Assembly: GCF_036924515.1 (NCBI RefSeq)
Contig: NZ_JAZHRR010000001.1
Span: 3,009,001-3,073,000 of the forward strand
Direction: 5' to 3'
Origin: Bradyrhizobium sp. AZCC 1610
GTDB lineage: Bacteria > Pseudomonadota > Alphaproteobacteria > Rhizobiales > Xanthobacteraceae
DNA length: 64,000 nt
In this document: piece after piece, positions 1-64,000 of the stretch
Position numbering within the stretch: the stretch's first letter is position 1
How the letters are laid out: every line of letters begins with the position of its first letter
Program-made: the position numbers and the translations under genes
Notes under the pieces: model-generated
Told to the model about the DNA's origin: nothing
The model's database searches: none
Seen by the model: only the letters and a program-made list of their open reading frames with translations

Positions 1-125
1 CCAGGAATGAGCCAGCGGGTATGCTCAACCCAATGCCATCCATCGCCGGCAGTGGCGGGCTGAAGGCTCTCCCAGACGATGTAGTCGCCATCTTGCCCAA
101 GAGCGTAGTGATAACGGTGTTCCAT
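1..125 (-). CDS. Partial hypothetical protein (3' end cut by window edge)
   Basis: Open frame of at least 41 codons that starts with ATG at 125 and runs off the left edge without a stop. A purine-rich AAGGGACG lies upstream. The visible peptide starts MEHRYHYALGQDGDYIVWES and is rich in His and Trp, with no domain I can name. It is the most downstream visible member of the leftward small-gene block. Function unknown. Confidence 0.6.
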   Translation of the reverse strand, partial: MEHRYHYALGQDGDYIVWESLQPATAGDGWHWVEHTRWLIP

Positions 126-146
126 CAGTCGTCCCTTCGAAGAGAT

Positions 147-170
147 GCCCGCCCTCCGAAGAGAGCGGGC
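147..170 (-). terminator. Intergenic stem-loop
   Basis: GCCCGC (147-152) pairs with GCGGGC (165-170) around a 12-nt loop in the gap between two leftward genes. There is no U-run, so it may be a pause site or processing hairpin rather than a full terminator. Confidence 0.35.
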
Positions 171-185
171 ACGCCATTGACTGGC

Positions 186-1136
186 TCAGTAGTGGGGTCG
201 GATCTTCTTGTTCAGCGCCCAGTACGGTCCATCGCCGCCGACGTCGGCCTGGATGTACAGGGTGCGCTTGTGGTCATCCTGGGTCTTGATGACGGTACAG
301 ACGCGCTCGACGAACTCGCCCTTCTTCATCGCCCGGACCTTGTCACCCGGCTTGACCAGCCGGCCGTTGACCCAGCGAGCATCCGGATGCGGCGGCTCGA
401 CGGGGGCAGCGGTGGTCGGGACGTTGTCCTCTTCCTCGATCGCCTCCTCGACGCCAGCTTCCGGCAGAACCGGGGCGATGCCCTGCGGCGGGATCGTCAC
501 CGGAAAGACCAGCGCGATCGACTGGTTGCCGCTCAGGTAGATCTGACCCGCTTCCAGCTCGCTGCCGAACAGCTCTTCGTGAAGGCTGTATTCGCGACCG
601 TCCTTGACGACGGCGCCGTACAGCGTGCGCGGCTCGGTATCGAGGTTCTCGACCTTCAGCTCGCCCTGCATCTCGTCGCCATCGGTATCGAACTGGCCGA
701 CGACCTGTTCGCCGTCGTGATGCGAGACGATGACAACCGGATAGGCGTTGCCCGTTAGCACGGCGATGATCTTCGCGTCGGTGTGGACGTCCTGGTCATC
801 GTTGGCGTCGAACACCTGGAACGGCTTGTTGAAGTCAACGCGGCCGGACGGGTAGATGATTGCCGGAACGACCGGCGCAGCAGGGGCGGCGGACTCTTCC
901 AGGACGGCGGCGAGCGCGGTCTCGGTCGATACTTCAGCTCCGACTACCGTGTCGGCCTCGACGACCAGGCTGGAAGCTTCCGTCCCGCCATCCTGTTGTG
1001 CGGCCTGCATGTCAGCTTGGCTAAGATAGCCAGACATGCCGATCGCGGGAGCATCGCTGCTCTCGGCTCCACCGAATGTGGCTTGGCCGATGACACCATG
1101 TCCACCGATGACACCATGTCCCATGGTTGGATCCAT
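186..1136 (-). CDS. Hypothetical acidic protein, 316 aa
   Basis: The longest gene of the left block. ATG at 1136 follows a strong AAAGGAGAGAG ribosome site. The N-terminus carries a short direct repeat (GHGVIG twice), followed by an Ala/Glu-rich low-complexity stretch (about residues 30-95), a globular middle, an acidic Pro-rich linker (about 225-255) and a compact basic C-terminal part containing VKPGDKVRAMKKGEFVERV. That last part resembles a small SH3/KOW-like barrel, but I would not assign a domain. A TTTGC-N6-GCAAA type palindrome lies about 100 bp upstream of the start. Function unknown; a role in binding nucleic acid is only a guess. Confidence 0.7.
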   Translation of the reverse strand: MDPTMGHGVIGGHGVIGQATFGGAESSDAPAIGMSGYLSQADMQAAQQDGGTEASSLVVEADTVVGAEVSTETALAAVLEESAAPAAPVVPAIIYPSGRVDFNKPFQVFDANDDQDVHTDAKIIAVLTGNAYPVVIVSHHDGEQVVGQFDTDGDEMQGELKVENLDTEPRTLYGAVVKDGREYSLHEELFGSELEAGQIYLSGNQSIALVFPVTIPPQGIAPVLPEAGVEEAIEEEDNVPTTAAPVEPPHPDARWVNGRLVKPGDKVRAMKKGEFVERVCTVIKTQDDHKRTLYIQADVGGDGPYWALNKKIRPHY

Positions 1137-1221
1137 TCACTCTCTCCTTTGTTGCGGGCCGTTGTTGATCCCACCCCGTCAGCAGGGGCGGCGCGCGGGT
1201 TGATGACGGGGTGTGCAATCG

Positions 1222-1237
1222 CTTGCATTCATGCAAG
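1222..1237. promoter_or_regulatory. TTTGC-N6-GCAAA family palindrome (CTTGC variant)
   Basis: CTTGC-ATTCAT-GCAAG, extended by one more matching base on each side (arms 1220-1228 and 1231-1239). It lies between the 3' end of one leftward gene and the start of the 316-aa gene, in promoter position for the latter. Confidence 0.6.
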
Positions 1238-1239
1238 CG

Positions 1240-1629
1240 TCAGGTCACGGGCTGATCGCCCGGACCGTATTCGGAAATGATGCAGGCTCGGTCCTGGTCC
1301 CAGGACAGCTCCTCAACGTCGAGGCCGTCGACATCGAAGTCGATCACGGTCACCTGGACGTCAGACGGCAGGTGGCGGACATCGACCATGCCACCCTCGA
1401 CAGTGATCACCACCTCGCGCTTTACCGCGTAGACGATGTCCCACTGGTCGCCGGAGTCGGGGATTGGGTAGGACCCGTCAGCCCGGCGGAATCCGATGCG
1501 CTCCATGCCGTCAGGATGTGTGATCGCAAAGACCAGCGGTCCGTAGACGTGGGTGTGCAGCTGGTCGAAGACCAGGCGGGCAGGGTAGCCGTGCCTCGTC
1601 TGCAGCGGCTTCCTGAAATCAAGCGACAT
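1240..1629 (-). CDS. Hypothetical protein, 129 aa
   Basis: Starts MSLDFRKPLQTRHGYPARLV and overlaps the end of the upstream 164-aa gene by 11 bp, indicating translational coupling. It looks like a single soluble alpha/beta domain with many Asp and Val. No recognised motif and no predicted membrane segment. Function unknown. Confidence 0.65.
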   Translation of the reverse strand: MSLDFRKPLQTRHGYPARLVFDQLHTHVYGPLVFAITHPDGMERIGFRRADGSYPIPDSGDQWDIVYAVKREVVITVEGGMVDVRHLPSDVQVTVIDFDVDGLDVEELSWDQDRACIISEYGPGDQPVT

Positions 1630-2113
1630 GCTCTACCTCGATATTGAGAAGGCCGGTGACCTCGGGCCAGTTCGGGTTGCCCGTCGTGAGGAAATTGTCG
1701 ATCGCTTGAAGCGCCATCGCGGGCGTGACCAGCTCAAACGGAAAGTCGTAGTTCTGGCCGTGCTGATCGAGCAGGTCGCGCATTTCGCGGTTGCAGAACG
1801 GGAAAAACAGCGGACCGAGCGCAGCGCTGCGGTAGCTTTGGACGTACTGGAAAGCCCGGAAGCATCCCACGGGCAGCGTCCGGTCGCGCTCCATCGCCAG
1901 GAACATCCAGCCGCCGATGCAGGCGGTAGTGCCGCATTCGCCTTCGCTGACGATGCAGTTCATGTTGAAGCCGTTGCCGCTCGTCATATCGACGTGCTGG
2001 TCGTGATCGAACTTGTTGTTGGCGAACAGCTCCCTGATCTCGATGAGGGCTTTGTACTCTGGGTAGGTGATGCCGAGTTCCTGGGGGTAAAGGAACGACT
2101 TTCTCTTGGACAT
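1619..2113 (-). CDS. Hypothetical protein, 164 aa
   Basis: ATG at 2113 is preferred over the upstream ATG at 2170 because GGAGACC lies just upstream and because the longer form would run into the divergent promoter. It contains several Cys (CIVSEGECGTTACIGGWMF) that might bind metal. First gene of the leftward unit facing away from the GIY-YIG-like gene, with operator half-sites directly upstream. Function unknown. Confidence 0.7.
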   Translation of the reverse strand: MSKRKSFLYPQELGITYPEYKALIEIRELFANNKFDHDQHVDMTSGNGFNMNCIVSEGECGTTACIGGWMFLAMERDRTLPVGCFRAFQYVQSYRSAALGPLFFPFCNREMRDLLDQHGQNYDFPFELVTPAMALQAIDNFLTTGNPNWPEVTGLLNIEVEHVA

Positions 2114-2131
2114 GTATCGGTCTCCGGTTAT

Positions 2132-2200
2132 TTGCATTCGATAGTTTGCATCGAGGCGGATGGCAAGCACTAAATTTGCATTGATGCAAACGATGTGCTA
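2132..2200. promoter_or_regulatory. Divergent promoter/operator region
   Basis: Contains two TTTGCATCG-type half-sites (around 2132 and 2145) and one full palindrome TTTGC-ATTGAT-GCAAA (2175-2190). The palindrome is followed by TGTGCTAGG, a possible extended -10 for the rightward gene. The same pairing of palindrome and TGTGCTAGG recurs near 61,690, so it is unlikely to be chance. Confidence 0.65.
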
Positions 2201-2210
2201 GGACAGCGCC

Positions 2211-2654
2211 ATGCAGAAGACTGAGATTGTTTGCGGGCTCCCTTGGCTTTCTTCAAAGCCGGAACGCACCATTTTTGATGAACTCAGCTTCGCGTGTGTG
2301 TATGCGGTCGGTCCTGTCGGGGGCCGGCCGCTCCGCATCGGCTGGGCTCGACAGCTCAAGGACCGCATGGCCGCACTCCAGCTCGGAAACCCGAAGGAGC
2401 TGGTGCTTCAAGAGTGCGTCTGGACCGCAGGCGATATGCTTGCGATCCGCGTCTTCAACGAGGTGGCCGCCACCTTCGACAAGGCGAAGCGCAGGCTGTT
2501 CGGTGACTGGTTCGACGTAACGCCGGAACTGTCCAAACAAGCCATACGCCTCGCCTCGGACAAGCTGAATGTCCCGACCTTCTCGCACGGTGAGATGCTG
2601 CAGAAGGTGAGGGCGATCAGACGATCGAGGATTGAAGCCGCCGTTCGCGCTTGA
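2211..2654 (+). CDS. GIY-YIG / T5orf172-like protein
   Basis: 147 aa, a lone rightward gene inside the leftward block. Residues about 29-64 read YAVGPVGGRPLRIGWARQLK followed by DRMAALQLGNP. This matches the core of GIY-YIG superfamily domains of the T5orf172/Mug113 type (a Y..G strand, a KIG-like strand, R..LQ.GNP). Such domains are nucleases or DNA-binding modules in phages. I do not see the full set of catalytic residues clearly, so activity is uncertain. It converges with the next leftward gene (38-bp overlap of 3' ends). Confidence 0.6.
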   Translation: MQKTEIVCGLPWLSSKPERTIFDELSFACVYAVGPVGGRPLRIGWARQLKDRMAALQLGNPKELVLQECVWTAGDMLAIRVFNEVAATFDKAKRRLFGDWFDVTPELSKQAIRLASDKLNVPTFSHGEMLQKVRAIRRSRIEAAVRA

Positions 2655-3060
2655 GTTCGACGATCTGGGCTTCCAGGGCCTCGATGCGATCCTCGATCGA
2701 TGCTTGCGGACCTCGCCGCTCCCTGATGCGATCCATGGTGTCCTGCGCCTTCCGCAGTGAAGCGTTGCGCCGGTAATCCATCGCCGCCTTGAAGTTCCGA
2801 CCTTTGCCGCTGTAGCTCACCCAACATGGCGGATCGAGGGTGTAGGCCAGATCCTTGACGTCCTGCTCGTATGCCATCCGCTCTTTCTCCCGACATTCAG
2901 CCGCGATCTGCCGCAGCTCGGCGCGCTCTTCCTTGGCGATGCACTCGCTGTTGGCCGGCGATCGATGTTTCCAGCCGTCCAGGCGCCAGGCGATCCGGCA
3001 TCCTGGACAGCGCAGCTTGGCCCGCTCGATCAGCGGGTCAGCTCGGGGATCACGCGGCAC
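2617..3060 (-). CDS. Hypothetical coiled-coil protein, 147 aa
   Basis: GTG start at 3060 overlaps the stop of the HD hydrolase gene by 11 bp. The N-terminus has CPGC plus a later Cys (a possible half zinc site). The rest is highly charged and helical (Arg/Glu/Lys-rich), ending in a coiled-coil-like stretch. Function unknown. Coupled translation with the HD hydrolase suggests co-expression. Confidence 0.6.
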   Translation of the reverse strand: MPRDPRADPLIERAKLRCPGCRIAWRLDGWKHRSPANSECIAKEERAELRQIAAECREKERMAYEQDVKDLAYTLDPPCWVSYSGKGRNFKAAMDYRRNASLRKAQDTMDRIRERRGPQASIEDRIEALEAQIVELKRERRLQSSIV

Positions 3061-3616
3061 GGCGAACTCGGTTCTGCGCTTGAACGACGCAGTCGTAGGC
3101 CTCGCGCCAGATCGGATACTGAGCCTGACGAGCCTTCTCCAGGGCGTCGATCAACAGACCCTTCTCGGCCACGTAAATCCTTGCGAAGCCGATATCGTTC
3201 TCGACGATGCTGGCCGTGTTGCTGAGGATGTCGGCGCATTTGATCATCTGGCCCCGCCATGAGGCGCCAGCCACGAACTGGCGATCGATTGCCTTGCGCA
3301 GGGTTCGGTTGCCGATGCCCTCGGGCGTGTTGCCGCTGTCGGGCCGGCTGACGTCCGTGACCTCGACGACCATGTTGGCAATGACGTGGCCGAACGTCAG
3401 GCACAGTTCCTGGTATGTGGTCTTGGTGTCCTCCAGCGTGTCGTGCAGCCAGCCAGCCGCCACCACGTCGGGGGTTGCGCCGTACTGCATCAGCGTCCGC
3501 GCTACCTCCTTCAGGTGATGCCAGTAGGGCTCGCCGGTATACTTGCGCTTTTGGTCGCCGTGAGCCGTCTTGGCGAAGTCCTCGGCGGTGCGGAGGAGGG
3601 TCAAAACTCTATCCAT
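3050..3616 (-). CDS. HD-domain hydrolase, SpoT/MESH1-like (p)ppGpp hydrolase family
   Basis: 188 aa from ATG at 3616; an in-frame start at 3679 exists but lies inside the upstream gene. The HD signature is visible in order: HGDQKRKY, YWHHLKEVA, AGWLHDTLEDT (the HD and ED pairs), then IKCADILSNT, the K-A-D-x-x-S-N element of SpoT-type hydrolases. The length fits stand-alone hydrolases such as MESH1/SAH enzymes. Family knowledge: these remove the 3'-pyrophosphate of (p)ppGpp or related nucleotides. Inference: the phage may lower alarmone levels in slow-growing hosts. Alternatively it could be a more general HD phosphohydrolase. Confidence 0.75.
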   Translation of the reverse strand: MDRVLTLLRTAEDFAKTAHGDQKRKYTGEPYWHHLKEVARTLMQYGATPDVVAAGWLHDTLEDTKTTYQELCLTFGHVIANMVVEVTDVSRPDSGNTPEGIGNRTLRKAIDRQFVAGASWRGQMIKCADILSNTASIVENDIGFARIYVAEKGLLIDALEKARQAQYPIWREAYDCVVQAQNRVRRAA

Positions 3617-3809
3617 GGTCGGCAGCCTTCTGATTGTCGTTGGCGATACGCAGCCGGGTCGGCAGCATCCCGGGGACACACACCTTCAGGTGCATGTCTT
3701 CCTTCCAGGTCGTGTGCCAGGCGGTGCGGTGGGTGTGGGTGTAATCGAACGAGTCCAGCTCGATCAGCGTGAAGGGCAGCTGGTAGTTGCCCAGAAGAAA
3801 GATGAACAT
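3609..3809 (-). CDS. Small hypothetical protein, 66 aa
   Basis: ATG at 3809 sits behind a near-perfect CGGAGG ribosome site. The stop overlaps the HD-hydrolase start by 8 bp. The sequence begins MFIFLLGNYQLPF and is His/Trp-rich. No known domain. First gene of its leftward unit, behind the operator at 3847-3862. Confidence 0.65.
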   Translation of the reverse strand: MFIFLLGNYQLPFTLIELDSFDYTHTHRTAWHTTWKEDMHLKVCVPGMLPTRLRIANDNQKAADHG

Positions 3810-3846
3810 CGGAACCTCCGTTTGCAGTACATTTGCACAACAAACC

Positions 3847-3862
3847 GTTGCATTCAAGCAAA
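3847..3862. promoter_or_regulatory. TTTGC-N6-GCAAA family palindrome
   Basis: GTTGC-ATTCAA-GCAAA, with further TTTGC half-sites at about 3820-3835. It lies between the leftward 66-aa gene and a short rightward gene, so it is placed to control both. Confidence 0.6.
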
Positions 3863-3866
3863 GATT

Positions 3867-4022
3867 ATGACACAACAAACCAGCGCGGAGAGGATCAGAG
3901 CTGTTCCGATCGTCTTTGCGCTGATGAACTCTTGCGGGCTGGCTTGGAGCATGATGGTCACCTTGTTGATTATGTTGATCGAGAAGATCAGGCGAAGCCG
4001 GCAGATCGGCCGCTCTTCATGA
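3867..4022 (+). CDS. Possible small membrane protein, 51 aa
   Basis: ATG at 3867 directly after the operator, with no clear ribosome site. The middle (about residues 14-40) is strongly hydrophobic and could form one or two membrane helices, followed by a basic tail. The pattern loosely recalls DUF2798-type small membrane proteins. Its 3' end overlaps the end of the convergent leftward gene. It could be a chance ORF. Confidence 0.4.
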   Translation: MTQQTSAERIRAVPIVFALMNSCGLAWSMMVTLLIMLIEKIRRSRQIGRSS

Positions 4023-4173
4023 GGACCGCGACGAAACCGAAGTCCCAGGATCGATCGTCGTTGCGCTGACGGTGAGGGCGGACCCTGAAGCTGTCAGCCT
4101 TCTTTGCAGTGATGGCGTCACTGGCCGCCTGCCTTGCGGCACGTTCAGACACGTAAAGTCGATCAGCGTCCAT
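3988..4173 (-). CDS. Hypothetical protein, 61 aa
   Basis: ATG at 4173 follows CAGGAAC. Starts MDADRLYVSERAARQAASDA and is basic in the middle. No domain recognised. Upstream in-frame codons lack a ribosome site and were not used. Confidence 0.5.
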   Translation of the reverse strand: MDADRLYVSERAARQAASDAITAKKADSFRVRPHRQRNDDRSWDFGFVAVLMKSGRSAGFA

Positions 4174-4205
4174 AGCTGTTGTTCCTGTTTGCGATGTATG
4201 GGTGG

Positions 4206-4580
4206 TCACACCGGCTCGGCCGGCGTATCTTCGATTGTGATCTTGAAGCGTTGCGACAGATGTCCGCTCGTGGTGGACTGCTCTATCACCAGCGCGTTGC
4301 GCGTCTGCTCGATGGGGCAAAACCCCTTGATGCTAACCAGCTCCTGCAGGAAGTGGCCGATATCCCTGATCGAATAGAGGCGGATGCGATCCCGTGGGCG
4401 ATCATCAAACCGGGCAATAACCTCGTCGAGCTGAGCGCGCAGCGTGCGAGCCTGCTCCAAGGTCAGTACATCGGTTGATCGGGTGCCGCCACGAGGTCCG
4501 ACAACGCACATCATGATCACGTCGGTCTCGCCGTCGTCTACGGCGTAAGGGGAAACGTGGACGTTGATCCAATCCCTCAT
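4206..4580 (-). CDS. Hypothetical protein, 124 aa
   Basis: ATG at 4580 (preceded by GGTGAG) is preferred over ATG at 4592. Soluble mixed alpha/beta protein starting MRDWINVHVSPYAVDDGETD. The centre has a helix typical of small phage regulators (LEQARTLRAQLDEVIARFDD), but no helix-turn-helix can be assigned. Function unknown. Confidence 0.6.
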   Translation of the reverse strand: MRDWINVHVSPYAVDDGETDVIMMCVVGPRGGTRSTDVLTLEQARTLRAQLDEVIARFDDRPRDRIRLYSIRDIGHFLQELVSIKGFCPIEQTRNALVIEQSTTSGHLSQRFKITIEDTPAEPV

Positions 4581-4585
4581 CGAAC

Positions 4586-4993
4586 TCACCATGTTGGGCA
4601 GCCGTCTTCGTCGACGGCGTCGTCAGAGTTGCGCTCCGGCATGTGGTCGATGCTGCCGGGTCCGCCGCTATCGGCGATGATGGTTTCGATCTGGTGGATA
4701 CGCTGCTCGATCACGTCAACATCGCTGTTGACGTTGAACGTACCCATGACTTCCTCGACCTTCAGCATACGGTCGGCGATGGTCACGGCTTCCGGGCGGA
4801 CCCAGCCTTGTCCCTCGACGTAGTCGTAGACCTTCTCGATGATCTCATGGACCGTGAACTCGGGGTGATAGCAGGCCGCCGCATGGAACTGACGCTGCAT
4901 CGCGTCGGTCCAGTCAGACGGCTTGTCCCAGGGGCCGGCTACCATGTCGAGGTCGACAGCCAGGGTCATGGTGATGAAAGCTCGCTTCTTCAT
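4586..4993 (-). CDS. Hypothetical protein, 135 aa
   Basis: ATG at 4993 overlaps the stop of the 154-aa upstream gene (ATGA). Starts MKKRAFITMTLAVDLDMVAG. The C-terminal third looks like a heptad helix (EQRIHQIETIIADSG). Similar small proteins with an initial beta strand occur widely in phages, but I cannot name a family. Confidence 0.6.
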   Translation of the reverse strand: MKKRAFITMTLAVDLDMVAGPWDKPSDWTDAMQRQFHAAACYHPEFTVHEIIEKVYDYVEGQGWVRPEAVTIADRMLKVEEVMGTFNVNSDVDVIEQRIHQIETIIADSGGPGSIDHMPERNSDDAVDEDGCPTW

Positions 4994-5454
4994 GGCAGTT
5001 CCGTCCGTTCTGTTGTCGTTGCGCCGTAGGCGTGGATGTCGCCCCAGCCAATAGCGGCGGATGTTGCGCCGGCCGGCATGATGGGGCATTCGAAGACGCG
5101 GACCTTGTCGGTGATACCAAGCGGGTACTCTTCAAGGTCTTCGTCGTCGCCGATCTCGTAGTAGTCGCGCCAGAACTTGACGGCTTCGCTGGCGTCAGTT
5201 GCCCATACGAAGAGGTCGCGGCTGACCACGCCCTCGTCGTCGACAGGGCATTGATCGTGCGTCGGCGCGACCAGATAAAGCAGACGGTCCATGGGAGGTT
5301 GCGTCTTAGCGTTGAACGCCTGCTCGACGCGCTTGAGCCTTTCGACCTCGGCGAGAGCCGCGTTTGTCGCTTCCTCGGCGCCGTGCTCCGAGTCGACATC
5401 GACACCAAGAGCGTCGTTGAGGTAGTCCATGTAATCGCAGGCAGAGACGGTCAT
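4990..5454 (-). CDS. Hypothetical protein, 154 aa
   Basis: Starts MTVSACDYMDYLNDALGVDV. It has a helical N-terminal half (charged, coiled-coil-like) and a compact C-terminal part with WATDASEAVKFWRDYYE. ATGA overlap with the following gene. Function unknown. Confidence 0.6.
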   Translation of the reverse strand: MTVSACDYMDYLNDALGVDVDSEHGAEEATNAALAEVERLKRVEQAFNAKTQPPMDRLLYLVAPTHDQCPVDDEGVVSRDLFVWATDASEAVKFWRDYYEIGDDEDLEEYPLGITDKVRVFECPIMPAGATSAAIGWGDIHAYGATTTERTELP

Positions 5455-5455
5455 T

Positions 5456-5725
5456 TCAGGCTCCGATCTTAAGCTCGGTCAGGAAGTCTTCGTTGTGGGC
5501 GGTCAGCACCTCGACCCAGTCCTCGATCACCGCATCGAGCGTCTCGATGAGTTCCTCGGGGACTGCGATGAATGCCGGGAAGGCGTCGGTGTTCTCGACG
5601 AACACCATGAGCCAGTGCGCCGTCGCATCGCGCCACTGCGAACTGACATCGGCCGGGTGGTCATCAAGCCAGGTGATGAGGTCGTGGATTTCCTCAGCGT
5701 TGGCCGCGGTCAGGGTCGCCGGCAT
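5456..5725 (-). CDS. Hypothetical acidic protein, 89 aa
   Basis: ATG at 5725 overlaps the stop of the 215-aa gene by 4 bp. Mostly helical and strongly acidic (many Glu, Asp and Trp). Small acidic phage proteins sometimes mimic DNA or inhibit host enzymes, but nothing here identifies a target. Confidence 0.6.
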   Translation of the reverse strand: MPATLTAANAEEIHDLITWLDDHPADVSSQWRDATAHWLMVFVENTDAFPAFIAVPEELIETLDAVIEDWVEVLTAHNEDFLTELKIGA

Positions 5726-6372
5726 CAGCCCCTCCCGAACCATTCGTTAGCCGGGGTCAGGTCGTACTTCTCGCCGAGCCACTTCACGAATTCGGCCGGC
5801 TTCTCGCCGATCTCGAAGGCCTGCTGCATGCGGCTGCCGGTGTAGTTGTTGCGCGACGGGCAATCGTCGGTGACCAGGTCTTCGTACGCCCACTGCTTCA
5901 CGGCCTCCGCCTTGCACTGCCGGATGAACTCGTCGCGCTGGCGGGAGGAGGGAGGGCACGATCCCTTGAACTCCTCGGCCGTGCTGCGGGCTTTGCGATA
6001 GGTATCGACCAGTGCATCGACGCGATCGACCACCGGCTTGAGGTACTCGCTGTGGTCGTCGAACTTGATGCAGTAGAGGATGAACTCCGGAACGAATTCG
6101 AAGTCCCAGCAGATGTCCTCCTGCTCTTTCTCGGTCAGGGAGCACCAGACGTTCTCGATCAGGGGAGACAAGTCCCAGGCGCGGTTGCGCATCGTTGCAG
6201 CGCCGAAGTTGTTGCACCAGTCGGTGATCGACATCTCCGCTTCCTTGAAGGGATGATCCTCCGGAAGCGTGTTGCCGACGATGAGCCGGCTGTCTTCCAG
6301 CACTATGTAGGCCGCCATCGCGGTGTCGATGATCGGATAGGTCGTTGTGATGGTCTCGGGCTGTTTCGCCAT
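5725..6372 (-). CDS. Hypothetical protein, 215 aa
   Basis: Starts MAKQPETITTTYPIIDTAMA. Soluble, with several Trp and Cys. The C-terminal half is helical and ends WLGEKYDLTPANEWFGRG. No recognised domain. Coupled by ATGA to the next gene downstream. Confidence 0.65.
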   Translation of the reverse strand: MAKQPETITTTYPIIDTAMAAYIVLEDSRLIVGNTLPEDHPFKEAEMSITDWCNNFGAATMRNRAWDLSPLIENVWCSLTEKEQEDICWDFEFVPEFILYCIKFDDHSEYLKPVVDRVDALVDTYRKARSTAEEFKGSCPPSSRQRDEFIRQCKAEAVKQWAYEDLVTDDCPSRNNYTGSRMQQAFEIGEKPAEFVKWLGEKYDLTPANEWFGRG

Positions 6373-6384
6373 ATCGTCAGTTCC

Positions 6385-6618
6385 TCACACTTTCGCGCCG
6401 ACAAGCCACCGCTCGGAGCCGTCGCCTGCCTTGTATTTGACGGCCCGGGCGTCTCCGCCCTGGACGGTGTTTTGTTCGAGCCATTCCTCGGCATCGTCGT
6501 AGAAGAAGAAGTGCTCGGTCTCGACGAGCAGGAAGGGATTGATCCCGGCGGCAATCACCGCTGCGCGCAGCTGCTTCTCGCGGAGCAGGCCGCTGAATTC
6601 CCAGGTTTTGAAGGGCAT
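6385..6618 (-). CDS. Hypothetical protein, 77 aa
   Basis: ATG at 6618 in an ATGA overlap with the upstream stop; the GTG one codon earlier is less likely. It contains the aromatic stretch FLLVETEHFFFYDDAEEW. Function unknown. Confidence 0.6.
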   Translation of the reverse strand: MPFKTWEFSGLLREKQLRAAVIAAGINPFLLVETEHFFFYDDAEEWLEQNTVQGGDARAVKYKAGDGSERWLVGAKV

Positions 6619-6848
6619 CACACCCTCTCTTCGAGCTTGGCCTTGATCTCCTTGGCCACGCCGACCCAGGCATGACCGGAAATCATCGGGGAATCGACCT
6701 TCGCCGGCTCTGCATCAGCGACGAGGTCGGACCAACGGCGCAATGCCTCGATGACGAAGATCTGAGCCAGCGCGCCGTAGTTGCTGAACTCCATGAGCCG
6801 GGTGACGAACTCGACATTGGTCTCGGGCTGGTTCTTGCGCCGGCTCAT
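6618..6848 (-). CDS. Hypothetical protein, 76 aa
   Basis: Starts MSRRKNQPETNVEFVTRLME and is largely helical (LMEFSNYGALAQIFVIEALR). I recall similar short proteins in many rhizobial and other phages, without known function. ATGA overlaps at both ends link it to its neighbours. Confidence 0.65.
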   Translation of the reverse strand: MSRRKNQPETNVEFVTRLMEFSNYGALAQIFVIEALRRWSDLVADAEPAKVDSPMISGHAWVGVAKEIKAKLEERV

Positions 6849-7111
6849 GCCTCTTCCTCCACATCCAGCGGCGTAATCCAGACGTCGCAGTCAGTTCCGC
6901 CGTTGATCGAATCTTCCCGGACGCGCTCAAGGGCGCTGTCGCGCTCTTCATCGGAGGCATCCTCTGTGATGGGCGGCAGCTTGGCGTCGGCCAGCATGAT
7001 GTTGACCAGCTTGTTAGCTTCACGCTGTGCCAGACCCATGGTGGCATGGGCGGTCATCGGTTTGCCGGGGACGCTCCAGTGCTCTCCTTGCACTACAAAA
7101 ATTCGCTGCAT
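6845..7111 (-). CDS. Hypothetical protein, 88 aa
   Basis: Starts MQRIFVVQGEHWSVPGKPMT and ends DVWITPLDVEEEA. Soluble and acidic. ATGA overlap with the following gene. Function unknown. Confidence 0.6.
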   Translation of the reverse strand: MQRIFVVQGEHWSVPGKPMTAHATMGLAQREANKLVNIMLADAKLPPITEDASDEERDSALERVREDSINGGTDCDVWITPLDVEEEA

Positions 7112-7114
7112 GGC

Positions 7115-7288
7115 TCAGTCCTGTTCGAAGTGGAGGGTTGCTTCCCAAAGGGAGCAGATGTGGTGGTGGCCAGCCGCGTGGCCGACGTGCCACCACAGCC
7201 AGGGAAAGGTGAAGGCGAGATACGGGCATGCATCATCGCCTTCGAAGCCGGCGAGGTAACCGGCGTCGTAAAACTCGAAGGGGTTCAT
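7115..7288 (-). CDS. Ribosome modulation factor (RMF)-like small protein, 57 aa
   Basis: Short gene starting in an ATGA overlap at 7288. The peptide reads FYDAGYLAGFEGDDACPYLA and then PWLWWHVGHAAG. This is the layout of the RMF family: A.-.GY.AG..G.....CPY, a spacer, then W..GW..G. RMF binds 70S ribosomes and helps form inactive 100S dimers. Here the second half has W-HVGHAAG in place of W-x-GWxxGR, so the fit is good in the first half and loose in the second. A role in ribosome binding is inference. Confidence 0.6.
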   Translation of the reverse strand: MNPFEFYDAGYLAGFEGDDACPYLAFTFPWLWWHVGHAAGHHHICSLWEATLHFEQD

Positions 7289-7488
7289 TTGCAGTCCGAG
7301 CAGATCAAACGCGCGGCTTTATCGAGCGTCTTTCCATCAGCTTCCCAGGCCTTGGCTGTGCGGGAGTCCTGCCAGTTGGTGCGGAGATGCTCAGCCTTCT
7401 CGGTGCAGATCACGGCCAGCGTGTTGACGACATGGGTGAGGCCGTGCCGATCGATCATCGCTTCCAGCTCAGTTTCGATATTGCTCAT
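7285..7488 (-). CDS. Hypothetical protein, 67 aa
   Basis: ATG at 7488. Starts MSNIETELEAMIDRHGLTHV and contains VVNTLAVICTEKAEHLR. Helical with two Cys near the C-terminus (ICSDCK). First gene of a leftward unit, directly behind an operator-like site (7498-7513). Family unknown. Confidence 0.6.
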   Translation of the reverse strand: MSNIETELEAMIDRHGLTHVVNTLAVICTEKAEHLRTNWQDSRTAKAWEADGKTLDKAARLICSDCK

Positions 7489-7497
7489 TTGCCATCC

Positions 7498-7513
7498 GTT
7501 GCATTCAAACAAA
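7498..7513. promoter_or_regulatory. TTTGC-N6-GCAAA family site (one mismatch)
   Basis: GTTGC-ATTCAA-ACAAA, 10 bp upstream of the leftward 67-aa gene. Same core as the 3847 site. Confidence 0.5.
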
Positions 7514-8001
7514 CCCCAAGGCGCACCTCGGGCGTGGTTGCGGTTCGCGAGTGCTCTCTCCAACGCTGCACAGAAAGCGCCGGGGTCGGCGCGTGTGTCA
7601 GCAGGTTTCTCTCCAACCGCACTGCATCCTTTGGGGCGCAGGTGGAATTTGTGGGCGGCGAGCCGGGATCAGTCTCTCGCGCTTTAGGGAGGCCGCCCTC
7701 CCGCCCATTCGAATAGCTCCAGCGGATTTGTTGGCGTGCCGCTGGTCACGCATTGGGTCCGGTCGCTCCCGGCTTCTCCGGTCAAAAGGTAGTCGGTCTC
7801 TCGTAATGGTGGGGTCTAGGCGGGGTCGCTTACTTCATGGTCGTTCTCCGTTGCAGCTTCGATCTCGTGACATCCCCCCACTGCAGCTCGCGAACGCCAC
7901 AAGGCAGGCGGCGCAGTGAGGGGACGAAAGGCCCCAGCAGATGGTTTGTGGGCTGCTGGCCCCACTCTGCGTCCGGTCGCTCGCGGTTCACCGGTCAAAA
8001 C
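7514..8001. other. Non-coding gap with two direct repeats
   Basis: About 490 bp without a convincing gene. It holds a direct repeat of about 31 bp with core GTCCGGTCGCTC...CCGGTCAAAA (7757-7787 and 7970-8000, near-identical) and a hairpin GGGAGG/CCTCCC near 7687-7702. On the minus strand there is also a ribosome site followed by ATG AAG TAA (7830-7838). I see no supported ORF. Confidence 0.5.
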
Positions 8002-8166
8002 TCAGCTGGACTGCTTCCGTAGCTCGTTCCGCTCGTGAACGAGGTATTCGTACGATGCCAGCAAGAAGCCGATCGGATCATCGCCGCCGCCCACGCCCTT
8101 GTTGCAGAGGAACTCAGCGACGCGCTGTTCATCAAGCGTGTAAGGCTTCTCTTCCAGGTTTCGCAT
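8002..8166 (-). CDS. Hypothetical protein, 54 aa
   Basis: Not obvious because of its size: ATG at 8166 overlaps the stop of the 110-aa gene (ATGA). The peptide starts MRNLEEKPYTLDEQRVAEFL and ends EYLVHERNELRKQSS. Helical and soluble. Function unknown. Confidence 0.55.
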   Translation of the reverse strand: MRNLEEKPYTLDEQRVAEFLCNKGVGGGDDPIGFLLASYEYLVHERNELRKQSS

Positions 8167-8498
8167 CACAGGACTCCAAGATGTTCGCCGTCCTCGTCGA
8201 AGACGGCCACATACCAGTGGCCATCGGAGGCCTGCTTGGCCTCGTAGGTCCAGTCGGGATCGTTGTCGTTGTTCGCCTTGGCGACCGCTTCTGCATCAGC
8301 CTGCCGCAGCCATTTGGTCTGCATCTGTTGGATCGACACGACAGCGTCCTCGTGTGAATTGGATGGCCGGATAGCGCCGGCCTCGCCACCGCGTTTGGGT
8401 CGCGGCAACCATATAAATACGCTACCCATTTCTCCGGGATCGCGAACGTCCTGCTCTGTGTATGGCGGGTCATCCTCGGCTGGCGTGCGGGACGCCAT
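8166..8498 (-). CDS. Hypothetical protein, 110 aa
   Basis: Starts MASRTPAEDDPPYTEQDVRD, with AGGAGAT immediately before the start. The C-terminal half has a beta-rich stretch (DGHWYVAVFDEDGEHLGVL). No domain assigned. Confidence 0.6.
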   Translation of the reverse strand: MASRTPAEDDPPYTEQDVRDPGEMGSVFIWLPRPKRGGEAGAIRPSNSHEDAVVSIQQMQTKWLRQADAEAVAKANNDNDPDWTYEAKQASDGHWYVAVFDEDGEHLGVL

Positions 8499-8578
8499 AT
8501 CTCCTAGACCCTAGTTTGAAGCCGCTGCGGATTTCCCCTGCCTTCTGGTGCGGACCGCTTTACCGCACCACCGGGGCC

Positions 8579-8809
8579 TCATCGTCGATAGATCCTCCCA
8601 ACCTCGGGAGGGTTCGACTTGTTCGATTTGAAGAGCGAACTGCAGCTCTTCACCATGATCTCGGCATCAAGCGCGCGGGCGAGATCCGGATCCCAGCGGT
8701 TCGCCCGCCAGTACAGATCGGCCTCAGTCACGATGCGGGCGGATGCCCGGATGCGCGCCTGAAATTCTTCGAACGTCCGACAGGTGCCGCCAGAGCCCGA
8801 CGCGATCAT
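8579..8809 (-). CDS. Hypothetical protein, 76 aa
   Basis: ATG at 8809 has AAGGTGA at good spacing and is preferred over the ATG at 8830. Starts MIASGSGGTCRTFEEFQARI. Basic and helical. Function unknown. Confidence 0.55.
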   Translation of the reverse strand: MIASGSGGTCRTFEEFQARIRASARIVTEADLYWRANRWDPDLARALDAEIMVKSCSSLFKSNKSNPPEVGRIYRR

Positions 8810-8816
8810 GGTAAGT

Positions 8817-8987
8817 TCACCTTGTCGCATGGGCCACCATCATCGTCCGATGCAGGTGCAGGTATACCCTGCACATCATCCGATAGCAGCGCTTCGCCAT
8901 CCGCTCGTCGCCCTCCCGCCACATGCGGTTGAGCTTGCGATGCAGGCGATCGGCGTCGAAGGCGTCAAGCCGCCGAAGGGTGAGCAT
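8817..8987 (-). CDS. Hypothetical basic protein, 56 aa
   Basis: ATG at 8987 behind GGAGGAG. Starts MLTLRRLDAFDADRLHRKLN; rich in Arg, Met and His, so possibly a nucleic-acid-binding peptide. Overlaps the upstream gene by 23 bp. Confidence 0.55.
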   Translation of the reverse strand: MLTLRRLDAFDADRLHRKLNRMWREGDERMAKRCYRMMCRVYLHLHRTMMVAHATR

Positions 8988-9144
8988 GGCGCTCCTCCAT
9001 GGTTGAGGTTTCGATGTAGTCTTCACGATCGAGCAGCTCGATCATGTCGGGGTCGACATCCACCCGCCAGCCGCCGATCGGCAGCGAGCAGGGGAGGGCA
9101 GCAGCGACGCAGAACGCGCCTTCGGTCTTCGCAGTCAGGATCAT
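8965..9144 (-). CDS. Hypothetical protein, 59 aa
   Basis: ATG at 9144 behind AAGAAGGAGG. Starts MILTAKTEGAFCVAAALPCS. Mixed hydrophobic/acidic small protein. ATGA overlap with the upstream gene. Confidence 0.55.
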   Translation of the reverse strand: MILTAKTEGAFCVAAALPCSLPIGGWRVDVDPDMIELLDREDYIETSTMEERHAHPSAA

Positions 9145-9317
9145 GCTGCCTCCTTCTTGTGTGCCGGCGACAGCTCGGCCTCGGTGCGCAACCACCGCAG
9201 CTTCTCGACATCTCGGACGACGTATTCGCCCTCCGAAATGTCGACGATCTGGCCGATGAACGACGGTTTCGAGCCGCGCCGGGCCGACTTGACCCATTCG
9301 CCCTTTTTGAACTTCAT
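9141..9317 (-). CDS. Small SH3/KOW-like protein, 58 aa
   Basis: Reads MKFKKGEWVKSARRGSKPSF and then IGQIVDISEGEYVVRDVEKL, a pattern of short strands with KGEWV and G.IVDI.EGEYVV that resembles a single small beta barrel. ATGA overlaps at both ends. Fold assignment is inference. Confidence 0.6.
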   Translation of the reverse strand: MKFKKGEWVKSARRGSKPSFIGQIVDISEGEYVVRDVEKLRWLRTEAELSPAHKKEAA

Positions 9318-9550
9318 CAGTCCAGCTCCAGGCCTTCGAGGTTGTTGTGGACGGCCTTGAGCCGGTAGTTCCGGCCTTCCCTGACATGCAGAGAGGCGAA
9401 GATGATCGTCTGCGTCGCCGTAACTTCGGCGAAGAACGTGCGGGCATCCGCCTCGAAGGCGAAGGTGTCGGTGTAGGCCTCGCCGATCGAGACGTGCGTC
9501 ACCTTGGCCATCTTCCGGGTGTAGGCGAGATCGTCAGGCTTGTTCGCCAT
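9317..9550 (-). CDS. Hypothetical protein, 77 aa
   Basis: Starts MANKPDDLAYTRKMAKVTHV. Alternating polar/hydrophobic strands suggest a small beta-rich fold. Coupled by ATGA to the next gene. Function unknown. Confidence 0.6.
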   Translation of the reverse strand: MANKPDDLAYTRKMAKVTHVSIGEAYTDTFAFEADARTFFAEVTATQTIIFASLHVREGRNYRLKAVHNNLEGLELD

Positions 9551-9553
9551 GGC

Positions 9554-9736
9554 TCAGGTCCCGATGAACTTGCGGACGCCGGCCGCCAGTTGCGCATCGT
9601 CGGCGCCGTCAGCGATCAGCTGCTCGGCGAAGGCGTAGACCGCGGTGATCGAGGTCATGGGGATCAGCACCCCGGTGACCGCGCGCTGGATGCGGGCAGC
9701 GTCGGCCGCCTGCTGCTTCTTGGTGCGCTTCCTCAC
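9554..9736 (-). CDS. Small hypothetical protein, 60 aa
   Basis: Starts MRKRTKKQQAADAARIQRAV with a basic N-terminus, followed by a hydrophobic helix (VLIPMTSITAVYAFAEQLI). It may associate with the membrane. Family unknown. Confidence 0.55.
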   Translation of the reverse strand: MRKRTKKQQAADAARIQRAVTGVLIPMTSITAVYAFAEQLIADGADDAQLAAGVRKFIGT

Positions 9737-10122
9737 GACTGCACCTCCTCGGCCTGCTTGGCCTTCTCGATGCCAAGATCAAGGAGAGCCAGAACGCCGG
9801 GGTGGCCGGTCTCGTCGTTGCAATATGCCGAGCCATCATTGACCGCGACATAACTGTGCTTGCCGCTGGCCTCTTGGAGGACCCCGCGCAAAAACTCGGA
9901 TGTCTTGAAGTAGTGCTCGTCCCGGACCCAATGGCCGAACGCATCGATGTGAACGTCGGATGCCTTGGCGATCGCGCCATCGAGGCAGAAGCAGGTGGCG
10001 TTCGGGGCGTCGAGGGTAACCGGCTCGCCGGCCGCATCCCGGGCGTGGGCGTGCTTCGTCCAGTGCGCGGGGTCGGCGATGATCGCCCTGGCGGCGATCA
10101 GGGTTTCGGATATCTTCCGCAT
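9733..10122 (-). CDS. DUF6197-like protein, 129 aa
   Basis: The N-terminal half reads AARAIIADPAHWTKHAHARD followed by DAPNATCFCLDGAIAKA. This matches the pattern I know from DUF6197 (helix, P..W....AR...G, then A..(C)C..GA). The family is common in phages and alphaproteobacteria with no known function. ATGA overlap with the 60-aa gene downstream. Confidence 0.65.
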   Translation of the reverse strand: MRKISETLIAARAIIADPAHWTKHAHARDAAGEPVTLDAPNATCFCLDGAIAKASDVHIDAFGHWVRDEHYFKTSEFLRGVLQEASGKHSYVAVNDGSAYCNDETGHPGVLALLDLGIEKAKQAEEVQS

Positions 10123-10125
10123 GGC

Positions 10126-10377
10126 TCAAGCCTTTCCCGGTTCAGACCAGACGAGGTCGATCACGTCAGCGAGGCGCGACGAGGCGTAGCCGACCAGCTT
10201 GTCGCCGGTTGCCATGAACGGCTCGACGCCCATCTTGCGGGTGATGACGTAGGCGCGTCCGGCCTCGTTCTCGAAGGTGAATGCGTCCTCGCCCTTGCGC
10301 AGGTAGTAGTCGGCGAGTTTCATCGCGCGGTCCCGCGACTCGATCACGGCCGGGTCGATATTGTGGATCAACAGCAT
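10126..10377 (-). CDS. Hypothetical protein, 83 aa
   Basis: Starts MLLIHNIDPAVIESRDRAMK. Small alpha/beta protein with YYLRKGEDAFTFENEAGRAY. Function unknown. Confidence 0.6.
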   Translation of the reverse strand: MLLIHNIDPAVIESRDRAMKLADYYLRKGEDAFTFENEAGRAYVITRKMGVEPFMATGDKLVGYASSRLADVIDLVWSEPGKA

Positions 10378-10386
10378 GGCCGCACC

Positions 10387-10608
10387 TCAGAACTGGTAGA
10401 CGTTGTTCTGGGTGACGAGCAGTCGACGCTCGAAGTCGATCGAGCGCAGAGCAGAGGTGACGCACACCTCGCCCTTGCTGCCGCCGATCTTGTCGTGATC
10501 CTCGCCCATCACGACCAGGGCCTTGACCACGCCCGACAGCGGCATCTGATTGACCGGTGCGCCGATTGCGTCGGCGAAACCGAGTAGCTTGCAGGTGAAC
10601 ATACGCAT
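10387..10608 (-). CDS. Hypothetical protein, 73 aa
   Basis: ATG at 10608 behind GGAGACGCAC; an ATG two codons later and an earlier in-frame ATG at 10674 are less well placed. Starts MRMFTCKLLGFADAIGAPVN. First gene of the leftward unit controlled by the operator at 10637-10652. Confidence 0.6.
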   Translation of the reverse strand: MRMFTCKLLGFADAIGAPVNQMPLSGVVKALVVMGEDHDKIGGSKGEVCVTSALRSIDFERRLLVTQNNVYQF

Positions 10609-10630
10609 GTGCGTCTCCGTTGCGGCCTCG

Positions 10631-10666
10631 TTTGCACTAGCTTTCATGCAAATGCAAGAGCAAATT
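10631..10666. promoter_or_regulatory. Operator cluster (TAGC-TTTCAT-GCAAA plus half-sites)
   Basis: One palindrome with a degenerate left arm (10637-10652), flanked by TTTGC (10631) and two further GCAAx half-sites (about 10653-10665). It lies upstream of the leftward unit beginning with the 73-aa gene. Confidence 0.55.
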
Positions 10667-10711
10667 TCGGCCATGTTTGTGTGAGAGAAAGGGAGGGTCG
10701 GAAGGCCCTGA

Positions 10712-10942
10712 TCAGGCCCTCGATAATTCGGAAATAAATCCCGAAAAAACTGGCCGCGAGGGAATTACGATCCCGATTTCGAAGGCCGACTCGAGATCCT
10801 CGACCGTGTTCCGGACCACATCAGCCGGGATGCCACGAGACCCCAGAACGCAGGCCGCCTCGGCCAGCACCGCCGACTGGGAGGGGGTAATGCCGGACCG
10901 GCAAGAGTAGGTCTGGTACAGGTGCAAGAGACGATTGCGCAT
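10712..10942 (-). CDS. Hypothetical protein, 76 aa
   Basis: ATG at 10942 behind GGAGGAACC. Starts MRNRLLHLYQTYSCRSGITP. Helical protein with a pattern reminiscent of a small helix-turn-helix (TPSQSAVLAEAACVLGSRGI), but not clear enough to call. Confidence 0.55.
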   Translation of the reverse strand: MRNRLLHLYQTYSCRSGITPSQSAVLAEAACVLGSRGIPADVVRNTVEDLESAFEIGIVIPSRPVFSGFISELSRA

Positions 10943-11402
10943 TGGTTCCTCCATGCGTGTTGAGCCCGGCAGAGCCAGGGCAGACAGATCAAATCTTCAA
11001 GAAAATCAGCGCTAAACGGGCCGCCCGGATTTCGCGGGCCGCCGGACCAACAGCACCTCAGGCATTAGCCAGAGACGTAGGTGCATAAGGGACAGAGAGA
11101 GACGGGACAGGGGATGGAGAGGGGGACAGCGTGATCCTCAGAGCCACTCCAACCAGCCGGTTTGCAGTCAGGATTTGCGAGATCCACAGCGTTTGCAGCG
11201 ACAAACCGGAGAACCAGCGTTAGGTTCGTCGACCCGCCTCTTGCCTGCGCCATAAAAGCGAATTTGCATTTGCTCGCCAATCCGCTGGATTTGCACCCTT
11301 GCGACCACAACATATAGCGTGCGCAGGTGCCATATCGGTATCAGAGTGTTCAAAATCACGGCTGGACACTCCCTGCGTGACTAGATGTTGATAATTCAGC
11401 GC
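10943..11402. promoter_or_regulatory. 460-bp non-coding control region
   Basis: No supported gene. It contains at least five TTTGC half-sites (near 11161, 11174, 11191, 11264 and 11290) and an inverted repeat CCGGTTTG (11157-11164) / CAAACCGG (11202-11209) enclosing three of them. This looks like a regulatory region for one or both flanking leftward units. Confidence 0.45.
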
Positions 11403-11606
11403 TCAGCGGCGCATCGGTGTGAGGCGCTCGAGCCAGTCATCGACGTAGCGATGGGCTTGGATGCCGCGTTCGTCCTTGAGGATGGCTTCGCGGAACTGGG
11501 CGTTGATCGCAGCCGTCTGGTCGAACAGCGAGGGGCGCGTCTCGATCAGCTCGCGCAGGCGTGCAGCTGCTGAGCCGATGCCGGTTCGCTTAGATGACGC
11601 CGGCAT
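11403..11606 (-). CDS. Hypothetical protein, 67 aa
   Basis: ATG at 11606 behind GGAGGCATCC. Starts MPASSKRTGIGSAAARLREL. Helical and basic. Overlaps the end of the upstream membrane peptide gene by 17 bp. Confidence 0.55.
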   Translation of the reverse strand: MPASSKRTGIGSAAARLRELIETRPSLFDQTAAINAQFREAILKDERGIQAHRYVDDWLERLTPMRR

Positions 11607-11709
11607 GGATGCCTCCGAGGGTCCATCCGGCATAGGCCATGGCCAGCAGGAAGGTGATGCCGATGGCGTATTCGAGCGCGCTGTCGATCTTGCGGTTCAG
11701 GATGTTCAT
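11590..11709 (-). CDS. Small membrane protein, 39 aa
   Basis: ATG at 11709 in an ATGA overlap with the upstream stop and preceded by GAGAGGACC. The peptide MNILNRKIDSALEYAIGITF continues into one clear membrane helix (AIGITFLLAMAYAGWTLGGI). Role unknown. Confidence 0.55.
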   Translation of the reverse strand: MNILNRKIDSALEYAIGITFLLAMAYAGWTLGGIHAGVI

Positions 11710-12164
11710 TTGGTCCTCTCGGTCAGGCCAAAGCCGGAGACGGCGATGCGCTTGGAGAACGGGTTGATGCGGATGACGCCACGGGCACGGCCGGATGCGT
11801 CCTCGACGGTGACGGTTCGGTGCTGACGCGGATCGGGCGGAAGCTCGCAGTCCGGGCCAGATGACCGATCGGGCGTACGGCGCTTACGGGGGCGCTCGAA
11901 CTTGATCGGACCGGAGGGAGCCGGCGAGTAGATCGATTTGGGCTCAGCCTTGCGCGACACCTTGACCAGGCCAGGCGTGACTGCCTTGCAGTCGGGGATG
12001 TCGAACGTGTCGTACTCGGTCAGGAAGTCGTTGAACCGGGCGTACGACTCGGCGTCCTCGTCGACCGTGACAGGCTCGACGGGCGCGGTGGTCTTGGCAC
12101 GCTTGACGCGCTGCTGCTTGGCCAGCTCGACCGAGCGCAGGATGGCTGCGATGTTCTTGGACAT
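11706..12164 (-). CDS. Hypothetical basic protein, 152 aa
   Basis: ATG at 12164 (MSKNIAAILRSVELAKQQRV) is chosen over an upstream in-frame ATG that lies inside the preceding gene. Lys/Arg- and Pro-rich in the middle, likely partly disordered, with a small C-terminal strand-rich part. Function unknown. Confidence 0.6.
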   Translation of the reverse strand: MSKNIAAILRSVELAKQQRVKRAKTTAPVEPVTVDEDAESYARFNDFLTEYDTFDIPDCKAVTPGLVKVSRKAEPKSIYSPAPSGPIKFERPRKRRTPDRSSGPDCELPPDPRQHRTVTVEDASGRARGVIRINPFSKRIAVSGFGLTERTK

Positions 12165-12171
12165 GGGGATC

Positions 12172-12393
12172 TCAGGCGTATTCGAGGGAGAGGTTGCGGG
12201 CGACGACTTGGCTCCAGCAGCCGAGGCGTGCGTGTTCCTCGCGCAGGTAGCCGTGCATCTCGTCGGCATCCATGAACGCCAGCTCCTCGCGCAGGGAGAG
12301 GATGTCGTCGTCGCTGATGGCGTGGGGGATGGCGTGTTCGCGGCGCAGGTTATCGGCCACGTTGCGGCGGACCGCAGCGGTTCGGAAGGTCAT
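12172..12393 (-). CDS. Hypothetical protein, 73 aa
   Basis: Starts MTFRTAAVRRNVADNLRREH. All-helical, acidic in the middle. It is the most upstream gene of this leftward unit. Function unknown. Confidence 0.55.
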   Translation of the reverse strand: MTFRTAAVRRNVADNLRREHAIPHAISDDDILSLREELAFMDADEMHGYLREEHARLGCWSQVVARNLSLEYA

Positions 12394-12514
12394 GGGAAAA
12401 CTCAGTGAAGAGGGGGTGGGGGTGTCGTGTGGACTGTCGAAAATTGACTAAATGAAACGTTGGATGTGCATCCGGGGCCCCGGAGAAAATCCGGGACTTG
12501 AGCACGCCAGAAGC

Positions 12515-12530
12515 CCCCGCCCCGTAGGGC
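12515..12530 (-). terminator. Hairpin downstream of the 256-aa gene
   Basis: CCGCCC-CGTA-GGGCGG in the gap after the leftward 256-aa gene. There is no U-run, so it is a weak candidate. Confidence 0.3.
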
Positions 12531-12565
12531 GGAGGTTCCAGCTACTCCGTGGGTTGTGAGGGAAC

Positions 12566-13336
12566 TTAGGCCGCGGCTTGGATCAATTCCGGAGTGGCTT
12601 CCGCGATGGCTTCCGCGTCCGCGTCCGCAAAGGCTTCCGTAACGGCGGCTTCCGTTGCAACCCGTTCCACGTAAAGCGCCTGAATGCGCTCGGCGAGGAT
12701 GGCCAAATCGGTCATGGTCATATCGCCCGCCTTCTTAACGATGGCGTCAATCGGGTTGGTTTCCGGCTTTGCCTTTGGGGTTGGCGAAAGCGCGCTTTCA
12801 AGTTCCGCATACGTGGAACCGTAGGACGTGGCCACGAATTCGGCGAAATGCGCCATCTGCCCTTGTGCGTCCGCGCCAGCCTCTTTCAAGGCCTTGAGGT
12901 TCCGGAGCATGTCGGCATGGTTGGTCACAACGTCAGCCATCAGGCGGAACGATTGCGTTTTCAGCCGCGCCAGCCCGTCAATGAGCCGGGAACCTTTGGC
13001 CTTCTTGTCCACGTATTCGGCCGCCGCCTTGCGCCGCGTTTCCGGCTTCATTGCCGCGAAACCCGCAACAAGGTGTTGCGTATCGCGCCAAACCGGGTTG
13101 CCCTTGAAGGCGAATTCCTTCAGGAAGGCGCGGAACGTGGCCTTGTTGGCCTTGATACTGGTTTCGCTTTCCAGCGTTTCGCCCGTTTCCATCCGTTCCA
13201 ACTGCTTTGCAGCTAGAACAAGCCCGAGTGCCACGGTAGCGTCATAGCACGCGCTATCAACGCCAGAGACGGAACGGACCGCGTTGGAAAGGGCAATCTG
13301 CCCTAGCGTCTTGGGATTGTTTGCCGGGTTGGTCAT
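12566..13336 (-). CDS. Hypothetical protein, 256 aa
   Basis: Starts MTNPANNPKTLGQIALSNAV. Predominantly helical with a long middle coiled region and an Ala/Glu-rich tail. Its codon choice (many GAA, TTC and TCC) and local composition look different from the small genes to its left, and it borders the AT-rich region, so it may have a separate origin. No recognised domain. Position beside a possible origin makes a replication or maintenance role conceivable, but this is only context. Confidence 0.6.
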   Translation of the reverse strand: MTNPANNPKTLGQIALSNAVRSVSGVDSACYDATVALGLVLAAKQLERMETGETLESETSIKANKATFRAFLKEFAFKGNPVWRDTQHLVAGFAAMKPETRRKAAAEYVDKKAKGSRLIDGLARLKTQSFRLMADVVTNHADMLRNLKALKEAGADAQGQMAHFAEFVATSYGSTYAELESALSPTPKAKPETNPIDAIVKKAGDMTMTDLAILAERIQALYVERVATEAAVTEAFADADAEAIAEATPELIQAAA

Positions 13337-13439
13337 TTGCTTTCGTCCTTTCGTTTGTCCGGGTGTCCGGAGGAAAATTCAGTTTCAGACATGGCTTTCC
13401 CGTGCTCTGAAAACTACGTTTTCAAACGCGCGTGGGGCG

Positions 13440-13860
13440 AAACCCCTTGCCAACTCCCGCTATATGCAGGCACAAATAGACAATATCAGCCCAAATCGAA
13501 TTGAGAACTATAAAAATAAGTCATTGAAAACAAAGGAGAATTTCCATTGTCTTTTGCATTCTAGATTGATCCATGCAATTGCATCGAACAACAATTCTCC
13601 TTTGCATTCAATGACTTATGACCAATGCAAACGAATGATCGAAACGCCTTTTGCAATTGGAATGTTTACGCTGTAAAGATGTGGACCAAAACAAGAACAT
13701 ACCTGTATTAAAATACCTGTTTTCAGTCATTCATCTAATACTTTGGTCTAGTCTATTATTTGGAAGAAAAAACTACGGCAGGTCGATTTGGAAGAAGAAT
13801 TTTTTATTTGACGTAGCCCCCTCGGTCGGGCGTCACCCCAAAACTTTCTACGCCTAAAAG
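13440..13860. other. AT-rich non-coding region, candidate replication origin or control locus
   Basis: The only markedly AT-rich stretch in the window. It contains a long imperfect inverted repeat, a perfect palindrome ATGCAATTGCAT (13573-13584) and several TTGCAT/ATGCAA words (near 13554, 13602, 13624 and 13644). No ORF with a ribosome site is present. Such sequence is typical of origins or strong divergent promoter regions; the choice between them is open. Confidence 0.5.
13516..13619. repeat. 27-bp inverted repeat with 50-bp spacer
   Basis: Arm 13516-13542 (begins ATAAGTCATTGAA, ends CAAAGGAGAATT) pairs with 13593-13619 with two mismatches. The spacer contains the palindrome ATGCAATTGCAT. 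The whole could extrude as a cruciform or serve as a dimer-binding site. Confidence 0.75.
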
Positions 13861-14358
13861 GCCATTTACGAGCTGGGGCGAGGGGATGCGACGATCTGAT
13901 GCCCTGGATCATCAGCCGAGGGCGGGGAGGAGCTGGCGGCCTACGCCTGGCGCTCTGGAGCCCCGATCTGGCGGGCCCCTCCATGGGCTTCCCTAGCGGT
14001 TTGAGAGCCTGTGCGCATTCGTGCAAATCTGGCGGGCCGCGAGAGGGGGCGGCCCTCGGAAAAGACCCCCCTTCTCGGGAGGTTCACGGCGCGCTGGCGC
14101 GCATGACCGGCGAGGGCTTCGCCCTGGAAGAGACCAACACGGCCCGCGGCGCGGCTCCGGTCGAGGAAATCAGCCTCCAGCCCTGCAGGCACAGGCATTC
14201 AGCCCAAAACGGGCCGCCGAGGGAATCACCCCGCGTGCCGGTCGATATGCTGACTCGGAATACCTCGATGCGCACGACCCTGTCAGAAAACGCCGTAGCT
14301 TTTTGGTGACACCCCCCGGCCTGTTCCAAAGTACCCCCTTGTTCGGGTGGTCACCGGG
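13861..14358. other. GC-rich non-coding stretch
   Basis: About 500 bp with open frames only by virtue of GC content and none with a ribosome site. It contains a hairpin AGGGC-TTC-GCCCT (about 14110-14124) similar to the REP-like hairpins further right. I see no gene. Confidence 0.45.
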
Positions 14359-14388
14359 CGGGCGTGGGTAGCGAGCGCTTCGCGCTGA
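14359..14388 (+). repeat. REP-like 30-bp repeat, copy 1
   Basis: CGGGCGTGGGTAGCGAGCGC continuing into TTCGCGCTGA. The second half folds as AGCGC-TTC-GCGCT. Identical 30-bp copies occur at 14597 and 16335. Confidence 0.8.
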
Positions 14389-14402
14389 ATGTAGAATGCC
14401 CC

Positions 14403-14609
14403 ATGACCCGCGAACCCAAGCTTGCCCGGTACACCATCCGCCGCGATGCCTTCGGCTGGTCAATCATCGACGCGATGACGGGACAGGTGGCCTGTCGGGA
14501 CAACGTTACCCTCTCCGGCCTTAGTGCTGAGGACGCCGACGACCTCGCCGACGGCCTGTCATGGCTGGCCCGCCGGGACCAGGAGCGTCTCGACGACGGG
14601 CGTGGGTAG
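14403..14609 (+). CDS. Conserved hypothetical protein, 68 aa
   Basis: Starts MTREPKLARYTIRRDAFGWS, with IIDAMTGQVA and a DADDLADGLSWL ending. I recall similar short proteins (strand-turn-strand, W.V.D..TG, then EDADDLADLLN) from Rhizobiales genomes. The stop codon lies inside the second REP-like repeat. Function unknown. First gene of the host-like block. Confidence 0.6.
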   Translation: MTREPKLARYTIRRDAFGWSIIDAMTGQVACRDNVTLSGLSAEDADDLADGLSWLARRDQERLDDGRG

Positions 14610-14626
14610 CGAGCGCTTCGCGCTGA
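14597..14626 (+). repeat. REP-like 30-bp repeat, copy 2
   Basis: Identical to the copy at 14359. The TAG inside it (14607-14609) ends the 68-aa gene. It could act as a 3' stem-loop for that transcript. Confidence 0.8.
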
Positions 14627-14826
14627 TAGAAGCTCCAGTCCGCGCCGGCCGCCCGAGCATGAGCGACCGGCGAGGAAGGAGGACGCCCGGTCTGGGGGCT
14701 TTGGGGGCATAGAGGCCGGGCCACCTCGTGGCATGCAGTCCAGCACGCAAACGCCAACGCCGTCTACCCGCAAACGTTCGTGCAAATCACGATGGAACGT
14801 CGTGTGAACAAACCGGGTGCGAGGCC

Positions 14827-15015
14827 TCAGCGCTGGTGGCCCAGGCCGATTCCGAGCTGGTGCGCCTTCGCCCGCAACGCAGGCACTGTGCGCTTCATCT
14901 GTTTGGAGATCTTGGCTATCGGCGTCTTGGCCTTCGAGTGCGCCTTCAGAGACTTGACGTCATCGCGAGTGTATTCCCGCCGGGTGACCGGCGCTTTCTT
15001 CTTCGAATTTGGCAT
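14827..15015 (-). CDS. Myb/SANT-like small DNA-binding protein, 62 aa
   Basis: Starts MPNSKKKAPVTRREYTRDDV, then LKAHSKAKTPIAKISKQMKR and ALRAKAHQLGIGLGHQR. This is a widespread Rhizobiales small protein with a tri-helical Myb/SANT-like pattern (an initial basic tail, a helix, then a K/R-rich recognition helix). DNA binding is inferred from the fold. It lies alone on the minus strand. Confidence 0.65.
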   Translation of the reverse strand: MPNSKKKAPVTRREYTRDDVKSLKAHSKAKTPIAKISKQMKRTVPALRAKAHQLGIGLGHQR

Positions 15016-15290
15016 GAGATCCCCAATGTAGAAACGATAGTCGGCTGCAACGCCATGAGGCTGTGAATTGTTCCGCGTGGCCGCGACTGGCCCCCAGTCA
15101 GCCGTGACCGATGACTGGGGCCGTCCCCGGATCGCGCCGCAGTGAGGTTTAGGATCCCCGCGGCGCCGTGGGCAATCCCCGTGCGCAGCAAACGTTCCTT
15201 GTGCAAATGTTTCCGGCGAATGCGAATTGCTGGCTTGCAAATCGTCCGCAGGGCTGGCAGGAAAACGCCACATTCATCTGAGGCTAATTC

Positions 15291-15653
15291 ATGCGTTTGC
15301 TTTTGTTCCCCGTCCTCCTTTTGCTTGCCGGCTGCAACGGATCCGACGAACCCAAGATGGTTGCCGGTCAGATGCCGGCCTGCGACAGCAAGTTCACCCG
15401 CGAGCTGCTGGTCAACGCCATCCATCAGTCGCCGTATGGCGTAAAGGTCGTCCAAGTCGGAAGCATCGGCCCCCTGAGCGGCGACAATGCAAAGCCTCAG
15501 ACACCCGAGCCGCCCGTCGAGGCGGACGGCCAGCGTTTCTGTCAGTCACACCTGTTCACGAATGCGGGCGAGGGCGACGTCTATTTTTACCTGAAGTGGA
15601 TGGACGCCAAGAAGGAGAAGGTCTGGCTGCAACTCACCGTCTCGACGATCTGA
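15291..15653 (+). CDS. Predicted lipoprotein, 120 aa
   Basis: The N-terminus MRLLLFPVLLLLAGC is a textbook lipoprotein signal with lipobox LAGC. The mature part contains two more Cys and a compact domain ending FYLKWMDAKKEKVWLQLTVS. Exported to the envelope. Function unknown; possibly a lysogenic-conversion or immunity factor, or host cargo. Confidence 0.7.
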   Translation: MRLLLFPVLLLLAGCNGSDEPKMVAGQMPACDSKFTRELLVNAIHQSPYGVKVVQVGSIGPLSGDNAKPQTPEPPVEADGQRFCQSHLFTNAGEGDVYFYLKWMDAKKEKVWLQLTVSTI

Positions 15654-15676
15654 CGGCGGGCGTGGGGGATATCAAA

Positions 15677-16327
15677 ATGAAATTCGCGCACGTCCTCGTG
15701 TTGCTGAGCCTTGTCGCTTTGCCGATGAATGCCGCACTCGCCCAGGGGACTCCTGACGTCAAGAGCGGCCAGGACGCATTGGCCGAGGTAAAAATGCTCA
15801 AGGACCGCGGCGGCAAACTGACCGACGCTGAAGTCGAGCGCCTGAAGGTCATCAAGAAGACGGCCGACCGAGCCTATATTGCGCGGGAGTTCATGGGGCG
15901 ACACCAGGGCACGGAGGTCTGGGCCGAGGTCACCAAAATGCTCGATCTCGTGATTGCGGAGCATGCCGCCAAAGGCGGCACTGGAATCGATCCTCCGCTT
16001 CAGCCGAAGAGGGACATCGATACGCCGACGACTATTCTTCTGACATCGTTCGCGCTGGCGGATTTCTGCGCGGATCGAAGCGAGGCGTTCCAGCCGCCGG
16101 AGATCGCGAAACTGAAGGACCGGATCGCATCGATGCTAGATGAGCTCCGCGTGCCGAAGGAAAAGCGGGACACTGTCTGGCAGGCCAGTCAGAGGGGCCT
16201 GAAGGCCTCGGGCATGGAGCAACTCAAGAGCAGGGATCTCGCCGGAGAGTGCGGCAAGCACCGGGAAGCCGTGACCGCGATGTTCCCAGGAGTTCTTTCA
16301 AGCGTCGGCAAGAAAAATCCATTCTAG
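15677..16327 (+). CDS. Predicted exported protein, 216 aa
   Basis: ATG at 15677 begins a clear Sec signal peptide (MKFAHVLVLLSLVALPMNAA, likely cleaved after ALA-Q). The frame is open further upstream but runs through the lipoprotein gene and is rejected. The mature protein is helical and charged with two Cys. It forms a likely pair with the lipoprotein 23 bp upstream. Function unknown. Confidence 0.65.
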   Translation: MKFAHVLVLLSLVALPMNAALAQGTPDVKSGQDALAEVKMLKDRGGKLTDAEVERLKVIKKTADRAYIAREFMGRHQGTEVWAEVTKMLDLVIAEHAAKGGTGIDPPLQPKRDIDTPTTILLTSFALADFCADRSEAFQPPEIAKLKDRIASMLDELRVPKEKRDTVWQASQRGLKASGMEQLKSRDLAGECGKHREAVTAMFPGVLSSVGKKNPF

Positions 16328-16334
16328 GCCACGA

Positions 16335-16364
16335 CGGGCGTGGGTAGCGAGCGCTTCGCGCTGA
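16335..16364 (+). repeat. REP-like 30-bp repeat, copy 3
   Basis: Identical to the copies at 14359 and 14597, just after the stop of the exported-protein gene. A shorter related hairpin follows at 17341-17358. Confidence 0.8.
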
Positions 16365-16619
16365 AGAGAGCATCCGACCCGCGCCGGCACCGTACTCATA
16401 CGGGGGGCGCTGAAACGAAACTGCAATAAAGCTGAGGCACTACTACCCCGCACCGGGGCAGGCGATTTCATCACGGCAGCATTATTTTTTTCGGTGGGCC
16501 GCAGGGCAATCTGCGGCCATTTTGCTTTCAGTGCGGCGCCAGCGCGGCGGCACACGACACGAGTAGCAGCGCTATCTCTCGAAATCCTGTTCATCGACCG
16601 ACGATCTTTCGCTCGTCGG
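16365..16619. other. Non-coding gap
   Basis: Between the REP-like repeat and a leftward small gene. It contains a run TTATTTTTTTC near 16482-16492. No ORF with support. Confidence 0.4.
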
Positions 16620-16808
16620 TCACGCGCGCCACGACATACTCTCCCCAGCCTTAATCGCATCGTCGATCTGCTCGCGCTGCTGTTCGCTCCATTCGATTGT
16701 AAAGGTGGCGCGCTCGCGAGCCATCTTTAACGCTTGGGTCAGGTCGAAGATTGCTCGCTTGTGGCGCTTTAGCTCCTCGGCCTCCGGTGTTCCGACCTTC
16801 GCGATCAT
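16620..16808 (-). CDS. Hypothetical helical protein, 62 aa
   Basis: Starts MIAKVGTPEAEELKRHKRAI; heptad-like throughout. GGAAGG lies upstream at somewhat long spacing. Soluble, function unknown. Confidence 0.5.
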   Translation of the reverse strand: MIAKVGTPEAEELKRHKRAIFDLTQALKMARERATFTIEWSEQQREQIDDAIKAGESMSWRA

Positions 16809-16928
16809 AACGGCTTGACCTTCCTTCCGCGCGGACGCTGCCGATTCGACCGTCCTTGCTCATGTGACCAAGTTGAACTTACCACCGCGCGGCATCAATC
16901 GCTTCGATAGCGGCGAGCGCTTCGTGCT

Positions 16929-17303
16929 CTATCTCACCGTCCTTGTCACGGCCCAGAAGCAGGTTTTGGCTCCTTCAAGACGCACACAGGAGAGGTCTCC
17001 CTTCACCTCGTCAACATGGACGGTATTGCCACTGTTGAATCTGTGACAAATGCCGCCGGCGATTCCTGCTTCGCTGAGTTTACCCATCGCGTCGAGATCC
17101 TTGAGGGTCAGGTGCTCCCGCTCAAAAATCGCCTTGAAGCGAAGATAATAATCTTCCTCGCAGGCGACAAACATATCGGTCAGCGTGAGCGGCGCAGCCG
17201 CGGCTGGAAACGATAAGATACCAACGGAAACAAGTATTGCACTCAGAACAGAGGCCTTTCGCGAGTAATTCTTAGCCAATCTTCCTTCGTTTGGTGGGCG
17301 CAC
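16929..17303 (-). CDS. Predicted exported protein, up to 124 aa
   Basis: The frame begins with GTG at 17303; an in-frame TTG at 17279 directly behind AAGGAAGA is an equally good start. Either way the N-terminus is a signal peptide (SVLSAILVSVGILSFPAAAA), and the mature part has four Cys, probably two disulfides. Periplasmic location expected. Function unknown. Confidence 0.55.
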   Translation of the reverse strand: MRPPNEGRLAKNYSRKASVLSAILVSVGILSFPAAAAPLTLTDMFVACEEDYYLRFKAIFEREHLTLKDLDAMGKLSEAGIAGGICHRFNSGNTVHVDEVKGDLSCVRLEGAKTCFWAVTRTVR

Positions 17304-17340
17304 GATCTGTCCTTTGCTTCACATACAGCATCGCACTCAA

Positions 17341-17358
17341 GCCGAGCGCTTCGCGCTG
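17341..17358 (+). repeat. REP-like hairpin, short form
   Basis: CCGAGCGCTTCGCGCTGAG with the same AGCGC-TTC-GCGCT stem-loop as the 30-bp repeats but without the CGGGCGTGGGTA part. It lies just downstream of the leftward ligase gene. Confidence 0.6.
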
Positions 17359-17360
17359 AG

Positions 17361-17963
17361 TCAAGCGAACTGGTCGGCAACGCGGCTCGTGGCGGGGTGG
17401 CTGCGGTTCTTCACCTTGACCCAGTGGTCGCACCGGCCGGCGCGATAGGGACGCTCACGGTGCTTCGAGACCAAACCCTCGAGCCCCATCTGGCAGGCCG
17501 CCTGGAACAGATCCGGCCCGATCTCGCCCCGCTCGAACGGCGCCACGAAGATGCCCTGCGCTCGACCGCGGAGGAGCTGTGCCAGGTTGAGCTTGCGCAG
17601 ATGCAGCGGCAGCTTCCGGAGGTCGTCGCCATCGAACGCTAGGATGTCGAAGGCGTAGAGCTGGACGTCCTCGTCATACTTGCGGGAGTGCAGGGCGTTG
17701 AAGTCGGATACCCCGTCGACGTTCAGCACCACGGCCTCGCCGTCGATGATGAACCGGCTCTTGCGGATCTTCAGCGCGGTCTCCGCGATCCAGGGATACC
17801 GGCTGGTCCAGTCGTGGCCGCTCTTGGAGAGCAGCCGCACGCGGTTGCCGTCGCGCTCCAGGCGCATCCGGTAGCCGTCGTATTTTACCTCGTGGATCCA
17901 ATCCGGCCCGCTGGGCACAGCCTTGCCGGCGGTCGGTATGCAGAACTCAATGTGCTTGGGCAT
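17361..17963 (-). CDS. Stand-alone ATP-dependent DNA ligase adenylation domain
   Basis: 200 aa from ATG at 17963; the longer open frame upstream belongs to another gene's antisense and is rejected. Nucleotidyltransferase motifs appear in order: motif I EVKYDGYR (Lys27), the motif III region QLYAFDILAFDG, motif IV EGLVSK, and motif V WVKVKNR near the end. The C-terminal OB-fold with motif VI is absent, which is unusual. I recall close relatives of this short LigD-like ligase core as a multicopy family in Bradyrhizobium. Either a minimal DNA/RNA end-joining enzyme or an adenylyltransferase with another partner. Leftward in the host-like block. Confidence 0.85.
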   Translation of the reverse strand: MPKHIEFCIPTAGKAVPSGPDWIHEVKYDGYRMRLERDGNRVRLLSKSGHDWTSRYPWIAETALKIRKSRFIIDGEAVVLNVDGVSDFNALHSRKYDEDVQLYAFDILAFDGDDLRKLPLHLRKLNLAQLLRGRAQGIFVAPFERGEIGPDLFQAACQMGLEGLVSKHRERPYRAGRCDHWVKVKNRSHPATSRVADQFA

Positions 17964-18001
17964 GGCCGGCAGATATGCATCGAGACCTGGAATGCGAGTC
18001 C

Positions 18002-18352
18002 TCAGACGAGCAGCGGAAGGGCCAGCTGCACACTCACCGCGCGCCCGGTGTGGCTCTCGATGAACTCCTGCAGCCCCTCCGAGATCTCCCGGTCTTCCAG
18101 GGCCACCCGCCGCGCCAGCGCCTCGGCGACGTCTTCGGAAGCGTCGCGCGACCAGCCTTCGGCTGGATTGAAAGCCACCACGCGCAGCGGCTGGTCGAAC
18201 TGGCCGGTGAGGAGGTAATCCATGAGGGTGGAGAAGTCGGTCGCTGTCTCGTCCGTCTCGCGCCATGCGGCGCCAGAACGAAAATCTTCCAGCACGATGT
18301 AGATGTCGCGATCCAGTCGATCGGTGGGAATGATCGAGGGTGACTGACGCAT
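18002..18352 (-). CDS. Conserved Bradyrhizobium-type hypothetical, 116 aa
   Basis: Starts MRQSPSIIPTDRLDRDIYIV, followed by LEDFRSGAAWRETDE and a C-terminus ending IESHTGRAVSVQLALPLLV. This is a pattern I associate with small proteins found repeatedly in Bradyrhizobium/Rhodopseudomonas genomes. No function known. Placed between the ligase and the CxxC protein on the same strand. Confidence 0.65.
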   Translation of the reverse strand: MRQSPSIIPTDRLDRDIYIVLEDFRSGAAWRETDETATDFSTLMDYLLTGQFDQPLRVVAFNPAEGWSRDASEDVAEALARRVALEDREISEGLQEFIESHTGRAVSVQLALPLLV

Positions 18353-18407
18353 ACGCAACTCCGTCCGGACGGAGTCCAAGTTAGGTGATCGCCGGCCGGA
18401 ATGCGAG

Positions 18408-18602
18408 TCAGCGCTTTCGTGTTCCGACAAAGCCATCCGGCAACTTAGGCACGTCATCAGGATCTTCGGGGTCGCTACGATTGCAGATCGGGCAGGGCGC
18501 CCCGGCGCCGCCGCAGGAGCACGCACGGTCTCCAAGCCATGGCCGGTCTGGATGGTTCTCGCAGACCCAGCGACAGCTATCGCAGCGGGCGCAGAACCTC
18601 AC
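18408..18602 (-). CDS. Cys-rich small protein, probable zinc ribbon, 64 aa
   Basis: Contains CARCDSCRWVCENHPDRPW and ACSCGGAGAPCPIC: repeated CxxC pairs with HPDRPW between them. This is a conserved Rhizobiales small protein. A zinc-binding structure is strongly suggested. Its start overlaps the stop of the upstream gene. Confidence 0.65.
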   Translation of the reverse strand: MRFCARCDSCRWVCENHPDRPWLGDRACSCGGAGAPCPICNRSDPEDPDDVPKLPDGFVGTRKR

Positions 18603-19033
18603 GTTCCCATCCCGCGGTGCGCCGCCTGGATATGCTTCGTGATCGAGGAATTGCTGATCTCCTCGCCGCAGAAGCAGCGCGAACGGCCGGTCTTGATCTG
18701 CGTCGGCAGCTTCAAGCCCTCATCGTGCATCCTATCCTTCCAGGCGTGGAAGTCGCGGGACTGGCGCCAGATCTCGTAGTGCGCCTCGGTGCGCGTGGCG
18801 GCCAGCCGCGCCCAGGCCTTCTCGAACTCCGCGCGTGCGTCGTCGAAGTCCGTTCCAGTTCCGTGGACCTGCTGGCCGGGATCGCATCCGGGATGGAAAC
18901 CGCAGGACCAGCTCCACTGTGGCTCATGGAGCGGTGCGCCAGAGCGTTTGCCGATGTGACCGACACGGACGTCGCCGAAGTAGACGAACCATCCTTGGCG
19001 ATCCTTGTCGGGCCGGCGGGTGAGGGCGGTCAT
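18599..19033 (-). CDS. Conserved Bradyrhizobium-type hypothetical, 144 aa
   Basis: Starts MTALTRRPDKDRQGWFVYFG, with VGHIGKRSGAP, a W.W.CGF.PG.DPG core, a helix FDDARAEFEKAWARLAATRT and a C-terminal CFCGEEISNSSITKHIQAAH that could bind zinc. I recognise this architecture from many Bradyrhizobium genomes. The open frame extends upstream through a tandem-repeat region, which is rejected as coding. Function unknown. Confidence 0.65.
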   Translation of the reverse strand: MTALTRRPDKDRQGWFVYFGDVRVGHIGKRSGAPLHEPQWSWSCGFHPGCDPGQQVHGTGTDFDDARAEFEKAWARLAATRTEAHYEIWRQSRDFHAWKDRMHDEGLKLPTQIKTGRSRCFCGEEISNSSITKHIQAAHRGMGT

Positions 19034-19042
19034 TCCGAAACT

Positions 19043-19164
19043 CGTACCACCGGCAGCTGCTGCCGCTGCGACATTCTGCACCAGCGGCAATAGCTTCCGG
19101 TACCACCGGCAATGGCTGCCGGTACCACCGGCAACTGTCGCCGGTACCACCGGCAGCAGCTGCC
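19043..19164 (+). repeat. 22-bp tandem repeats (iteron-like)
   Basis: Three contiguous 22-bp units beginning GGTACCACCGGCA at 19099, 19121 and 19143, plus a degenerate unit at 19043-19064. Units differ mainly in the last 9 bases. Junctions form GCCGGT-ACC-ACCGGC inverted repeats. They lie directly upstream of the leftward 144-aa gene. Confidence 0.8.
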
Positions 19165-19385
19165 GACTAATAGATATATAACCAACATTGAACCGATACA
19201 GAACATTCAAGTAAGCGAGCTGAGAGGCGAGGGCCGGCGGGCGCTTCGCGCCAGAGACTCACCCGACACGCCGCCGAACGCCCGGGTCTGAACCGGGCAT
19301 GACTGCAAACCATGGGGAGATCCAGCCGGCCAATCTCCGCAGCCGGCCGGTCCGGGTTCCCGTTTGCATCCCCGCAAACCGTCCC
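19165..19385. other. Non-coding gap with one hairpin
   Basis: AT-rich start (ATAGATATATAACC at about 19171), a hairpin GGGCGC-TTC-GCGCC (about 19239-19254) and no supported ORF. Confidence 0.4.
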
Positions 19386-19440
19386 TTGACAAAACCCGCC
19401 TATCCCTGTACTGGATTTGCTACGTTAGCATTCGTGCAAA
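19386..19440 (+). promoter_or_regulatory. Rightward promoter with operator
   Basis: TTGACA at 19386-19391, a 17-bp spacer, TACTGG at 19409-19414, then the palindrome TTAGC-ATTCGT-GCAAA (19425-19440). The TTGACAAAACCC...TACTG arrangement recurs at 33,707 before another small rightward gene. It drives the 19.5 kb operon. Confidence 0.6.
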
Positions 19441-19484
19441 CGACAAGCCCCAACCCGGGGACCGGATGATCCAGTCCGGTTCCT

Positions 19485-19504
19485 GGCAAGGGAACTTCCT
19501 TGCC
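19485..19504 (+). promoter_or_regulatory. Leader stem-loop
   Basis: GGCAAGG-GAACTT-CCTTGCC between the promoter and the first gene of the rightward operon, followed by TTTGCATGAAT (another half-site). Could be an mRNA-stabilising or attenuating structure. Confidence 0.35.
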
Positions 19505-19538
19505 CGCACGTTTGCATGAATTCAACTCCGAGGACCGA

Positions 19539-19664
19539 ATGACCCCTGCCCGGTACGCGATCAGCCTGATCGCCCCGCCGGCCATCTTCGGCATCGTCCT
19601 CGTCGGCTTCTACTACGTCCGGAAGGTCTTCCGCTTCGTCATCGAGAACGGCGGCGCCCGATGA
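19539..19664 (+). CDS. Small membrane protein, 41 aa
   Basis: ATG behind CCGAGGACCGA. Starts MTPARYAISLIAPPAIFGIV, with one membrane helix, then a basic end. First of a chain of tiny overlapping genes; its stop overlaps the next start (ATGA). Function unknown. Confidence 0.55.
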   Translation: MTPARYAISLIAPPAIFGIVLVGFYYVRKVFRFVIENGGAR

Positions 19665-19816
19665 TGGAGGATCTCGCGTTCGTCGCGGCCCTCGGGTCGC
19701 TGACCATCAAGCTGCTGTTCCTGACCGGCGGCGCACTGGCGATCGCCGCGGCGACAATCCTGGCGCTGAACTGGATGGCAAGCGCCTCCGATCATCCGCC
19801 GTGGAATGAGCGCTGA
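19661..19816 (+). CDS. Small membrane protein, 51 aa
   Basis: Starts MMEDLAFVAALGSLTIKLLF in an ATGA overlap; a start one codon later is possible. One or two membrane helices and a short polar tail. Function unknown. Confidence 0.55.
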   Translation: MMEDLAFVAALGSLTIKLLFLTGGALAIAAATILALNWMASASDHPPWNER

Positions 19817-19880
19817 ACAAGTTTCACAGAGCCCGCAGCCTGCCTCGGCAGCTCGGGTCACCAATTGCCAAGGCCGGAGC

Positions 19881-20012
19881 ATGAAACGCTACCTGATTGG
19901 ATTTGCGCTCGCGCTTTTCGCTGAGATCGCGCTGATCACCGCGTTCGCTCCGGCCTTCTGGCTGTGGCTCTACATCGCCGCGTATTGCGCGGTGGTGCCG
20001 CGATGCATGTGA
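19881..20012 (+). CDS. Small membrane protein, 43 aa
   Basis: ATG at 19881 behind AAGGCCGGAGC. Starts MKRYLIGFALALFAEIALIT and holds two hydrophobic segments rich in Trp and Tyr. An in-frame ATG at 19806 overlapping the previous stop would give 68 aa. Confidence 0.5.
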   Translation: MKRYLIGFALALFAEIALITAFAPAFWLWLYIAAYCAVVPRCM

Positions 20013-20026
20013 ACCGGAAGGATGGG

Positions 20027-20308
20027 ATGAGCGAAGACAAGGAGCAGACCAGACTGGTCGACCTCGCACTCGATGTCATGGAGGATGAGCTGGCCGCGTG
20101 GAAGCGGTTTGGCACTCACCAGCCGAAGACCACGCGCATCATCCGCTACGGCAACCCTTCGCCGTGCCCCGATCCGATCGGCACCGAGGCCACATCCGGT
20201 GAGACGGTCCAGTGGCTCGACGTGCCGGACAAGGACGTCAACAGCATCCTGGTCCGCTTCGCGATGGACAGGGTTGTCGCCGCGCTGCGCCGAGAGTTCG
20301 CGATATGA
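20027..20308 (+). CDS. Hypothetical protein, 93 aa
   Basis: ATG at 20027 behind GGAAGGATGGG; an in-frame ATG at 20003 is possible. Starts MSEDKEQTRLVDLALDVMED. Soluble, with a helical N-terminus. ATGA overlap with the next gene. Function unknown. Confidence 0.6.
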   Translation: MSEDKEQTRLVDLALDVMEDELAAWKRFGTHQPKTTRIIRYGNPSPCPDPIGTEATSGETVQWLDVPDKDVNSILVRFAMDRVVAALRREFAI

Positions 20309-20559
20309 GCGTCGGCGTCCACTGCATTGTCGTGGGCGTCCTGCTGCTGATCGCTGCCGCTGCGTTCCGATTGATGAAGCTGGAAGAGAGCCGGGTGTCT
20401 GGCTTCGATGATGCAGATCTTGAGCTGCTCAACATGCCGGCGCACGAGCGCATCGCCAAGGATCTCGCCAAGCTCCACGGCTACCCAGAATTCATGTGGC
20501 GGCGCTTCACGCCGCTGGCTGTCACCATTCTCCTGATGCGGGGCCGGAATGCCAATTGA
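20305..20559 (+). CDS. Membrane-anchored protein, 84 aa
   Basis: Starts MSVGVHCIVVGVLLLIAAAA, an N-terminal anchor, followed by a charged domain containing DLELLNMPAHERIAKDLAKL and a weaker second hydrophobic segment. Overlaps the following 26-aa gene. Function unknown. Confidence 0.55.
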   Translation: MSVGVHCIVVGVLLLIAAAAFRLMKLEESRVSGFDDADLELLNMPAHERIAKDLAKLHGYPEFMWRRFTPLAVTILLMRGRNAN

Positions 20560-20629
20560 AGTCACTCAGATCCTGATCGCGTTTGCCGCCGGCATCGCAC
20601 TGATGATCGCTGTCGCGGAGTCCGCATGA
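20549..20629 (+). CDS. Tiny membrane peptide, 26 aa
   Basis: Starts MPIEVTQILIAFAAGIALMI. A single hydrophobic helix, squeezed between two genes with overlaps on both sides (its ATG precedes the previous stop and its TGA overlaps the next ATG). Translation by coupling is likely if it is real. Confidence 0.45.
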   Translation: MPIEVTQILIAFAAGIALMIAVAESA

Positions 20630-21051
20630 CTACGATCGTCTACCGCGACGGCATCCTCGCCGCCGATACTCGGATGATCGCGGGCACCTCCATCATCGGC
20701 AACATCTGCAAGATCGTCCGTCGCGAAGACGGAGCGCTCTGCGGCGGGGCCGGCCACGCTTCCATCGTGCAGGCGTTCCAGCGCTGGTTTCTCGAAGGAG
20801 AAGAGGGCGATCCGCCGGTCGAGGAGGAGACCAAGGCGCTGGTCATCAGCCCCCGCGGAAAGGTCGAGATGTTCGAGTGCGACGGCACGATCGAGTGGCG
20901 CGCTCCGTACGTTGCGATCGGCAGCGGCAAGGAGTTCGCACTCGGCGCCATGTTCATGGGCGCCGACGCAGTGCAGGCGGTCAAGGCAGCCATGAAGTTC
21001 GACCCGTACTCGGGCGGCAAGGTGATGAAGCTGACCCATGACAAGGCCTGA
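20626..21051 (+). CDS. Proteasome beta/HslV-like Ntn hydrolase
   Basis: 141 aa starting MTTIVYRDGILAADTRMIAG. The Thr directly after Met is in the position of the catalytic Thr of HslV and proteasome beta subunits, followed by D(14) and a Lys (29) at the expected spacing and by GGAGHASIVQAFQRWF, which corresponds to the G.G....D.F.LF region. Shorter than HslV (about 175 aa). Phage proteins of this type exist, but their substrates are not established. No HslU-like ATPase is in the window, so it might act alone or with the host unfoldase. ATGA-coupled to the peptide before it. Confidence 0.75.
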   Translation: MTTIVYRDGILAADTRMIAGTSIIGNICKIVRREDGALCGGAGHASIVQAFQRWFLEGEEGDPPVEEETKALVISPRGKVEMFECDGTIEWRAPYVAIGSGKEFALGAMFMGADAVQAVKAAMKFDPYSGGKVMKLTHDKA

Positions 21052-21295
21052 TCCAATCTCCACCAGCCCGCTCGCCGCGGTCGCCTTCAAGGCCATCCAG
21101 CATCTCGACAAGCTGATCGGGCCGATCGAGGCGCAGTTCTGGATGCAGACAAGCAACGAAATCCTGGCCGGCGACACGCCGGTCGCAGCCATCAAAGCGC
21201 GTCGGGCCGACGATGTCATGGCCGCGGTTCGCATCGTCGCAATGGAGAAGGGGCTCTTCGAGGAGCCGTTCCTTCCACCACACCACAGGAAGTGA
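21038..21295 (+). CDS. Hypothetical protein, 85 aa
   Basis: Starts MTRPDPISTSPLAAVAFKAI and overlaps the HslV-like gene by 14 bp. Helical and soluble. Co-translated with the hydrolase, so a functional link is possible but unproven. Confidence 0.55.
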   Translation: MTRPDPISTSPLAAVAFKAIQHLDKLIGPIEAQFWMQTSNEILAGDTPVAAIKARRADDVMAAVRIVAMEKGLFEEPFLPPHHRK

Positions 21296-21297
21296 TC

Positions 21298-21396
21298 ATG
21301 CCGTTTCCATTCTCCGTATTCCTTTTCAACTATGTCATCTGGCAGGCCTCGATCGAAGCGGCATTCCGCTTCACGCCGGTCGAGGCACGACAGTGA
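21298..21396 (+). CDS. Small hydrophobic protein, 32 aa
   Basis: ATG at 21298 behind CAGGAAGTGATC. Starts MPFPFSVFLFNYVIWQASIE, with an aromatic hydrophobic N-terminus and a polar end. The stop overlaps the next GTG start. Confidence 0.45.
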   Translation: MPFPFSVFLFNYVIWQASIEAAFRFTPVEARQ

Positions 21397-21491
21397 ATGG
21401 CCTCAAGACTTTTGACCGCATCGCCTACGTCCTCGTGCCGTTACTGCTCGTCACTGCGCTTGCGCTTTTGATCGGCCCATCAATCGGCTGA
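21393..21491 (+). CDS. Small membrane protein, 32 aa
   Basis: GTG start in a GTGA overlap with the previous stop. One membrane helix (IAYVLVPLLLVTALALLIGP). Function unknown. Confidence 0.45.
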   Translation: MNGLKTFDRIAYVLVPLLLVTALALLIGPSIG

Positions 21492-21521
21492 TAGCCGGCG
21501 GCGCCTACCTGAGCCACGCCA

Positions 21522-22007
21522 ATGAATGCTCTGAAATCCATCGCCCTCGCGGGCGCGATGCTCCTGTCTGCCTGGCTGCCAGCCAGTGCCGTTGTGGTTA
21601 TCCAGAAGGATAACGGCGGGATCATCGTCGACTACGTCAAAAAATACACCGACATCCGCGACAGCGGAGAGAGGATCATCGTCGACGGCGAGTGCTGGTC
21701 CGCCTGCACCTTGTTCCTGGGACTGGTCCCGAAGGAGAACGTCTGCCTCACCGATCGAGCCGTCCTGGGTTTCCACTCCGCGACCACGCGGCAGCAGATG
21801 CCGGGCGGCAAGGTGAAGGTGTCGCATGCGGTCGAGTTCTCGGCCCTGATGTTCAGCCTCTACCCGTCCGAACTTCGCAGAATGCTGAAGGTGATGGGAT
21901 GGGACGGTGATCAACCAGAAATTCCGCATCCGGATTTCGTCACCGTGGAAGCGCACCAGCTGACCAAGGTCACCCGGAAGTGCTCCATTGAGGATTGGCG
22001 ACCATGA
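21522..22007 (+). CDS. Exported Clp-fold serine protease-like protein, 161 aa
   Basis: Signal peptide (MNALKSIALAGAMLLSAWLP, cut near ASA-V). The mature part reads GGIIVDYVKKYTDI, then DGECWSACTLFLG with a Ser in the nucleophile-like position and AVLGFHSA with a His. This is the pattern of small periplasmic Clp/crotonase-fold proteins common in Rhizobiales (related to ClpP and SppA folds). Protease activity is inferred. Possible role in envelope modification or superinfection exclusion. Its stop overlaps the next gene's start. Confidence 0.65.
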   Translation: MNALKSIALAGAMLLSAWLPASAVVVIQKDNGGIIVDYVKKYTDIRDSGERIIVDGECWSACTLFLGLVPKENVCLTDRAVLGFHSATTRQQMPGGKVKVSHAVEFSALMFSLYPSELRRMLKVMGWDGDQPEIPHPDFVTVEAHQLTKVTRKCSIEDWRP

Positions 22008-22357
22008 GCCGGCGAAAGGTGCCGGACAGGAACGCGCTGCCCTCGATCATCAAGATCGGTATCGCCGAGTACACGCTGATCCATTGGGATCCGCTCGAAG
22101 CAGAGGCGGCGAGATGCAACGGTGAATGCAACATCTTCACGTTCGAGATCAGGGTCCGCACCGACATGCCGGACTCGCTCTTCGCCGAAATCCTCGAGCA
22201 CGAGATCAACCACGGCTGTTGGGCTGCCGCGAAGCTGAAAGGCCGCGCGAGCGAAGAGACGGTCGTCAATCGGCTGACGCCGATCCAGATCGCGGCCCGA
22301 CGCGACAACCCTGAAATCTACGCCTGGATCGACCGGGCGATCGCCCAGAAAGTGTGA
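22004..22357 (+). CDS. HExxH metallopeptidase-like protein, 117 aa
   Basis: ATG at 22004 overlaps the previous stop (ATGA). Contains SLFAEILEHEINHGCW: HEINH fits the HExxH zinc-protease motif, preceded by a hydrophobic helix as in zincins. Two Cys lie N-terminal (RCNGEC). Short for a protease; it resembles phage-encoded SprT/ImmA-type minimal zincins, but the family is not certain. Confidence 0.6.
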   Translation: MSRRKVPDRNALPSIIKIGIAEYTLIHWDPLEAEAARCNGECNIFTFEIRVRTDMPDSLFAEILEHEINHGCWAAAKLKGRASEETVVNRLTPIQIAARRDNPEIYAWIDRAIAQKV

Positions 22358-22360
22358 TCC

Positions 22361-22624
22361 ATGGTCAACGCAATGGTCGCCTCTTCCAAGAGGCAGGCCG
22401 AGGCGATGATCGTCTGGCTGAAACTCGACCCAGTTGAGTGGGTGCCCGTGGTTTACGGCCAGCCGATCAAGAACCTCTACCAGCACGCCAAACTCGTCCG
22501 ACCCAGCGAAGGTGTCTTCAAAGAGCACTGCGACTGGGTTTTGGAGAAGCTCGTGCCTCATCTGTGCCTGACGGTGACGACAGTTCCTCCGAACTGGAAG
22601 ATCCCACAAGAGCACGTCGACTAA
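22361..22624 (+). CDS. Hypothetical protein, 87 aa
   Basis: Starts MVNAMVASSKRQAEAMIVWL. Soluble, with two Cys and two WxP/PxW patches. Follows the zincin-like gene by 3 bp. Function unknown. Confidence 0.55.
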   Translation: MVNAMVASSKRQAEAMIVWLKLDPVEWVPVVYGQPIKNLYQHAKLVRPSEGVFKEHCDWVLEKLVPHLCLTVTTVPPNWKIPQEHVD

Positions 22625-22796
22625 CCATCCCCGGAGCACAGAACAGGGAGCAGCACGCCGCAGGGCAATGCTGACCGACTGCTAAGACCCGGCCTGCAGC
22701 GGGGTTTCCTCCTCCTTTACCCGCTGCGCCCGAGAACAAATCAGCTTCGGCTGCAAACCCTCGGGCACCCAACCCTTTCCTCTAACGGAGTCCATC

Positions 22797-22940
22797 ATGG
22801 ACAAAGTCAAAGCTGCTTACGGCTACGCCAAATCTGTTCACGGATATGCCGTGAGCTGGGTTGCTGCGCATCCCGCCGCGACCGTCAACGCGATCTTCGC
22901 CGTCGTTGTGCTGAAGGTCGTCTCCAAGATTTTCATCTGA
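22797..22940 (+). CDS. Small membrane protein, 47 aa
   Basis: ATG behind AACGGAGTCC. Starts MDKVKAAYGYAKSVHGYAVS, an amphipathic start followed by one hydrophobic helix (NAIFAVVVLKVVSKIFI). Separated by 170 bp from the preceding gene. Function unknown. Confidence 0.55.
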   Translation: MDKVKAAYGYAKSVHGYAVSWVAAHPAATVNAIFAVVVLKVVSKIFI

Positions 22941-23171
22941 TCAGGTGGCCTGCGGCACCGGTAACGGTGTCCGTTCTAACGGGTAAGCCAGCAGCCCCGT
23001 AGCCCTCGTAATTCCTCAAAGCGGCCCCTGAGGGGGAACGGCTGATCCCCGTAAACGCGATGCGGTTGAGGCATACGAGCGATCGACTTCTGGATTGGAT
23101 CGCTCCCACCTGTACTCTCTCGTGTGTCACCCGGCGGGGAATAAACGCACAGCCAGTCGGCGAAGAGGTCC

Positions 23172-23312
23172 ATGGTAAGTCGCCGACGACCGTTTGAGAT
23201 GAGCGTGATGCACATCGAGGTCGAAAGGATCGGAGTGGTCACCCTGCGGGGCGGCGCACGGCACGAGGGAGTCTATTTTGCGGTGCCGGCCGATAGTCAC
23301 CTGACGACATAG
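23172..23312 (+). CDS. Possible small protein, 46 aa
   Basis: ATG behind AGAGGTCC. Starts MVSRRRPFEMSVMHIEVERI, with alternating strands (VEVERIGVVTLRGG-like). It is the only plausible ORF in the gap between 22,941 and the tRNA. Could be spurious. Confidence 0.35.
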   Translation: MVSRRRPFEMSVMHIEVERIGVVTLRGGARHEGVYFAVPADSHLTT

Positions 23313-23565
23313 GGGTGGCCGGTTAAATGAGGCCATGCGTCAAGCCGCGCGCTCGCTTTTGCGAGCACGCCCGCCATCGCTATCTGGTGGCAGGCATCAA
23401 TGGAGCCCCAAATCGCCACTGACATGAAACAGTCCCGCGCTGACCGCGCGGCTGCGTTATGCGATTGGGCCATCCGGGTCGTAGCTGGTCGAGCGATCAC
23501 GCGAGAGGACGGGCGCTGCCGGGGAGCAGCAGACAAGGCCCTGAGAAGGCCATCCCCACAAATTC
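23313..23565. other. Non-coding gap before tRNA
   Basis: Contains a hairpin CTCGC-TTTT-GCGAG near 23351-23365. The open frame here runs straight through the tRNA into the xylanase and is not believed. Confidence 0.4.
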
Positions 23566-23640
23566 GCCAGGGTAGCTCAATGGTAGAGCAGCGGCTTCAT
23601 AAGCCGCAGGTCGTTGGTTCAACTCCTCCCCCTGGCACCA
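23566..23640 (+). tRNA. tRNA with CAU anticodon (Met, or possibly Ile2)
   Basis: 75 nt. 7-bp acceptor stem GCCAGGG/CCCTGGC, D-arm GCTC/GAGC, anticodon stem GCGGC-TTCATAA-GCCGC, TTCAACT T-loop, and encoded CCA. The T-stem GTTGG/CCTCC has two adjacent mismatches in the middle, which is odd. CAU tRNAs in phages may be elongator Met or lysidine-modified Ile2; I cannot separate these here. It sits immediately before the xylanase gene. Confidence 0.85.
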
Positions 23641-23663
23641 CTTTCTTGAAAGGACGACTATCA

Positions 23664-24704
23664 GTGGACAGCCTCAATGTTACCGCCGAAGCCAGCGGCC
23701 TGATGTTCGGCGCAGCGGCAGGGCCAACCGTCCTGACCGATCCAAATCTCGAAGCGCTGTACAAAGAACACTGCGGCATCATCACGACCGACATTGCGCT
23801 AAAGTGGAGCACGGTCCGTCCGAACGCCAACTTTGTCCCGGTCTGGACTCAGGCCGATGCCCTTATCTCTTGGGCCGAGGCAAACGGGATCCTGATCAAG
23901 GGTCACAACCTCGCCTGGAACGAATACGCTCCGGCATGGCTCTGGACGTCGAATGCCAGCGGCCCCGATTACGGCGTCCTGAATGTCCCGGTCGAGGATG
24001 CCAAAAACTACTTCGACCAGCACATTACCGAGACCGTCAGCCGATACGCTGGGCGGATCGCTATCTGGGATGTCGTGAACGAGCCGATCGAACCGGCCCA
24101 TGGACGCCCTGACCTGATGCGCTCCAAGATCTGGATGAAGGTGTTCGGCCCGAGCTATGTCGAGCGAGCTTTCCGCCGCGCGCACGCCGCCGACCGGGAC
24201 GCCAAGCTTTTCATGAACGAACAGTCGCTCGATCGCATGGGCTGCGAGAAGAACCGGCTTGCGTTCCTCACGCTGGTCGATCGTCTGCTTGGTCGGGGCG
24301 TCCCCATCCACGGCATCGGCTTCGAAAGCCATCTCACCCTGTGGGCCGGCGTTACCCGCGAAGGAGTCATGTGGCTCCTCGAAGAACTGCGGAAGCGCGG
24401 GCTCGAAGTTCACATCTCCGAACTCGACATCGCCCCGCTCGGCGCAAGCAACACGGCGTTACCCACGACCACCACGGACACGGCGCTGATCGACGCGCGA
24501 GTCGCCGAGGCGGCCCGGTCGTACCTCAAAGACGTCCTGTCGTTTCCGAACGTCAAGGCGCTCATGACGTGGCAGCTCGTCGACAAGTACTCCTGGCTCA
24601 TCTCCAAGGGCCAGAAGCGGCCTCTGCCATTCGACGACAACTATCAGCCGAAGGCTATGGCCTTCGAGATCGAGCGGGCTCTCCAGTATCGGAGAGCCGG
24701 CTAA
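23664..24704 (+). CDS. GH10 endo-1,4-beta-xylanase-like glycoside hydrolase
   Basis: 346 aa from GTG at 23664 behind AAAGGACG. GH10 landmarks are intact: KGHNLAWNEYAPAW, the acid/base segment IWDVVNEPIE (Glu140), IHGIGFESH, and the nucleophile segment VHISELDI (Glu253), with W near the C-terminus (MTWQLVDKYSWL). The length fits a single catalytic TIM barrel. There is no signal peptide, so it is either released on lysis, carried on the virion, or exported another way. Natural substrates are xylans; some GH10 enzymes also act on bacterial polysaccharides. It lies between two tRNA genes, a typical cargo position, and may help spread or attack in a plant-associated host. Confidence 0.9.
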   Translation: MDSLNVTAEASGLMFGAAAGPTVLTDPNLEALYKEHCGIITTDIALKWSTVRPNANFVPVWTQADALISWAEANGILIKGHNLAWNEYAPAWLWTSNASGPDYGVLNVPVEDAKNYFDQHITETVSRYAGRIAIWDVVNEPIEPAHGRPDLMRSKIWMKVFGPSYVERAFRRAHAADRDAKLFMNEQSLDRMGCEKNRLAFLTLVDRLLGRGVPIHGIGFESHLTLWAGVTREGVMWLLEELRKRGLEVHISELDIAPLGASNTALPTTTTDTALIDARVAEAARSYLKDVLSFPNVKALMTWQLVDKYSWLISKGQKRPLPFDDNYQPKAMAFEIERALQYRRAG

Positions 24705-24713
24705 CCCACTTCA

Positions 24714-24786
24714 ATCGGTGAGCGCATGGGCGTGGCCTGGTCTCCAAAACCAAGGTCTGAGGGTTCGACTCCCTACACCGGTGCCA
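24714..24786 (+). tRNA. Degenerate tRNA, CCA anticodon (Trp-like)
   Basis: Acceptor ATCGGTG/CACCGGT (one T-G pair), loop CTCCAAA with CCA anticodon, T-arm GAGGG-TTCGACT-CCCTA (last pair mismatched), encoded CCA. The D-arm is only about 14 nt with a weak 3-bp stem, and position 8 is A rather than T. It may be a functional but divergent tRNA-Trp or a decaying tRNA. Confidence 0.55.
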
Positions 24787-25275
24787 TCAATTGAACCTTG
24801 GCTTCTGGCGCATACGCTCGATCGATATCCCAGCGGTGTCGATTTCAACAACTTCGCCTTTATCAGTGGTCCCAGAACAAAATGGCTCGACCGACCTGTC
24901 CGGCATGAGTCGCATCTTGCAAGAAGCGTTTATGCCGTAGGCCTTCATCACAGATTTTGCGAACTGCTCCGGTGGCATGTCTTCCGCGCCGAAAAAGCAT
25001 TTCCTCAGTGACATCTTTGCGATCTTGTCGCCTTCCATATCGAAGGCGGCGCAGCCCTTGCCTTCCTTGGACATGAAGTCCGGGATTGCGGGGTCACGAA
25101 ACAGAATGAATGCGGGGTTTTTACCGTTCCCCCCCACGTACTTTGCTGGCTTCGATGCAAGAATTTCTTGCCTCGTCATATTGACGTGGAAGCCATTGAA
25201 CTTCGTCGCCTCATCGGCGTGAGCCGATGATGTCACGACCCCCAACAACAACAACAACAACCCGACAATTCTCAT
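24787..25275 (-). CDS. Exported protein, 162 aa (moron-like)
   Basis: ATG at 25275 starts a clear signal peptide (MRIVGLLLLLLGVVTSSAHA); AGAGGGG lies upstream. The mature part has four Cys. It is the only leftward gene between 19.5 and 64 kb and abuts the tRNA, which is typical of a moron or cargo gene. Function unknown. Confidence 0.65.
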   Translation of the reverse strand: MRIVGLLLLLLGVVTSSAHADEATKFNGFHVNMTRQEILASKPAKYVGGNGKNPAFILFRDPAIPDFMSKEGKGCAAFDMEGDKIAKMSLRKCFFGAEDMPPEQFAKSVMKAYGINASCKMRLMPDRSVEPFCSGTTDKGEVVEIDTAGISIERMRQKPRFN

Positions 25276-25344
25276 AGCGCCCCTCTGCTCCCTGAAAGGA
25301 GCGAGTCTAGCGCGCACGAGTCGTGTCGTCACTAGGGTTTCCAC

Positions 25345-25755
25345 ATGTTTCAGCTGCTTGCCCTGATCCCAGGGCTGATGAGCGGTCTATTGACCTGGCT
25401 CAACAAGAAGACTGATGCCGATCTTGAGAAGTTCAAGACGGCGATCGGAGGTGACGTTCAGCTCAATGTCGCCGAGCTGCGCTACAAGGTCGAGATCGCC
25501 CGCATGGCGGCCGACATGCGCAAGGACGACCGGGAGCACTGGTTCACCGCCTGGATGGTGCCAACCGCCTTCGCGATCTTCATCATCCACGTCGCCGCTG
25601 TCGTGTTCGACAGCATCCCTCTGCTGGGCCATGAGGTCGGAAGCTGGAACATTTCCAAGCTGCCGCCGCCGTACGCCTCCATGCAGGAAAACATCGTGCT
25701 GACCATCTGCGGCGTTGCCGGAGTGTCGGCCGTCAAGAAGATCTTCTCCCGATGA
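25345..25755 (+). CDS. Holin-like membrane protein, 136 aa
   Basis: Short hydrophobic N-terminus (MFQLLALIPGLMSGLLTWLN), a charged helical stretch, then a strong membrane segment (WMVPTAFAIFIIHVAAVVF) and a weaker C-terminal one. The order resembles 3-TM holin-like proteins of rhizobial phages. It lies far from the main lysis cassette, so holin function is tentative. ATGA overlap with the thioredoxin gene. Confidence 0.5.
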   Translation: MFQLLALIPGLMSGLLTWLNKKTDADLEKFKTAIGGDVQLNVAELRYKVEIARMAADMRKDDREHWFTAWMVPTAFAIFIIHVAAVVFDSIPLLGHEVGSWNISKLPPPYASMQENIVLTICGVAGVSAVKKIFSR

Positions 25756-26081
25756 AAACCCTGACCGACACCTCCTTCAACGAAGTTGTCACCTCGCCGA
25801 AGCCCGTCATCATCAAGTTCGAGGCGAAATGGTGCCAGCCCTGCAAGGCGATGACGCCGATCATGTTGGAGATCGAGAAGGAACTCGCTGACCAGGTGAC
25901 CTTCTTCAGCGCCAACGTCGAGCACTGCTCCTTGATCGCCCAGCGCTTCAAGGTGACCCAGATCCCGGCACTGCTGGCGATCGACAACGGCGTGGTCACG
26001 GCACAGAAGACCGGCGCTGCCAAGAAATCGGAGGTCCTGGCATGGATCGATCTGGCGCTGCCGAGCCTGCGGCAGTCGTGA
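25752..26081 (+). CDS. Thioredoxin-like protein
   Basis: 109 aa with the full thioredoxin layout: KPVIIKFEAKWCQPCKAMTP (active site WCQPC), then a cis-Pro region TQIPALLAIDNG. The active site has Gln where Gly is usual (WCGPC), which should change redox potential. May keep phage or host enzymes reduced, or assist Cys-rich proteins such as the tail protein at 46.8 kb. Coupled to both neighbours by overlapping stops. Confidence 0.9.
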   Translation: MKTLTDTSFNEVVTSPKPVIIKFEAKWCQPCKAMTPIMLEIEKELADQVTFFSANVEHCSLIAQRFKVTQIPALLAIDNGVVTAQKTGAAKKSEVLAWIDLALPSLRQS

Positions 26082-26305
26082 GCCAAGCAGACGATTTCGG
26101 TTTCGTTATCGACCTGATCGCCCAGACCGTCACCTTCGAGGGTGGTTACCGCGCCCCCATCACCGAGATGCTCGATCGGCGAGGGGAAGAGACCGAAACG
26201 CCAGCGGACGTCAGGTTCGTCATCGTGGAAATGCCGCCGGAAGGCCTGTGGGTCACCCTCGACCTGGACGACCTCCGCCGGGACATTTCCTATTCCACCC
26301 ACTGA
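26078..26305 (+). CDS. Hypothetical protein, 75 aa
   Basis: GTG start overlapping the thioredoxin stop (GTGA). Begins VSQADDFGFVIDLIAQTVTF. Acidic, probably alpha/beta. Function unknown. Confidence 0.55.
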   Translation: MSQADDFGFVIDLIAQTVTFEGGYRAPITEMLDRRGEETETPADVRFVIVEMPPEGLWVTLDLDDLRRDISYSTH

Positions 26306-26330
26306 AACAGTCGCAAAGAGAAACAAGAAA

Positions 26331-26873
26331 ATGACTGATCTACCGCCGCGTCGCCGGGGACGGCCGACGAAGGAGGAGGCTGCTGCGCGCGAAGCCGCTG
26401 CAAAAGCCGCCCAAGAGAAGGAAGCGGAGGAGGGGGCGTTCCTCGACGAGCTGCTTAATGCTCCGGTCCAGCCCCGCAAGACCAAGCTGCAGCCCGACGC
26501 GGACACGCTCCGGGCGCTGTCGGAAATTGCCAAGCTGTTCGGCACCCTCGACGAGGCTGCATCCATCCTGGGCGTCAGCCGGCGCACCATGACGAACTTC
26601 CTCAACGAATACGAGCTGGCGCGGGACGCCTGGGACGACGGCATCGGCCGCGCCAAGGTTTCGCTGCGCCGGAAGCAGTTCGCTCTCGCCGACAAGAACG
26701 CGCCGGCCGCGATCTTCCTCGGCAAGAACTATCTCGGCCAGAAGGACGAGACCACCAGCAACCTCAACGTCAAGACTGAGGTCTCTCAGATGACGGAGGA
26801 GCAGCTGATGGAGATCGCTGCCCGCGCGCCGGCAGCGCCGCGACAGCCACCCAAAAAGGAAAGCGTCCACTAA
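26331..26873 (+). CDS. terS: Terminase small subunit
   Basis: 180 aa. N-terminal AT-hook-like PPRRRGRPTKEEA followed by a charged helix, then a helix-turn-helix FGTLDEAASILGVSRRTMTN, a central oligomerisation part and a Pro/Lys-rich tail. Recognises packaging sites and hands DNA to the large subunit. Here separated from terL by three inserted genes. Confidence 0.75.
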   Translation: MTDLPPRRRGRPTKEEAAAREAAAKAAQEKEAEEGAFLDELLNAPVQPRKTKLQPDADTLRALSEIAKLFGTLDEAASILGVSRRTMTNFLNEYELARDAWDDGIGRAKVSLRRKQFALADKNAPAAIFLGKNYLGQKDETTSNLNVKTEVSQMTEEQLMEIAARAPAAPRQPPKKESVH

Positions 26874-26890
26874 TGCAAAATCGTCGGCAC

Positions 26891-26911
26891 CACATCTTGA
26901 CTGAAGATGTG
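26891..26911 (+). terminator. Hairpin after terS
   Basis: CACATCTT-GACTG-AAGATGTG, a perfect 8-bp stem about 20 bp past the terS stop. No U-run follows; it may be a processing or pause hairpin. Confidence 0.35.
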
Positions 26912-27127
26912 CGTCGACAGCGGGCGGTAGCGCTGGAAGCCGGCAGGCTGCTGCGCGGAAACCCAGCCGAGGAAAGCGTTCGCGCAAACCTGCCGAGCGT
27001 AGATCACGTCAGCCCACCGGCTGCGGATCGCGAACACCTCCCGCCCGTCGCACCAGAACCTCTGATCGAAATCGATCGACCCCGGGTCGAACCAGACCCA
27101 CCAACCAAACCAAAGGAAAACAGAACA

Positions 27128-27808
27128 ATGGGAAAGCCCCATGTTGTAATCGTCGGCGCCGACAAGGGCGGCGTTGGCAAAACCTTCGTCTCCCGCGCCG
27201 TGCTCAGCTACTTCAAGGCCCAGGGCGCCGATGTCCGCGCGTTTGACACGCAGCAGCCGGACGGCAACCTGAAGCACTTCCATCCCGAGATCACCGAGAT
27301 CGTGGACCTGTCCACCTCGGACGATCAGATCAAGGTGTTCGACTCGGTGCCGAAGCATGCGGTCACCGTGATCGACATCCAGGCCGGCCTGCTCACCCCG
27401 ACGCTGACCTTGCTCACCGACATCGGCTTCCTCGACCTGGTCAAGGAAGGCAAGATCGACGTCTCCGTTCTCCATGTGATCGGCAGCACGAAGCAGTCGT
27501 TCAACGAGATCGAGGGCACCGCCAAGATCCTGGATGGCTCCCGCCACTTCATCGTCACCAACCACACCAACGACGCCGCCTTCTTCAACGGCATCGAGGG
27601 CGTGGCGACAGAAACGCTCAAGGTCGGCACGGCGCTGATCGACATCCCCAAGATGGATGAGCGAGCCACCGAGCATGTGGAAGCAGCCGCCACCTCGTTC
27701 GACGACTACGCCAAGAACGGCAGCTCCTTCGTCATGAAGGGCAAGGTCGGCAAATGGCTGAAGGACGTGTTCGTCAAGTTCGACGCGGCCAAGCTGCACA
27801 TCAAGTAA
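27128..27808 (+). CDS. ParA/MinD-family ATPase
   Basis: 226 aa beginning MGKPHVVIVGADKGGVGKTF. The deviant Walker A GADKGGVGKT with signature Lys is diagnostic for ParA/MinD ATPases, followed by VIDIQAG (Walker B-like) and a HFIVTNHTND region. ATG 27128 has AAAGGAAAAC upstream; the frame is open back to 26873 but that part looks non-coding in this direction. No ParB or centromere was found nearby, so DNA segregation is not established. It may position DNA, or act in packaging or with the P-loop kinase next to it. Confidence 0.8.
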   Translation: MGKPHVVIVGADKGGVGKTFVSRAVLSYFKAQGADVRAFDTQQPDGNLKHFHPEITEIVDLSTSDDQIKVFDSVPKHAVTVIDIQAGLLTPTLTLLTDIGFLDLVKEGKIDVSVLHVIGSTKQSFNEIEGTAKILDGSRHFIVTNHTNDAAFFNGIEGVATETLKVGTALIDIPKMDERATEHVEAAATSFDDYAKNGSSFVMKGKVGKWLKDVFVKFDAAKLHIK

Positions 27809-27816
27809 GGAAACCA

Positions 27817-28347
27817 ATGAGCGCCTTCGTCATCAACCTCATCGGCGGTCCCGGCTCCGGAAAGAGCACGACCGCAGCGGGCCTGTTCTTCAAGCTGAAG
27901 CTGGCCGGCGTCAAATGCGAGTTGGTGACGGAGTTCGCCAAGGAACTCGTCTACGACGAAAACTGGCTCGACCTGAAGCGGCAAATCTATGTGCTGGCTG
28001 AGCAGGAACGACGCCAGCGCCGTCTCGTGGACAAGGTCAACGTGATCATCACCGACGCTCCGCTGTTGACTGGGGTTGCGTACATCCGAGACCCCCGCGA
28101 TCGAAAGGCGGTCGAGGTCTCGGCACGCAGCCTCTTCGACACGTACTTCAACGTCAACTTCGCGATCAAGCGCGTCAAGCCGTACCAGGCGTACGGTCGC
28201 AGCCAGACCGCGGCGGAGGCGAAGGAAATCGACAACAGGCTGCTCAACGAAATCTACGTCAACGAAGTGATCGAGGCTTGTGTCCCCGGCGACGAGAACG
28301 CGCCGGACGCGATCATCGATGCGCTCAAGCAGAGCAAGCTTGTCTGA
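27817..28347 (+). CDS. P-loop kinase/ATPase (AAA_28/NadR-like)
   Basis: 176 aa. Walker A GGPGSGKSTTAAGLF, then ELVTEFAKELVYDENW and VIITDAPLLTGVAYI, the pattern of NadR/Ttd14-like kinases (AAA_28). These phosphorylate small molecules such as nucleosides or NAD precursors. Eight bp after the ParA-like gene. Substrate unknown. Confidence 0.75.
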   Translation: MSAFVINLIGGPGSGKSTTAAGLFFKLKLAGVKCELVTEFAKELVYDENWLDLKRQIYVLAEQERRQRRLVDKVNVIITDAPLLTGVAYIRDPRDRKAVEVSARSLFDTYFNVNFAIKRVKPYQAYGRSQTAAEAKEIDNRLLNEIYVNEVIEACVPGDENAPDAIIDALKQSKLV

Positions 28348-28387
28348 CGCAGTACAAACACCATCAATCCAAGGAAAGCAATTCAAG

Positions 28388-30160
28388 ATGAGCGTCTTAA
28401 AGTTTAGAAAGGGCGAGTGGGTCCTTCTCAATCGATCCAAGAAAGCCCTGGCCGTAGTCGCCGCCGCCGCAACTGCGCCAATTGCCGGCCTTTCCGCCGC
28501 AACCGTGTCTGCTGACGGCAAGACCTACACCGGACGCGGTGTCAAGCCAGGCTCAACCGTAACGGTGTTCGCCAACGGTAGCGTTGCCGGAACTGCAACG
28601 GCAGATGGATCTGGAAACTGGAGCTACACCTTCGCCACCGCACCAAACGCAGGGTCCGTGATCGGTTGGGATGGCACTCTTTCTGCCCCCACCACTACGG
28701 CGCCCGCGATTGCAGCAACCCTTTCCGCGCTCACCCTGTCGAACGTTTCCTTCACGGCCGGCGCGGCTGCCGGCACGGTGATCGGCAACATCTCCGGCAA
28801 GACCGCCGGATCGACCCTGTCGGTGACCCCAAACGACGGAAAGGTCGCGATCAATGCTGGCCAGACCGGTCTGGTCGTCGGCCTGTCTGCGTCCGCCGCC
28901 GGAACCACCAGCTACACGATCACCGAGACGCTCGCTGGGGCCACGAACACGCCACGCTCGACCACGTTCTCCATCACCGCCAATCCGGCTGTTGTTCCTT
29001 TCAACTCGCGCCTGGTCATCGAAGGCGACAGCATCACCGCTGGATCGAACGGTCCGCAGTGGGCCTGGGCCGCTCTCGCCCGCACGCGCGGCCGGTACTA
29101 CATGCCACAAAACTACAACCAGGCTACCGGTGGCCAGACCGCAGCGCAGATGGCGACGCAGGTCTCCGCGATCAATGCGTTGTCACCCAAGGTCGTCAAT
29201 GCCCTGATGGGTACTAACGATCTTGGCGGATCGAGTGATACTCCTGCGACCATCTGGGCCAACATCAAGACCTGCTGGAAGGGCTACCTCGACGGCACCG
29301 CAGCTTACGTCAACGCCGGCACGGTCATGCGGCGAACCGACACCAACTTCACCAATCTCGGTGCAGGTCGTGAAGCTGATCGCGTCACTCTGAACAACCT
29401 GATCAAGGGTTATGCGACAGATCCCGATCTGGCGAACTACAAGGACAAGATCCGAGTCGTCGACCTGGAGTCGGTCTTCAATCCTGCCACCGACGCCCTC
29501 GATGGGCTGCATCCGAACTGGCTGGGCGCCATCAAGATCGGTAACGCTTTCGGCGATAGCTTGAACTCGTTGATCGACACTTCGAGCGTCCTGACCGACC
29601 TCTATAACAGCGCCAGCACCAACCTGATCCTTCTGGCGGGGAAGAACGCGCTTCTGACCGGAACGGCCGGAACGCTAAGCGGAACGCCTACGCCAATTGG
29701 TCCAGCTCCTACCAACTGGACGCTGTCTCATAACGACTCGTTCACGGTCACCTCGGCCCAGCCGACGATGAACGGCGCGCAGGCGTTTGAAGTCGTTGCG
29801 TCGGGCACCAACACCACCGCGAACCGTGTAGCCAACTTTTCGAGCACCTGCGCCTACACGGGCAATATCGGTGACCAGATGGAGTTCTGCGTCGACTTCT
29901 CGCTGGCCGCTGGCCACCAGGGCATTCGCGCGATCTCTTTGACCTGCGATACCGGCGCCACGCCAAGCAACGTTTCCTCTGTCGTGATGGACGGGGCCGG
30001 GGCGATCTCCGGCACGTTGCGGACTTACGGCAACGGTCCGTTGACGACGTCGAAGACCAGCTCGACGCTGCAGTGCCTCGTCACCTTCGCGGCAGGCCCG
30101 ATCAGCGCCGACATCACCTGGGGACGTCCTTACTTCCGTAAGGTTCCAGCAGGCGCCTAA
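28388..30160 (+). CDS. SGNH/GDSL esterase with Ig-like N-terminus, probable virion protein
   Basis: 590 aa. N-terminal about 200 residues are Ala/Thr/Gly-rich with Ig-like strands (TVSADGKTYTGRGVKPGSTV). The catalytic part has block I IEGDSITAG (Ser 215), a block III-like MGTNDLGG, and block V LDGLHPNW (Asp/His). The C-terminal about 180 residues form a beta-rich domain. Family knowledge: SGNH hydrolases deacetylate polysaccharides. Inference: a virion-bound esterase acting on host capsule or O-antigen. Location between terS and terL is unusual. Confidence 0.8.
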   Translation: MSVLKFRKGEWVLLNRSKKALAVVAAAATAPIAGLSAATVSADGKTYTGRGVKPGSTVTVFANGSVAGTATADGSGNWSYTFATAPNAGSVIGWDGTLSAPTTTAPAIAATLSALTLSNVSFTAGAAAGTVIGNISGKTAGSTLSVTPNDGKVAINAGQTGLVVGLSASAAGTTSYTITETLAGATNTPRSTTFSITANPAVVPFNSRLVIEGDSITAGSNGPQWAWAALARTRGRYYMPQNYNQATGGQTAAQMATQVSAINALSPKVVNALMGTNDLGGSSDTPATIWANIKTCWKGYLDGTAAYVNAGTVMRRTDTNFTNLGAGREADRVTLNNLIKGYATDPDLANYKDKIRVVDLESVFNPATDALDGLHPNWLGAIKIGNAFGDSLNSLIDTSSVLTDLYNSASTNLILLAGKNALLTGTAGTLSGTPTPIGPAPTNWTLSHNDSFTVTSAQPTMNGAQAFEVVASGTNTTANRVANFSSTCAYTGNIGDQMEFCVDFSLAAGHQGIRAISLTCDTGATPSNVSSVVMDGAGAISGTLRTYGNGPLTTSKTSSTLQCLVTFAAGPISADITWGRPYFRKVPAGA

Positions 30161-30207
30161 TCGAAACAAGACCCCTGACGGGATCGCGCAAGCGACCGCA
30201 ACACTAA

Positions 30208-30261
30208 GTCCTGAATTGACAGGACGATCCGCTTGGCCAGCGGGCGTGGGGTCCTCTTTTT
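30208..30261 (+). terminator. Possible terminator before terL
   Basis: Two stem-loops (GTCCTG/CAGGAC at 30208-30225; CCGCT/AGCGG at 30229-30243) followed after 13 bp by a short T-run (30257-30261). Confidence 0.4.
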
Positions 30262-30336
30262 CACTCTGGTCGAGTTGCCGCTTCGGGGGCATCAGCCCTC
30301 GGGCCTCGACCGGAGTCTAAACCTTCGGAATTCATT

Positions 30337-31800
30337 GTGAACCCGCTTACCGATGTCTCCCCAGAGGAGGCAGCGGCCGAAATCCTGCGTCGTAGGAGGG
30401 GCCGCGAGCACCTCATCGACTTCACCGAGTACACGCTCCACAAATACTACGCCGATCCTTTCCACCACATCGTGGCGGAAGCCCTTGAGCGCGTCGAGCG
30501 AGGCGAATGCAAGCGCCTCATGATCTTCGCGCCTCCGCGGCACGGCAAAAGCGAGCTGTCCACTCGGCGCTTCCCGGCCTGGTTCATGGGCCGCAATCCC
30601 GAGAAGAACGTCATCTCGGCGTCCTACAACGGCGACTTCGCCACCACCTTCGGCCGCGAAGTCCGCGGCATCGTCAAGAGCGACCAGTACAAGAAGCTGT
30701 TCACCAGCGTCGGCATCAAGTCCGACAACCGTGCGGCTGACGAATGGGAGCTGGAGAGCGGCGGCAAATACTTCGCGGTCGGCGTCGGCACCGGTACCAC
30801 CGGTAAGGGCGCCCATCTGTTCCTGATCGACGATCCGATTAAGGACCGCAAGGAAGTCAAGTCCGCCAATTTCCGCCAGGACCAATGGGACTGGTACCGC
30901 GACGTCGTTTACACCCGTCTCGAAGAGGATGCCGCAATCGTCCTCACGCTGACGCGGTGGCATTACGACGACATCGCCGGCCGCCTGGTCGACATGATGA
31001 ACGACGGCAAGGGTCTTCCGTGGGAGATCCTGACGCTGCCGGCCATCCCCGAGGTTAAGTGGGTCACGGGCGAGGACGGCGTCAAGCGCATGGTCCTCAA
31101 CGAGGATGGCACGGTCCCGGGCGATCCGCTCGGCCGCAAGCCAAAGGATCCGCTGGCGCCCAACCGCTTCTCCTACAACGCGCTGATGGATCGCGCCGAG
31201 GTTCTCGGCGAGCGTTCCTTCTCCGCGCTCTACCAGCAGAAGCCAATGGCCGACGACGGCGGCATGTTCCGTGCCGACTGGTTCGAGCCGCCTGCCGAAA
31301 TGCCAGCTCGCCGCGTCCGCGTTCGCGCGTGGGACTTGGCGGCATCGTCTGACGGCGACTGGACGGTCGGCGTGCTGATGTCGAAGGACCCTCAGGGCAT
31401 CTTCTACATCGAGAACGTCATACGCTTCCGCGGTTCGCCGCTGGATGTCGAAAAGAAGATCTTCGAGACGGCCCGAAACGATGGTCGCTCGGTCACGATC
31501 GTAATTCCGCAAGACCCGGGCCAGGCCGGCAAGAGCCAGGCCCAGAACTTCATCCGCCGGCTCGCCGGCTACATCGTCAAGACACCCCGCCCCACAGGTT
31601 CGAAAGAGACCCGGGCTGCCGCATTCGCTGCGCAGGCCGAAGGGATGAACGTGAAGATGGTGAAGGGCAGTTGGAATGACTGCTTCACCGATGAATTGGA
31701 AACCTTCCCCCTTGGCGTCCACGACGACCAGGTGGACGCGGCTTCCGATGCCTTCAACGAACTTCTCGGTCCGAGAAAGGCGGCGGTCCTTGACTGGTAA
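30337..31800 (+). CDS. terL: Terminase large subunit
   Basis: 487 aa from GTG at 30337. ATPase part: Walker A IFAPPRHGKSE (about 63-73), Walker B-like HLFLIDDPIKD, and the coupling region TLTRWHYDD. Nuclease part: RAWDLAASSDGDWTVGVL and C-terminal GVHDDQVDAAS, the acidic residues of an RNase H-like nuclease. Motor and nuclease of head packaging. Portal follows after 20 bp. Confidence 0.95.
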   Translation: MNPLTDVSPEEAAAEILRRRRGREHLIDFTEYTLHKYYADPFHHIVAEALERVERGECKRLMIFAPPRHGKSELSTRRFPAWFMGRNPEKNVISASYNGDFATTFGREVRGIVKSDQYKKLFTSVGIKSDNRAADEWELESGGKYFAVGVGTGTTGKGAHLFLIDDPIKDRKEVKSANFRQDQWDWYRDVVYTRLEEDAAIVLTLTRWHYDDIAGRLVDMMNDGKGLPWEILTLPAIPEVKWVTGEDGVKRMVLNEDGTVPGDPLGRKPKDPLAPNRFSYNALMDRAEVLGERSFSALYQQKPMADDGGMFRADWFEPPAEMPARRVRVRAWDLAASSDGDWTVGVLMSKDPQGIFYIENVIRFRGSPLDVEKKIFETARNDGRSVTIVIPQDPGQAGKSQAQNFIRRLAGYIVKTPRPTGSKETRAAAFAAQAEGMNVKMVKGSWNDCFTDELETFPLGVHDDQVDAASDAFNELLGPRKAAVLDW

Positions 31801-31820
31801 CGTCAGGACACCACCCCACA

Positions 31821-33389
31821 ATGGCTGATACCCAAGCCCAAGCCTACGTCCCGTCGCCCCAGGCGGGCAATCCCGGCGAATTGTCGTCTGCCGCAACGGT
31901 CATGCAGCAGCGAACGAGCATGCTCCGCGCGGTCTATGGCGGCACGGAGACGATGCGCGCGAAGGAGAAGGAGTTCCTTCCCCAGTATGAGAAGGAGTCG
32001 GATACCCGATACAACGCTCGACTGGCTTCCACGTTCGCTCTCAACAAGCTCAGGGAGGCCGTGGATGCGGCTTCCGCAAAACCCTTCCGGACACTGCTGA
32101 AGGTGCTGAACGGCGATCCTGACCTCGATCTGTGGGTCAAGGATGCCGATCTGCAGGGCAACCACCTCCATCTGTTCGCGCACTCGTTCTTCAACAACGC
32201 GATGCTCGACGGCATGTGCCACATCCTGGTCGATCATCCGGACACCTACAATCTGCCGAACCTGGCCGCTCAGAAGGCGGCCGGCGCCAGGCCGTTCATG
32301 AAGTTGTTCAAGGTGAACGACATCGCAGCGGCCTATGACCAGTACGTCGGCGGCGATACCAAGACCGTCCACGTCCGCATCCGCAGCCAGCGCGCGGCGC
32401 GCGAGGGCTTCAAGGAGGTGCTCTACAACCAGATGCGGGTCATCGAGATCGACCCGACCAAGACCTCCGGCATCGTCCAGCTCTGGGAGCAGAAGGCGGC
32501 GGCGGGCGGCGGCAGCTGGGAGTTCGTCGCTGAGACCCCGCTGAAGAATATGGCCGAAGTTCCGTTCGTGACCATGTATGCCGGCGAAAAGGAAGCCGAC
32601 TATCAGGTACGCCCGGTGTTCATCGATCTGGCTTACAAGCAGATCGAGCACTGGATATCGACGTCCGATCAGCGCTCGATCCTGTCGGCGGCCCGCTTCC
32701 CGATGCTGGCTTGCTCCGGCGTGACGATCGACCCGGAAGACGAGAAGCAGTTCGCGATCGGTCCCTACAAGGTCCTCTACGCGCCCGAGGCCAATGGCCG
32801 CTGGTATTTCGTGGAGCCGAAGGGCACCGCGATCGAGTCCGGCGCCAAGGATCTCGATCGGCTCGAGATGCAGATGGACATGATGGCGCTCAACCCGGTC
32901 ACGGGCACGCACCGTCAGTACGTTCCGCAGAACGAGCGCGACATCCAGGAGACCCGAGTTCACTCCGTGGTCCACGACGTCGCCATCAACTGTCAGGACG
33001 CCATCGAGAAGGCCATTCGCTTCATGGGGCAGTGGACCGGCAAAGATTATTCGAACGTGGAAGCGGTGCTGAACACCGAGTTCTCCAACACCAAGGACCG
33101 CCTGCTGGAGGTCAAGGAGCTGGTGAACATCTACGAGAAGAAGGGTCTGACCCGCGAAAGCCTGTTGCGCGAAGTCTACAAGCGGAACCTGCTTGGCGAA
33201 GAGTTCAACATCAAGGACGAAGTGGCGGCCCTGGCGGCCATCGACGCCGCGCTCCAGGCGGCCGAAGCCGGCGAAGCGCCGACCGGCGGCAAGGCCCCGA
33301 CCGAGGAGAAGGATCCTCCGAAGGCGGGAACCGAAGAGCCGCTCCCGGACTTCCCGAAAGGTCAGACGCGCCCCAAAAAGCAAATTTGA
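31821..33389 (+). CDS. Portal protein (DUF4055-like)
   Basis: 522 aa. The position after terL, the size, and features such as RYNARLASTFALNKLREAVD near the N-terminus, a central helical part YKQIEHWISTSDQRS and RLEMQMDMMALNP, and an Ala/Pro/Lys-rich disordered tail fit DUF4055-type portals. Forms the ring through which DNA passes. A large antisense frame is a shadow. Confidence 0.85.
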   Translation: MADTQAQAYVPSPQAGNPGELSSAATVMQQRTSMLRAVYGGTETMRAKEKEFLPQYEKESDTRYNARLASTFALNKLREAVDAASAKPFRTLLKVLNGDPDLDLWVKDADLQGNHLHLFAHSFFNNAMLDGMCHILVDHPDTYNLPNLAAQKAAGARPFMKLFKVNDIAAAYDQYVGGDTKTVHVRIRSQRAAREGFKEVLYNQMRVIEIDPTKTSGIVQLWEQKAAAGGGSWEFVAETPLKNMAEVPFVTMYAGEKEADYQVRPVFIDLAYKQIEHWISTSDQRSILSAARFPMLACSGVTIDPEDEKQFAIGPYKVLYAPEANGRWYFVEPKGTAIESGAKDLDRLEMQMDMMALNPVTGTHRQYVPQNERDIQETRVHSVVHDVAINCQDAIEKAIRFMGQWTGKDYSNVEAVLNTEFSNTKDRLLEVKELVNIYEKKGLTRESLLREVYKRNLLGEEFNIKDEVAALAAIDAALQAAEAGEAPTGGKAPTEEKDPPKAGTEEPLPDFPKGQTRPKKQI

Positions 33390-33424
33390 TTGACGCGCTT
33401 GAATGCGCATGTTAGCAGACGACT

Positions 33425-33682
33425 ATGGCCGAGGAACGACTGACATTTGAACTGGAACCGTACTATTGCGAACCCTGCTCGGAGAAGCAGGGAACGCTGG
33501 TGCAGGAGCTTGTCAGGATGATCCCTCGGTCGGTCGTGATGTTCGGAAAGCTGGTCGGGGACGAGTATTATTGCTGCCCGATCTGCTTCGAGCCCAAGTT
33601 CGCGGTCAAGGGCAAGAAGGCGGTCAAGAAAAAGCCCGCCGAGCGCCCCACCGCTCCCGGCCCAGTCCTCGTTAAAGGCTGA
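33425..33682 (+). CDS. Zinc-ribbon-like small protein, 85 aa
   Basis: Starts MAEERLTFELEPYYCEPCSE and later has YYCCPICFEPKF: two CxxC pairs about 35 residues apart, followed by a Lys-rich tail. Probably binds zinc and perhaps nucleic acid. Typical of small phage proteins between portal and scaffold. Confidence 0.6.
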   Translation: MAEERLTFELEPYYCEPCSEKQGTLVQELVRMIPRSVVMFGKLVGDEYYCCPICFEPKFAVKGKKAVKKKPAERPTAPGPVLVKG

Positions 33683-33683
33683 T

Positions 33684-33752
33684 TTGCATCCCGTTTGCAG
33701 AGGCTCTTGACAAAACCCCGGTACTGTGGTTTGTCATTTGCTTAAATGCAAA
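33684..33752 (+). promoter_or_regulatory. Rightward promoter/operator
   Basis: Two TTTGCA half-sites (33683 and 33694), TTGACAAAACCC at 33707, and a full palindrome TTTGC-TTAAAT-GCAAA (33737-33752) ending just before the ribosome site of the next gene. Confidence 0.6.
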
Positions 33753-33762
33753 TGGAGTGACC

Positions 33763-34050
33763 GTGCGGCTCTTCGAACGCAAAAACCTCGTCCAGGCCTT
33801 CAGGCTGCCACTTTGGGGGCAGGCTTCGGACGAAACCCCGCCACATTGGCTGGTGAAGCGCCTGCAATCGGGCGAACTCGTGATCAACAGCCTTGGCGGC
33901 GTCACAATGACGAACCGATGGGGTCATCAGCAGTGTGCGGCTGGCGACTTCATCCTTCTCACCGATCGGGACGCCATCGAGTTTGCAACTCCCGAGGAGT
34001 TCGAGCAGCTCGAAGAGATCTCGCCCGACATGCTGCTACGCGCAGCGTAA
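33763..34050 (+). CDS. Hypothetical protein, 95 aa
   Basis: GTG at 33763, spaced well from GGAG; GTG at 33757 is an alternative. Starts VRLFERKNLVQAFRLPLWGQ, with a beta-rich middle (GGVTMTNRWGHQQCAAGDFI) resembling small DUF-type phage proteins that follow this promoter type. Function unknown. Confidence 0.6.
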   Translation: MRLFERKNLVQAFRLPLWGQASDETPPHWLVKRLQSGELVINSLGGVTMTNRWGHQQCAAGDFILLTDRDAIEFATPEEFEQLEEISPDMLLRAA

Positions 34051-34082
34051 TCCAAGCCACGCCTTAGGCGTCGCTCACCTGA

Positions 34083-34111
34083 CCCGCCCGGTTCGCCGCG
34101 GCGGGTTTTTT
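34083..34111 (+). terminator. Rho-independent terminator
   Basis: CCCGCC (34083-34088) pairs with GGCGGG (34100-34105), followed by six Ts. Confidence 0.85.
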
Positions 34112-34133
34112 CGTTTCCACAAGGAGTCCACCA

Positions 34134-34361
34134 ATGAAGAAGATCCTCGTTTCCGTCCTGGCGCTCGTCGCGCTGTCCGTGCCCGCTGTTGCCGGCAAGG
34201 TGAAGTATGACGCCGATGCCACCCCCGCCGCGATCGCTGCTGACAAGGCTGCGAAGAAGGCCGCTGTCAAGGAAGGCGTCGTTCCCTGCGCCATGATCGA
34301 CACCAAGACCGGCAAGTGCGTCACGTTGCTGGTGCTCGACGCTGGCGGCGGCGACTCGTAA
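34134..34361 (+). CDS. Small exported protein, 75 aa
   Basis: Starts MKKILVSVLALVALSVPAVA, a clear signal peptide. The mature part is Ala/Lys-rich with two Cys (CAMIDTKTGKC), probably a disulfide. It sits between two terminators, so it can be expressed as its own unit (moron-like). Confidence 0.65.
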   Translation: MKKILVSVLALVALSVPAVAGKVKYDADATPAAIAADKAAKKAAVKEGVVPCAMIDTKTGKCVTLLVLDAGGGDS

Positions 34362-34385
34362 GCTTTCCTCACTCCAACTTCTAGG

Positions 34386-34416
34386 CCGCCAGGACTTCGG
34401 TTCTGGCGGTTTCTTT
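34386..34416 (+). terminator. Rho-independent terminator
   Basis: CCGCCAG (34386-34392) pairs with CTGGCGG (34403-34409), followed by TTTCTTTT. Confidence 0.85.
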
Positions 34417-34740
34417 TGGACGACAGCCTTCGCCGGGCTCGTAATTCGGCGAACCCATTCGTAATCGCGCTCCCTCTTCACCGGTCGAGCGCGATTTCAG
34501 CGGTCTCAGTTCGCATCCCGCACAAGACGGACAGAGATGCCCAAGAGCGCGTCGCACGCCCGCGCCGCCGCTGAACAGATCCTAATTCGCCAGCACTGAT
34601 CAACCGAGCGCCGGGACGGCCTCGAAGCGATCGGCGCCGGCAACTCGAATTCCCCGACTCCTCGGGGATTTCACCGGACCCAAGGCGGGATGCCTGACGG
34701 TCCTTTTATCACGAGGGGCGGGATGCCCCGCATTTCCGGG
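34417..34740. other. Gap before scaffold gene
   Basis: About 320 bp. A 20-codon frame at 34538 (MPKSASHARAAAEQILIRQH) has no clear ribosome site. The words GGCGGGATGCC and GGCGGGATGCCCC repeat near 34684 and 34718. No supported gene. Confidence 0.4.
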
Positions 34741-35631
34741 ATGGATATGCTTAAAGCAGTCGTTACTGATCTCAACACCGTCGAAGAAGCTCATCGCGCG
34801 TTTTACGTTGAACGGAACGGGAAGTTCTACGTCAACATCACGCCGACCGAAGGCTTCGAACTCGACAACGTCCAGGGCCTGAAGAACGCCCTCGGCGCGG
34901 AACGCAACAACGTTGCCGTGCTGAAGGAACAGATCAAGCCCTACGAAGGCCTCGACGCCGCCGCGGCTCGCACCGCGATCGAGCGCATCGCCGCCTTCGG
35001 GGACATCACGCCGGACGCAGCCAAGACGGCTGTGGAGACTGCCGCACGACTGACGGCATTCGATCCCGCGAAAGAGGCTGACAAGATCGCCAACACCAAA
35101 CTTGAGACCCTCAAGGGTCAGCTCCAGGCGCAGTTTACCCTGCGCGAAACCGAGCTGCTCCAGCAGGTCAAGGGCGCGGAGGGCACGGTCAACAGCCTGA
35201 CGGGGCAGTTGCAGACTTTGGTTCGCGACAACGAAATCAAGTCTGAACTCGCAAAACTCAATCCGCTGGACGATGCGCGGGATGCCATCGAACTTCTGGC
35301 GGGCAAATCGGTCCGAACCAAAATGGTGGACGGGAAGGTCGTGGTCGAGGTTCTCGACATCAACGGCAACCCGCGGATCAAGGACGTGAACGGCACTCCC
35401 TTCACTATCGCTGACCTCCTCACCGAGGTGCGCGACAGCCGGCCTTCACTGTTCAAGCCTGAAGACAAGCGTGGAATGGGCACGCAACCGGGCACCACTC
35501 CGCCGAGCCTCCAGGGCGTCACGAACCCCTGGGCCGCAGAGACCCGGAACGTAACCCAGCAGATGTTGCTGGAAAACACCAAACCAGAATTGGCCAAGCA
35601 GCTGAAGGCAGCTGCAGGCGTCAAGGACTAA
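34741..35631 (+). CDS. Capsid assembly scaffold-like protein
   Basis: About 296 aa. ATG at 34741 or 34747 are both possible; the frame is open further upstream. Position between portal and major capsid protein, heavy coiled-coil content (GLKNALGAERNNVAVLKEQI, LETLKGQLQAQFTLRETELL) and a Pro-rich end followed by a short helical tail fit a scaffold that guides capsid assembly. No protease motif seen. Confidence 0.65.
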   Translation: MDMLKAVVTDLNTVEEAHRAFYVERNGKFYVNITPTEGFELDNVQGLKNALGAERNNVAVLKEQIKPYEGLDAAAARTAIERIAAFGDITPDAAKTAVETAARLTAFDPAKEADKIANTKLETLKGQLQAQFTLRETELLQQVKGAEGTVNSLTGQLQTLVRDNEIKSELAKLNPLDDARDAIELLAGKSVRTKMVDGKVVVEVLDINGNPRIKDVNGTPFTIADLLTEVRDSRPSLFKPEDKRGMGTQPGTTPPSLQGVTNPWAAETRNVTQQMLLENTKPELAKQLKAAAGVKD

Positions 35632-35658
35632 ACCTCCTCACACGTCAACAAGAGCAAC

Positions 35659-35687
35659 CGCCGGGATCATCGTGTCCCGGCGTTTGT
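35659..35687 (+). terminator. Terminator overlapping an operator
   Basis: CGCCGGGA (35659-35666) pairs with TCCCGGCG (35675-35682), followed by TTTGTT. The T-run doubles as the left arm of the palindrome at 35683-35698. Confidence 0.6.
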
Positions 35688-35698
35688 TCGAATGCAAA
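35683..35698 (+). promoter_or_regulatory. TTTGC-N6-GCAAA family site before the capsid gene
   Basis: TTTGT-TCGAAT-GCAAA, one mismatch from consensus, about 45 bp before the capsid start. Likely sets a separate transcript for the capsid protein. Confidence 0.5.
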
Positions 35699-35740
35699 TG
35701 CCTCTCAGAGCGAAGCCAGTCACAACCTCAAGAGTGAGAA

Positions 35741-36721
35741 ATGACTGAGACTCGTCTCGCGGACATGATCGTCCCGACCAAGTTCAACAAGTACGTTCAG
35801 ACGCTGTCGACCCAGAAGTCGCGGCTCTTCCAGTCGGGCATCATCACCGACCTGACCTCCACGATCGACGCCGAGATCGAAGGCAAGACGGTCAACATGC
35901 CGTTCTTCAACGACCTCGACGCCTCGGAAGAGGAGCAGGTGCTGGATGACCAGTCCGACCTGACCGTTGGCAAGATGACGACCGGCCAGGACGTGGCCGT
36001 GAAGCTTCTGCGCGGTAAGGCCTTCGGTACGTCGGACCTCGCGGCCGACCTCTCCGGCGCCGACCCGATCGACGCGATCGCCAACCGTTTCGCCGACTGG
36101 TGGAACAAGCGATTCCAGACCGCGCTGCTCGCGACCCTCGCGGGCGCGATGGGCTCGGCCGCAATGGCGGCCAACGTCAACGACATCTCGGCCCTGACCG
36201 GCGGCGCGGAATTCTTCGACGCCGACAGCTTCATCGACTCGGCGTTCTTGCTGGGCGACGAGCAGGGTGGCCTGACCGGCGTTGCCGTCCACTCGCTGAC
36301 CCTGAAGGCGATGGTGAAGGCCGACCTGATCGACTTCATCCCCGACAGCGAAGGCAAGCTGACGATCCCGACCTACCTCGGCAAGACCGTGCTGGTCGAC
36401 GACACCATGCCGGTGTCGGGTGCGGGCGCGAACCGCATCTTCACGACCTACATCTTCGGTCAGGGCGCGATCGGCTTCGGCGAACGTTCGCCGAAGGTGC
36501 CGGTGGAGGTCGAGCGCCAGGCTCTGAAGGGCATGGGCCAGGAGTACATCGTGAACCGCCGCCAGTGGGTCATGCACCCCCGCGGCATCAAGTGGCTGGG
36601 CACCACCCAGGTCGGCGTCACGCCGAACAACGCTGAGCTGGCCCTCACGACCAACTGGCAACGCGTGTACGATGCGAAGATCATCCGCATCGTGGCGTTC
36701 AAGCACAAGCTGGCCGCCTAA
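35741..36721 (+). CDS. Major capsid protein
   Basis: 326 aa. Starts MTETRLADMIVPTKFNKYVQ. The pattern of an N-terminal arm, TVNMPFFNDLDASEEEQVL, LADWWNKRF-like spine helix, GKTVLVDDTMPVSGAG and a C-terminal HPRGIKWLGTTQ segment is that of HK97-fold coat proteins of the phage coat type without a cleaved pro-domain. Location after the scaffold and its own promoter support the call. Confidence 0.85.
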   Translation: MTETRLADMIVPTKFNKYVQTLSTQKSRLFQSGIITDLTSTIDAEIEGKTVNMPFFNDLDASEEEQVLDDQSDLTVGKMTTGQDVAVKLLRGKAFGTSDLAADLSGADPIDAIANRFADWWNKRFQTALLATLAGAMGSAAMAANVNDISALTGGAEFFDADSFIDSAFLLGDEQGGLTGVAVHSLTLKAMVKADLIDFIPDSEGKLTIPTYLGKTVLVDDTMPVSGAGANRIFTTYIFGQGAIGFGERSPKVPVEVERQALKGMGQEYIVNRRQWVMHPRGIKWLGTTQVGVTPNNAELALTTNWQRVYDAKIIRIVAFKHKLAA

Positions 36722-36760
36722 TCGTCTGATCCTCTGACGTTAGGTTTCTGAAACACAAGA

Positions 36761-36789
36761 CCCTCCTGGAGAAATCCGGGAGGGTTTTT
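36761..36789 (+). terminator. Rho-independent terminator after capsid gene
   Basis: CCCTCC (36761-36766) pairs with GGGAGG (36778-36784 region), followed by five Ts. Confidence 0.85.
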
Positions 36790-36807
36790 GTGACTCTGGA
36801 GATTTCC

Positions 36808-37107
36808 ATGTTCGGAATTAAGGGCTACCGAGCCCGCGAAGCCGCAGCTCGTCTGCGCAACAACCGCAACCTGGTCTCGGAAGAGGTCCGGGCTGCGCGT
36901 CACGCCGTCCTCCCTGACAAGATCGACCAGCCCGCGGCTGAAGTCGAAGTGCCGGTGACGGACGAAACGCCTGTCGCTCAGACGGAGCCGGTGCAGGCCG
37001 AAGTTGAAGCGACCGAGAAGGTCGAAGCCGAAGTGACCGAGAAGGTCGAAGGCGAACCCAAGGCCGAAGAGCCGAAGGCAGCCAAGGCCAAGGGCAAGAA
37101 GAAGTAA
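36808..37107 (+). CDS. Small head/connector protein with acidic tail, 99 aa
   Basis: ATG at 36808 behind TGGAGATTTCC. A basic N-terminal third (MFGIKGYRAREAAARLRNNR) is followed by a Glu/Val/Lys repeat region (VEATEKVEAEVTEKVEGE) and a poly-basic end. Such proteins between capsid and DUF1320 genes often act at the head but are not characterised. Confidence 0.5.
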   Translation: MFGIKGYRAREAAARLRNNRNLVSEEVRAARHAVLPDKIDQPAAEVEVPVTDETPVAQTEPVQAEVEATEKVEAEVTEKVEGEPKAEEPKAAKAKGKKK

Positions 37108-37119
37108 CAAGGAGCTGTG

Positions 37120-37548
37120 ATGGGCTACGCCACAAAAGAAGACATCGACGAGCTTTACGGCACCGATCTTCTGGTCCGCGTAGCCGATTACAACCGCGAC
37201 GGTCAGCCTGACCCCGAGGTCGTTGCCAAGGGACTTCAGGCTGCCGGCGAAATTTGCGATGCCTACTTGTCGGCTCAGTACACCATTCCGGTGACGCCGA
37301 CGCCAGGTGTGGTCAAGAACTGCGCGATCGACATCGCTGTCTACAAGATAGCGCTCGGCCGCACAGGCCGCACCGACGAAATGCGCGTCCGGTACGAAGA
37401 CGCTCTGGCGCTGCTGGAGAAGATCTCGACCGGCAAGGTCGGCCTCGGCCTACCGCCCACCACGGGCGAGGACGAAGAAGGCAACCCGACGACGGAGAAC
37501 CCGAACGCCAGGCGTTCCGGGAGATCCTTTGACTGCGGCAGGGCGTAA
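37120..37548 (+). CDS. DUF1320/Mu gp36-like head-tail connector
   Basis: 142 aa; ATG at 37120 behind AAGGAG. MGYATKEDIDELYGTDLLVR, AGEICDAYLSAQYTIPVTPT and a C-terminal Y..AL..LE.I..GK pattern match DUF1320 proteins (Mu gp36) that sit under the portal. The stop overlaps the next start (TAATG). Confidence 0.8.
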   Translation: MGYATKEDIDELYGTDLLVRVADYNRDGQPDPEVVAKGLQAAGEICDAYLSAQYTIPVTPTPGVVKNCAIDIAVYKIALGRTGRTDEMRVRYEDALALLEKISTGKVGLGLPPTTGEDEEGNPTTENPNARRSGRSFDCGRA

Positions 37549-38027
37549 TGCCCAGTCTCAGCGTCAGGCTCGACCAGCAAACGCTGAGCAGGCTGAACCG
37601 CCGGCTGGCGGAGCTACTGCGTGACGCCACCGATCTCGAGCCGGTGATGCAGCAGGCCGCTCAGTACATGAAGAATTCGACGGTCAACCGCATCGTGCGG
37701 ACCAAGACCTCGCCAGGCGGTGAGCGGTGGGCAGCATTGTCCGACGTTACCGCCGAGCTGAAAGGTCATGACCAGCCGCTGTTCCATTCGGGCGAAATGT
37801 CCCGAGGCATCAACATCGCAGATGTCAGCGACGACGGCTTCATGATCGTCGCCGATGCGCCTTACGCATCCTACATGCAGCGCGGCGTTTCGAAGGTGAA
37901 GGGCGCATTCCGATCGAAGCGGCCCAGCCCGCAAATTCCGGCCCGTCCATTCATGGGCTACTCGGAAGAGAACATTCGACGGATCAGCAAGATGATCCGC
38001 GCTCACATCTTTAATGGAGGCGACTAA
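37548..38027 (+). CDS. Virion morphogenesis protein (Mu gpG / P2 gpS-like)
   Basis: 159 aa. Contains MQQAAQYMKNSTVNRIVRTK, SPGGERWAALSDVTAELK and LFHSGEMSRGINIADVSDDG, then IPARPFMGYSEENIRRI: the order seen in the phage_tail_S/virion morphogenesis family. Acts in tail completion. Confidence 0.8.
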   Translation: MPSLSVRLDQQTLSRLNRRLAELLRDATDLEPVMQQAAQYMKNSTVNRIVRTKTSPGGERWAALSDVTAELKGHDQPLFHSGEMSRGINIADVSDDGFMIVADAPYASYMQRGVSKVKGAFRSKRPSPQIPARPFMGYSEENIRRISKMIRAHIFNGGD

Positions 38028-38614
38028 TGAGCAAGGTGGTCACCTTCCGGAACAACGTCATCGACGCCGTCAAGGGGCTGTTCCCGGAAATGGACGTCGA
38101 ATGGTATGACGGCCTGTTCGATGAGCAGGACATCGCGGACTGGACGCTGAAGACGCCGTGCGCCCGCGTCGCCGTGATGAACGCTCCGACCGCGCATCAC
38201 TCCACCATGGAGATGAACACCAGCCTCCGGGTGGTCGTGGTCATCATCGACGAGAACCGGCACGTCGCCCTCGATGGCGATGCTCGTGCCTGGGAATACG
38301 TCGAGAAGCTCGCCGTGTTTGCCAATCTGAACAAGTTCAATACCCCGGACGCAGCGCCGGCCACCAAGGTCAGGTTCAAGCGCATCAGCCAGCCGGTGCT
38401 TCGCCGCGAAGGCGTGTCGGTGGGCGTGGTCGAGTGGGAAAGCTCGGTCATGATCGGACGCAACCGCGTCCTTGAGCGCGATTACTTCTACCGGCCTGAC
38501 GGCTCGATGATCACCCAGACGCCGCAGAGCAGGGTCATTGCCCGCGGCTATGCCCACAACGAAGCCGGCATGACCGCCGAAGACGAATTGGACGTTACAC
38601 CAGAGGTCGACTGA
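38027..38614 (+). CDS. DUF1834/Mu gp37-like protein
   Basis: 195 aa starting MSKVVTFRNNVIDAVKGLFP. Position after the gpG-like gene and content (an N-terminal alpha/beta domain followed by an extended C-terminus) match Mu gp37-type tail terminator proteins. Start overlaps the previous stop. Confidence 0.7.
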   Translation: MSKVVTFRNNVIDAVKGLFPEMDVEWYDGLFDEQDIADWTLKTPCARVAVMNAPTAHHSTMEMNTSLRVVVVIIDENRHVALDGDARAWEYVEKLAVFANLNKFNTPDAAPATKVRFKRISQPVLRREGVSVGVVEWESSVMIGRNRVLERDYFYRPDGSMITQTPQSRVIARGYAHNEAGMTAEDELDVTPEVD

Positions 38615-38615
38615 T

Positions 38616-39830
38616 ATGAAAGCCGTCCACGCGATGGAGCGAAGGCTCCAGGATCTGGAGCGTCAGTTCCAGAACAAGGAGCGGCTCGGCAGGATCGTTG
38701 ACACCAAGTTCGAGAACCAGCGCTGGTACGTCAAGATGAATGACGGCGAGGATCAAACTCCGAGCGGTCAGCAGAGCAGCGGTGGCGGCAGCGGCGGCGG
38801 TCGAACTTTCAAGAGCGACTGGATGCCCTGGGCGAGCTTCTCCCACGGCACCATCAAGATGTCCGTGCCGCCGAAGAAAGGCCAGCAGGTCTTGATGCGG
38901 TCGGTCGGCGGCAAGCCCGAAATGGCGACGGTCGAGCCTCATCACTACGGCCCCGACACCCCATCACCTCACGGTGAGCACGACGAAGTCGTCTCTCTGA
39001 TCGAGGATGAGGATCAGGAAGGCGGCAAGGACGGCGAAAGCGGCGGTTCCGGCGGCAGCTCCGGCGGCGAGGGTGGCGAAGGCGGCGAAGGCGAAGACAA
39101 ATGGAACGCCTGGCTCCGTCAAACCAAAGACACGCACCACCTGATCATCCGCAAGAAGGAGCAGTCGGAAGATAGCTCCCAGCAGTCGCAGCAGGCCGGC
39201 GGCGGTGGCGGTGAAATGGACGCCATGAATTCCAAGGGCGGCCAGAAGCAGCAGAAGAAACGCAAGATCCCGGAGGTCTCCGAGGACGAAGGCGACGACA
39301 AGACCACCCAGATCAAGTCGACCAAGGACTACATCCTCAAGACGGTAGGCAAGAATAAGTCCTACCAGCGGATGGACGACGACAAGATCCACACTCGCTA
39401 CGGCGAGAAGGACGAGAAGGGTGACGTCCTGATGGACGAGGACCAGGTCAAGGTCCAGTTCAAAGACAAGAAGTCCATGGTCAAATGGACTGAGGAAGAC
39501 CTGACCCACCAGATGGGCGAGGACGACAAGTCCAAAGTGGTCTTCACCGAGGACAACATCGTCCTAACCCAAGGCGGCGACAACGCCTCCAAGACGGTTT
39601 GGAGCAAAGACTCGATCACCATCACCCAAGGCGATGATACGAGGATCGTCATCACGAAGGACTTCATTGAGGTGAAGGGTGCTTCGGACGCCTCCATCGG
39701 CGTCGATGGCGCATGGGTCCACTGCGTAGGCGGCAAGGTTCATCTCGGCGTTGCCGATCCGAAGGGAGTGGCGCCCGTCCGAGTAATGACCGAAGCCGGT
39801 CCGTCCTCCAAAGTCTTTGCCATGCTTTAA
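38616..39830 (+). CDS. Baseplate spike protein (P2 gpV / Mu gp45-like)
   Basis: 404 aa. N-terminal OB-like part (RLGRIVDTKFENQRWYVKMN, WMPWASFSHGTIKMSVPPKK, GQQVLMRSVGGKPEMATVEP) is typical of gpV. Unusually, Ser/Gly-rich and Glu/Gly-rich linkers are inserted (about 50-62 and 130-165), with a charged Gln/Lys-rich middle. The C-terminus has repeated short strands (VVFTEDNIVLTQGGDN, VWSKDSITITQGDDTR) of a beta-helix needle. Cell-puncturing spike. Confidence 0.8.
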   Translation: MKAVHAMERRLQDLERQFQNKERLGRIVDTKFENQRWYVKMNDGEDQTPSGQQSSGGGSGGGRTFKSDWMPWASFSHGTIKMSVPPKKGQQVLMRSVGGKPEMATVEPHHYGPDTPSPHGEHDEVVSLIEDEDQEGGKDGESGGSGGSSGGEGGEGGEGEDKWNAWLRQTKDTHHLIIRKKEQSEDSSQQSQQAGGGGGEMDAMNSKGGQKQQKKRKIPEVSEDEGDDKTTQIKSTKDYILKTVGKNKSYQRMDDDKIHTRYGEKDEKGDVLMDEDQVKVQFKDKKSMVKWTEEDLTHQMGEDDKSKVVFTEDNIVLTQGGDNASKTVWSKDSITITQGDDTRIVITKDFIEVKGASDASIGVDGAWVHCVGGKVHLGVADPKGVAPVRVMTEAGPSSKVFAML

Positions 39831-39853
39831 CGAAATCAAGAAACGGAAAACCA

Positions 39854-40129
39854 ATGCCCAAATACACCGTCGACGCTGCCTTCTGGCACAAGGGTCTCCT
39901 CGTGCCCGTTGGCTCTTCCGTCACGATGACGGAGGCGGAGGCCAAGTATCGCAAGCATGCTCTTACGGAAGAGGGTGACAAGGCCGCAACGGTCGAAGCG
40001 CCTGCTTTCGAGGTCGCTGAACCCGCGCCGGCTCCGGTGCTGGCGGCGGTCGTTCAGGAGAAGCCTGTGACTGGCCACGGCAAGCGGCGCCGCCATGCGG
40101 AGAGCCAGCATGCCGACAGCTCCAACTGA
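39854..40129 (+). CDS. Hypothetical tail-region protein, 91 aa
   Basis: Starts MPKYTVDAAFWHKGLLVPVG. Small N-terminal domain and an Ala/Pro-rich, then basic C-terminus (KRRRHAESQHADSSN). Lies between spike and gp25-like genes. Role unknown. Confidence 0.55.
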   Translation: MPKYTVDAAFWHKGLLVPVGSSVTMTEAEAKYRKHALTEEGDKAATVEAPAFEVAEPAPAPVLAAVVQEKPVTGHGKRRRHAESQHADSSN

Positions 40130-40469
40130 GCACCTCATCGACATCGATCGCTTTACCGGCGAACTCATCCAAGGCTGGGCCCGCATCAAGCAGAGCATCT
40201 ACGTCATCCTCACCACCAGGCTGCGCACCCGTTTGATGCGCCTGTGGTGGGGATCGAAGTTCATCGACATGCAGGACAAGCCCGGAAACGAGGAAGTCCT
40301 GATGGCCGGCATGATGGCTGCGATCGTTGCGATCAACACCTACGAGCCTGAGTTCAAGGTGACCAAGGTCATCATCGACGAATTCGGTCCGGACGGCGAC
40401 ATCACCATAACCATCGAGGGCGTCGACCTGGTCGACTATGCCCAGAAAAGGTTTCGTCAAACAATCTGA
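40110..40469 (+). CDS. Baseplate wedge protein (gpW/gp25-like)
   Basis: 119 aa from ATG at 40110 behind GGAGAGCC. TRLRTRLMRLWWGSKFIDMQ and AIVAINTYEPEFKVTKVIID match the GPW/gp25 fold of contractile-tail baseplates. Overlaps the preceding gene by 20 bp. Confidence 0.85.
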   Translation: MPTAPTEHLIDIDRFTGELIQGWARIKQSIYVILTTRLRTRLMRLWWGSKFIDMQDKPGNEEVLMAGMMAAIVAINTYEPEFKVTKVIIDEFGPDGDITITIEGVDLVDYAQKRFRQTI

Positions 40470-40485
40470 TTGAGCGAGGGCCTCA

Positions 40486-41355
40486 ATGCCAAGCTTCGAG
40501 TCTCCCGCGCTTTACATCGATTTTGCGCGGCTTCCGCCCCCGAAAGTGATCGAGGAGATCGACTTCGAGGTTTTGCTGGCGGCTTACAAGACGCAGGTTC
40601 TGGCAAAGAACCCGGCGCTCGCAGCTGCTCTTGCGCTTGAGCAGTCGCCGACGAACGTTATCCTCGCGGCGGAAGCCTACGGCGAAATGATCGTCCGCGA
40701 GCGCATCAACGCTGCGGCGCGGGCCAGCATGCTTCCGTTCGCAACCTTCTCCGACCTCGATGTGATCGGCGCCCGCTTCAATGTGCAACGCATGGACGGT
40801 GAGGATGATCCTCGCTTCCGCAGGCGCATCCAGCTCTCGATGGAGAGCTTCACGACGGCCGGCAGCCCCGGCTCCTACATTTTCCACGCGCTGAGCACTT
40901 CGCTGAGCGTCAAGGACGCCACGGCGGTCGCCGAGCGCGGAACGGGTAGGGTGACTGTCACGATCATGGCGAACGGGACCAATCCGGTTCCGACATCTGC
41001 CGTGGTTGATGCCGTGTACGATCGGCTGATGTCGGATGGCATCAAGCCGCTCACCGACGAAATTTCCGTGCTGCCGGTGATTAAGATCCCGACAGACATC
41101 CAGGCAAACATCACGCTTTACCCTGGCCCAGACGCTTCTCTGGTGATCGCCGACATCAACAAGGCGCTCACCTCCCTTCGCAACCGCGTCACGCAGATCG
41201 GCAGGGACCTGAAGCGGTCGGCCGTGATCGCGGCCCTCACCCAAGAGGGCGTCCAGAACGTCGAGATCGACTTCCAGGACATCAACGTCGGAACGGGCGG
41301 GGTCGTCTGGATCAATTCAGCCAGCGTGAACGTGGCAAACGCACGCGAGGAATAA
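40486..41355 (+). CDS. Baseplate J-like protein (P2 gpJ)
   Basis: 289 aa. Contains EAYGEMIVRERINAAARASM, ARFNVQRMDGEDDPRFRRRI and a C-terminal LTQEGVQNVEIDF segment, the arrangement of P2 gpJ/Mu gp47. Assembles the baseplate wedge with gpW and gpI. Confidence 0.9.
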   Translation: MPSFESPALYIDFARLPPPKVIEEIDFEVLLAAYKTQVLAKNPALAAALALEQSPTNVILAAEAYGEMIVRERINAAARASMLPFATFSDLDVIGARFNVQRMDGEDDPRFRRRIQLSMESFTTAGSPGSYIFHALSTSLSVKDATAVAERGTGRVTVTIMANGTNPVPTSAVVDAVYDRLMSDGIKPLTDEISVLPVIKIPTDIQANITLYPGPDASLVIADINKALTSLRNRVTQIGRDLKRSAVIAALTQEGVQNVEIDFQDINVGTGGVVWINSASVNVANAREE

Positions 41356-41359
41356 CCAA

Positions 41360-42589
41360 ATGGCTGAGCGCCTGATGGAACACATCCTGGCGCCCAACGC
41401 GACCGTCTATGAACGGACGCTGGCGTCTCAGGTAGATCGCCTTCTGGGATTGGACATCGATCGCCTCCGGCGGCTTTGGGATCCATACCGGTGTCACATC
41501 GACGACCTGCCTTATCTGGCCTGGTCGTTCTCGGTGGACATCTGGGATCCTAAGTGGCCCGACGCCAAGAAGCGCAAGGCCGTCGCCGACGCGGTCGCGC
41601 ATCACCGTATCAAGGGTACGAAGGCCGGCATGGCCACGTACCTGGACCTCGTTGGGTCTCGGCTCGATCAGTTGATCGTTCCCCCGGCGCGCGGTTTCCG
41701 CATCCCGGCGATGACGAACGAGCAGTTCATGTCGTGGCTGCTGAAGCTGCCGCAGATCAGGATGTATCCTTACGTGATCCGCGATCCCGCGGGTCCGCGG
41801 GACTTCCGGATGCCGGTGAAGAGCTTCCGGAGCGACAATTTCCGGGAACGCAGCCTCGGCCCCGAACTCTACGGTCGCAAGGCCTCCGTCTACAAGAACG
41901 GCGTCGAGACCTTCGTCAAGCTGGAGTCGATGATTGAGCTTGGTGGTCAGGCCGTTGAGCGCGTCTTTATCGGCAACAGCTCGGTACGCGACTATCACTC
42001 GGACGGTTTCCGCGGCCGGAAGTTCTATCGGATGTCGGATGCGGCCGACAATATCGTCACGGTTCGCATCAATGCCAACGCCTCCGACCTGGTTTCGCTT
42101 TCGCCTGGGCTGACGCCGCAGGACGTCAAGCCGGTCCAGATCGCTGAGCGGCATGTGCCGCAGCCCGGTCAACACTTCCACGACTACAACAAATCGTTTC
42201 GTGGAGAGAATTTCCGTCGCGAGACGGATGCAGCGCGGTGGGTCTACGATCGGCTCGCGCTTCACAACAAGGAAGACCTGCCCGCAGGTCTGTCTACCAA
42301 ATCGTACCGCGGTCACATGCGGTACGGGATCCCTGCTTACACGGCTCAGGCCAAGGTGGAAGTGCCGCTAGTGCGGTCGCCGGCTCTGGGCTTCGGTGGG
42401 CGCTTCCGAAATGGTTTCAGGGTTCCTACCGACATGAGCAAGCTCGACGACGCCTGCGGGGCGATCGTTGCGGCCAAGCCCCTTCGCGACACCGTTCTCG
42501 TCGACACCGTCAACTACCGGGTCGTCAGACTGAAGGAAGCGCGGAAGCTCGGAACCTTCAAACTCGGCGAAATCAAGAAGGTCGCATAA
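41360..42589 (+). CDS. Tail protein I-like, with long C-terminal extension
   Basis: 409 aa. The N-terminal about 130 residues (DIDRLRRLWDPYRCHIDDLP, YLAWSFSVDIWDPKW, HHRIKGTKAGMATYLDL) match P2 gpI. The remaining 280 residues are not part of standard gpI and carry a repeated FR-rich motif (SFRSDNFRERS, GFRGRKFYRMS, SFRGENFRRET). Likely connects baseplate and fibres. Confidence 0.85.
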   Translation: MAERLMEHILAPNATVYERTLASQVDRLLGLDIDRLRRLWDPYRCHIDDLPYLAWSFSVDIWDPKWPDAKKRKAVADAVAHHRIKGTKAGMATYLDLVGSRLDQLIVPPARGFRIPAMTNEQFMSWLLKLPQIRMYPYVIRDPAGPRDFRMPVKSFRSDNFRERSLGPELYGRKASVYKNGVETFVKLESMIELGGQAVERVFIGNSSVRDYHSDGFRGRKFYRMSDAADNIVTVRINANASDLVSLSPGLTPQDVKPVQIAERHVPQPGQHFHDYNKSFRGENFRRETDAARWVYDRLALHNKEDLPAGLSTKSYRGHMRYGIPAYTAQAKVEVPLVRSPALGFGGRFRNGFRVPTDMSKLDDACGAIVAAKPLRDTVLVDTVNYRVVRLKEARKLGTFKLGEIKKVA

Positions 42590-42624
42590 GCGATCTTCCA
42601 AGGATCATCGTCACGTCTCCATCC

Positions 42625-42651
42625 AGCCACCCTTCATCGGGTGGCTTTTTT
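42625..42651 (+). terminator. Rho-independent terminator
   Basis: AGCCACCC (42625-42632) pairs with GGGTGGCT (42639-42646) and runs into six Ts. Confidence 0.85.
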
Positions 42652-42666
42652 GTTTGGGAAACACCA

Positions 42667-44922
42667 GTGGAAAATAAGATCATCTTTCATGCGAACATCG
42701 ATGATGATCCGACAGACTTCACCCGTCTGCAGGACTTCGCCGAAGCGTCGCTCGACCATGTCGTCCTCGACGGCATCAGCGACCGCACGAAATACACCGG
42801 CTTCGGTGTCGTAAAGTCGGCAGTCACGCAGATCACGGTTGACCCGGGTCGCCTCTATTCGGCCGGCAAGGTGTATGCCTCTGCCTCGACCGCGTGGGCC
42901 AAGGACTTCATCACCCAGCTCCCCGTCGCCGGCAAGAAGATTGCGGCGGTCGTGACCTGGGGTTCGGAGTCGGATACCGACGTTCGCCCGCGCCAGTTCC
43001 TCGTCAACGCCGAAACCCGTCAGGCAGAGCCTCAGGCTGTGCCGCTGGTTCACACCCGCGTGGCGAACCTGAACGTGGTCATCGGCACGGAGGCTCCCGA
43101 TCCGACCGCTCCGCTGGTCGATGTGGGCTACACCATCATCGCCCTGGTGGTCCTGACGCCGACCGGCGTCGACACCATCACGATGAACGCCGACAACAAG
43201 CTGCCGAGCGTGCAGGGTCATGAGGACCGCATCGAAGACCTCGAAGAGTTCGAGGAGACGGCTGGCCTGCAGATCCGCACCCTGGCGTCCGACATCGCGG
43301 CCATCAAGCAGAACCTTGGCCAGAACACCGCGGACCAGCAGGCCATCGGCCGGACGCTGACCCGCCTGGCGGTTCTCGAGTCCAAGGCCGGCGTTCTCTA
43401 CAACGCCATCGACTCCAGCGCCAACTTCTTCCTCGACACGACCAAGTCGAAGCTCGACGATCCGTTGTCGCATGTGAAGGTCGAAGAGGGTATCCGAATG
43501 CCGCACGCGGCTGAGGGTCTCTCGGCGCTCAACATTTTCAACCCGCTCGATCCGAACGCGACCGTCAAGAACGGCATGCTGTTCCCGGCCTACACCCGTG
43601 AGGCGTGGCTGACCTCGGGCTCGATCAACGGCGAGCTGCAGGTCTCCGCTTACTCCGTGTCGTCCTTCGACATGGTTCAGAAGACCATCGCGCGTCAGCG
43701 CGTCCGCTACGGCGGAGAGTTGACTGTCTGTACGAACAGCTGGTGGTGGCAAACCGGCCAGTGGGACGGCGGCAGCCGCTTCTTCCGCGCTGGCGAGAGC
43801 TATGAGATCCTCTCGGGCGCTCCGTGGGGCCACAGCTTTATCCGCCTTCGCCAGTACTGGGTCGACGACTACACCGAGACCTACTGGGACAAGGTGACGA
43901 TCACCAACACGGTCACCGGCACGCAGGTCGCTGAGACCTGGCTGCAGGGCCAGAACATGTGGCTCGATGCTGTTGGCGTCTGGTTCACGCGCTTGGCCGC
44001 GGCCGGCTCGGCTCACATCGCCATCGTTGAGGTCTCGGACTACGGTCTGCCGAACCTCAAGGCGGCGCTCGGTCAAACCACGCTACTCCGCGAGAACATG
44101 AAGCTGAACGCCGAAACGGTCGTTCCGCTGCAACCGATCCTGCTCCAGGCCGGTAAGCGTTATGCTCTCGTCGTCACGACGGCGGCAGATCACTGGGTTG
44201 CGGTCGTTCCAGGCCAGCAGTTCACCCAGGGCACGTTCTTCTACGTTCTCGACGGCGCGTATGCGCAGGGCGATGCGTTCAAGGACCTCTGGATGCGGCT
44301 GTATCGGTGCCGGTTCAACCAGGCCCGTGCGGTCGTGAACCTGAACCCGCTGCAGCTTTCGGGCGGCATCCTGGCGATCGACTTGCTCGCCGGTACGGCA
44401 GTCCCAGCCGGCACCACGCTGTCCTACGAGATCCAGGTCGGCTCGACCTGGTACAACTTGCAGGACGTGGACAAGTACATGCTCGGCCAAGGCGGCACGA
44501 TCCCGCCGCTGTTGCCGTTCCGCGCAGTGTTCATGGGCTCGGTCGACTGTCAGCCCGCAATCAACCTGGCGGACAGCACGGTCTATGTGTCGCGGCCCGA
44601 CGTCTACGCGCAGCACGTTACCCAGACGCGCACGTTGCCGGTTGCTTCGCCCCAGATCCGGGTCATCGAGCGGTACGAGTACTTCGATCCGATCTACCAC
44701 ACCGCGACCGTGAAACTGCTGACGGGTGCCCCGGGCTTCGGAACGGAAGTCGCTCCGTCGAGCACTTCGACGGTCATCGATCCGATGGATGGCGCCTACG
44801 AGCGGACCTACGTGTTCAACCTCGGGGCTGCGGTCACGCAGTATCGGGTCAAGACGCGGATCGACACCACGACCAACCAGCGAACGTTCCACGTCGGCTG
44901 GCAGAAGGACTACGCGCTGTAA
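42667..44922 (+). CDS. Large baseplate/fibre-associated structural protein (DUF4815-like)
   Basis: 751 aa from GTG at 42667; the frame is open upstream through gpI in another register and is rejected. Begins VENKIIFHANIDDDPTDFTR. N-terminal YSAGKVYASAST and coiled-coil DRIEDLEEFEETAGLQIRTL, then a long beta-rich region with many Trp and Tyr. N-terminal pattern resembles DUF4815 phage proteins. Probably the adaptor or platform carrying the tail fibre. Confidence 0.65.
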   Translation: MENKIIFHANIDDDPTDFTRLQDFAEASLDHVVLDGISDRTKYTGFGVVKSAVTQITVDPGRLYSAGKVYASASTAWAKDFITQLPVAGKKIAAVVTWGSESDTDVRPRQFLVNAETRQAEPQAVPLVHTRVANLNVVIGTEAPDPTAPLVDVGYTIIALVVLTPTGVDTITMNADNKLPSVQGHEDRIEDLEEFEETAGLQIRTLASDIAAIKQNLGQNTADQQAIGRTLTRLAVLESKAGVLYNAIDSSANFFLDTTKSKLDDPLSHVKVEEGIRMPHAAEGLSALNIFNPLDPNATVKNGMLFPAYTREAWLTSGSINGELQVSAYSVSSFDMVQKTIARQRVRYGGELTVCTNSWWWQTGQWDGGSRFFRAGESYEILSGAPWGHSFIRLRQYWVDDYTETYWDKVTITNTVTGTQVAETWLQGQNMWLDAVGVWFTRLAAAGSAHIAIVEVSDYGLPNLKAALGQTTLLRENMKLNAETVVPLQPILLQAGKRYALVVTTAADHWVAVVPGQQFTQGTFFYVLDGAYAQGDAFKDLWMRLYRCRFNQARAVVNLNPLQLSGGILAIDLLAGTAVPAGTTLSYEIQVGSTWYNLQDVDKYMLGQGGTIPPLLPFRAVFMGSVDCQPAINLADSTVYVSRPDVYAQHVTQTRTLPVASPQIRVIERYEYFDPIYHTATVKLLTGAPGFGTEVAPSSTSTVIDPMDGAYERTYVFNLGAAVTQYRVKTRIDTTTNQRTFHVGWQKDYAL

Positions 44923-44949
44923 TAGCGCTCAACCCAAAGGAACTATCCA

Positions 44950-45135
44950 ATGGCAGAGAACTCGAAGCCCGCCGCAACGGCGGGCGACGACGTTCGCTAC
45001 GACGTCAAGCTCTCCGGTCGCATTGAGCTGCATGGCTTCTGGTATCTCCCATCGCACGAGCATGTGGTGGACCAGGTCACGCTCGATGCGATGACGGAGG
45101 CTGGAGTGGTGGCCGATGTCAAGCAACTATCCTGA
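44950..45135 (+). CDS. Hypothetical tail-region protein, 61 aa
   Basis: Starts MAENSKPAATAGDDVRYDVK; a KLSGRIELHGFWYLPSHEHV segment resembles short strand-turn proteins. Overlaps the fibre gene start. Role unknown. Confidence 0.55.
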   Translation: MAENSKPAATAGDDVRYDVKLSGRIELHGFWYLPSHEHVVDQVTLDAMTEAGVVADVKQLS

Positions 45136-46813
45136 GCTGGTCTTCAACGAGACCGATGACTTCACGGCAGATCGATTGAACGCGGCGATGCAGGTGCTGG
45201 ATCAGCGCCTGCGTTCGCTCGAACCTTTCTCACCTTCGTGGGAGGCGGCGGTCAACGAGCTTCGTGCGGTCGGCCTCTCTCGTTTGAACGACGCCATCCT
45301 TCCCGCGTACCAGAGGATCCAACTCCTGTCGGACGTTGGTTTTCTCCAGGCCGCCTCCACAACCGAACTCACCCTGACGGTCGGTCAGAGCCTAACCTTC
45401 GTCATCGACGATGAGACCGAGCGCTCGCTGTTCGTTCCGGGACCATTTCTCGCCATCACCCGAGAGTCGACCACGGCCGACTACGCGATCGCCCAGCGCG
45501 TGTCCTACGACAACGACACGGGCGAGCTGATGGTCGTCATCAAGTCCGTCACCGGCAACCCCGGTCCGTTCTCGGACTGGTGGATCGGCGCCCTCGCAGG
45601 CACGGCTCTCGCCGGCATGTCCTACTTCGCTGCTATCGATGCAGCCAGGGCGGCCACTATCGCTGCCAAGGACACGGCTGTCACCAAGGCGGCTCAGACC
45701 GCCGCTGACCGGGTGCAAACCGGCGCAGACGCAGCATCGGCGTTGTCGTCGAAGATTGCCGCAGCGGCCTCGGCCGCGGCTGCTCAGACCTGGGATCCGT
45801 CGAACTACTACCCCAAGGCGGACATCGACACCAACTTCGCCTTGAAGACGTATGTCGACACCAAGGTGGCCGGTATCGTCAACAGCGCTCCGGCTGCGCT
45901 CGACACGCTCAATGAGTTCGCCGCGGCACTCGGCAACGACGCCAACTTCTCGACGACGATTTCGGCCTCGCTTGGAAACAGGCTGCGGATCGACGTCAAC
46001 AACCAGAACCTGAACGCCACCCAGAAGGCGAACGCCCTGACCAACTTGGGCATCGGTTTCGGGAACCCGACTGTTACGGTCGGTACGGCTGCTCAGAACG
46101 GCAGCGCATCGACCTTCATGCGATCGGACGCCGCTCCGGCGATCAACCAGGCGATGTCACCGAGCTGGACGGGCTCTCATACCTGGACGAACAACATCGG
46201 CGGCTACCTGCAGAACCGCGCGACTTGGTCGAACGTCAATATCTATGCGACAGATAGCCAGGCCGCCGTCGTCACCTTCCATCGCGGCGCTTACGCGATG
46301 CACATGGGCTTGGATCCGGACAACTACTTCCGATGGGGTGGCTGGTCGGACGGCGCAACTGCGCGCATGTACATCAGCCCGGGCGGTCTCATCTACTCGC
46401 CCGGCGGCTATGGTGCAGCGACCACGCCGGTCTCGGGTCAGGTTCGTGCTGCCGGCGACATCGTCTACGGCCTTTCGGACGTTCGTCTGAAGAAGGAAAT
46501 CGAGACCATCGAGAACGCCCTGGACAAGGTAGCGCAGCTTCGCGGCGTGACCTGGGCGCAGAACGAACTGGCCTTGGAAGCCGGAGCGCAAGTGCAGAAG
46601 CGCCGCAAGGCGGGTCTCCTGGCGCAGGACGTCGAGAAGGTGCTGCCTGAAGCCGTCAACCTCGCGCCGTTTGACACGGACGAGGACGGCGAAAGCAGCA
46701 AGTCTGGCCAAAACTACCTGACGATCGATTGGGATCAGACCATCGGTCTGCTGGTCGAGGCGATCAAGGAGTTGAAGGCCAAGGTCGAGAAGCTGGAAGG
46801 GGAGGGGCGCTAA
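45116..46813 (+). CDS. Tail fibre with S74 intramolecular chaperone
   Basis: 565 aa. N-terminal attachment region, Ala-rich helix (AARAATIAAKDTAVTKAAQT), fibre body with repeated strands, and a C-terminal S74/endosialidase-type chaperone: SDVRLKKEIETIENALDKVA, then AGLLAQDVEKVLPEA and a final coiled coil. The chaperone trimerises the fibre and normally cleaves itself at the Ser of the SDxR segment. Host receptor binding expected. Confidence 0.9.
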   Translation: MSSNYPELVFNETDDFTADRLNAAMQVLDQRLRSLEPFSPSWEAAVNELRAVGLSRLNDAILPAYQRIQLLSDVGFLQAASTTELTLTVGQSLTFVIDDETERSLFVPGPFLAITRESTTADYAIAQRVSYDNDTGELMVVIKSVTGNPGPFSDWWIGALAGTALAGMSYFAAIDAARAATIAAKDTAVTKAAQTAADRVQTGADAASALSSKIAAAASAAAAQTWDPSNYYPKADIDTNFALKTYVDTKVAGIVNSAPAALDTLNEFAAALGNDANFSTTISASLGNRLRIDVNNQNLNATQKANALTNLGIGFGNPTVTVGTAAQNGSASTFMRSDAAPAINQAMSPSWTGSHTWTNNIGGYLQNRATWSNVNIYATDSQAAVVTFHRGAYAMHMGLDPDNYFRWGGWSDGATARMYISPGGLIYSPGGYGAATTPVSGQVRAAGDIVYGLSDVRLKKEIETIENALDKVAQLRGVTWAQNELALEAGAQVQKRRKAGLLAQDVEKVLPEAVNLAPFDTDEDGESSKSGQNYLTIDWDQTIGLLVEAIKELKAKVEKLEGEGR

Positions 46814-47061
46814 TGGTTCTTCCGACTTCCGGCGCCGTTGCTTTCTCGTCGGTCAATGGCGAGTTCGGGCGGGGCATCTCAGGGTCAAACTACTACGGCG
46901 TGACCTACTACAAGCTGGTTTGGAATGCGCAGTTCGGCGTGTGGGTACCCGCGTCGGGAACATTCCCGTCCAGCAGCTTCGCGATGTCCAACTTCTACGG
47001 CACGTCGCCAGACGACGAATGGAACTGCGCCTGCAACTGCGACTGCATGTGCGGCAAATGA
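46813..47061 (+). CDS. Small tail-type protein with alternating-Cys C-terminus, 82 aa
   Basis: TAATG overlap with the fibre stop. N-terminus MVLPTSGAVAFSSVNGEFGR and SSSFAMSNFYGTSPDDEWNC match the SG.ISFS.I..EFG...F.MS.FYG pattern of short phage tail-adaptor proteins. The C-terminus is unusual: five Cys at every second position (CACNCDCMC) followed by GK and stop, with Asn and Asp between them. This could be a metal site, a cross-linked tip, or a substrate for the radical SAM and oxygenase enzymes encoded 1.5-3 kb downstream. The last idea is inference from context. Confidence 0.7.
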   Translation: MVLPTSGAVAFSSVNGEFGRGISGSNYYGVTYYKLVWNAQFGVWVPASGTFPSSSFAMSNFYGTSPDDEWNCACNCDCMCGK

Positions 47062-47068
47062 GGAAAAG

Positions 47069-47389
47069 ATGGATCACAAACTGAGCAGCACGTTCACCTA
47101 CAGGATCAATGACTGCAGCCCGGACGGCTGGGCTCGTGTCGAATACCGGCATGAGAAACTCGGTAACCTGGTCAAGAACGTCTTCATCCCGCTGAACCAC
47201 TCGGCGGCCGAACAGCGTGGCGCGATCGTCATGCAGTTCCCATCGACGACTTTTCACGCTCGATGGCTCGATCTGTTGGCGCGGGAGGCCCCTTTGGCCC
47301 CCGCGTCAATGGAGGGCTCGTTCACGCACCGTATCGACCGTCCAATGGAAGATCCGGTCGGTCTGCCATTGGAAACTCACAAGGTTTAA
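47069..47389 (+). CDS. Hypothetical protein, 106 aa
   Basis: ATG at 47069 behind AGGAAAAG. Starts MDHKLSSTFTYRINDCSPDG. A strand-rich soluble protein with one Cys. Follows the alternating-Cys gene by 7 bp and is likely co-translated with the 181-aa gene. Role unknown. Confidence 0.6.
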   Translation: MDHKLSSTFTYRINDCSPDGWARVEYRHEKLGNLVKNVFIPLNHSAAEQRGAIVMQFPSTTFHARWLDLLAREAPLAPASMEGSFTHRIDRPMEDPVGLPLETHKV

Positions 47390-47391
47390 CA

Positions 47392-47937
47392 ATGCAATTC
47401 AGGCGCATCCGTTTCGAAAAGTTCACTGTGACGATCTTCACGGCCCATGCCGGCGAGGAGCGGATCATTCTCCCCTCCGAGTTGACGCGAGGCATGACGG
47501 CTGCCGATGCCGAGCCGATCGCTCACCTTCTCGCGCAGTACCCGGACGCGCACCCGCTGCACACCATCCCGGTTTTCACGAAGGGCGGGTTCGAGGCTCT
47601 CGGCGGCGGCAATCCTCCGGTCCTGCGTCCCGCTGGTAGCGGAGCGGTCCAGTTCGTCAGGGCTATCGACAATTACCGCATGCGAGCGACGGAAGAGGGC
47701 AGCGAATACCACTGCATCACTCCGAGGAGCGAGACTCCAGTGTGGTGGCAGCGCGCGTTCGTCTCCGGCCAGGCCGGCGACACGTTCGACGTGCTGCCGA
47801 AGGAATACCTCTACATCGCCGAGGGGTCCTTTGAGATGGCCGGTCAGACCTTTAGCGGTCCCACGATGCTGGAGATCACCAAGGCCTACACTGCGACGAT
47901 CACGGAGCCGGTGCTGGGCGTCAAGATCTGGCGCTGA
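47392..47937 (+). CDS. Cupin-like hypothetical protein, 181 aa
   Basis: Starts MQFRRIRFEKFTVTIFTAHA. The C-terminal half (FVSGQAGDTFDVLPKEYLYI, AEGSFEMAGQTFSGP, TITEPVLGVKIWR) has the strand pattern and G/P-turns of a cupin barrel, though no metal-binding His cluster is obvious. Overlaps nothing; 2 bp after the previous stop. Function unknown; possibly a partner in the modification cluster. Confidence 0.6.
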   Translation: MQFRRIRFEKFTVTIFTAHAGEERIILPSELTRGMTAADAEPIAHLLAQYPDAHPLHTIPVFTKGGFEALGGGNPPVLRPAGSGAVQFVRAIDNYRMRATEEGSEYHCITPRSETPVWWQRAFVSGQAGDTFDVLPKEYLYIAEGSFEMAGQTFSGPTMLEITKAYTATITEPVLGVKIWR

Positions 47938-47951
47938 AAGGATAATGCACC

Positions 47952-48569
47952 ATGCCAACGATCCGCTTTCTAACGCCCGCTGATTTCGCGGACATGTGCG
48001 ACATCATTGACAAGCACTCCAGCGCGGCGGGCGCATGGTTCAACGACCGGAGCGCTCCGGCTACCGCCAATTTCCGGCAATTGGCCAAAGACCATGCCTG
48101 GCTATGCTTTACCCAGCCGATGTCGAACTTTTGGGGCTACTTCGATGATGCCGGAAAGCTGGTCGCGTGGGTGCTCTTCAACCGCTGGCTCGATCTCACC
48201 AACATCACCCTTCGATTGGTGATCGAAGACCCGGATGCGAACTTGCCGCGGGCCGATGGTGCGATCTGGTCCGACGCGGCGATCGATCTCGTGAACTGGG
48301 GCGTCGGATATTTCTGGTCGGAAGGTATCGAATGCTTTTGGGCTCGCTTGTATCTCGGCCGGGAGTCGTTCCATGTCTCCAGGCAGCCAAACTGCCTACT
48401 GAGCACCTACGAGGCGGAAGCGGTTTTGATTGTGCCGGCTTACAGGGTTCCGCCTGAGGGATACCGCCGAGTCAGTTGGGCTCCGGTAGGGGACCACACC
48501 ATGATCTACAAGTTCAAAGATCCACTGCCGCTGGCAGCGTACGAAGAAAGCTTCAATGATCCGACTTGA
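47952..48569 (+). CDS. GNAT-like acyltransferase, 205 aa
   Basis: Starts MPTIRFLTPADFADMCDIID, a typical first strand-helix of GNAT acetyltransferases. WLCFTQPMSNFWGYFDDAGK, then VAWVLFNRWLDL form the central strands. I do not see a strong Q/R-x-x-G-x-G/A acetyl-CoA loop, so the call is moderate. The stop overlaps the radical SAM start (48556), coupling the two. Confidence 0.55.
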   Translation: MPTIRFLTPADFADMCDIIDKHSSAAGAWFNDRSAPATANFRQLAKDHAWLCFTQPMSNFWGYFDDAGKLVAWVLFNRWLDLTNITLRLVIEDPDANLPRADGAIWSDAAIDLVNWGVGYFWSEGIECFWARLYLGRESFHVSRQPNCLLSTYEAEAVLIVPAYRVPPEGYRRVSWAPVGDHTMIYKFKDPLPLAAYEESFNDPT

Positions 48570-49858
48570 AATGCTGAACAGGAACGGAGAGGTCGTGCCT
48601 CTGTTCTATGACCAGCACACGTCACGACTGACAGAGGTCAACGGCTGGGCTGCTCTTGACATTTCTGGCAATCCCCTTAAGAAGGAAGGCGATTGTGGGC
48701 ATGTGCGGCCCTTCATCGCCGTCGACTACGACGCCCCCGGCCGCAAGACTCGATCCGTCAAAAAGCTCAAGATCCAGCTCGGCCTCGGCTGCAACTATTC
48801 TTGCGCCTACTGTCTCCAAGCGACACAGATCCATAAGGCGGCGGCTTCCTCCACCAGGGACGCCAGCGAGTTCCTTGCGAACATCGACAACTGGATCTCC
48901 GAGCCCGAGGGCATGGAGAAGGTCGAATTCTGGGGCGGCGAGCCGCTCCTCTACTGGAAGAAGATCGAGATCCTCGCCCCGGCGCTGAAGCAGAAGTTTC
49001 CGAACGCCCGCTTCTCGATCATCACGAACGGGTCGCTCCTGACCCGGGAGATCGTCGACAAGCTGAAGGAGTGGGACTTCTCGATGGCGATCAGCCACGA
49101 CGGTCCCGGTCAGAGCGTCCGCGGCGACGATCCGTTCGAGGATCCGAACAAGTTCGCGTTCATCCAGTACGCCTTCAAGCGGCTTCATCCGCGGTTCTCG
49201 TTCAACTCGGTGCTCACGCCCAAAAGTCACGATGTCAACGCCATCATCGACTGGTTCCAGGATTACTTCCCGGGCTGCAACGTCGGCTTTGAGGGAGTGG
49301 TTCACAGCTACGCCAGCGATCCGTCTTCGATCTTCTCGATCGAGCAGCTCCAAGCGTTCAGCGACACATTGTCCCGCCAGCTCGTTGATGGCTCTGCCCT
49401 CAGATCTGGGGCGCTGAGAGAAAAGCTGCGCCGGGCCGTTGGCTCGATCGTGAACGAGCAGTCTTCCGAGGGTCTGTTCCAGAAGTGCGGCATGGACATG
49501 CCGGGAGTACCTGGCGGTCGACCTCAAGGGCAACGTCATGACCTGCCAGAACGTGGGAGCCAATGGCAACCATAAGATCGGGCATGTCAATGACTTCGAG
49601 AACATCGCGCTCAACACGTCGCGCCACTGGAGCAAGCGACCCGAATGCCAGAGCTGCCCAGTTCTGCAGCTTTGCCAGGGTGCCTGCATGTACCAGGGCG
49701 GCGATAACTGGACGCACAGCTGCAACGCCGAGTTCTACTACAACCTGGCGTTCTTCCGGGCTGCGCTCTTCATTCTCACTGGACGTTTGATGGTCGGCTT
49801 CAGCGGAGACATCGTCAGGCCGAAGCTGAAGAAGGACAAAAATGTCGAAGTTCGTTGA
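48556..49858 (+). pseudogene. Radical SAM/SPASM enzyme with one-base frameshift
   Basis: Frame 1 (48556-49575, 339 aa) has the radical SAM motif LGCNYSCAYC (Cys 79, 83, 86), the VEFWGGEP segment and a first auxiliary Cys (QKCGMDM), then becomes nonsense after 49,500. The next frame supplies the missing end: REYLAVDLKGNVMTCQNVGA (GX4C), then CQSCPVLQLCQGAC (C-x2-C-x5-C-x3-C) and a final Cys, a complete SPASM domain ending at 49858. One extra base around 49501 (ATG-C-CGG-GAG) restores one protein of about 433 aa. SPASM enzymes modify peptides (thioether bonds, Cys/Asp side chains). Either a +1 frameshift at a Pro codon, a recent mutation or a sequence error. Confidence 0.8.
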
Positions 49859-50579
49859 GCTGTCTGCAAAGCTGGACAAGATCCCGCACCTCTATCTCGG
49901 TCGCGCCTTCGAGGCTTCCAGGCTGCAAGCAGAGCTGGCCTCTATCGATCCAGCGCTGTTTGTGCCGTTTCGATCGAAGAGCCGGCACACTGGGTATCTA
50001 GCGAAATTCTGGCACGGGCTATCTCTGGTAGCCCCTGGCGGCTCTATCCATGGCGATCTGACCGAGGAGGGATATGCCGGCAGGACAGACTCGCAATGGA
50101 CGCCTGTTGCTGAACAGAGCCCATACATGAAGGAAGTGGTCGCTGATCTTGGTGGAGAAGGGCAACGAGTCAGGCTGATGTGCGTAAGGGCAGGCGGAAG
50201 CTTTCCCTGGCATCGCCATGGTACAGAGATTCCCTTGAATGCCAAGGGCATGCGTCCGAACTGGTACGAGGTGATCGTTCATCTTCCGGTCAAGTCTAAC
50301 CCTCAGGTCAGCTACGAGGTCATCGAAGCATCGGTCTACGAGTTGAGCGACTACTCGGCCGGGATCGAGATCCACAAGCGCAACTATCCGGAAGGTGAGG
50401 CCTGGGTTTTCAATGCCGCCCACTACCACAACGTCTTCAACCGCTCCGCGACCGAAGACCGCTACTCCATCATGCTGACCCTCGACATCAGGATGAGGAA
50501 GACCTTCGACATCGTCTCGAAAGCGGTCGAGCGGTACATCGCAAACCAAGAGGGGCCTTTGCTCGAAAAGAAGGCTTAA
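49842..50579 (+). CDS. Aspartyl/asparaginyl beta-hydroxylase-like 2OG oxygenase
   Basis: 245 aa; the start overlaps the end of the radical SAM frame by 17 bp. Contains CVRAGGSFPWHRHGTEIP (His 124, 126) and AWVFNAAHYHNVFNRSATED (His 194, 196), the iron-binding and 2-oxoglutarate-binding pattern of the Asp_Arg_Hydrox family (cupin fold). These enzymes hydroxylate Asp, Asn or Arg side chains in proteins. Inference: acts on a virion or tail protein encoded nearby. Confidence 0.75.
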   Translation: MSKFVELSAKLDKIPHLYLGRAFEASRLQAELASIDPALFVPFRSKSRHTGYLAKFWHGLSLVAPGGSIHGDLTEEGYAGRTDSQWTPVAEQSPYMKEVVADLGGEGQRVRLMCVRAGGSFPWHRHGTEIPLNAKGMRPNWYEVIVHLPVKSNPQVSYEVIEASVYELSDYSAGIEIHKRNYPEGEAWVFNAAHYHNVFNRSATEDRYSIMLTLDIRMRKTFDIVSKAVERYIANQEGPLLEKKA

Positions 50580-50583
50580 TCGC

Positions 50584-51009
50584 ATGGAAAGCATCCTCAG
50601 CTGGAGCCCTCCGGTTGTTCTGGATGACGACATCAAGGTCGCCACCAACGAAGACTGGGCAAGGGAATATCAGCTTCAAGACGGTGAGGGGTCGCCGATC
50701 AGCATCGGCATGGATTGGAAGTTCTTCATGCAACTTCAGTCCGCCGACAACGGCGCCCTCGTCATGACGAATTCAACCGAAAATCAGCGGCTCGCCGTTA
50801 TCGATCGAGCTGCTGGCAAATACGGCCTCAGGGTGAGGCAGGCGGACGCCGCCCAAGTCACCCCGGGCGGCTACCTCTATGACATCGTCCTCGTTGCTGG
50901 CGATGGCATCTACCGCCTCGTGAGAGGTACCATCACGGTACAGAAGGGCATCACCAATGTCCCTGGCCAGGAGAAGTGGTCTCACTTCCCCCTGATCCTG
51001 CGACCGTAA
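50584..51009 (+). CDS. Hypothetical structural protein, 141 aa
   Basis: Starts MESILSWSPPVVLDDDIKVA. Beta-rich pattern (NGALVMTNSTENQRLAVIDR) like a phage collar or tail-side protein. Follows the oxygenase by 4 bp and precedes a terminator, so it ends the fibre/modification transcript. Function unknown. Confidence 0.6.
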   Translation: MESILSWSPPVVLDDDIKVATNEDWAREYQLQDGEGSPISIGMDWKFFMQLQSADNGALVMTNSTENQRLAVIDRAAGKYGLRVRQADAAQVTPGGYLYDIVLVAGDGIYRLVRGTITVQKGITNVPGQEKWSHFPLILRP

Positions 51010-51038
51010 CAAACATCGCCAACACCAACCTCACACAA

Positions 51039-51063
51039 GCCGCCCCTCTCGGGCGGCTTTTTT
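51039..51063 (+). terminator. Rho-independent terminator
   Basis: GCCGCCC (51039-51045) pairs with GGGCGGC (51051-51057), followed by six Ts. Separates the fibre/modification unit from the tail sheath. Confidence 0.9.
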
Positions 51064-51081
51064 GTTTTGGGAGAACACTAC

Positions 51082-52521
51082 GTGACTGTCCAATATCTCC
51101 ACGGCATCGAGACGATCGAACTCGACAGCCCCTCCGGTCCGGTCCAGACTGTCAAGTCGAACGTGATCGGCCTCGTCGGCACCGCGCCGGACGCTGACCC
51201 GGATCTCTTCCCGCTCAACACTCCGGTGCCGGTTTTTGCCGACGCACTGAAGGCGGGTCAGCTGAAATCCGCCGGCACGCTGCTCGACGGCGTCGATGCG
51301 ATCTTCAGCCAGAAGTCGGCTGTGATCGTTGTGACCCGCGTCGCCGAAGGTCAGAGCCAGGAAGAGACCTGGTCCAACGCCATCGGTTCGCCGAGCGGCA
51401 AGACCGGCATCTGGTCGCTGCTCAAGGCGCGTCCGATGCTGCGGGTCATTCCGAAGTTGCTGGTCGCCCCCGGTCTGACCTCCGGCCGCCCGACCAACGG
51501 CGTTGCCAACCTCAACATCACCGAAGACGGTCAGGACTACGTCCTCTCCAGCACGACCATCACCATCGCGCCTCCGGCCGCTGGCGGTCGCCAGGCCAAG
51601 GCTGTGCCCCAGGTCGTCGGCGGCAAGCTGACCGGCGCCATCCTCACCGACCCCGGCTTCGGCTACACCGCTGCTCCGGCAGTGACGGTCGCGGGTGCGG
51701 GCACGGGCGCCACCATCACTGCCGTTCTCGGCCACGTCGCCAACCCGGTTGGTGTCGCGATGGCCTCGATCGTCGATCGCCTCCGCGCGGTGGCGTTCCT
51801 CGACGGCCCCGGCACGAACTACGCCGACGCGGTCCAGTACCGCCAGGACTACGGTTCGCAGCGCATCGCGATCGTAGACCCCGGCGTTCTGAGCTGGGAC
51901 ACCGAGACCTCGGTCTACGTGCAGAAGCCGGCCTCGGCCTACGCCGCCGGCATCCAGGCGCGCATCGATGAAGAGAAGGGCTTCTGGTACTCGTTCTCGA
52001 ACGAGGTGATCCAGAACATCGGCGGCCCCGCCCGTCCGGTGGACTTCATGCCGAACGATCGCGACTGCGAAGCGAACATGCTCAACGCAGCCCAGATCAC
52101 GACCATCGTCCACGACGACGGCTTCCGCTTCTGGGGTGTTCGCGGCACGGGCACTGACCCGCTGTGGGCGCACCTGTCGGTCCGCCGCACTGCGGACATG
52201 GTGTACGAGAGCCTGGAGCGCGCTGAGCGTTCGCGCCTCGACAAGCCGTTCAGCAAGCAGCTGCTGCTGGGCATCACCGAGGACGTCAACTCCTACCTGC
52301 GACTGCTGAAGTCGCGCGGCGCTCTGATCGGCGGCAAGTGCTGGATCGACCCGACCATCAACACCCCGGCGACCTTCGCCAACGGTGAACTGTCGGTCGA
52401 CTTCGATCTCGAGCCCCCGGCGCTGCTGGAGCACCTGCAGTTCCGCGCTCGACGCAATCCGCAGTACTACACCGACTTCATCGAAGAGTTCACCCGTTCG
52501 CTCGCGAGCGGCAACCGCTAA
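51082..52521 (+). CDS. Contractile tail sheath protein
   Basis: 479 aa from GTG at 51082 behind GGGAGAAC. Starts VTVQYLHGIETIELDSPSGP. Sheath features: VIGLVGTAPDAD, AVIVVTRVAEG, RRTADMVYESLERA and the C-terminal FIEEFTRSLASG. A beta-rich insertion (about 165-225, GFGYTAAPAVTVAGAGTGAT) interrupts the usual sheath core and may be displayed on the tail surface. Confidence 0.9.
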   Translation: MTVQYLHGIETIELDSPSGPVQTVKSNVIGLVGTAPDADPDLFPLNTPVPVFADALKAGQLKSAGTLLDGVDAIFSQKSAVIVVTRVAEGQSQEETWSNAIGSPSGKTGIWSLLKARPMLRVIPKLLVAPGLTSGRPTNGVANLNITEDGQDYVLSSTTITIAPPAAGGRQAKAVPQVVGGKLTGAILTDPGFGYTAAPAVTVAGAGTGATITAVLGHVANPVGVAMASIVDRLRAVAFLDGPGTNYADAVQYRQDYGSQRIAIVDPGVLSWDTETSVYVQKPASAYAAGIQARIDEEKGFWYSFSNEVIQNIGGPARPVDFMPNDRDCEANMLNAAQITTIVHDDGFRFWGVRGTGTDPLWAHLSVRRTADMVYESLERAERSRLDKPFSKQLLLGITEDVNSYLRLLKSRGALIGGKCWIDPTINTPATFANGELSVDFDLEPPALLEHLQFRARRNPQYYTDFIEEFTRSLASGNR

Positions 52522-52619
52522 TCCCGGCCGAACTCACCCACATCCACCACCAATGAGCTTGGTCATGAGCCGCTCGTCCCTCACGGGGCGGGCGCGCTCT
52601 GGCTTGGCCGGAGACATAA

Positions 52620-53144
52620 ATGAGCAATCTTCGCGACTCCAACATTTTCCAGGACTTCACGGTCTGGATCCGGGACCAGGGCAAGATCGGCGAGTCGCCG
52701 AACTTCCAGCCCCCGGAAATCAACATGCAGACGGAAGAGTTCCGTGGCGGCGGCATGGACGGCACGGTCGAGATCCCGATGGGCATCGAAAAGATCGAGT
52801 TCGATTTCGAGCTTCATACCTGGGACGAGCAGGTCTGGACCCAGCTCGGCTACGGCCCGGGTTCGCTCGACGTTCCGATCTTCTTCCGTGGCTACCTCAT
52901 CAGCGCCAGCGGTGCCGAGAAGGGCGTCCTCATCGCGACCCGCTGCCTGATCAAGTCGATCAAGCCCAGCAAGGTCGAGCCCGGCAAGAAGGCCAGCCTC
53001 TCGGTCCACGTTTCGGCGAACTACTACCGCCACGAGGTCGAGGGCCGCGTCCTCACCGAGATCGACATCTTCAACCGCGTGACCATCATCGACGGTGAAG
53101 ACAAGAGCGCACGAGCCCGAGACATCCTCTTCGGTCTCTCGTAA
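52620..53144 (+). CDS. Tail tube protein (P2 FII-like)
   Basis: 174 aa. Starts MSNLRDSNIFQDFTVWIRDQ; continues with EFRGGGMDGTVEIPMGIEKI and ends ARARDILFGLS, the layout of P2 gpFII tube proteins. Follows the sheath as usual. Confidence 0.9.
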   Translation: MSNLRDSNIFQDFTVWIRDQGKIGESPNFQPPEINMQTEEFRGGGMDGTVEIPMGIEKIEFDFELHTWDEQVWTQLGYGPGSLDVPIFFRGYLISASGAEKGVLIATRCLIKSIKPSKVEPGKKASLSVHVSANYYRHEVEGRVLTEIDIFNRVTIIDGEDKSARARDILFGLS

Positions 53145-53171
53145 GCGATCTGACTGACTACCCAAAACTGA

Positions 53172-53199
53172 GGCCTCGCCATCCCGGCGGGGCCTTTTT
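53172..53199 (+). terminator. Rho-independent terminator after tube gene
   Basis: GGCCTCGCC (53172-53180) pairs with GGCGGGGCC (53186-53194; one G-T pair), followed by five Ts. Confidence 0.85.
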
Positions 53200-53233
53200 C
53201 TTTCTGCAACAATATACAAGGTGTGCAACTACC

Positions 53234-53512
53234 ATGTCGTCTGAACAAGTTTTCAATCTCGCCCATCCCTTCGAGCACCGCGGTGCGACGTACGTCGAGT
53301 TCAAGGCCCGCCGGCCCAAGGTCCGAGACCTCCGCAACTTCATCAAGAACGTCGACCGGGACAGCGTCGCGGCGATGGAGAAGGTCCTGGCCGATCTCAT
53401 GGAGGTCGACGAGAAGATCATCGCCGAAATCGACATCCTGGACTTCGCGCCCATGAAGAAGTGGTTCGAAGGTTTTTTGAAAGCAATGCAGGACGACTCG
53501 AACGACTCCTAA
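53234..53512 (+). CDS. Tail assembly chaperone, short form (gpE-like)
   Basis: 92 aa. Starts MSSEQVFNLAHPFEHRGATY and is mostly helical. Size and position before the tape measure gene match P2 gpE. The 3' part carries the slippery site that yields the longer form. Confidence 0.8.
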   Translation: MSSEQVFNLAHPFEHRGATYVEFKARRPKVRDLRNFIKNVDRDSVAAMEKVLADLMEVDEKIIAEIDILDFAPMKKWFEGFLKAMQDDSNDS

Positions 53513-53664
53513 GCGATGCATTCCCCATCTTCGAGCGTTTCGGATGGACGCTCGGAGATGTCGAGGATCTCGAATGGGGCGACTTCTGCATGGTTGCAGA
53601 TGGGGTCGCAGAACTGAACCGGCGTGATGCTGAGGCACGCGCCAACGCGGCTCGGGGCAAATAG
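53234..53664 (+). CDS. Tail assembly chaperone, frameshifted form (gpE+E'-like)
   Basis: Made by -1 frameshift at T-TTT-TTG (53473-53479, in the context GGT TTT TTG AAA). After the shift the frame reads FFESNAGRLERLLSDAFPIF and onward to a stop at 53664. This is the known E/E' arrangement of P2-like phages. The fusion is needed with the short form to load the tape measure. Confidence 0.85.
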
Positions 53665-53690
53665 CCCCGGGCCTTTTCTTTTTGTTTTTA
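53653..53690 (+). terminator. Terminator over the end of the chaperone gene
   Basis: CGGGGC (53653-53658) pairs with GCCCCG (53664-53669), with a mixed T-run (TTTTCTTTTTGTTTTT) after it. Confidence 0.7.
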
Positions 53691-53709
53691 GTCAAGTCCG
53701 GAGCGGTTG

Positions 53710-56700
53710 ATGTCGACTGAACAGGAAATTCTCGATCTTAAGCTGAGGCTCTCAGCTGAAGAACGCGAGATGCAGCCCATCAAGCGCTGGATGCGGGATT
53801 TGGACCGCATGGCTGCGCAGGCGAAGAAGTTCGCCAACGTCAAGCTCCACACCAATTTCATCGACGAAGCGACGCGCCGCAAGATCATGGGCGCGAACGC
53901 AGTCGTCGACACTCTGTCCCGCTCGATGATGGACACGGCCCGCGCTGCGAAGACGGCAGGAAAGTTGACGGCCAACTATTATGGACAACTGACCAGCGAC
54001 ATCCAGCACGAAGTCGATAAGCTAAACAACGCCACGTCGAAGAAGCAGAGGAAGGATCAGGAAGTCAAACTGCGTCGCTTGATCAAGTATGCTGATGCTG
54101 TGGCGGCTGTTTACAACTCGTCTGCCGAAAGGCGTGAGCAGATCGAGACCTCGCTTCGGGAGCGCATCGCCAAAGTCGATGACGCTGCTGAGGCCGACAG
54201 GCTGAAGAAGCACAAAAGGACCGAGGATGAAATCATCCGGTCCAGGCATCGGACCCAGCGTGAGATCGCCCGCGGTCTGAAGGACACGTATGGCCACGCC
54301 GTTGGCTTCGGCCGGGGCGCTGCCATGTACGGCGCTGTAGGCGCTGCAGCTACCGGTTATGCGGCCAAGTCCGCGATGACGACCCGCATGCGGACCGATA
54401 CCGCTGAAGTCAATCTCCAGACGTTCGGTCAGATGTCGAAGGCTCAGGTCCAGGAGATGCGCAAGTCCTGGGGCGACGCATCCGCGATCAAGTACGGTCT
54501 CGATCCGGAGAAGATGATCGACGCTTTCACGGAAGTCATCAAGGCCGGTATCCCGGAGAGCAAGGCGAAAGCGGTAACCGAGACGATCTTGAACTCGGCT
54601 GCCGGTCTCGACCTGGACATCAAGAACACCACCAAATACGCGGCTCGCGTCGCCACCCTGACCCAGGACATGAAGAACCTGGATCCGGAGAAGCTGAAGA
54701 GCATCATGAATGCGTCGGCGGTCGCTGCCCGAGAGTCGGGCGCGGACGCGAACGAAATCATCGCCGCCAACCGGCGGGCATCTGGCGTCTTCGCAACGTC
54801 GAAGATGAGCCCCGAGCAGCTGAGCGCATTCACCGCGGCCGGCATCTCGGCCGAAATGCCGTCAGGCAAGACCGGTACGTTCCTTGGCTTCATGGTCAAC
54901 GAATTGGCCGGCGCCAAGAACGCCCGCGGACAGCGGGGACGGGATCTTGGTGCTGCGGCTAACCTCCTTGGCTTTGGCAGCAAGGACAGGATGGCCAAGT
55001 CGATGGCGGATGACCCGGCCGAAGCTCTCATGCAGATCTTCAACAAGCTCGGCGACATGCCGGAGCAGAAGGTCGCCAAGATCACCAACCTGATCGGTAT
55101 GCGTGAATGGCGAGATGAGCTTGGTACGTTCGTCGAAATCAGGGACGACGTCGGCCGCATCCTTAAGGAAATCGGCAACCCGAAGAACAAAAACTTCGCC
55201 GAAGAGGCCGCCCAGGCGAATATCAGGTCCTTAAAGGGGCGATGGAAGTCGCTGGTCACGTCGTTCAAGCTCCTCTGGGAGCAGATCGGCAAGGGCCTTG
55301 AGCCCACGTTCGGCGAGATCGCGACCTTCCTGACGGAGTGGACCGCAAAGCTCGACAAGGACCTTTTCAGGCGGAACGTCGAGGCGATCTTCAAGGGGTT
55401 CGTCGAGGGCCTTGGCTTCAATAACTGGACCGAGCTGATGCGCTCCGCATTCGGCGATCCAGGGAAGATGAAGGACTACGCGGTCACGTTCGGCGAGTTC
55501 GCAAAGGGCTTTGGTCAAGGTATCAAGGTCGTCGCTGAAACGATCAGCACGATCTTCGTTGGTCTCGCCAAGGCGTTCGGCGTCAATTCGGCTGACCCGG
55601 CAGCGATGGGCAAATTCGTAGCCGAGTTCCTCGGCTTTGCGATTGCCCTGAAGTTCATTGCCCCTGTCGTTGGTGTGCTTGTCACGATCGGCACCGTCAT
55701 CACGAACATCGCGAAGGCGCTAGGTGCGAAAAAGCTTGCGGAATGGGCCTTGCCTAAGATCCCTGGCGTGGCTACGCGCTTAGCTCCAGGAGTTCTCGGA
55801 CCTCTCGGTGCGATGGGCTTGATCGGCGACGGTCGGGAAACCAACAGCGCCGACAAGGTCAAGGGGATCACCGATGCCATCAAGGAAGAGAGGGAAAAGA
55901 AGAAGAAGCTGATGGATGCCGGCAAGGGCGACGGTCGCGCAGACCCGCTCTTCACGCCGACGAGCTATCTCGGCGACAAACTGGACACGCTGGGAGCGAA
56001 GATCGAGCGAGCCTCCTTCATGGGAGGTCTCACCGACTTCAGCTCTCGCAACCGCACTGGTGGCGGGGGCATCCAATACGCTGTCAACACCGCTGGTGGA
56101 TCCGGCGGTGGCAGCGGTGGCGGCCTCGGTCCGTCGAAGCTGGTCAGCGGCATCGGCACCCCAGATGCGTTGTTCAAGAGCACGCCTGGCGGCGCGCTTC
56201 CCAACTTCGGTGTTGGCAGCGGCGGCATCATCAAGCGCGACAAGATCCCGTCGTTCAGCGGCGGAGGTGGAAGCGCAGTGAGCGATGCTGGCCTCAGCCG
56301 GTCGAAGTTCGAGCAGATGTTTGCTGGAACTGGACTGGCTGGCAGCTACGACCAGGTGGTCGCGCAGGCGAAGGCCAACGGCATCTCTCCTGCGCTACTT
56401 GCCGGCGTCATGGCGCATGAGACCGGCAAGGGCAAGGTGCTCTCGGGCAACAACCCGGGCGGCATCATGGACCCGGCCACCGGCCACATGAAGAAGATGC
56501 AGTTCTCCGACATCAACTCCGGCATCGCCAAGACGGCTTCAGTCGTCGCCAAGAACTTCAACAGGGCAGGCGGCGATCTCGACGCCATGGGTCAGAAGTA
56601 TGCTCCGGTCGGAGCAGCCAACGATCCCAACGGCCTGAATGCCGGATGGGCGAACGGTGTGCGCAAGCACATGGGCAGCCTGTCTGAGGGTTCAGTTGGA

Positions 56701-57378
56701 GGCGCTGGTGGCGGCATCGGATCAATCGGCAAGGGTGACGCGGTAGGTATCGCCTCTCAGTACAAGGGACTGAACGAGTACAGCGATACCCAAAAGCTCG
56801 CTGCATTCCTCGGCGCCGATCCTCGCGGAAAGTCGAACGCCTGGTGCGCAAAGTTCGTCAACAAATCGCTGGCCGAGGCTGGCGGTCAGGGGACGGGCAG
56901 CGCGGTGGCGAACAGCTTCCAGCGCTGGGGCACTGGTGTTGCCGACCACAACGCGGTCCAGCGCAACGACGTCCTGGTTCAAACCAAGGGTCTCGGTCCT
57001 GACCAGACCGGCGGTCACGTTGGTTTCGCCACAGGCAAGACGCGAATGCACAATGGCAAGCTTCAGCTGCAAATGCTGGGCGGCAACCAGGGTGACAGCG
57101 TCTCCGAGCAGTGGGTCGACTCCAACAGCAACCTGATGGTTCGCCGCGGTCAAAACCTGACCAGCCAGGTGCCGTCGCCGGCCGACACGATCAAGAACGT
57201 ACCTACGCCCCCGGCTCCCATGTCGGGCGGTCCAGGTGGTTCTGGTTGGGGTGGACAAGCGACCATCCACATCAACGGCAACAGCCACGATCCAGAAGCT
57301 CTCGCAGCGCTGGTCCAGCGTCGCGTTGACGAGTCGATGCAGTGGCGAACCCACGATACCGAGTCCGAATACACATGA
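53710..57378 (+). CDS. Tape measure protein with two peptidoglycan-hydrolase domains
   Basis: 1222 aa from ATG at 53710 behind GGAG. N-terminal coiled coils, a tape-measure core (about 230-450, including TEVIKAGIPESKAKAVTETI), hydrophobic segments (about 635-690) and a Gly/Ser linker. The C-terminus has a lysozyme/glucosaminidase-like part (about 865-980, NGISPALLAGVMAHETGKGK) and a CHAP-like part of the TIGR02594 type (about 1010-1160, NAWCAKFVNKSLAEAGG, GGHVGFATG). Sets tail length and cuts the wall during entry. Confidence 0.9.
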   Translation: MSTEQEILDLKLRLSAEEREMQPIKRWMRDLDRMAAQAKKFANVKLHTNFIDEATRRKIMGANAVVDTLSRSMMDTARAAKTAGKLTANYYGQLTSDIQHEVDKLNNATSKKQRKDQEVKLRRLIKYADAVAAVYNSSAERREQIETSLRERIAKVDDAAEADRLKKHKRTEDEIIRSRHRTQREIARGLKDTYGHAVGFGRGAAMYGAVGAAATGYAAKSAMTTRMRTDTAEVNLQTFGQMSKAQVQEMRKSWGDASAIKYGLDPEKMIDAFTEVIKAGIPESKAKAVTETILNSAAGLDLDIKNTTKYAARVATLTQDMKNLDPEKLKSIMNASAVAARESGADANEIIAANRRASGVFATSKMSPEQLSAFTAAGISAEMPSGKTGTFLGFMVNELAGAKNARGQRGRDLGAAANLLGFGSKDRMAKSMADDPAEALMQIFNKLGDMPEQKVAKITNLIGMREWRDELGTFVEIRDDVGRILKEIGNPKNKNFAEEAAQANIRSLKGRWKSLVTSFKLLWEQIGKGLEPTFGEIATFLTEWTAKLDKDLFRRNVEAIFKGFVEGLGFNNWTELMRSAFGDPGKMKDYAVTFGEFAKGFGQGIKVVAETISTIFVGLAKAFGVNSADPAAMGKFVAEFLGFAIALKFIAPVVGVLVTIGTVITNIAKALGAKKLAEWALPKIPGVATRLAPGVLGPLGAMGLIGDGRETNSADKVKGITDAIKEEREKKKKLMDAGKGDGRADPLFTPTSYLGDKLDTLGAKIERASFMGGLTDFSSRNRTGGGGIQYAVNTAGGSGGGSGGGLGPSKLVSGIGTPDALFKSTPGGALPNFGVGSGGIIKRDKIPSFSGGGGSAVSDAGLSRSKFEQMFAGTGLAGSYDQVVAQAKANGISPALLAGVMAHETGKGKVLSGNNPGGIMDPATGHMKKMQFSDINSGIAKTASVVAKNFNRAGGDLDAMGQKYAPVGAANDPNGLNAGWANGVRKHMGSLSEGSVGGAGGGIGSIGKGDAVGIASQYKGLNEYSDTQKLAAFLGADPRGKSNAWCAKFVNKSLAEAGGQGTGSAVANSFQRWGTGVADHNAVQRNDVLVQTKGLGPDQTGGHVGFATGKTRMHNGKLQLQMLGGNQGDSVSEQWVDSNSNLMVRRGQNLTSQVPSPADTIKNVPTPPAPMSGGPGGSGWGGQATIHINGNSHDPEALAALVQRRVDESMQWRTHDTESEYT

Positions 57379-57383
57379 TCTAA

Positions 57384-57405
57384 TCCCGGCCCTTCGGGGC
57401 CGGGA
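57384..57405 (+). terminator. UUCG hairpin after the tape measure gene
   Basis: TCCCGGCCC-TTCG-GGGCCGGGA, a 9-bp stem with a stable tetraloop. No T-run; could be a processing or stabilising hairpin. Confidence 0.5.
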
Positions 57406-57434
57406 CTTCACCGCAATTCTATCGAGAGGACTTC

Positions 57435-57938
57435 ATGGCCTTTGTGCTTATGGGACTAGGCTCCCTGTCTCCAGTAGCAGACGACGACGGCGTAATCCTC
57501 TTCTACATCCCTCAGCCCAGGCAGGACACTCCAGGCTTCGAGACGCTGCAGCGTGATGCGCAATATACCTGGGCCTCCGCCGATCGCCTGTCGCGCGATC
57601 CTGCGATGCAGTTCGTGGGGCCTGGCGAGGAAAACATCGTCGTCGAAGGGAAGATGTATCCCTACCACTTCGGCGGCCTATCCACCATCAAGAAGCTTCA
57701 GGATGCCGGTCGCGCAGGCAAGCCGCACGTTCTGGCTCGCTTCTATCCCCTGGATAACAATGCGTACGGCGCGGAGAACCTGGGAAATTTTGTCATCAAA
57801 CGAGTGCGCACCGTGGAGTCGAAGATCGGCGCTGTTGGCATCGCTCACAAGATCGACTTCACCCTTGAGCTAACCCGCTACGGCGACGACGTGCAGGCTG
57901 CTCCGGCACCGAATTCCGGTTGGTCTGGGAGAACGTAA
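57435..57938 (+). CDS. Tail protein U-like
   Basis: 167 aa. Starts MAFVLMGLGSLSPVADDDGV. Contains MYPYHFGGLSTIKKLQDAGR and a typical gpU C-terminus ending in a beta-rich segment. In P2 gpU and gpX complete the tail with gpD. Its stop overlaps the X-like start. Confidence 0.85.
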   Translation: MAFVLMGLGSLSPVADDDGVILFYIPQPRQDTPGFETLQRDAQYTWASADRLSRDPAMQFVGPGEENIVVEGKMYPYHFGGLSTIKKLQDAGRAGKPHVLARFYPLDNNAYGAENLGNFVIKRVRTVESKIGAVGIAHKIDFTLELTRYGDDVQAAPAPNSGWSGRT

Positions 57939-58165
57939 TGTCGACATACATCACCAAGCGTTTCGATCGGCTCGATCGCATCTGCTACGAGAGGTACGGA
58001 TCGACGGCCAACCAGATCGTCGAATGGGTCTTCGAGCAGAACCCTGGCGTCGAGGAACACGGCATCCTGCTGCCGATGGGCATCACCATCAACCTGCCGG
58101 ACGCCCCGCGGGCGCTCACGCAGCCCCCGGTGCTCAAGCAGGTCTTCCTCTGGGACGTCGAATAA
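57938..58165 (+). CDS. Tail protein X-like (LysM-type)
   Basis: 75 aa from ATG at 57938 (TAATG overlap). YITKRFDRLDRICYERYGST, then VFEQNPGVEEHGILLPMGIT: the D.L..I....Y....VE.VL..NP pattern of P2 gpX. Forms part of the baseplate hub. Confidence 0.85.
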   Translation: MSTYITKRFDRLDRICYERYGSTANQIVEWVFEQNPGVEEHGILLPMGITINLPDAPRALTQPPVLKQVFLWDVE

Positions 58166-58195
58166 TTCCCCCTGGCTCAGCAACTGTGTCAGACA

Positions 58196-58222
58196 GGCCG
58201 TCCTTCGGGGCGGCCTTTTTCT
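58196..58222 (+). terminator. Rho-independent terminator
   Basis: GGCCGTCC pairs with GGGGCGGCC around a TTC-type loop, followed by five Ts. Lies between X-like and D-like genes. Confidence 0.8.
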
Positions 58223-58237
58223 TTTTGGAGGCTGTGC

Positions 58238-59371
58238 GTGCCGACTGGTTACACCCCGATCTACCGCATCGAGAAGGGCGGTATCAACATCACCGACCGC
58301 TTCAACGATCGGTGTACCCAAATCAAGATCGATCTGCAGGCCGGCAACGGCGAGTCCGATCAATGCACGATCACTCTCGACGATCGAGACTGGGCGATCT
58401 CCCGGCCGTTTCCTGGCGAGACCATCGGCATCTGGCTGGGCTACGAGGAACTCGGCCTTGCTTACATGGGCACGTTCAACATCAATGACGTGCTGTTCAA
58501 CGGTATGCCTCGCACGATCATGCTGATTGGCCGGTCGTCTGGCCTTAACGACTTGCAGAAGGCGCCCACCGTCAGGGAGTTCGACAACCAGTCGATCGGC
58601 AGCATTCTGAACAAAATGGCGTCGCAGACCGGACTTCAGGCTGCGATCGGCGGGGAGCTGGCCGGCATCACCATCCCGTTCAAGAACCAGATCACCAGCA
58701 ACTACCACATGATCCACGAGCTGGAGCGCATGTACGGGGCGGTTGCCAAGGTCGTCGACGGCAAGCTGATGTTCGTCAAGCGCGACGGACGCACCACGGC
58801 AGCCGGAACAGAGCTGCCGACGATCATCCTCAATCCCCAGCACTTCGGCACCTGGAGCGTCAAGCACAGCAGCCGACCGACCGCCGGCTCAGTGCAGGCG
58901 TCCTGGTGGGACGACAAGGACATGGTTCGCCGATGGGTCGAGCACGCGGGTGGCGGGACGGACTCGGGCGGAGAGGTCTTCGGTGGACCAATGCAACTCG
59001 GCGGGATCTTCAACTCAGCCGAGGAAGCGCTCGCCGGAGCGAAATCAAAAATGGAAGCGCTAAGGCGGGCCGAAATGACGGGCCGCTTCGATCTCGCCAA
59101 GGGCGATCCTTGGATCAGAGATCAGCTGGGGATCCTGGTGACCGGAATGAGAGATGGCATCGACGGTGGCTACATCGTCGACAAAGCCACCCACACGTTC
59201 ATCAGAAGCACCGGCATCAAGACGACGCTGGAATGCAAGGCGTCGGGTCCAGGAGACAACCTCGCTGAAGCCAGCAAGGAGTTCTGGCAGCCCATCGGCA
59301 ACGAGACCGTTGGCGATCTTCTGGCTCGCGGTGGCGTGCCGAGCAACGTCATCGAAATTTCTCCTATGTAA
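58238..59371 (+). CDS. Baseplate hub/late control protein D-like
   Basis: 377 aa from GTG behind GGAGG. GGINITDRFNDRCTQIKIDL near the N-terminus and long alpha/beta region (GRSSGLNDLQKAPTVREFDN, LERMYGAVAKVVDGKLMFVK, SSRPTAGSVQASWWDD) match P2 gpD. Forms the hub that holds the spike. Confidence 0.9.
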   Translation: MPTGYTPIYRIEKGGINITDRFNDRCTQIKIDLQAGNGESDQCTITLDDRDWAISRPFPGETIGIWLGYEELGLAYMGTFNINDVLFNGMPRTIMLIGRSSGLNDLQKAPTVREFDNQSIGSILNKMASQTGLQAAIGGELAGITIPFKNQITSNYHMIHELERMYGAVAKVVDGKLMFVKRDGRTTAAGTELPTIILNPQHFGTWSVKHSSRPTAGSVQASWWDDKDMVRRWVEHAGGGTDSGGEVFGGPMQLGGIFNSAEEALAGAKSKMEALRRAEMTGRFDLAKGDPWIRDQLGILVTGMRDGIDGGYIVDKATHTFIRSTGIKTTLECKASGPGDNLAEASKEFWQPIGNETVGDLLARGGVPSNVIEISPM

Positions 59372-59385
59372 ACCACGGAAACGAA

Positions 59386-60555
59386 ATGTTCAGTCAAGAA
59401 ATCATCGACGCCATCCGGGCGGCGGCGAGGGCTAACGATTGGCCTGAGTCCGCGCTGCTTGCGGTGGTCGAGTGTGAAACGTCGGGCAAGCCGTTCGAAC
59501 AGGACGGCCACACGCCCGCGCTGCTCTTCGAGCGGCACAAATTCTACTCGGAGATGAAGAAGCACGAGCCGAGCAAGCTGAGCGCTGCGATCAAGGCCGG
59601 CCTCGCCATCCCGAAGTGGAGCAAGAAAACCCAGTACAAGGACCAGGGCACCTCAGCTGGCCGCCTCGCTGTCATAGCGAAGGCACGAGCCATCGACGAG
59701 GAAGTCGCCAACAGAGCGGCGTCCTGGGGCCTTGGCCAGACCATGGGCTTCAACGCCGAGCGCCTTCACTACCCGAATGCGACCGAGATGGTCGCCGAGT
59801 TGTCGAAGGGGATCGACGAGCAGATCGAAGCCATGGTCCGCGAGATCAAGACCAGCAAGCTGGATCGATATCTCAAGGCCAAGGACTTCACCTCGTTCGC
59901 CCGCGGCTACAACGGTCCTGGCTTCGCTCAGAACAACTATGACTCGCGCATGCGCAAGGCTGATGGCGTGTGGGCGCGACGCATTGAGAACCCTGAGTTC
60001 GTTGCCAAGCCGGGCAAGACGGTCACCGTGGTCTACCAGACGCGGCTCAAGGAATTGGGCTACGCGATCGGCAAGATCGACGGCGATTGGGGCGATCTGA
60101 CCACGGGCGCAACGTCCGCGTTCCAGCGGAAGTGGGGCCTGAAGGTCACCGGCCATCCGAACGACGAGACCACCAAGCAGTTCGACAAGCTCGACGCGAG
60201 CGACAAGCGCGAAGTCAGCAACGAACGTGCCGAGGCGACGGTCGACGATCTCCGCGCTGCGGGTTCCCAGACTGTCAAGGCGGCCGACAAGGGTTCGCTG
60301 GTCTCCAAGATCATGGTCGGGACCGGCCTGGTCGGTGGCGCCGAGCAGACGGGCATCCTCGATCAAGCCAAGGAGGCAGTCAGCCATGTGGAGACTGCCA
60401 AGAGCGTGCTCGACTCCGTCAAGGATCTCGCAGTTGGCCTTGCACCGTACTGGTGGGTCGGCGTGATCGTCGTCGGCTTCATCACCTGGCGGCTGTACGG
60501 CGACGTCATCAAGCGCCGGCTCCATGACCATCAGAGCGGAGTCCACCTTGGATAA
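59386..60555 (+). CDS. Endolysin: N-acetylmuramidase, peptidoglycan-binding domain, C-terminal membrane segment
   Basis: 389 aa. N-terminal muramidase of the DUF3380 type (ALLAVVECETSGKPFEQDGH, FERHKFYSE, WGLGQTMGFNAE), a PG_binding_1 domain (about 210-265, VYQTRLKELGYAIGKIDGDW), an Ala-rich linker and a C-terminal membrane helix (YWWVGVIVVGFITWRLYG). The membrane anchor is not standard for this family. Start of the lysis cassette. Confidence 0.9.
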   Translation: MFSQEIIDAIRAAARANDWPESALLAVVECETSGKPFEQDGHTPALLFERHKFYSEMKKHEPSKLSAAIKAGLAIPKWSKKTQYKDQGTSAGRLAVIAKARAIDEEVANRAASWGLGQTMGFNAERLHYPNATEMVAELSKGIDEQIEAMVREIKTSKLDRYLKAKDFTSFARGYNGPGFAQNNYDSRMRKADGVWARRIENPEFVAKPGKTVTVVYQTRLKELGYAIGKIDGDWGDLTTGATSAFQRKWGLKVTGHPNDETTKQFDKLDASDKREVSNERAEATVDDLRAAGSQTVKAADKGSLVSKIMVGTGLVGGAEQTGILDQAKEAVSHVETAKSVLDSVKDLAVGLAPYWWVGVIVVGFITWRLYGDVIKRRLHDHQSGVHLG

Positions 60556-60964
60556 CATCCTCGAAAAGATCGCGGCCTACCGGGCCGCGGTCTCCCGGTA
60601 CGTGAAAGCGGGCCGGGAGTTCATCGCGACCACGTTCGGTAAGGCCACCGTAGCCTTGCTGATCCTGGTCTCCGTCGCAGCCTACGCGCATCACCGCGGC
60701 TCCGTGCGAGCCGAGGGGCGGCTGACGCCGCAGATCGCCGAGCTGCAGAAGAAGCTCGCCGACGCCGAAGCAAGACTGCCCCTGGTGGTCGAGGCCGCGC
60801 CGGACACCAATCTGGCCGATCGTCTCGCGGCATCCGAGGACGCGAAAGCCAAACTCCAAAAGAAAGTAGCAGACTATGAAACGCAGCTGGCTCGGCGCCC
60901 TGCGAAGGCTGGGGCTTTTACTCTGTCTCCCGCTGACGCTCGCAGCCTGTCAAACATTAAATGA
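60524..60964 (+). CDS. i-spanin (Rz-like)
   Basis: 146 aa; ATG at 60524 overlaps the endolysin gene, with TTG at 60548 (behind GGAGTCCACC) as alternative. An N-terminal membrane helix (ATVALLILVSVAAYAHH) followed by a coiled coil (EIAELQKKLADAEARLP-like). The o-spanin gene is nested in its 3' end. Confidence 0.75.
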   Translation: MTIRAESTLDNILEKIAAYRAAVSRYVKAGREFIATTFGKATVALLILVSVAAYAHHRGSVRAEGRLTPQIAELQKKLADAEARLPLVVEAAPDTNLADRLAASEDAKAKLQKKVADYETQLARRPAKAGAFTLSPADARSLSNIK

Positions 60965-61169
60965 CGTCCCGCCCGAGCGGCGGATGGACGTCAGCGTGTG
61001 CCTGAAGATCGCGCAGGAAGTGGACCTTCCTCCGATCAAGGCCGGCATGGACGCCCGCACGGTGATCGCAACCTACCGGGCGGCGCTCATCAGCGCGAAC
61101 ATCAACCTCAAAGACACTAAGGCCTGCATGGCCCTGCTCGATCGAGCAGAGGAGGAAGGCTACTTCTAA
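60876..61169 (+). CDS. o-spanin (Rz1-like lipoprotein)
   Basis: 97 aa. Signal peptide with lipobox (LGLLLCLPLTLAAC), then a helical part. Overlaps the i-spanin frame by 89 bp in a different register, as in the Rz/Rz1 pairs of many phages. Together they fuse inner and outer membranes at lysis. Confidence 0.8.
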   Translation: MKRSWLGALRRLGLLLCLPLTLAACQTLNDVPPERRMDVSVCLKIAQEVDLPPIKAGMDARTVIATYRAALISANINLKDTKACMALLDRAEEEGYF

Positions 61170-61504
61170 TGGACATCGCATCGGCGCTGCCCTACGTCAC
61201 CCCATTCCTCGCCATCGTGGGGTTCGTCTCCGGCATCTGGTACAAGGTGGAGGGCAGGATCACCGCCCAATTCACCGAAGCCAAGGCTGCCGGAACCGAA
61301 GCCGCCAAGAAGGCTGAGGCGGCCGAGAAGGCCCTGGCCGAGTTCAAGATCAAGGTCGCCGAGGAGTACGCCTCCTGGGATACCGTGAAGCAGATCGAGG
61401 CCCGCTTGACCGAGCGCATGGACGACCTGTCCAGCAAGGTCATGAGCATTCCGGATCAGATCGCTCACCGCATGGTCGAAATGATTAAACTCGCCGGCAA
61501 GTGA
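61169..61504 (+). CDS. Lysis-cassette membrane protein, 111 aa
   Basis: TAATG overlap with the o-spanin stop. One N-terminal membrane segment (LPYVTPFLAIVGFVSGIWYK) and a long Ala/Lys/Glu coiled coil. Could be a holin accessory (XhlA-like) or a pinholin. No other holin lies in the cassette. Confidence 0.6.
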   Translation: MDIASALPYVTPFLAIVGFVSGIWYKVEGRITAQFTEAKAAGTEAAKKAEAAEKALAEFKIKVAEEYASWDTVKQIEARLTERMDDLSSKVMSIPDQIAHRMVEMIKLAGK

Positions 61505-61580
61505 GGTTCGCGAATAAAACGATAAGGACGGCCTGACGGGCCTCCATGGACTGCATCCGCACACCTGCGGTCCCAACTTC

Positions 61581-61632
61581 GAGCGCTTGGATGGACGGCC
61601 TTCGGGTCCTCTGTTCAAGCGCTCTTTTTTTT
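61581..61632 (+). terminator. Strong terminator after the lysis cassette
   Basis: GAGCGCTTG (61581-61589) pairs perfectly with CAAGCGCTC (61616-61624), followed by eight Ts (61625-61632). Confidence 0.9.
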
Positions 61633-61668
61633 GTGCCTGCACCAAACCCACCGTGGAATCAAGGCCTA

Positions 61669-61710
61669 AATTTGCTCGAATGCAAATTGTGTGCTAGGCA
61701 AATGCAAATG
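61669..61710 (+). promoter_or_regulatory. Promoter/operator for the A1-like gene
   Basis: Palindrome TTTGC-TCGAAT-GCAAA (61671-61686; arms extend to AATTTGC/GCAAATT), then TGTGCTAGG and two more GCAAA half-sites (61698 and 61704). The TGTGCTAGG following the palindrome is the same as near 2195. Confidence 0.65.
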
Positions 61711-61767
61711 CGGGGAGGGGGCAAATTCGCCTCGTCGCATCCGGTTCCACCAAGCCACAGAGGTCGA

Positions 61768-63729
61768 ATGCCTACGCCGCCCGTGCCCTCCGATGAACGC
61801 GCCCGCAGAAAAGCCGTCGTCGAAGAATTGCTGAAGCTGGGGTACCACCCCCAGGGATCCAGAGGGGGCTTGGCCTCCGCCACCAAGACCGCCGAACGCC
61901 GTGAAGGCATCAACTATCCGCGCTGGGTGCGCGACGAAGAGGCTCGCGCCGCCAAGGGGCAGCTGAACTTCGCGGTCGACTGGTCGCTCTACGTCCCGCC
62001 GGCACCCGCCGCCACCGTCACCTCAGGATCTGAAGAGGTAGGCGAGGATCTGTCCGCCGAGAACCACGCGCACAAGCGCGCAGAGCTTCTCTCGGCCGAC
62101 GTCACCCAGCTCATCACCCGTTCGAAATACCCGGTCACCAATCCGGACGCCATCATGATCGACTCGCCGATGGTCTATCGGTGGAGCAATAAGGAAGGCC
62201 GCTACGTCGAGAAGGAAGGCAAGCCCCGCACCTGGATGACCGACACCCTGCGTGTAGCGCCGGTCCTGGACAGCCGTGGCAAGAACTTCATCTTCACGTC
62301 GGCCCAGAACGACAGCCTCCTGCACGAGGAATTCTGGGCCAATCTCCAGGCCTATGCCGCCTGGATCAACGCCGAGATCATCGTCGGCCCGTTCACCTAC
62401 GAGACGCAGTGGTGGGCTGAGAACGATCCTCAGGCCCGCACCTACGCGGAGGAGCTGATCCCCCATCTGTGCTTCGGCCAGATGAAGATCGGCAGCAACT
62501 TCGTGTTCTGCGGCGAAATGAACACCCTGCCGACCGCGTCGGCGCCAATCTCCGACCTCGTCACGTACCCGCGTGGCCGATGGGCGGTGTTCCCGCACGC
62601 CAAGCGTCAGCTCAAGAGCGTTCCGTCGACCGATCCGTCCATCCAGGCGCATCAGGTCATGACGTCCGGCTGCTGCACGCGGCCGAAGGTGATCCCGCGG
62701 AAGGCCGGCGTGAAGTCGATCTTTCACCAGGTCATCGGCGCTGTCGTCGTCCAGTTCGACGAGGACGGGGATGTGTTCTGCCGGCAGATCACTGCGGGTG
62801 AGGACGGCGCGTTCTATGACCTCGATCGCCGGGTGGCGAATGCGGAAGTGACGACGGGCCACCGCGCCCGCGCGCTGACGATTGCCGACCTGCACGTCCG
62901 CAAGATGGACCAGGCCAACTGCATGGCCACGTTCGGCTGGGACACGCGCGGCAACAAGGCTCGCTATCGCAACAGCCTGATGGACGTCCTCAATCCGGAG
63001 AACGTGATCGTTCACGACATCTTCGACAACGAGGCGCGGAACCATCACCACGTCCACGACAACGCCTACAGCTACGAGATGGCGATCCGCGGTCGCGACA
63101 GCGTCGAGGACGAGGTCAACGGCGTCGGCGGCTTCCTGGTGAGCCTGGCAGGCGAGGACCGCACGGTCATCGTCGCAGAAGGCAACCACGATATCGCGCT
63201 GGAGAAGTATGTCCGGGAAGGGCGCTATCGCAACGACGGCGGCAACATCCGCTTCGGCCTGCAGCTCGAAGACGCCTACATGGGCTACGTCGAGGCGCGC
63301 TCGCACGCGATCGACAACGACCTGCCGGTGCCGCGCTTCTCGCTGCTGGAGTACGCCATCCGCCAGAAGTTCGAGAGCCTGAACGACAATGTGGTCTGGT
63401 GCCATGACGGTTACAGCCATCTGATCGACGGCGTCGAGGTCGGCAACCACGGCTTCCGCGGCGCGAATGGCGCCCGGGGGACAGTGCGCGGCTTCGCCAA
63501 GGTCGGCCGCAAGATGTCGATCGGTGACAAGCACTCGCCGGAGATCGACGAGGGTGTCTACGTGTCGGGCGCGATGAACCTGCGCCATGGGTACAACAAG
63601 GGCGCGTCCGGCTGGGCCGTGACGCACACCGTGCAGTACCCGGACGGCAAGCGGTCGCTGATCACGTTCCAGAACGGCAAGTACGGACCGAAGCCCATCA
63701 TCCGGGTTCCGGCGCTCGCTGCTGCCTGA
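61768..63729 (+). CDS. T5 A1-like protein with metallophosphoesterase-like motifs
   Basis: 653 aa from ATG at 61768 behind CAGAGGTCG; the longer frame upstream spans the terminator and is rejected. N-terminal part with a small helical DNA-binding look (RRKAVVEELLKLGYHPQGSR). The C-terminal half has VHDIFDNEARNHHHVHDN, VIVAEGNHDIALEKY and WCHDGYSHLIDGVEVGNHGF, which resemble metal ligands of calcineurin-type phosphoesterases. The overall size and pattern recall the T5 pre-early A1 protein family (host DNA degradation and DNA transfer). Exact role uncertain. Confidence 0.7.
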   Translation: MPTPPVPSDERARRKAVVEELLKLGYHPQGSRGGLASATKTAERREGINYPRWVRDEEARAAKGQLNFAVDWSLYVPPAPAATVTSGSEEVGEDLSAENHAHKRAELLSADVTQLITRSKYPVTNPDAIMIDSPMVYRWSNKEGRYVEKEGKPRTWMTDTLRVAPVLDSRGKNFIFTSAQNDSLLHEEFWANLQAYAAWINAEIIVGPFTYETQWWAENDPQARTYAEELIPHLCFGQMKIGSNFVFCGEMNTLPTASAPISDLVTYPRGRWAVFPHAKRQLKSVPSTDPSIQAHQVMTSGCCTRPKVIPRKAGVKSIFHQVIGAVVVQFDEDGDVFCRQITAGEDGAFYDLDRRVANAEVTTGHRARALTIADLHVRKMDQANCMATFGWDTRGNKARYRNSLMDVLNPENVIVHDIFDNEARNHHHVHDNAYSYEMAIRGRDSVEDEVNGVGGFLVSLAGEDRTVIVAEGNHDIALEKYVREGRYRNDGGNIRFGLQLEDAYMGYVEARSHAIDNDLPVPRFSLLEYAIRQKFESLNDNVVWCHDGYSHLIDGVEVGNHGFRGANGARGTVRGFAKVGRKMSIGDKHSPEIDEGVYVSGAMNLRHGYNKGASGWAVTHTVQYPDGKRSLITFQNGKYGPKPIIRVPALAAA

Positions 63730-63732
63730 TCG

Positions 63733-63748
63733 TTTGCACGAATGCAAA
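63733..63748 (+). promoter_or_regulatory. TTTGC-N6-GCAAA palindrome
   Basis: TTTGC-ACGAAT-GCAAA immediately before the ribosome site AAAAAGGAGAGA of the last gene. The same 15-mer (CGTTTGCACGAATGC) appears in reverse at 19,427-19,442. Confidence 0.65.
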
Positions 63749-63762
63749 AAGGAGAGAATTGC

Positions 63763-64000
63763 ATGCTCGTCTACCTCGCCGGTCCGATCTCGGGCCTCAA
63801 CTTCGAAGGCGCCACGGACTGGCGGCAGTACGCAAAAACGGAGCTGTCGCAGTTCGGGATCAAGGCTCTGTCGCCGCTACGCGAACAGGATCACCTGAAA
63901 TCGGTTGGCATCTTCACGGACTGCGCGAAGGAGACCGAGCGCCTGAAGTCCCCAATGTCGATGCCCCGCGGCCTGGCCGTGCGGGATCGCTGGGACGCCA
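63763..64000 (+). CDS. Partial nucleoside 2-deoxyribosyltransferase-like gene
   Basis: At least 79 codons; runs off the right edge. ATG behind AAGGAGAG. Starts MLVYLAGPISGLNFEGATDW, then ALSPLREQDHL: the YLAGP.....A..WR and ..SP.R pattern of nucleoside 2-deoxyribosyltransferase/DUF4406 proteins, which salvage nucleosides or modify nucleotide pools. The catalytic Glu/Asp region would be beyond the edge. Confidence 0.6.
   Translation, partial: MLVYLAGPISGLNFEGATDWRQYAKTELSQFGIKALSPLREQDHLKSVGIFTDCAKETERLKSPMSMPRGLAVRDRWDA

Follow-up and report, generated by a model that had tools for sequence, protein, structure and literature searches.

The window, i.e. the whole stretch of 64,000 nucleotides that we analysed, carries genes of a contractile-tail prophage, in which a tail fibre gene lies directly upstream of the block of genes listed in Table 1; the next genes in the window are tail genes. 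Re-reading the window bore out the genes, gene order, and coordinates of the initial annotation, which is confirmed in part: the block is real, with some corrections, and the pattern it represents extends far past the window. At the loci of relatives of its radical SAM gene, tail genes are likewise found on one side and, in many cases, lysis genes on the other.

Table 1. Genes and features of the prophage block, with positions in the window
Feature	Position	Strand	Evidence
Tail fibre with C-terminal Peptidase_S74 intramolecular chaperone	45116..46813	+	PF13884, 57 bits (cut-off 22); PHROG tail fibre matches
Small tail-type protein, 82 aa, "LPTSG...FYG" type, proposed substrate	46813..47061	+	relatives keep the invariant Cys
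Cysteine ladder C-A-C-N-C-D-C-M-C, then Gly-Lys-stop	47026..47052	+	five Cys invariant in 7/7 aligned homologues
Block-conserved protein, 106 aa	47069..47389	+	no Pfam/PHROGs family; dN/dS 0.13–0.23
Protein, 181 aa	47392..47937	+	no Pfam/PHROGs family; dN/dS 0.15–0.32
Protein, 205 aa, overlapping the radical SAM start	47952..48569	+	no Pfam/PHROGs family; dN/dS 0.12–0.25
First piece of broken frame, with the radical SAM core (CxxxCxxC) plus the first Cys of SPASM	48556..49575	+	PF04055; phrog_1802, 6e-38; intact in relatives
Remaining SPASM domain, second piece, other frame	49538..49858	+	phrog_1802, 1.3e-10; dN/dS 0.05–0.11 in own frame
Aspartyl/asparaginyl beta-hydroxylase-like 2OG oxygenase	49842..50579	+	PF05118, 24.3 bits (cut-off 22.6)
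Phage protein, last gene before the hairpin	50584..51009	+	phrog_1084; weaker tail-fibre-assembly match; Ig_J below cut-off
Terminator-like hairpin, strong	51037..51059	+	such sites no more numerous in the region than in shuffles

Two functional labels did not survive. The 205-aa protein had been called GNAT-like, but it has no Pfam or PHROGs family at E 0.1 and no meaningful match in a PDB profile search, and we reject the label as unsupported. The cupin label of the 181-aa protein is rejected on similar grounds, i.e. no match in Pfam, PHROGs, or further profile search. The block had also been thought to end at a terminator; a hairpin is indeed present, but an extra gene precedes it, and the region has no more terminator-like hairpins than shuffled sequences do.

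The cysteine ladder and its radical SAM neighbor

The 82-aa protein ends in EWNCACNCDCMCGK. Its five Cys are invariant while the residues between them vary among the 7 aligned homologues, and the genes of the block show dN/dS values of 0.05–0.49 against four relatives, so the ladder is more than a chance run. Across the whole window, CxCxCxC is found in only two stop-to-stop stretches, i.e. this gene and positions 5751–5870, which encode 40 arginine-rich residues with no gene-like signs. Homology and gene order suggest that the 82-aa protein is a virion component; at another locus (L002; fibre type judged by eye), a distant homologue that lacks the Cys end is likewise encoded after a fibre.

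The neighboring enzyme had been described as a radical SAM protein with a full SPASM domain. Both domains are present (PF04055, 55.5 bits, cut-off 29.5) and both pieces belong to phrog_1802, but the gene is broken across two frames, which divides the SPASM domain after its first Cys, and a search of the phage's own host genome recovers it as the same two pieces. A programmed frameshift is rejected because ten close relatives (L004–L012 and L022) read through in a single open frame of 432–455 aa. Both halves are under purifying selection, each in its own frame, and the break is therefore either recent or an assembly error. With this frame broken, the module in the window is probably inactive or mis-assembled. 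An intact module is found, for example, in Achromobacter phage JWF (tail fibre YP_009224034.1, enzyme YP_009224036.1), where the ladder precedes a Hint domain.

Among 64 enzymes, the CxxxCxxC motif and seven further Cys are invariant, and the SPASM model TIGR04085 reaches 39.9 bits in L011 (cut-off 27). For the five phage enzymes that we scanned against NCBIfam, the top scores are peptide maturases, and the PapB ranthipeptide maturase model (NF047865) is the best for four and the second for the fifth, at 82.1, 70.3, 55, 71.5, and 59.4 bits against a cut-off of 340. Every named maturase family has a cut-off far above the scores of these enzymes, so family matches do not reveal the chemistry.

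Ladders and enzymes are found together in both directions

Relatives of the enzyme were sampled as the best 80 of at least 390 confirmed, plus 80 of 110 (79 loci). From 178 radical SAM loci (L004–L181) we left out two in which the pattern found no enzyme frame (L040 and L126) and 59 that were >90% identical, resulting in 117 dereplicated loci, and then another 33 with short flanks, resulting in 84; among those 33, 21 also carry a ladder or a CxxC repeat. With a ladder defined as at least four alternating cysteines, one is present on the same strand at 67 of the 84 loci among the matches listed, compared with 6 of 84 on the opposite strand. When all 117 dereplicated loci are considered, 92 of 106 same-strand ladders lie 0–3 kb upstream of the enzyme. 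Loci with two enzymes may be enriched for CxxC repeats (6/11 vs. 6/106; P = 1e-4, in a post hoc comparison that ignores relatedness).

The reverse search used a DNA pattern of the ladder alone, blind to the enzyme, and returned at least 120 stretches. Among the matches listed, an enzyme is located beside 29 of 120 stretches, while a serine control gives 0 of 71 (P = 4e-7). A "plausible gene" filter, set after the list had been viewed, keeps 38 of the 120 stretches, i.e. those whose frame is 70 aa or longer, or 40 aa or longer when it runs off the edge; with this post hoc filter, and again among the matches listed, 23 of the 24 ladder genes with at least 2.5 kb of downstream DNA have the enzyme. 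Of the distinct enzymes recovered in this manner, 13 of 23 are under 90% identity to any enzyme from the forward search. Chance Cys runs are rejected by the opposite-strand and serine controls. The initial annotation had proposed the Cys end of the tail protein as the site where the enzymes act, and had asked whether ladder and enzyme genes co-occur in other phages; they do, with a 2OG oxygenase also accompanying the radical SAM enzyme at 52 of the 84 loci, and co-occurrence from both starting points strongly supports the proposal.

Loci that keep the enzymes and lose the ladder had been named as evidence against that proposal. This is not the main pattern, but 16 of the 84 enzyme loci do lack the motif. 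Six of these (L110, L112, L116, L118, L119, and L179) form one clade that is mostly found beside YcaO genes and not in phages, and we think that the motif match of another member of this YcaO-adjacent clade (L115) is spurious. Two others (L120 and L163) have irregular Cys-rich ends, and one (L035) is on the same contig as L036, which has a ladder. The remaining seven are truly without a ladder (L016, L027, L068, L125, L154, L156, and L171).

Ladder position and accompanying genes

Ladders follow the formula (Cys-X)n, where X is mostly Asn, Ala, Lys, or Asp, and are carried by different scaffolds, e.g. the 82-aa tail protein, a 320-aa fibre family, Hint proteins, and S74 proteins. At 85 dereplicated loci with a ladder, its position is C-terminal in 63, before a Hint domain in 9, before a Peptidase_S74 domain in 2, and other in 11. 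As such, a minority of ladders stop at, or no more than about 8 residues from, one of two domains that are both of self-processing kinds, and processing would expose the ladder as the mature C-terminus. Hom_end_hint scores 46.6 bits in L001 and S74 50.6 bits in L059, and several Hint matches are under the Pfam cut-off. The first Cys of the Hint domain is found in 11 of 11 proteins, which were chosen for showing the Hint start and thus partly reflect selection, and a TxxH-like motif is found in 7 of the 11 and missing in 4. To explain the Hint arrangement, the enzyme tree requires 7 changes, and well-supported branches force 4 of these.

The Asp/Asn-hydroxylase-like oxygenase reported in the window stands, with a score above the gathering cut-off (Table 1) and His and Arg positions that are invariant in 9 homologues. 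Among 296 genomes of the host's family, the window type of oxygenase is present in only one, which is the window's own. Across the loci, oxygenases belong to PF13759, PF05118, and PF13640; none is detected at 20 of 68 motif loci, including those with Lys-rich ladders (L059–L061), and their presence is not associated with how much Asn/Asp the ladder contains (P = 0.44). The Cys protein and the oxygenase each occur in duplicate at L011/L103. Another family, F307, is present at 51 of the 84 loci. Its identity as a known enzyme is rejected, as three members have no Pfam or PHROG family and no weighty PDB match; one of 22 members has a weak Big_1 match.

A proposed module for tail tip maturation

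These loci bring together a phage tail-type protein with a terminal ladder of alternating Cys, an adjoining and dedicated radical SAM/SPASM gene, and, often, an Fe(II)/2OG oxygenase. Judging from sequence, we consider it likely that these genes form a phage module for modification of the tail protein's terminal ladder. The radical SAM enzyme would likely act on the ladder during tail building, and its product would plausibly be a set of thioethers joining Cys sulfur atoms to carbon atoms of residues close by, given that such links are made by PapB, SCIFF, and other SPASM maturases with Cys targets, which are the closest named enzymes. The oxygenase might hydroxylate residues between the cysteines, perhaps Asn/Asp, host binding might be altered, and the result would be a rigid, chemically hardened fibre end or tail tip where the phage meets the host surface.

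It is also conceivable, though unlikely, that a trimeric tip has metal or Fe-S bound to the ladders along its axis, with the neighboring enzymes having an indirect role or another target. This would fit the strict (C-X)n periodicity of the CK ladders, which have 25–27 Cys across tens of residues, and the HxH iron sites that are described for phage fibres in PMC11705849; yet the residue is Cys and not His, and a simple metal ligand requires no radical SAM/SPASM maturase of the kind paired with the ladder in 23 of 24 cases (filtered reverse test, among the matches listed). The enzyme could instead work in the manner of an anaerobic sulfatase maturase, oxidising ladder Cys to aldehydes and creating a reactive, adhesive tip. 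Sulfatase targets carry a CxPxR motif, which is not seen in the listed ladders, and sulfatase-maturase models score 39.8–50.9 bits, i.e. lower than PapB (55–82.1 bits) in all five enzymes scanned. As such, we regard formylglycine formation as highly improbable, even though one of two JWF records labels the enzyme an anaerobic sulfatase-maturating enzyme and the closest PDB structures include those of anSME (4k36, E 2.7e-20).

The least probable of these readings is that the radical SAM enzyme and oxygenase have another target, either elsewhere in the tail or a molecule of the host, with the Cys-rich tail protein next to them forming extracellular disulfides. Tail regions do accumulate modular genes, and the 16 enzyme loci with no ladder could be read in this manner, but the ladder travels with the enzyme across differing tail-protein scaffolds, and the reverse test began from the ladder alone.

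Returning to modification of the ladder itself, we lean toward a broader view, in which tailed phages that infect many different hosts use radical SAM chemistry on periodic cysteine ladders (CxC and CxxC, and CxxxC in jumbo phages, e.g. SPN3US) to harden or arm the tips of their tails, with interchangeable exposure devices (an encoded C-terminus, Hint, or S74) and often a 2OG oxygenase. Virion maturation of this class would be undescribed, with chemistry of the natural-product type building the part that contacts the host. If this is true, the phage adsorption apparatus partly carries covalent chemistry that is invisible to sequence-based models of tail fibres, phage radical SAM genes so far without a role acquire one, and a large natural collection of Cys-ladder maturases exists for peptide cross-linking. 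The idea is testable on cultured phages, i.e. JWF and, for the CxxxC type, SPN3US with its two CxxxC proteins.

Comparison with known systems

A literature search found no description of a phage system of this composition, as the initial annotation had stated, and no case of a radical SAM enzyme acting in the maturation of a virion structural protein. Regular alternation of metal-ligand-type residues in a fibre tip is shared with the iron needle of T4 gp37, for which we know of no maturase. There, the residues are His and not Cys, and the His-X-His motifs of the tip bind iron, according to PMC11705849.

RiPPs consist of a leader and a core that are modified and then proteolytically released. 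At these loci, neither a leader peptide nor a release protease or peptide-releasing step was identified, and the Hint and S74 cases would release a C-terminal cap rather than a leader. The likeness to hedgehog- or intein-like Hint domains and to Peptidase_S74 self-processing domains is that such domains follow the ladder at some loci; here, they appear to be removable caps that would expose it.

PapB targets have spacing of the Cx3D type, and the ladders do not. The phage enzymes share the SPASM domain of PapB, which is the best or second NCBIfam model for all five, but they reach only 55–82 of the 340 bits, and what they target is not a short precursor peptide but a virion-type protein. PapB itself links Cys to Asp or Glu (PMC9413430).

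The CXXX-repeat target/maturase pair (TIGR04114, TIGR04115, and TIGR04117) likewise encodes a radical SAM peptide maturase with a protein of regular Cys repeats. The window type differs in its period of 2 (CxC), its location on tail proteins, and its phrog_1802 enzymes, and the CxC type falls outside this family: TIGR04114 matches neither P0001 nor the seven other CxC-type ladder proteins scanned, and TIGR04115 (cut-off 350) is not one of the top 25 models for five CxC-type enzymes, where the best score is 82.1 bits. Jumbo phages were picked as negative controls, and two of the three carry CxxxC ladders. Among the jumbo-phage loci, the target at L394 scores 25.7 bits against the CXXX-repeat target model (cut-off 20), while at L396 two targets score 18.4 and 16.4 bits, and the enzyme there reaches 125.6 bits (cut-off 350). 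Pairs of a radical SAM enzyme and a target with Cys repeats are an already known arrangement, on which the phage tail loci are a variation.

A prophage tail module with a split radical SAM gene

The genome (7.75 Mb, single contig) carries in the window a contractile-tail prophage, with PHROG matches to large terminase, portal, scaffold, baseplate, sheath, and endolysin. Its module, i.e. a protein with a run of alternating cysteines (the ladder), a radical SAM/SPASM enzyme, and a 2OG oxygenase, is flanked by tail genes on both sides, unlike other loci. Of the relatives fetched for the module, the closest one with a name lies in a Bradyrhizobium hipponense contig (L103). The initial annotation had described an enzyme with a full SPASM domain; we find that its gene is broken into two pieces, and a profile search of the host genome returned just these, with no second copy of the gene. 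In 10 close relatives (L004–L012 and L022; 77–81% identical), the gene is one open frame of 432–455 aa. Because dN/dS is low in both halves (0.05–0.21 against four relatives) and the relatives are unbroken, either selection acted on the gene until recently or the break was introduced by misassembly.

Gene order is constant in relatives with enough DNA: Cys protein, 106-aa, 181-aa, and 205-aa proteins, radical SAM enzyme, and oxygenase. Across 7 aligned Cys proteins the five ladder cysteines never vary, while most positions between them switch among N, D, A, and M. Apart from the ladder cysteines, the Cys protein evolves fastest in the block (dN/dS 0.29–0.49). Both it and the oxygenase are doubled in the relative L011 and its named copy L103, the two duplications paralleling each other in one phage; L010, whose start is missing from the sequence, has two oxygenases as well.

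Features of the window module and of comparable loci (positions in the window or in the fetched locus)
Feature	Position	Remark
Tail fibre with Peptidase_S74 chaperone	window 45116-46813	5' of module
82-aa Cys protein, C-terminal end EWNCACNCDCMCGK		directly after S74 tail fibre
Proteins of 106, 181, and 205 aa		between 82-aa Cys protein and radical SAM/SPASM gene
Radical SAM gene, piece 1	window 48556-49575	SAM core and first SPASM cysteine
Radical SAM gene, piece 2	window 49538-49858	remainder of SPASM; different frame from piece 1
PF05118 oxygenase gene		3' of radical SAM/SPASM gene
One more phage gene	window 50584-51009	before terminator-like hairpin
Strong terminator-like hairpin		after 50584-51009 gene; then tail sheath gene
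Tandem Cys proteins	L011 4348-4581, 4594-4812
Tandem oxygenases	L011 8283-9020, 9020-9769
F307 members	L141 5968-6774; L013 5057-5980; and relatives	alignment A3
Lysine-ladder proteins	L059 2116-2910; L060 2811-3518; L061 1490-2230
Protein with Cys-rich middle	L084 10392-11270
CxxxC array protein pair	L394 6996-7385, 7394-7822	just upstream of two radical SAM genes
CxxxC array protein pair	L396 6965-7357, 7368-7769	just upstream of two radical SAM genes
CxxxC array protein pairs	L398, L399, L400, about 4501-5308	just upstream of two radical SAM genes
CC_R7 protein with CxxC repeat run	L397 150-872	about 9 kb from radical SAM gene

Co-occurrence of ladders and enzymes

The enzyme query gave 178 loci (L004–L181) among the matches listed (including the best 80 of 390 and 80 of 110); the enzyme frame is present in 176, 117 remain after dropping those >90% identical, and 84 of these, with flanks of at least 4 kb upstream and at least 2 kb downstream, form the test set. 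A same-strand ladder of at least four alternating cysteines is found in 67 of these 84 listed loci, and in 62 it is no more than 4 kb upstream or 2 kb downstream of the enzyme; opposite-strand ladders clear of any same-strand ladder occur in 6. A tally based on open frames, with CxxC repeats included, has a motif in 68 of the 84 listed loci (36 of 40 from viral contigs and 32 of 44 from genomes). Across the 117 listed loci, 92 of 106 same-strand ladders sit 0–3 kb upstream of the enzyme. The in-between residues of ladders among the matches listed (n = 421) include N (187), A (74), K (55), and D (48).

The reverse query, a DNA pattern blind to the enzyme (N-C-x-C-x-C-x-C-x-C-stop), returned at least 120 stretches from viral contigs. 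Among the matches listed, the enzyme is present in 29 of 120, always on the same strand, compared with 0 of 71 stretches carrying the identical pattern with serine replacing cysteine (Fisher P = 4e-7). Most of the 120 listed stretches are chance matches in tiny frames. A post hoc filter (minimum frame length 70 aa, or 40 aa where the frame runs off the edge) is passed by 38 of them, 24 with at least 2.5 kb downstream; in these 24 listed, post hoc-filtered stretches the enzyme is found in 23, the oxygenase in 16, and F307, a protein family recurring beside ladder and enzyme, in 17. The sole enzyme-free stretch (L183) is a low-complexity poly-Cys frame. Clustered at 90% identity, the 29 reverse-found enzymes among the matches listed form 23 groups, and 13 of these have no 90% counterpart in the forward set.

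A third pattern, C-x-C-x-C immediately followed by a Hint start, matched 17 stretches, with the enzyme nearby in 12; whole-record checks of four of the other five located it elsewhere in the record for 3 (L303, L306, and L312) and nowhere in the 22.8-kb record of L305. When four ladder records were checked in the same way, L196 had the enzyme and L227 a weak match (E = 2.9e-21), and the fragments L236 and L186 had none.

Ladder position

Over 85 dereplicated ladder-bearing loci among the matches listed, the ladder lies at most 16 residues from the stop codon in 63, before a Hint domain in 9 (six directly, three via a spacer of up to about 8 residues), directly before Peptidase_S74 in 2, before another uncharacterised domain in 6, and otherwise in 5. 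Hint exceeds the Pfam cut-off (32.1) in Achromobacter phage 2-1 (46.6 bits) and L049 (34.5 bits), other Hint matches scoring under it; S74 in L059 reaches 50.6 bits (Pfam). All 11 proteins of a set chosen for the Hint start have its first cysteine, and in 7 of the 11 a TxxH-like motif stands at the usual distance. The Hint label requires 7 changes on a 107-enzyme tree, at least 4 of these by well-supported branches, and the arrangement has therefore been gained or lost several times. Because Hint and S74 domains self-cleave in characterised proteins, the ladder would become the mature C-terminus in these cases too.

Three proteins (L059, L060, and L061) have ladders of 25–27 cysteines alternating mostly with lysine; directly after the ladder comes a Peptidase_S74-type chaperone in L059, according to Pfam, and in L061, according to a pattern match. 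Proteins of L084, L064, L069, L074, L075, and L079 share the N-terminal type of the window's 82-aa protein, followed by a Cys-rich middle and a conserved ~165-aa C-terminal domain (SKIICxKLY...); a Pfam scan of the L084 protein gave no family.

Enzyme family and other cysteine spacings

The CxxxCxxC cysteines and seven further SPASM-type cysteines are invariant in 64 diverse enzymes. Among NCBIfam models, peptide maturases score highest, PapB foremost, and because the PapB score is at most 82.1 bits against a cut-off of 340, the phage ladder enzymes fall outside named maturase families. The nearest solved chains are 8vpo, the anaerobic sulfatase maturase 4k36, and 5wgg. No credible ladder accompanies one clade of seven enzymes (L110, L112, L115, L116, L118, L119, and L179; four Variovorax, two Ramlibacter, and one gammaproteobacterium). 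In 6 of 7 loci the enzyme is closely preceded by a homologue of the YcaO-nitroreductase protein of L179, L116 having no match. Such YcaO-type settings are typical of bacterial modified-peptide clusters, not of phage tails, and suggest that this clade represents a bacterial modified-peptide cluster.

Two-enzyme loci (e.g. L014, L015, L018, L021, L108, and L175) are richer in CxxC (CSYC) repeats: 6 of 11 vs 6 of 106 others among the matches listed, a difference seen post hoc with kinship ignored. The excess may reflect one enzyme per cysteine spacing.

Three phages were chosen as controls for other radical SAM genes. Two of them, Erwinia phage pEa_SNUABM_11 and Salmonella phage SPFM16, carry two radical SAM genes each, preceded by two small proteins with 20–23 cysteines in C-terminal CxxxC arrays that annotation missed or read in another frame. 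SPN3US, phiEaH2, and EarlPhillipIV have a matching pair of arrays and pair of enzymes; the EarlPhillipIV annotation has the first array in the right frame, under the label hypothetical protein. These are SPN3US-like Salmonella and Erwinia jumbo phages. The start of one CxxxC protein matches 72 phage records (arrays themselves examined in five), and, of three CxxxC proteins scanned, one scores above the cut-off of the NCBIfam model for radical SAM CXXX targets. The third control, Campylobacter phage CC_R7, has no CxxxC array beside its enzyme; a hypothetical protein with a CxxC repeat run lies elsewhere in its sequence.

Partner genes and proposed action

A 2OG oxygenase is present in 52 of the 84 listed loci: PF13759-type in 46, PF05118-type (as in the window) in 4, and PF13640-type in 9, 8 of them with PF13759 as well. 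PF13759 and PF05118 types never co-occur among the matches listed; the phrog_81-type model matches in 33 of these loci, overlapping PF13759 in 32. F307 (~270–320 aa) is found in 51 of the 84 listed loci, usually 1–3 kb upstream of the enzyme, and is without known relatives (weak Big_1 match in 1 of 22 members); its best-conserved portion is the C-terminal part. Among the 117 listed loci, a tail-fibre-like family recurs in 54, a neighbour in 27 is read as tail tip J, and small downstream recurrent neighbours are read as holin, spanin, and endolysin. Achromobacter phages 2-1 and JWF have an annotated tail protein upstream of the module and endolysin downstream.

The initial annotation had proposed that both enzymes modify the Cys/Asn/Asp-rich end of the tail protein. 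Judging from gene association, the radical SAM enzyme very probably acts on the ladder protein, and a host-facing tail tip is, by a slight preference, the predicted place of action. By analogy, thioether links have about an even chance of being among the product features. Hydroxylation of ladder residues by the oxygenase is a more doubtful proposal, and the idea of Asn/Asp as its target is weakened, because oxygenase presence has no link to the ladder Asn/Asp fraction (means 0.68 and 0.59 in 41 and 16 loci, P = 0.44). As an alternative to enzymatic modification, or conceivably combined with it, ladders may bind metal or Fe-S along the axis of a trimeric tail tip.

Comparison with described systems

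Among the top-ranked papers in PMC searches, no title or abstract opening deals with radical SAM maturation of tail proteins or with such ladders; because most subscription papers and all bioRxiv preprints fall outside PMC, the module is undescribed as far as that literature goes. In passages of individual papers, a radical SAM gene is merely listed (PMC10783043), HxH iron motifs are described (PMC11705849), inteins in terminase and ribonucleotide reductase are the subject (PMC3556154), and two pelagimyophages differ in their host-recognition cluster by radical SAM gene cassettes (PMC7029224).
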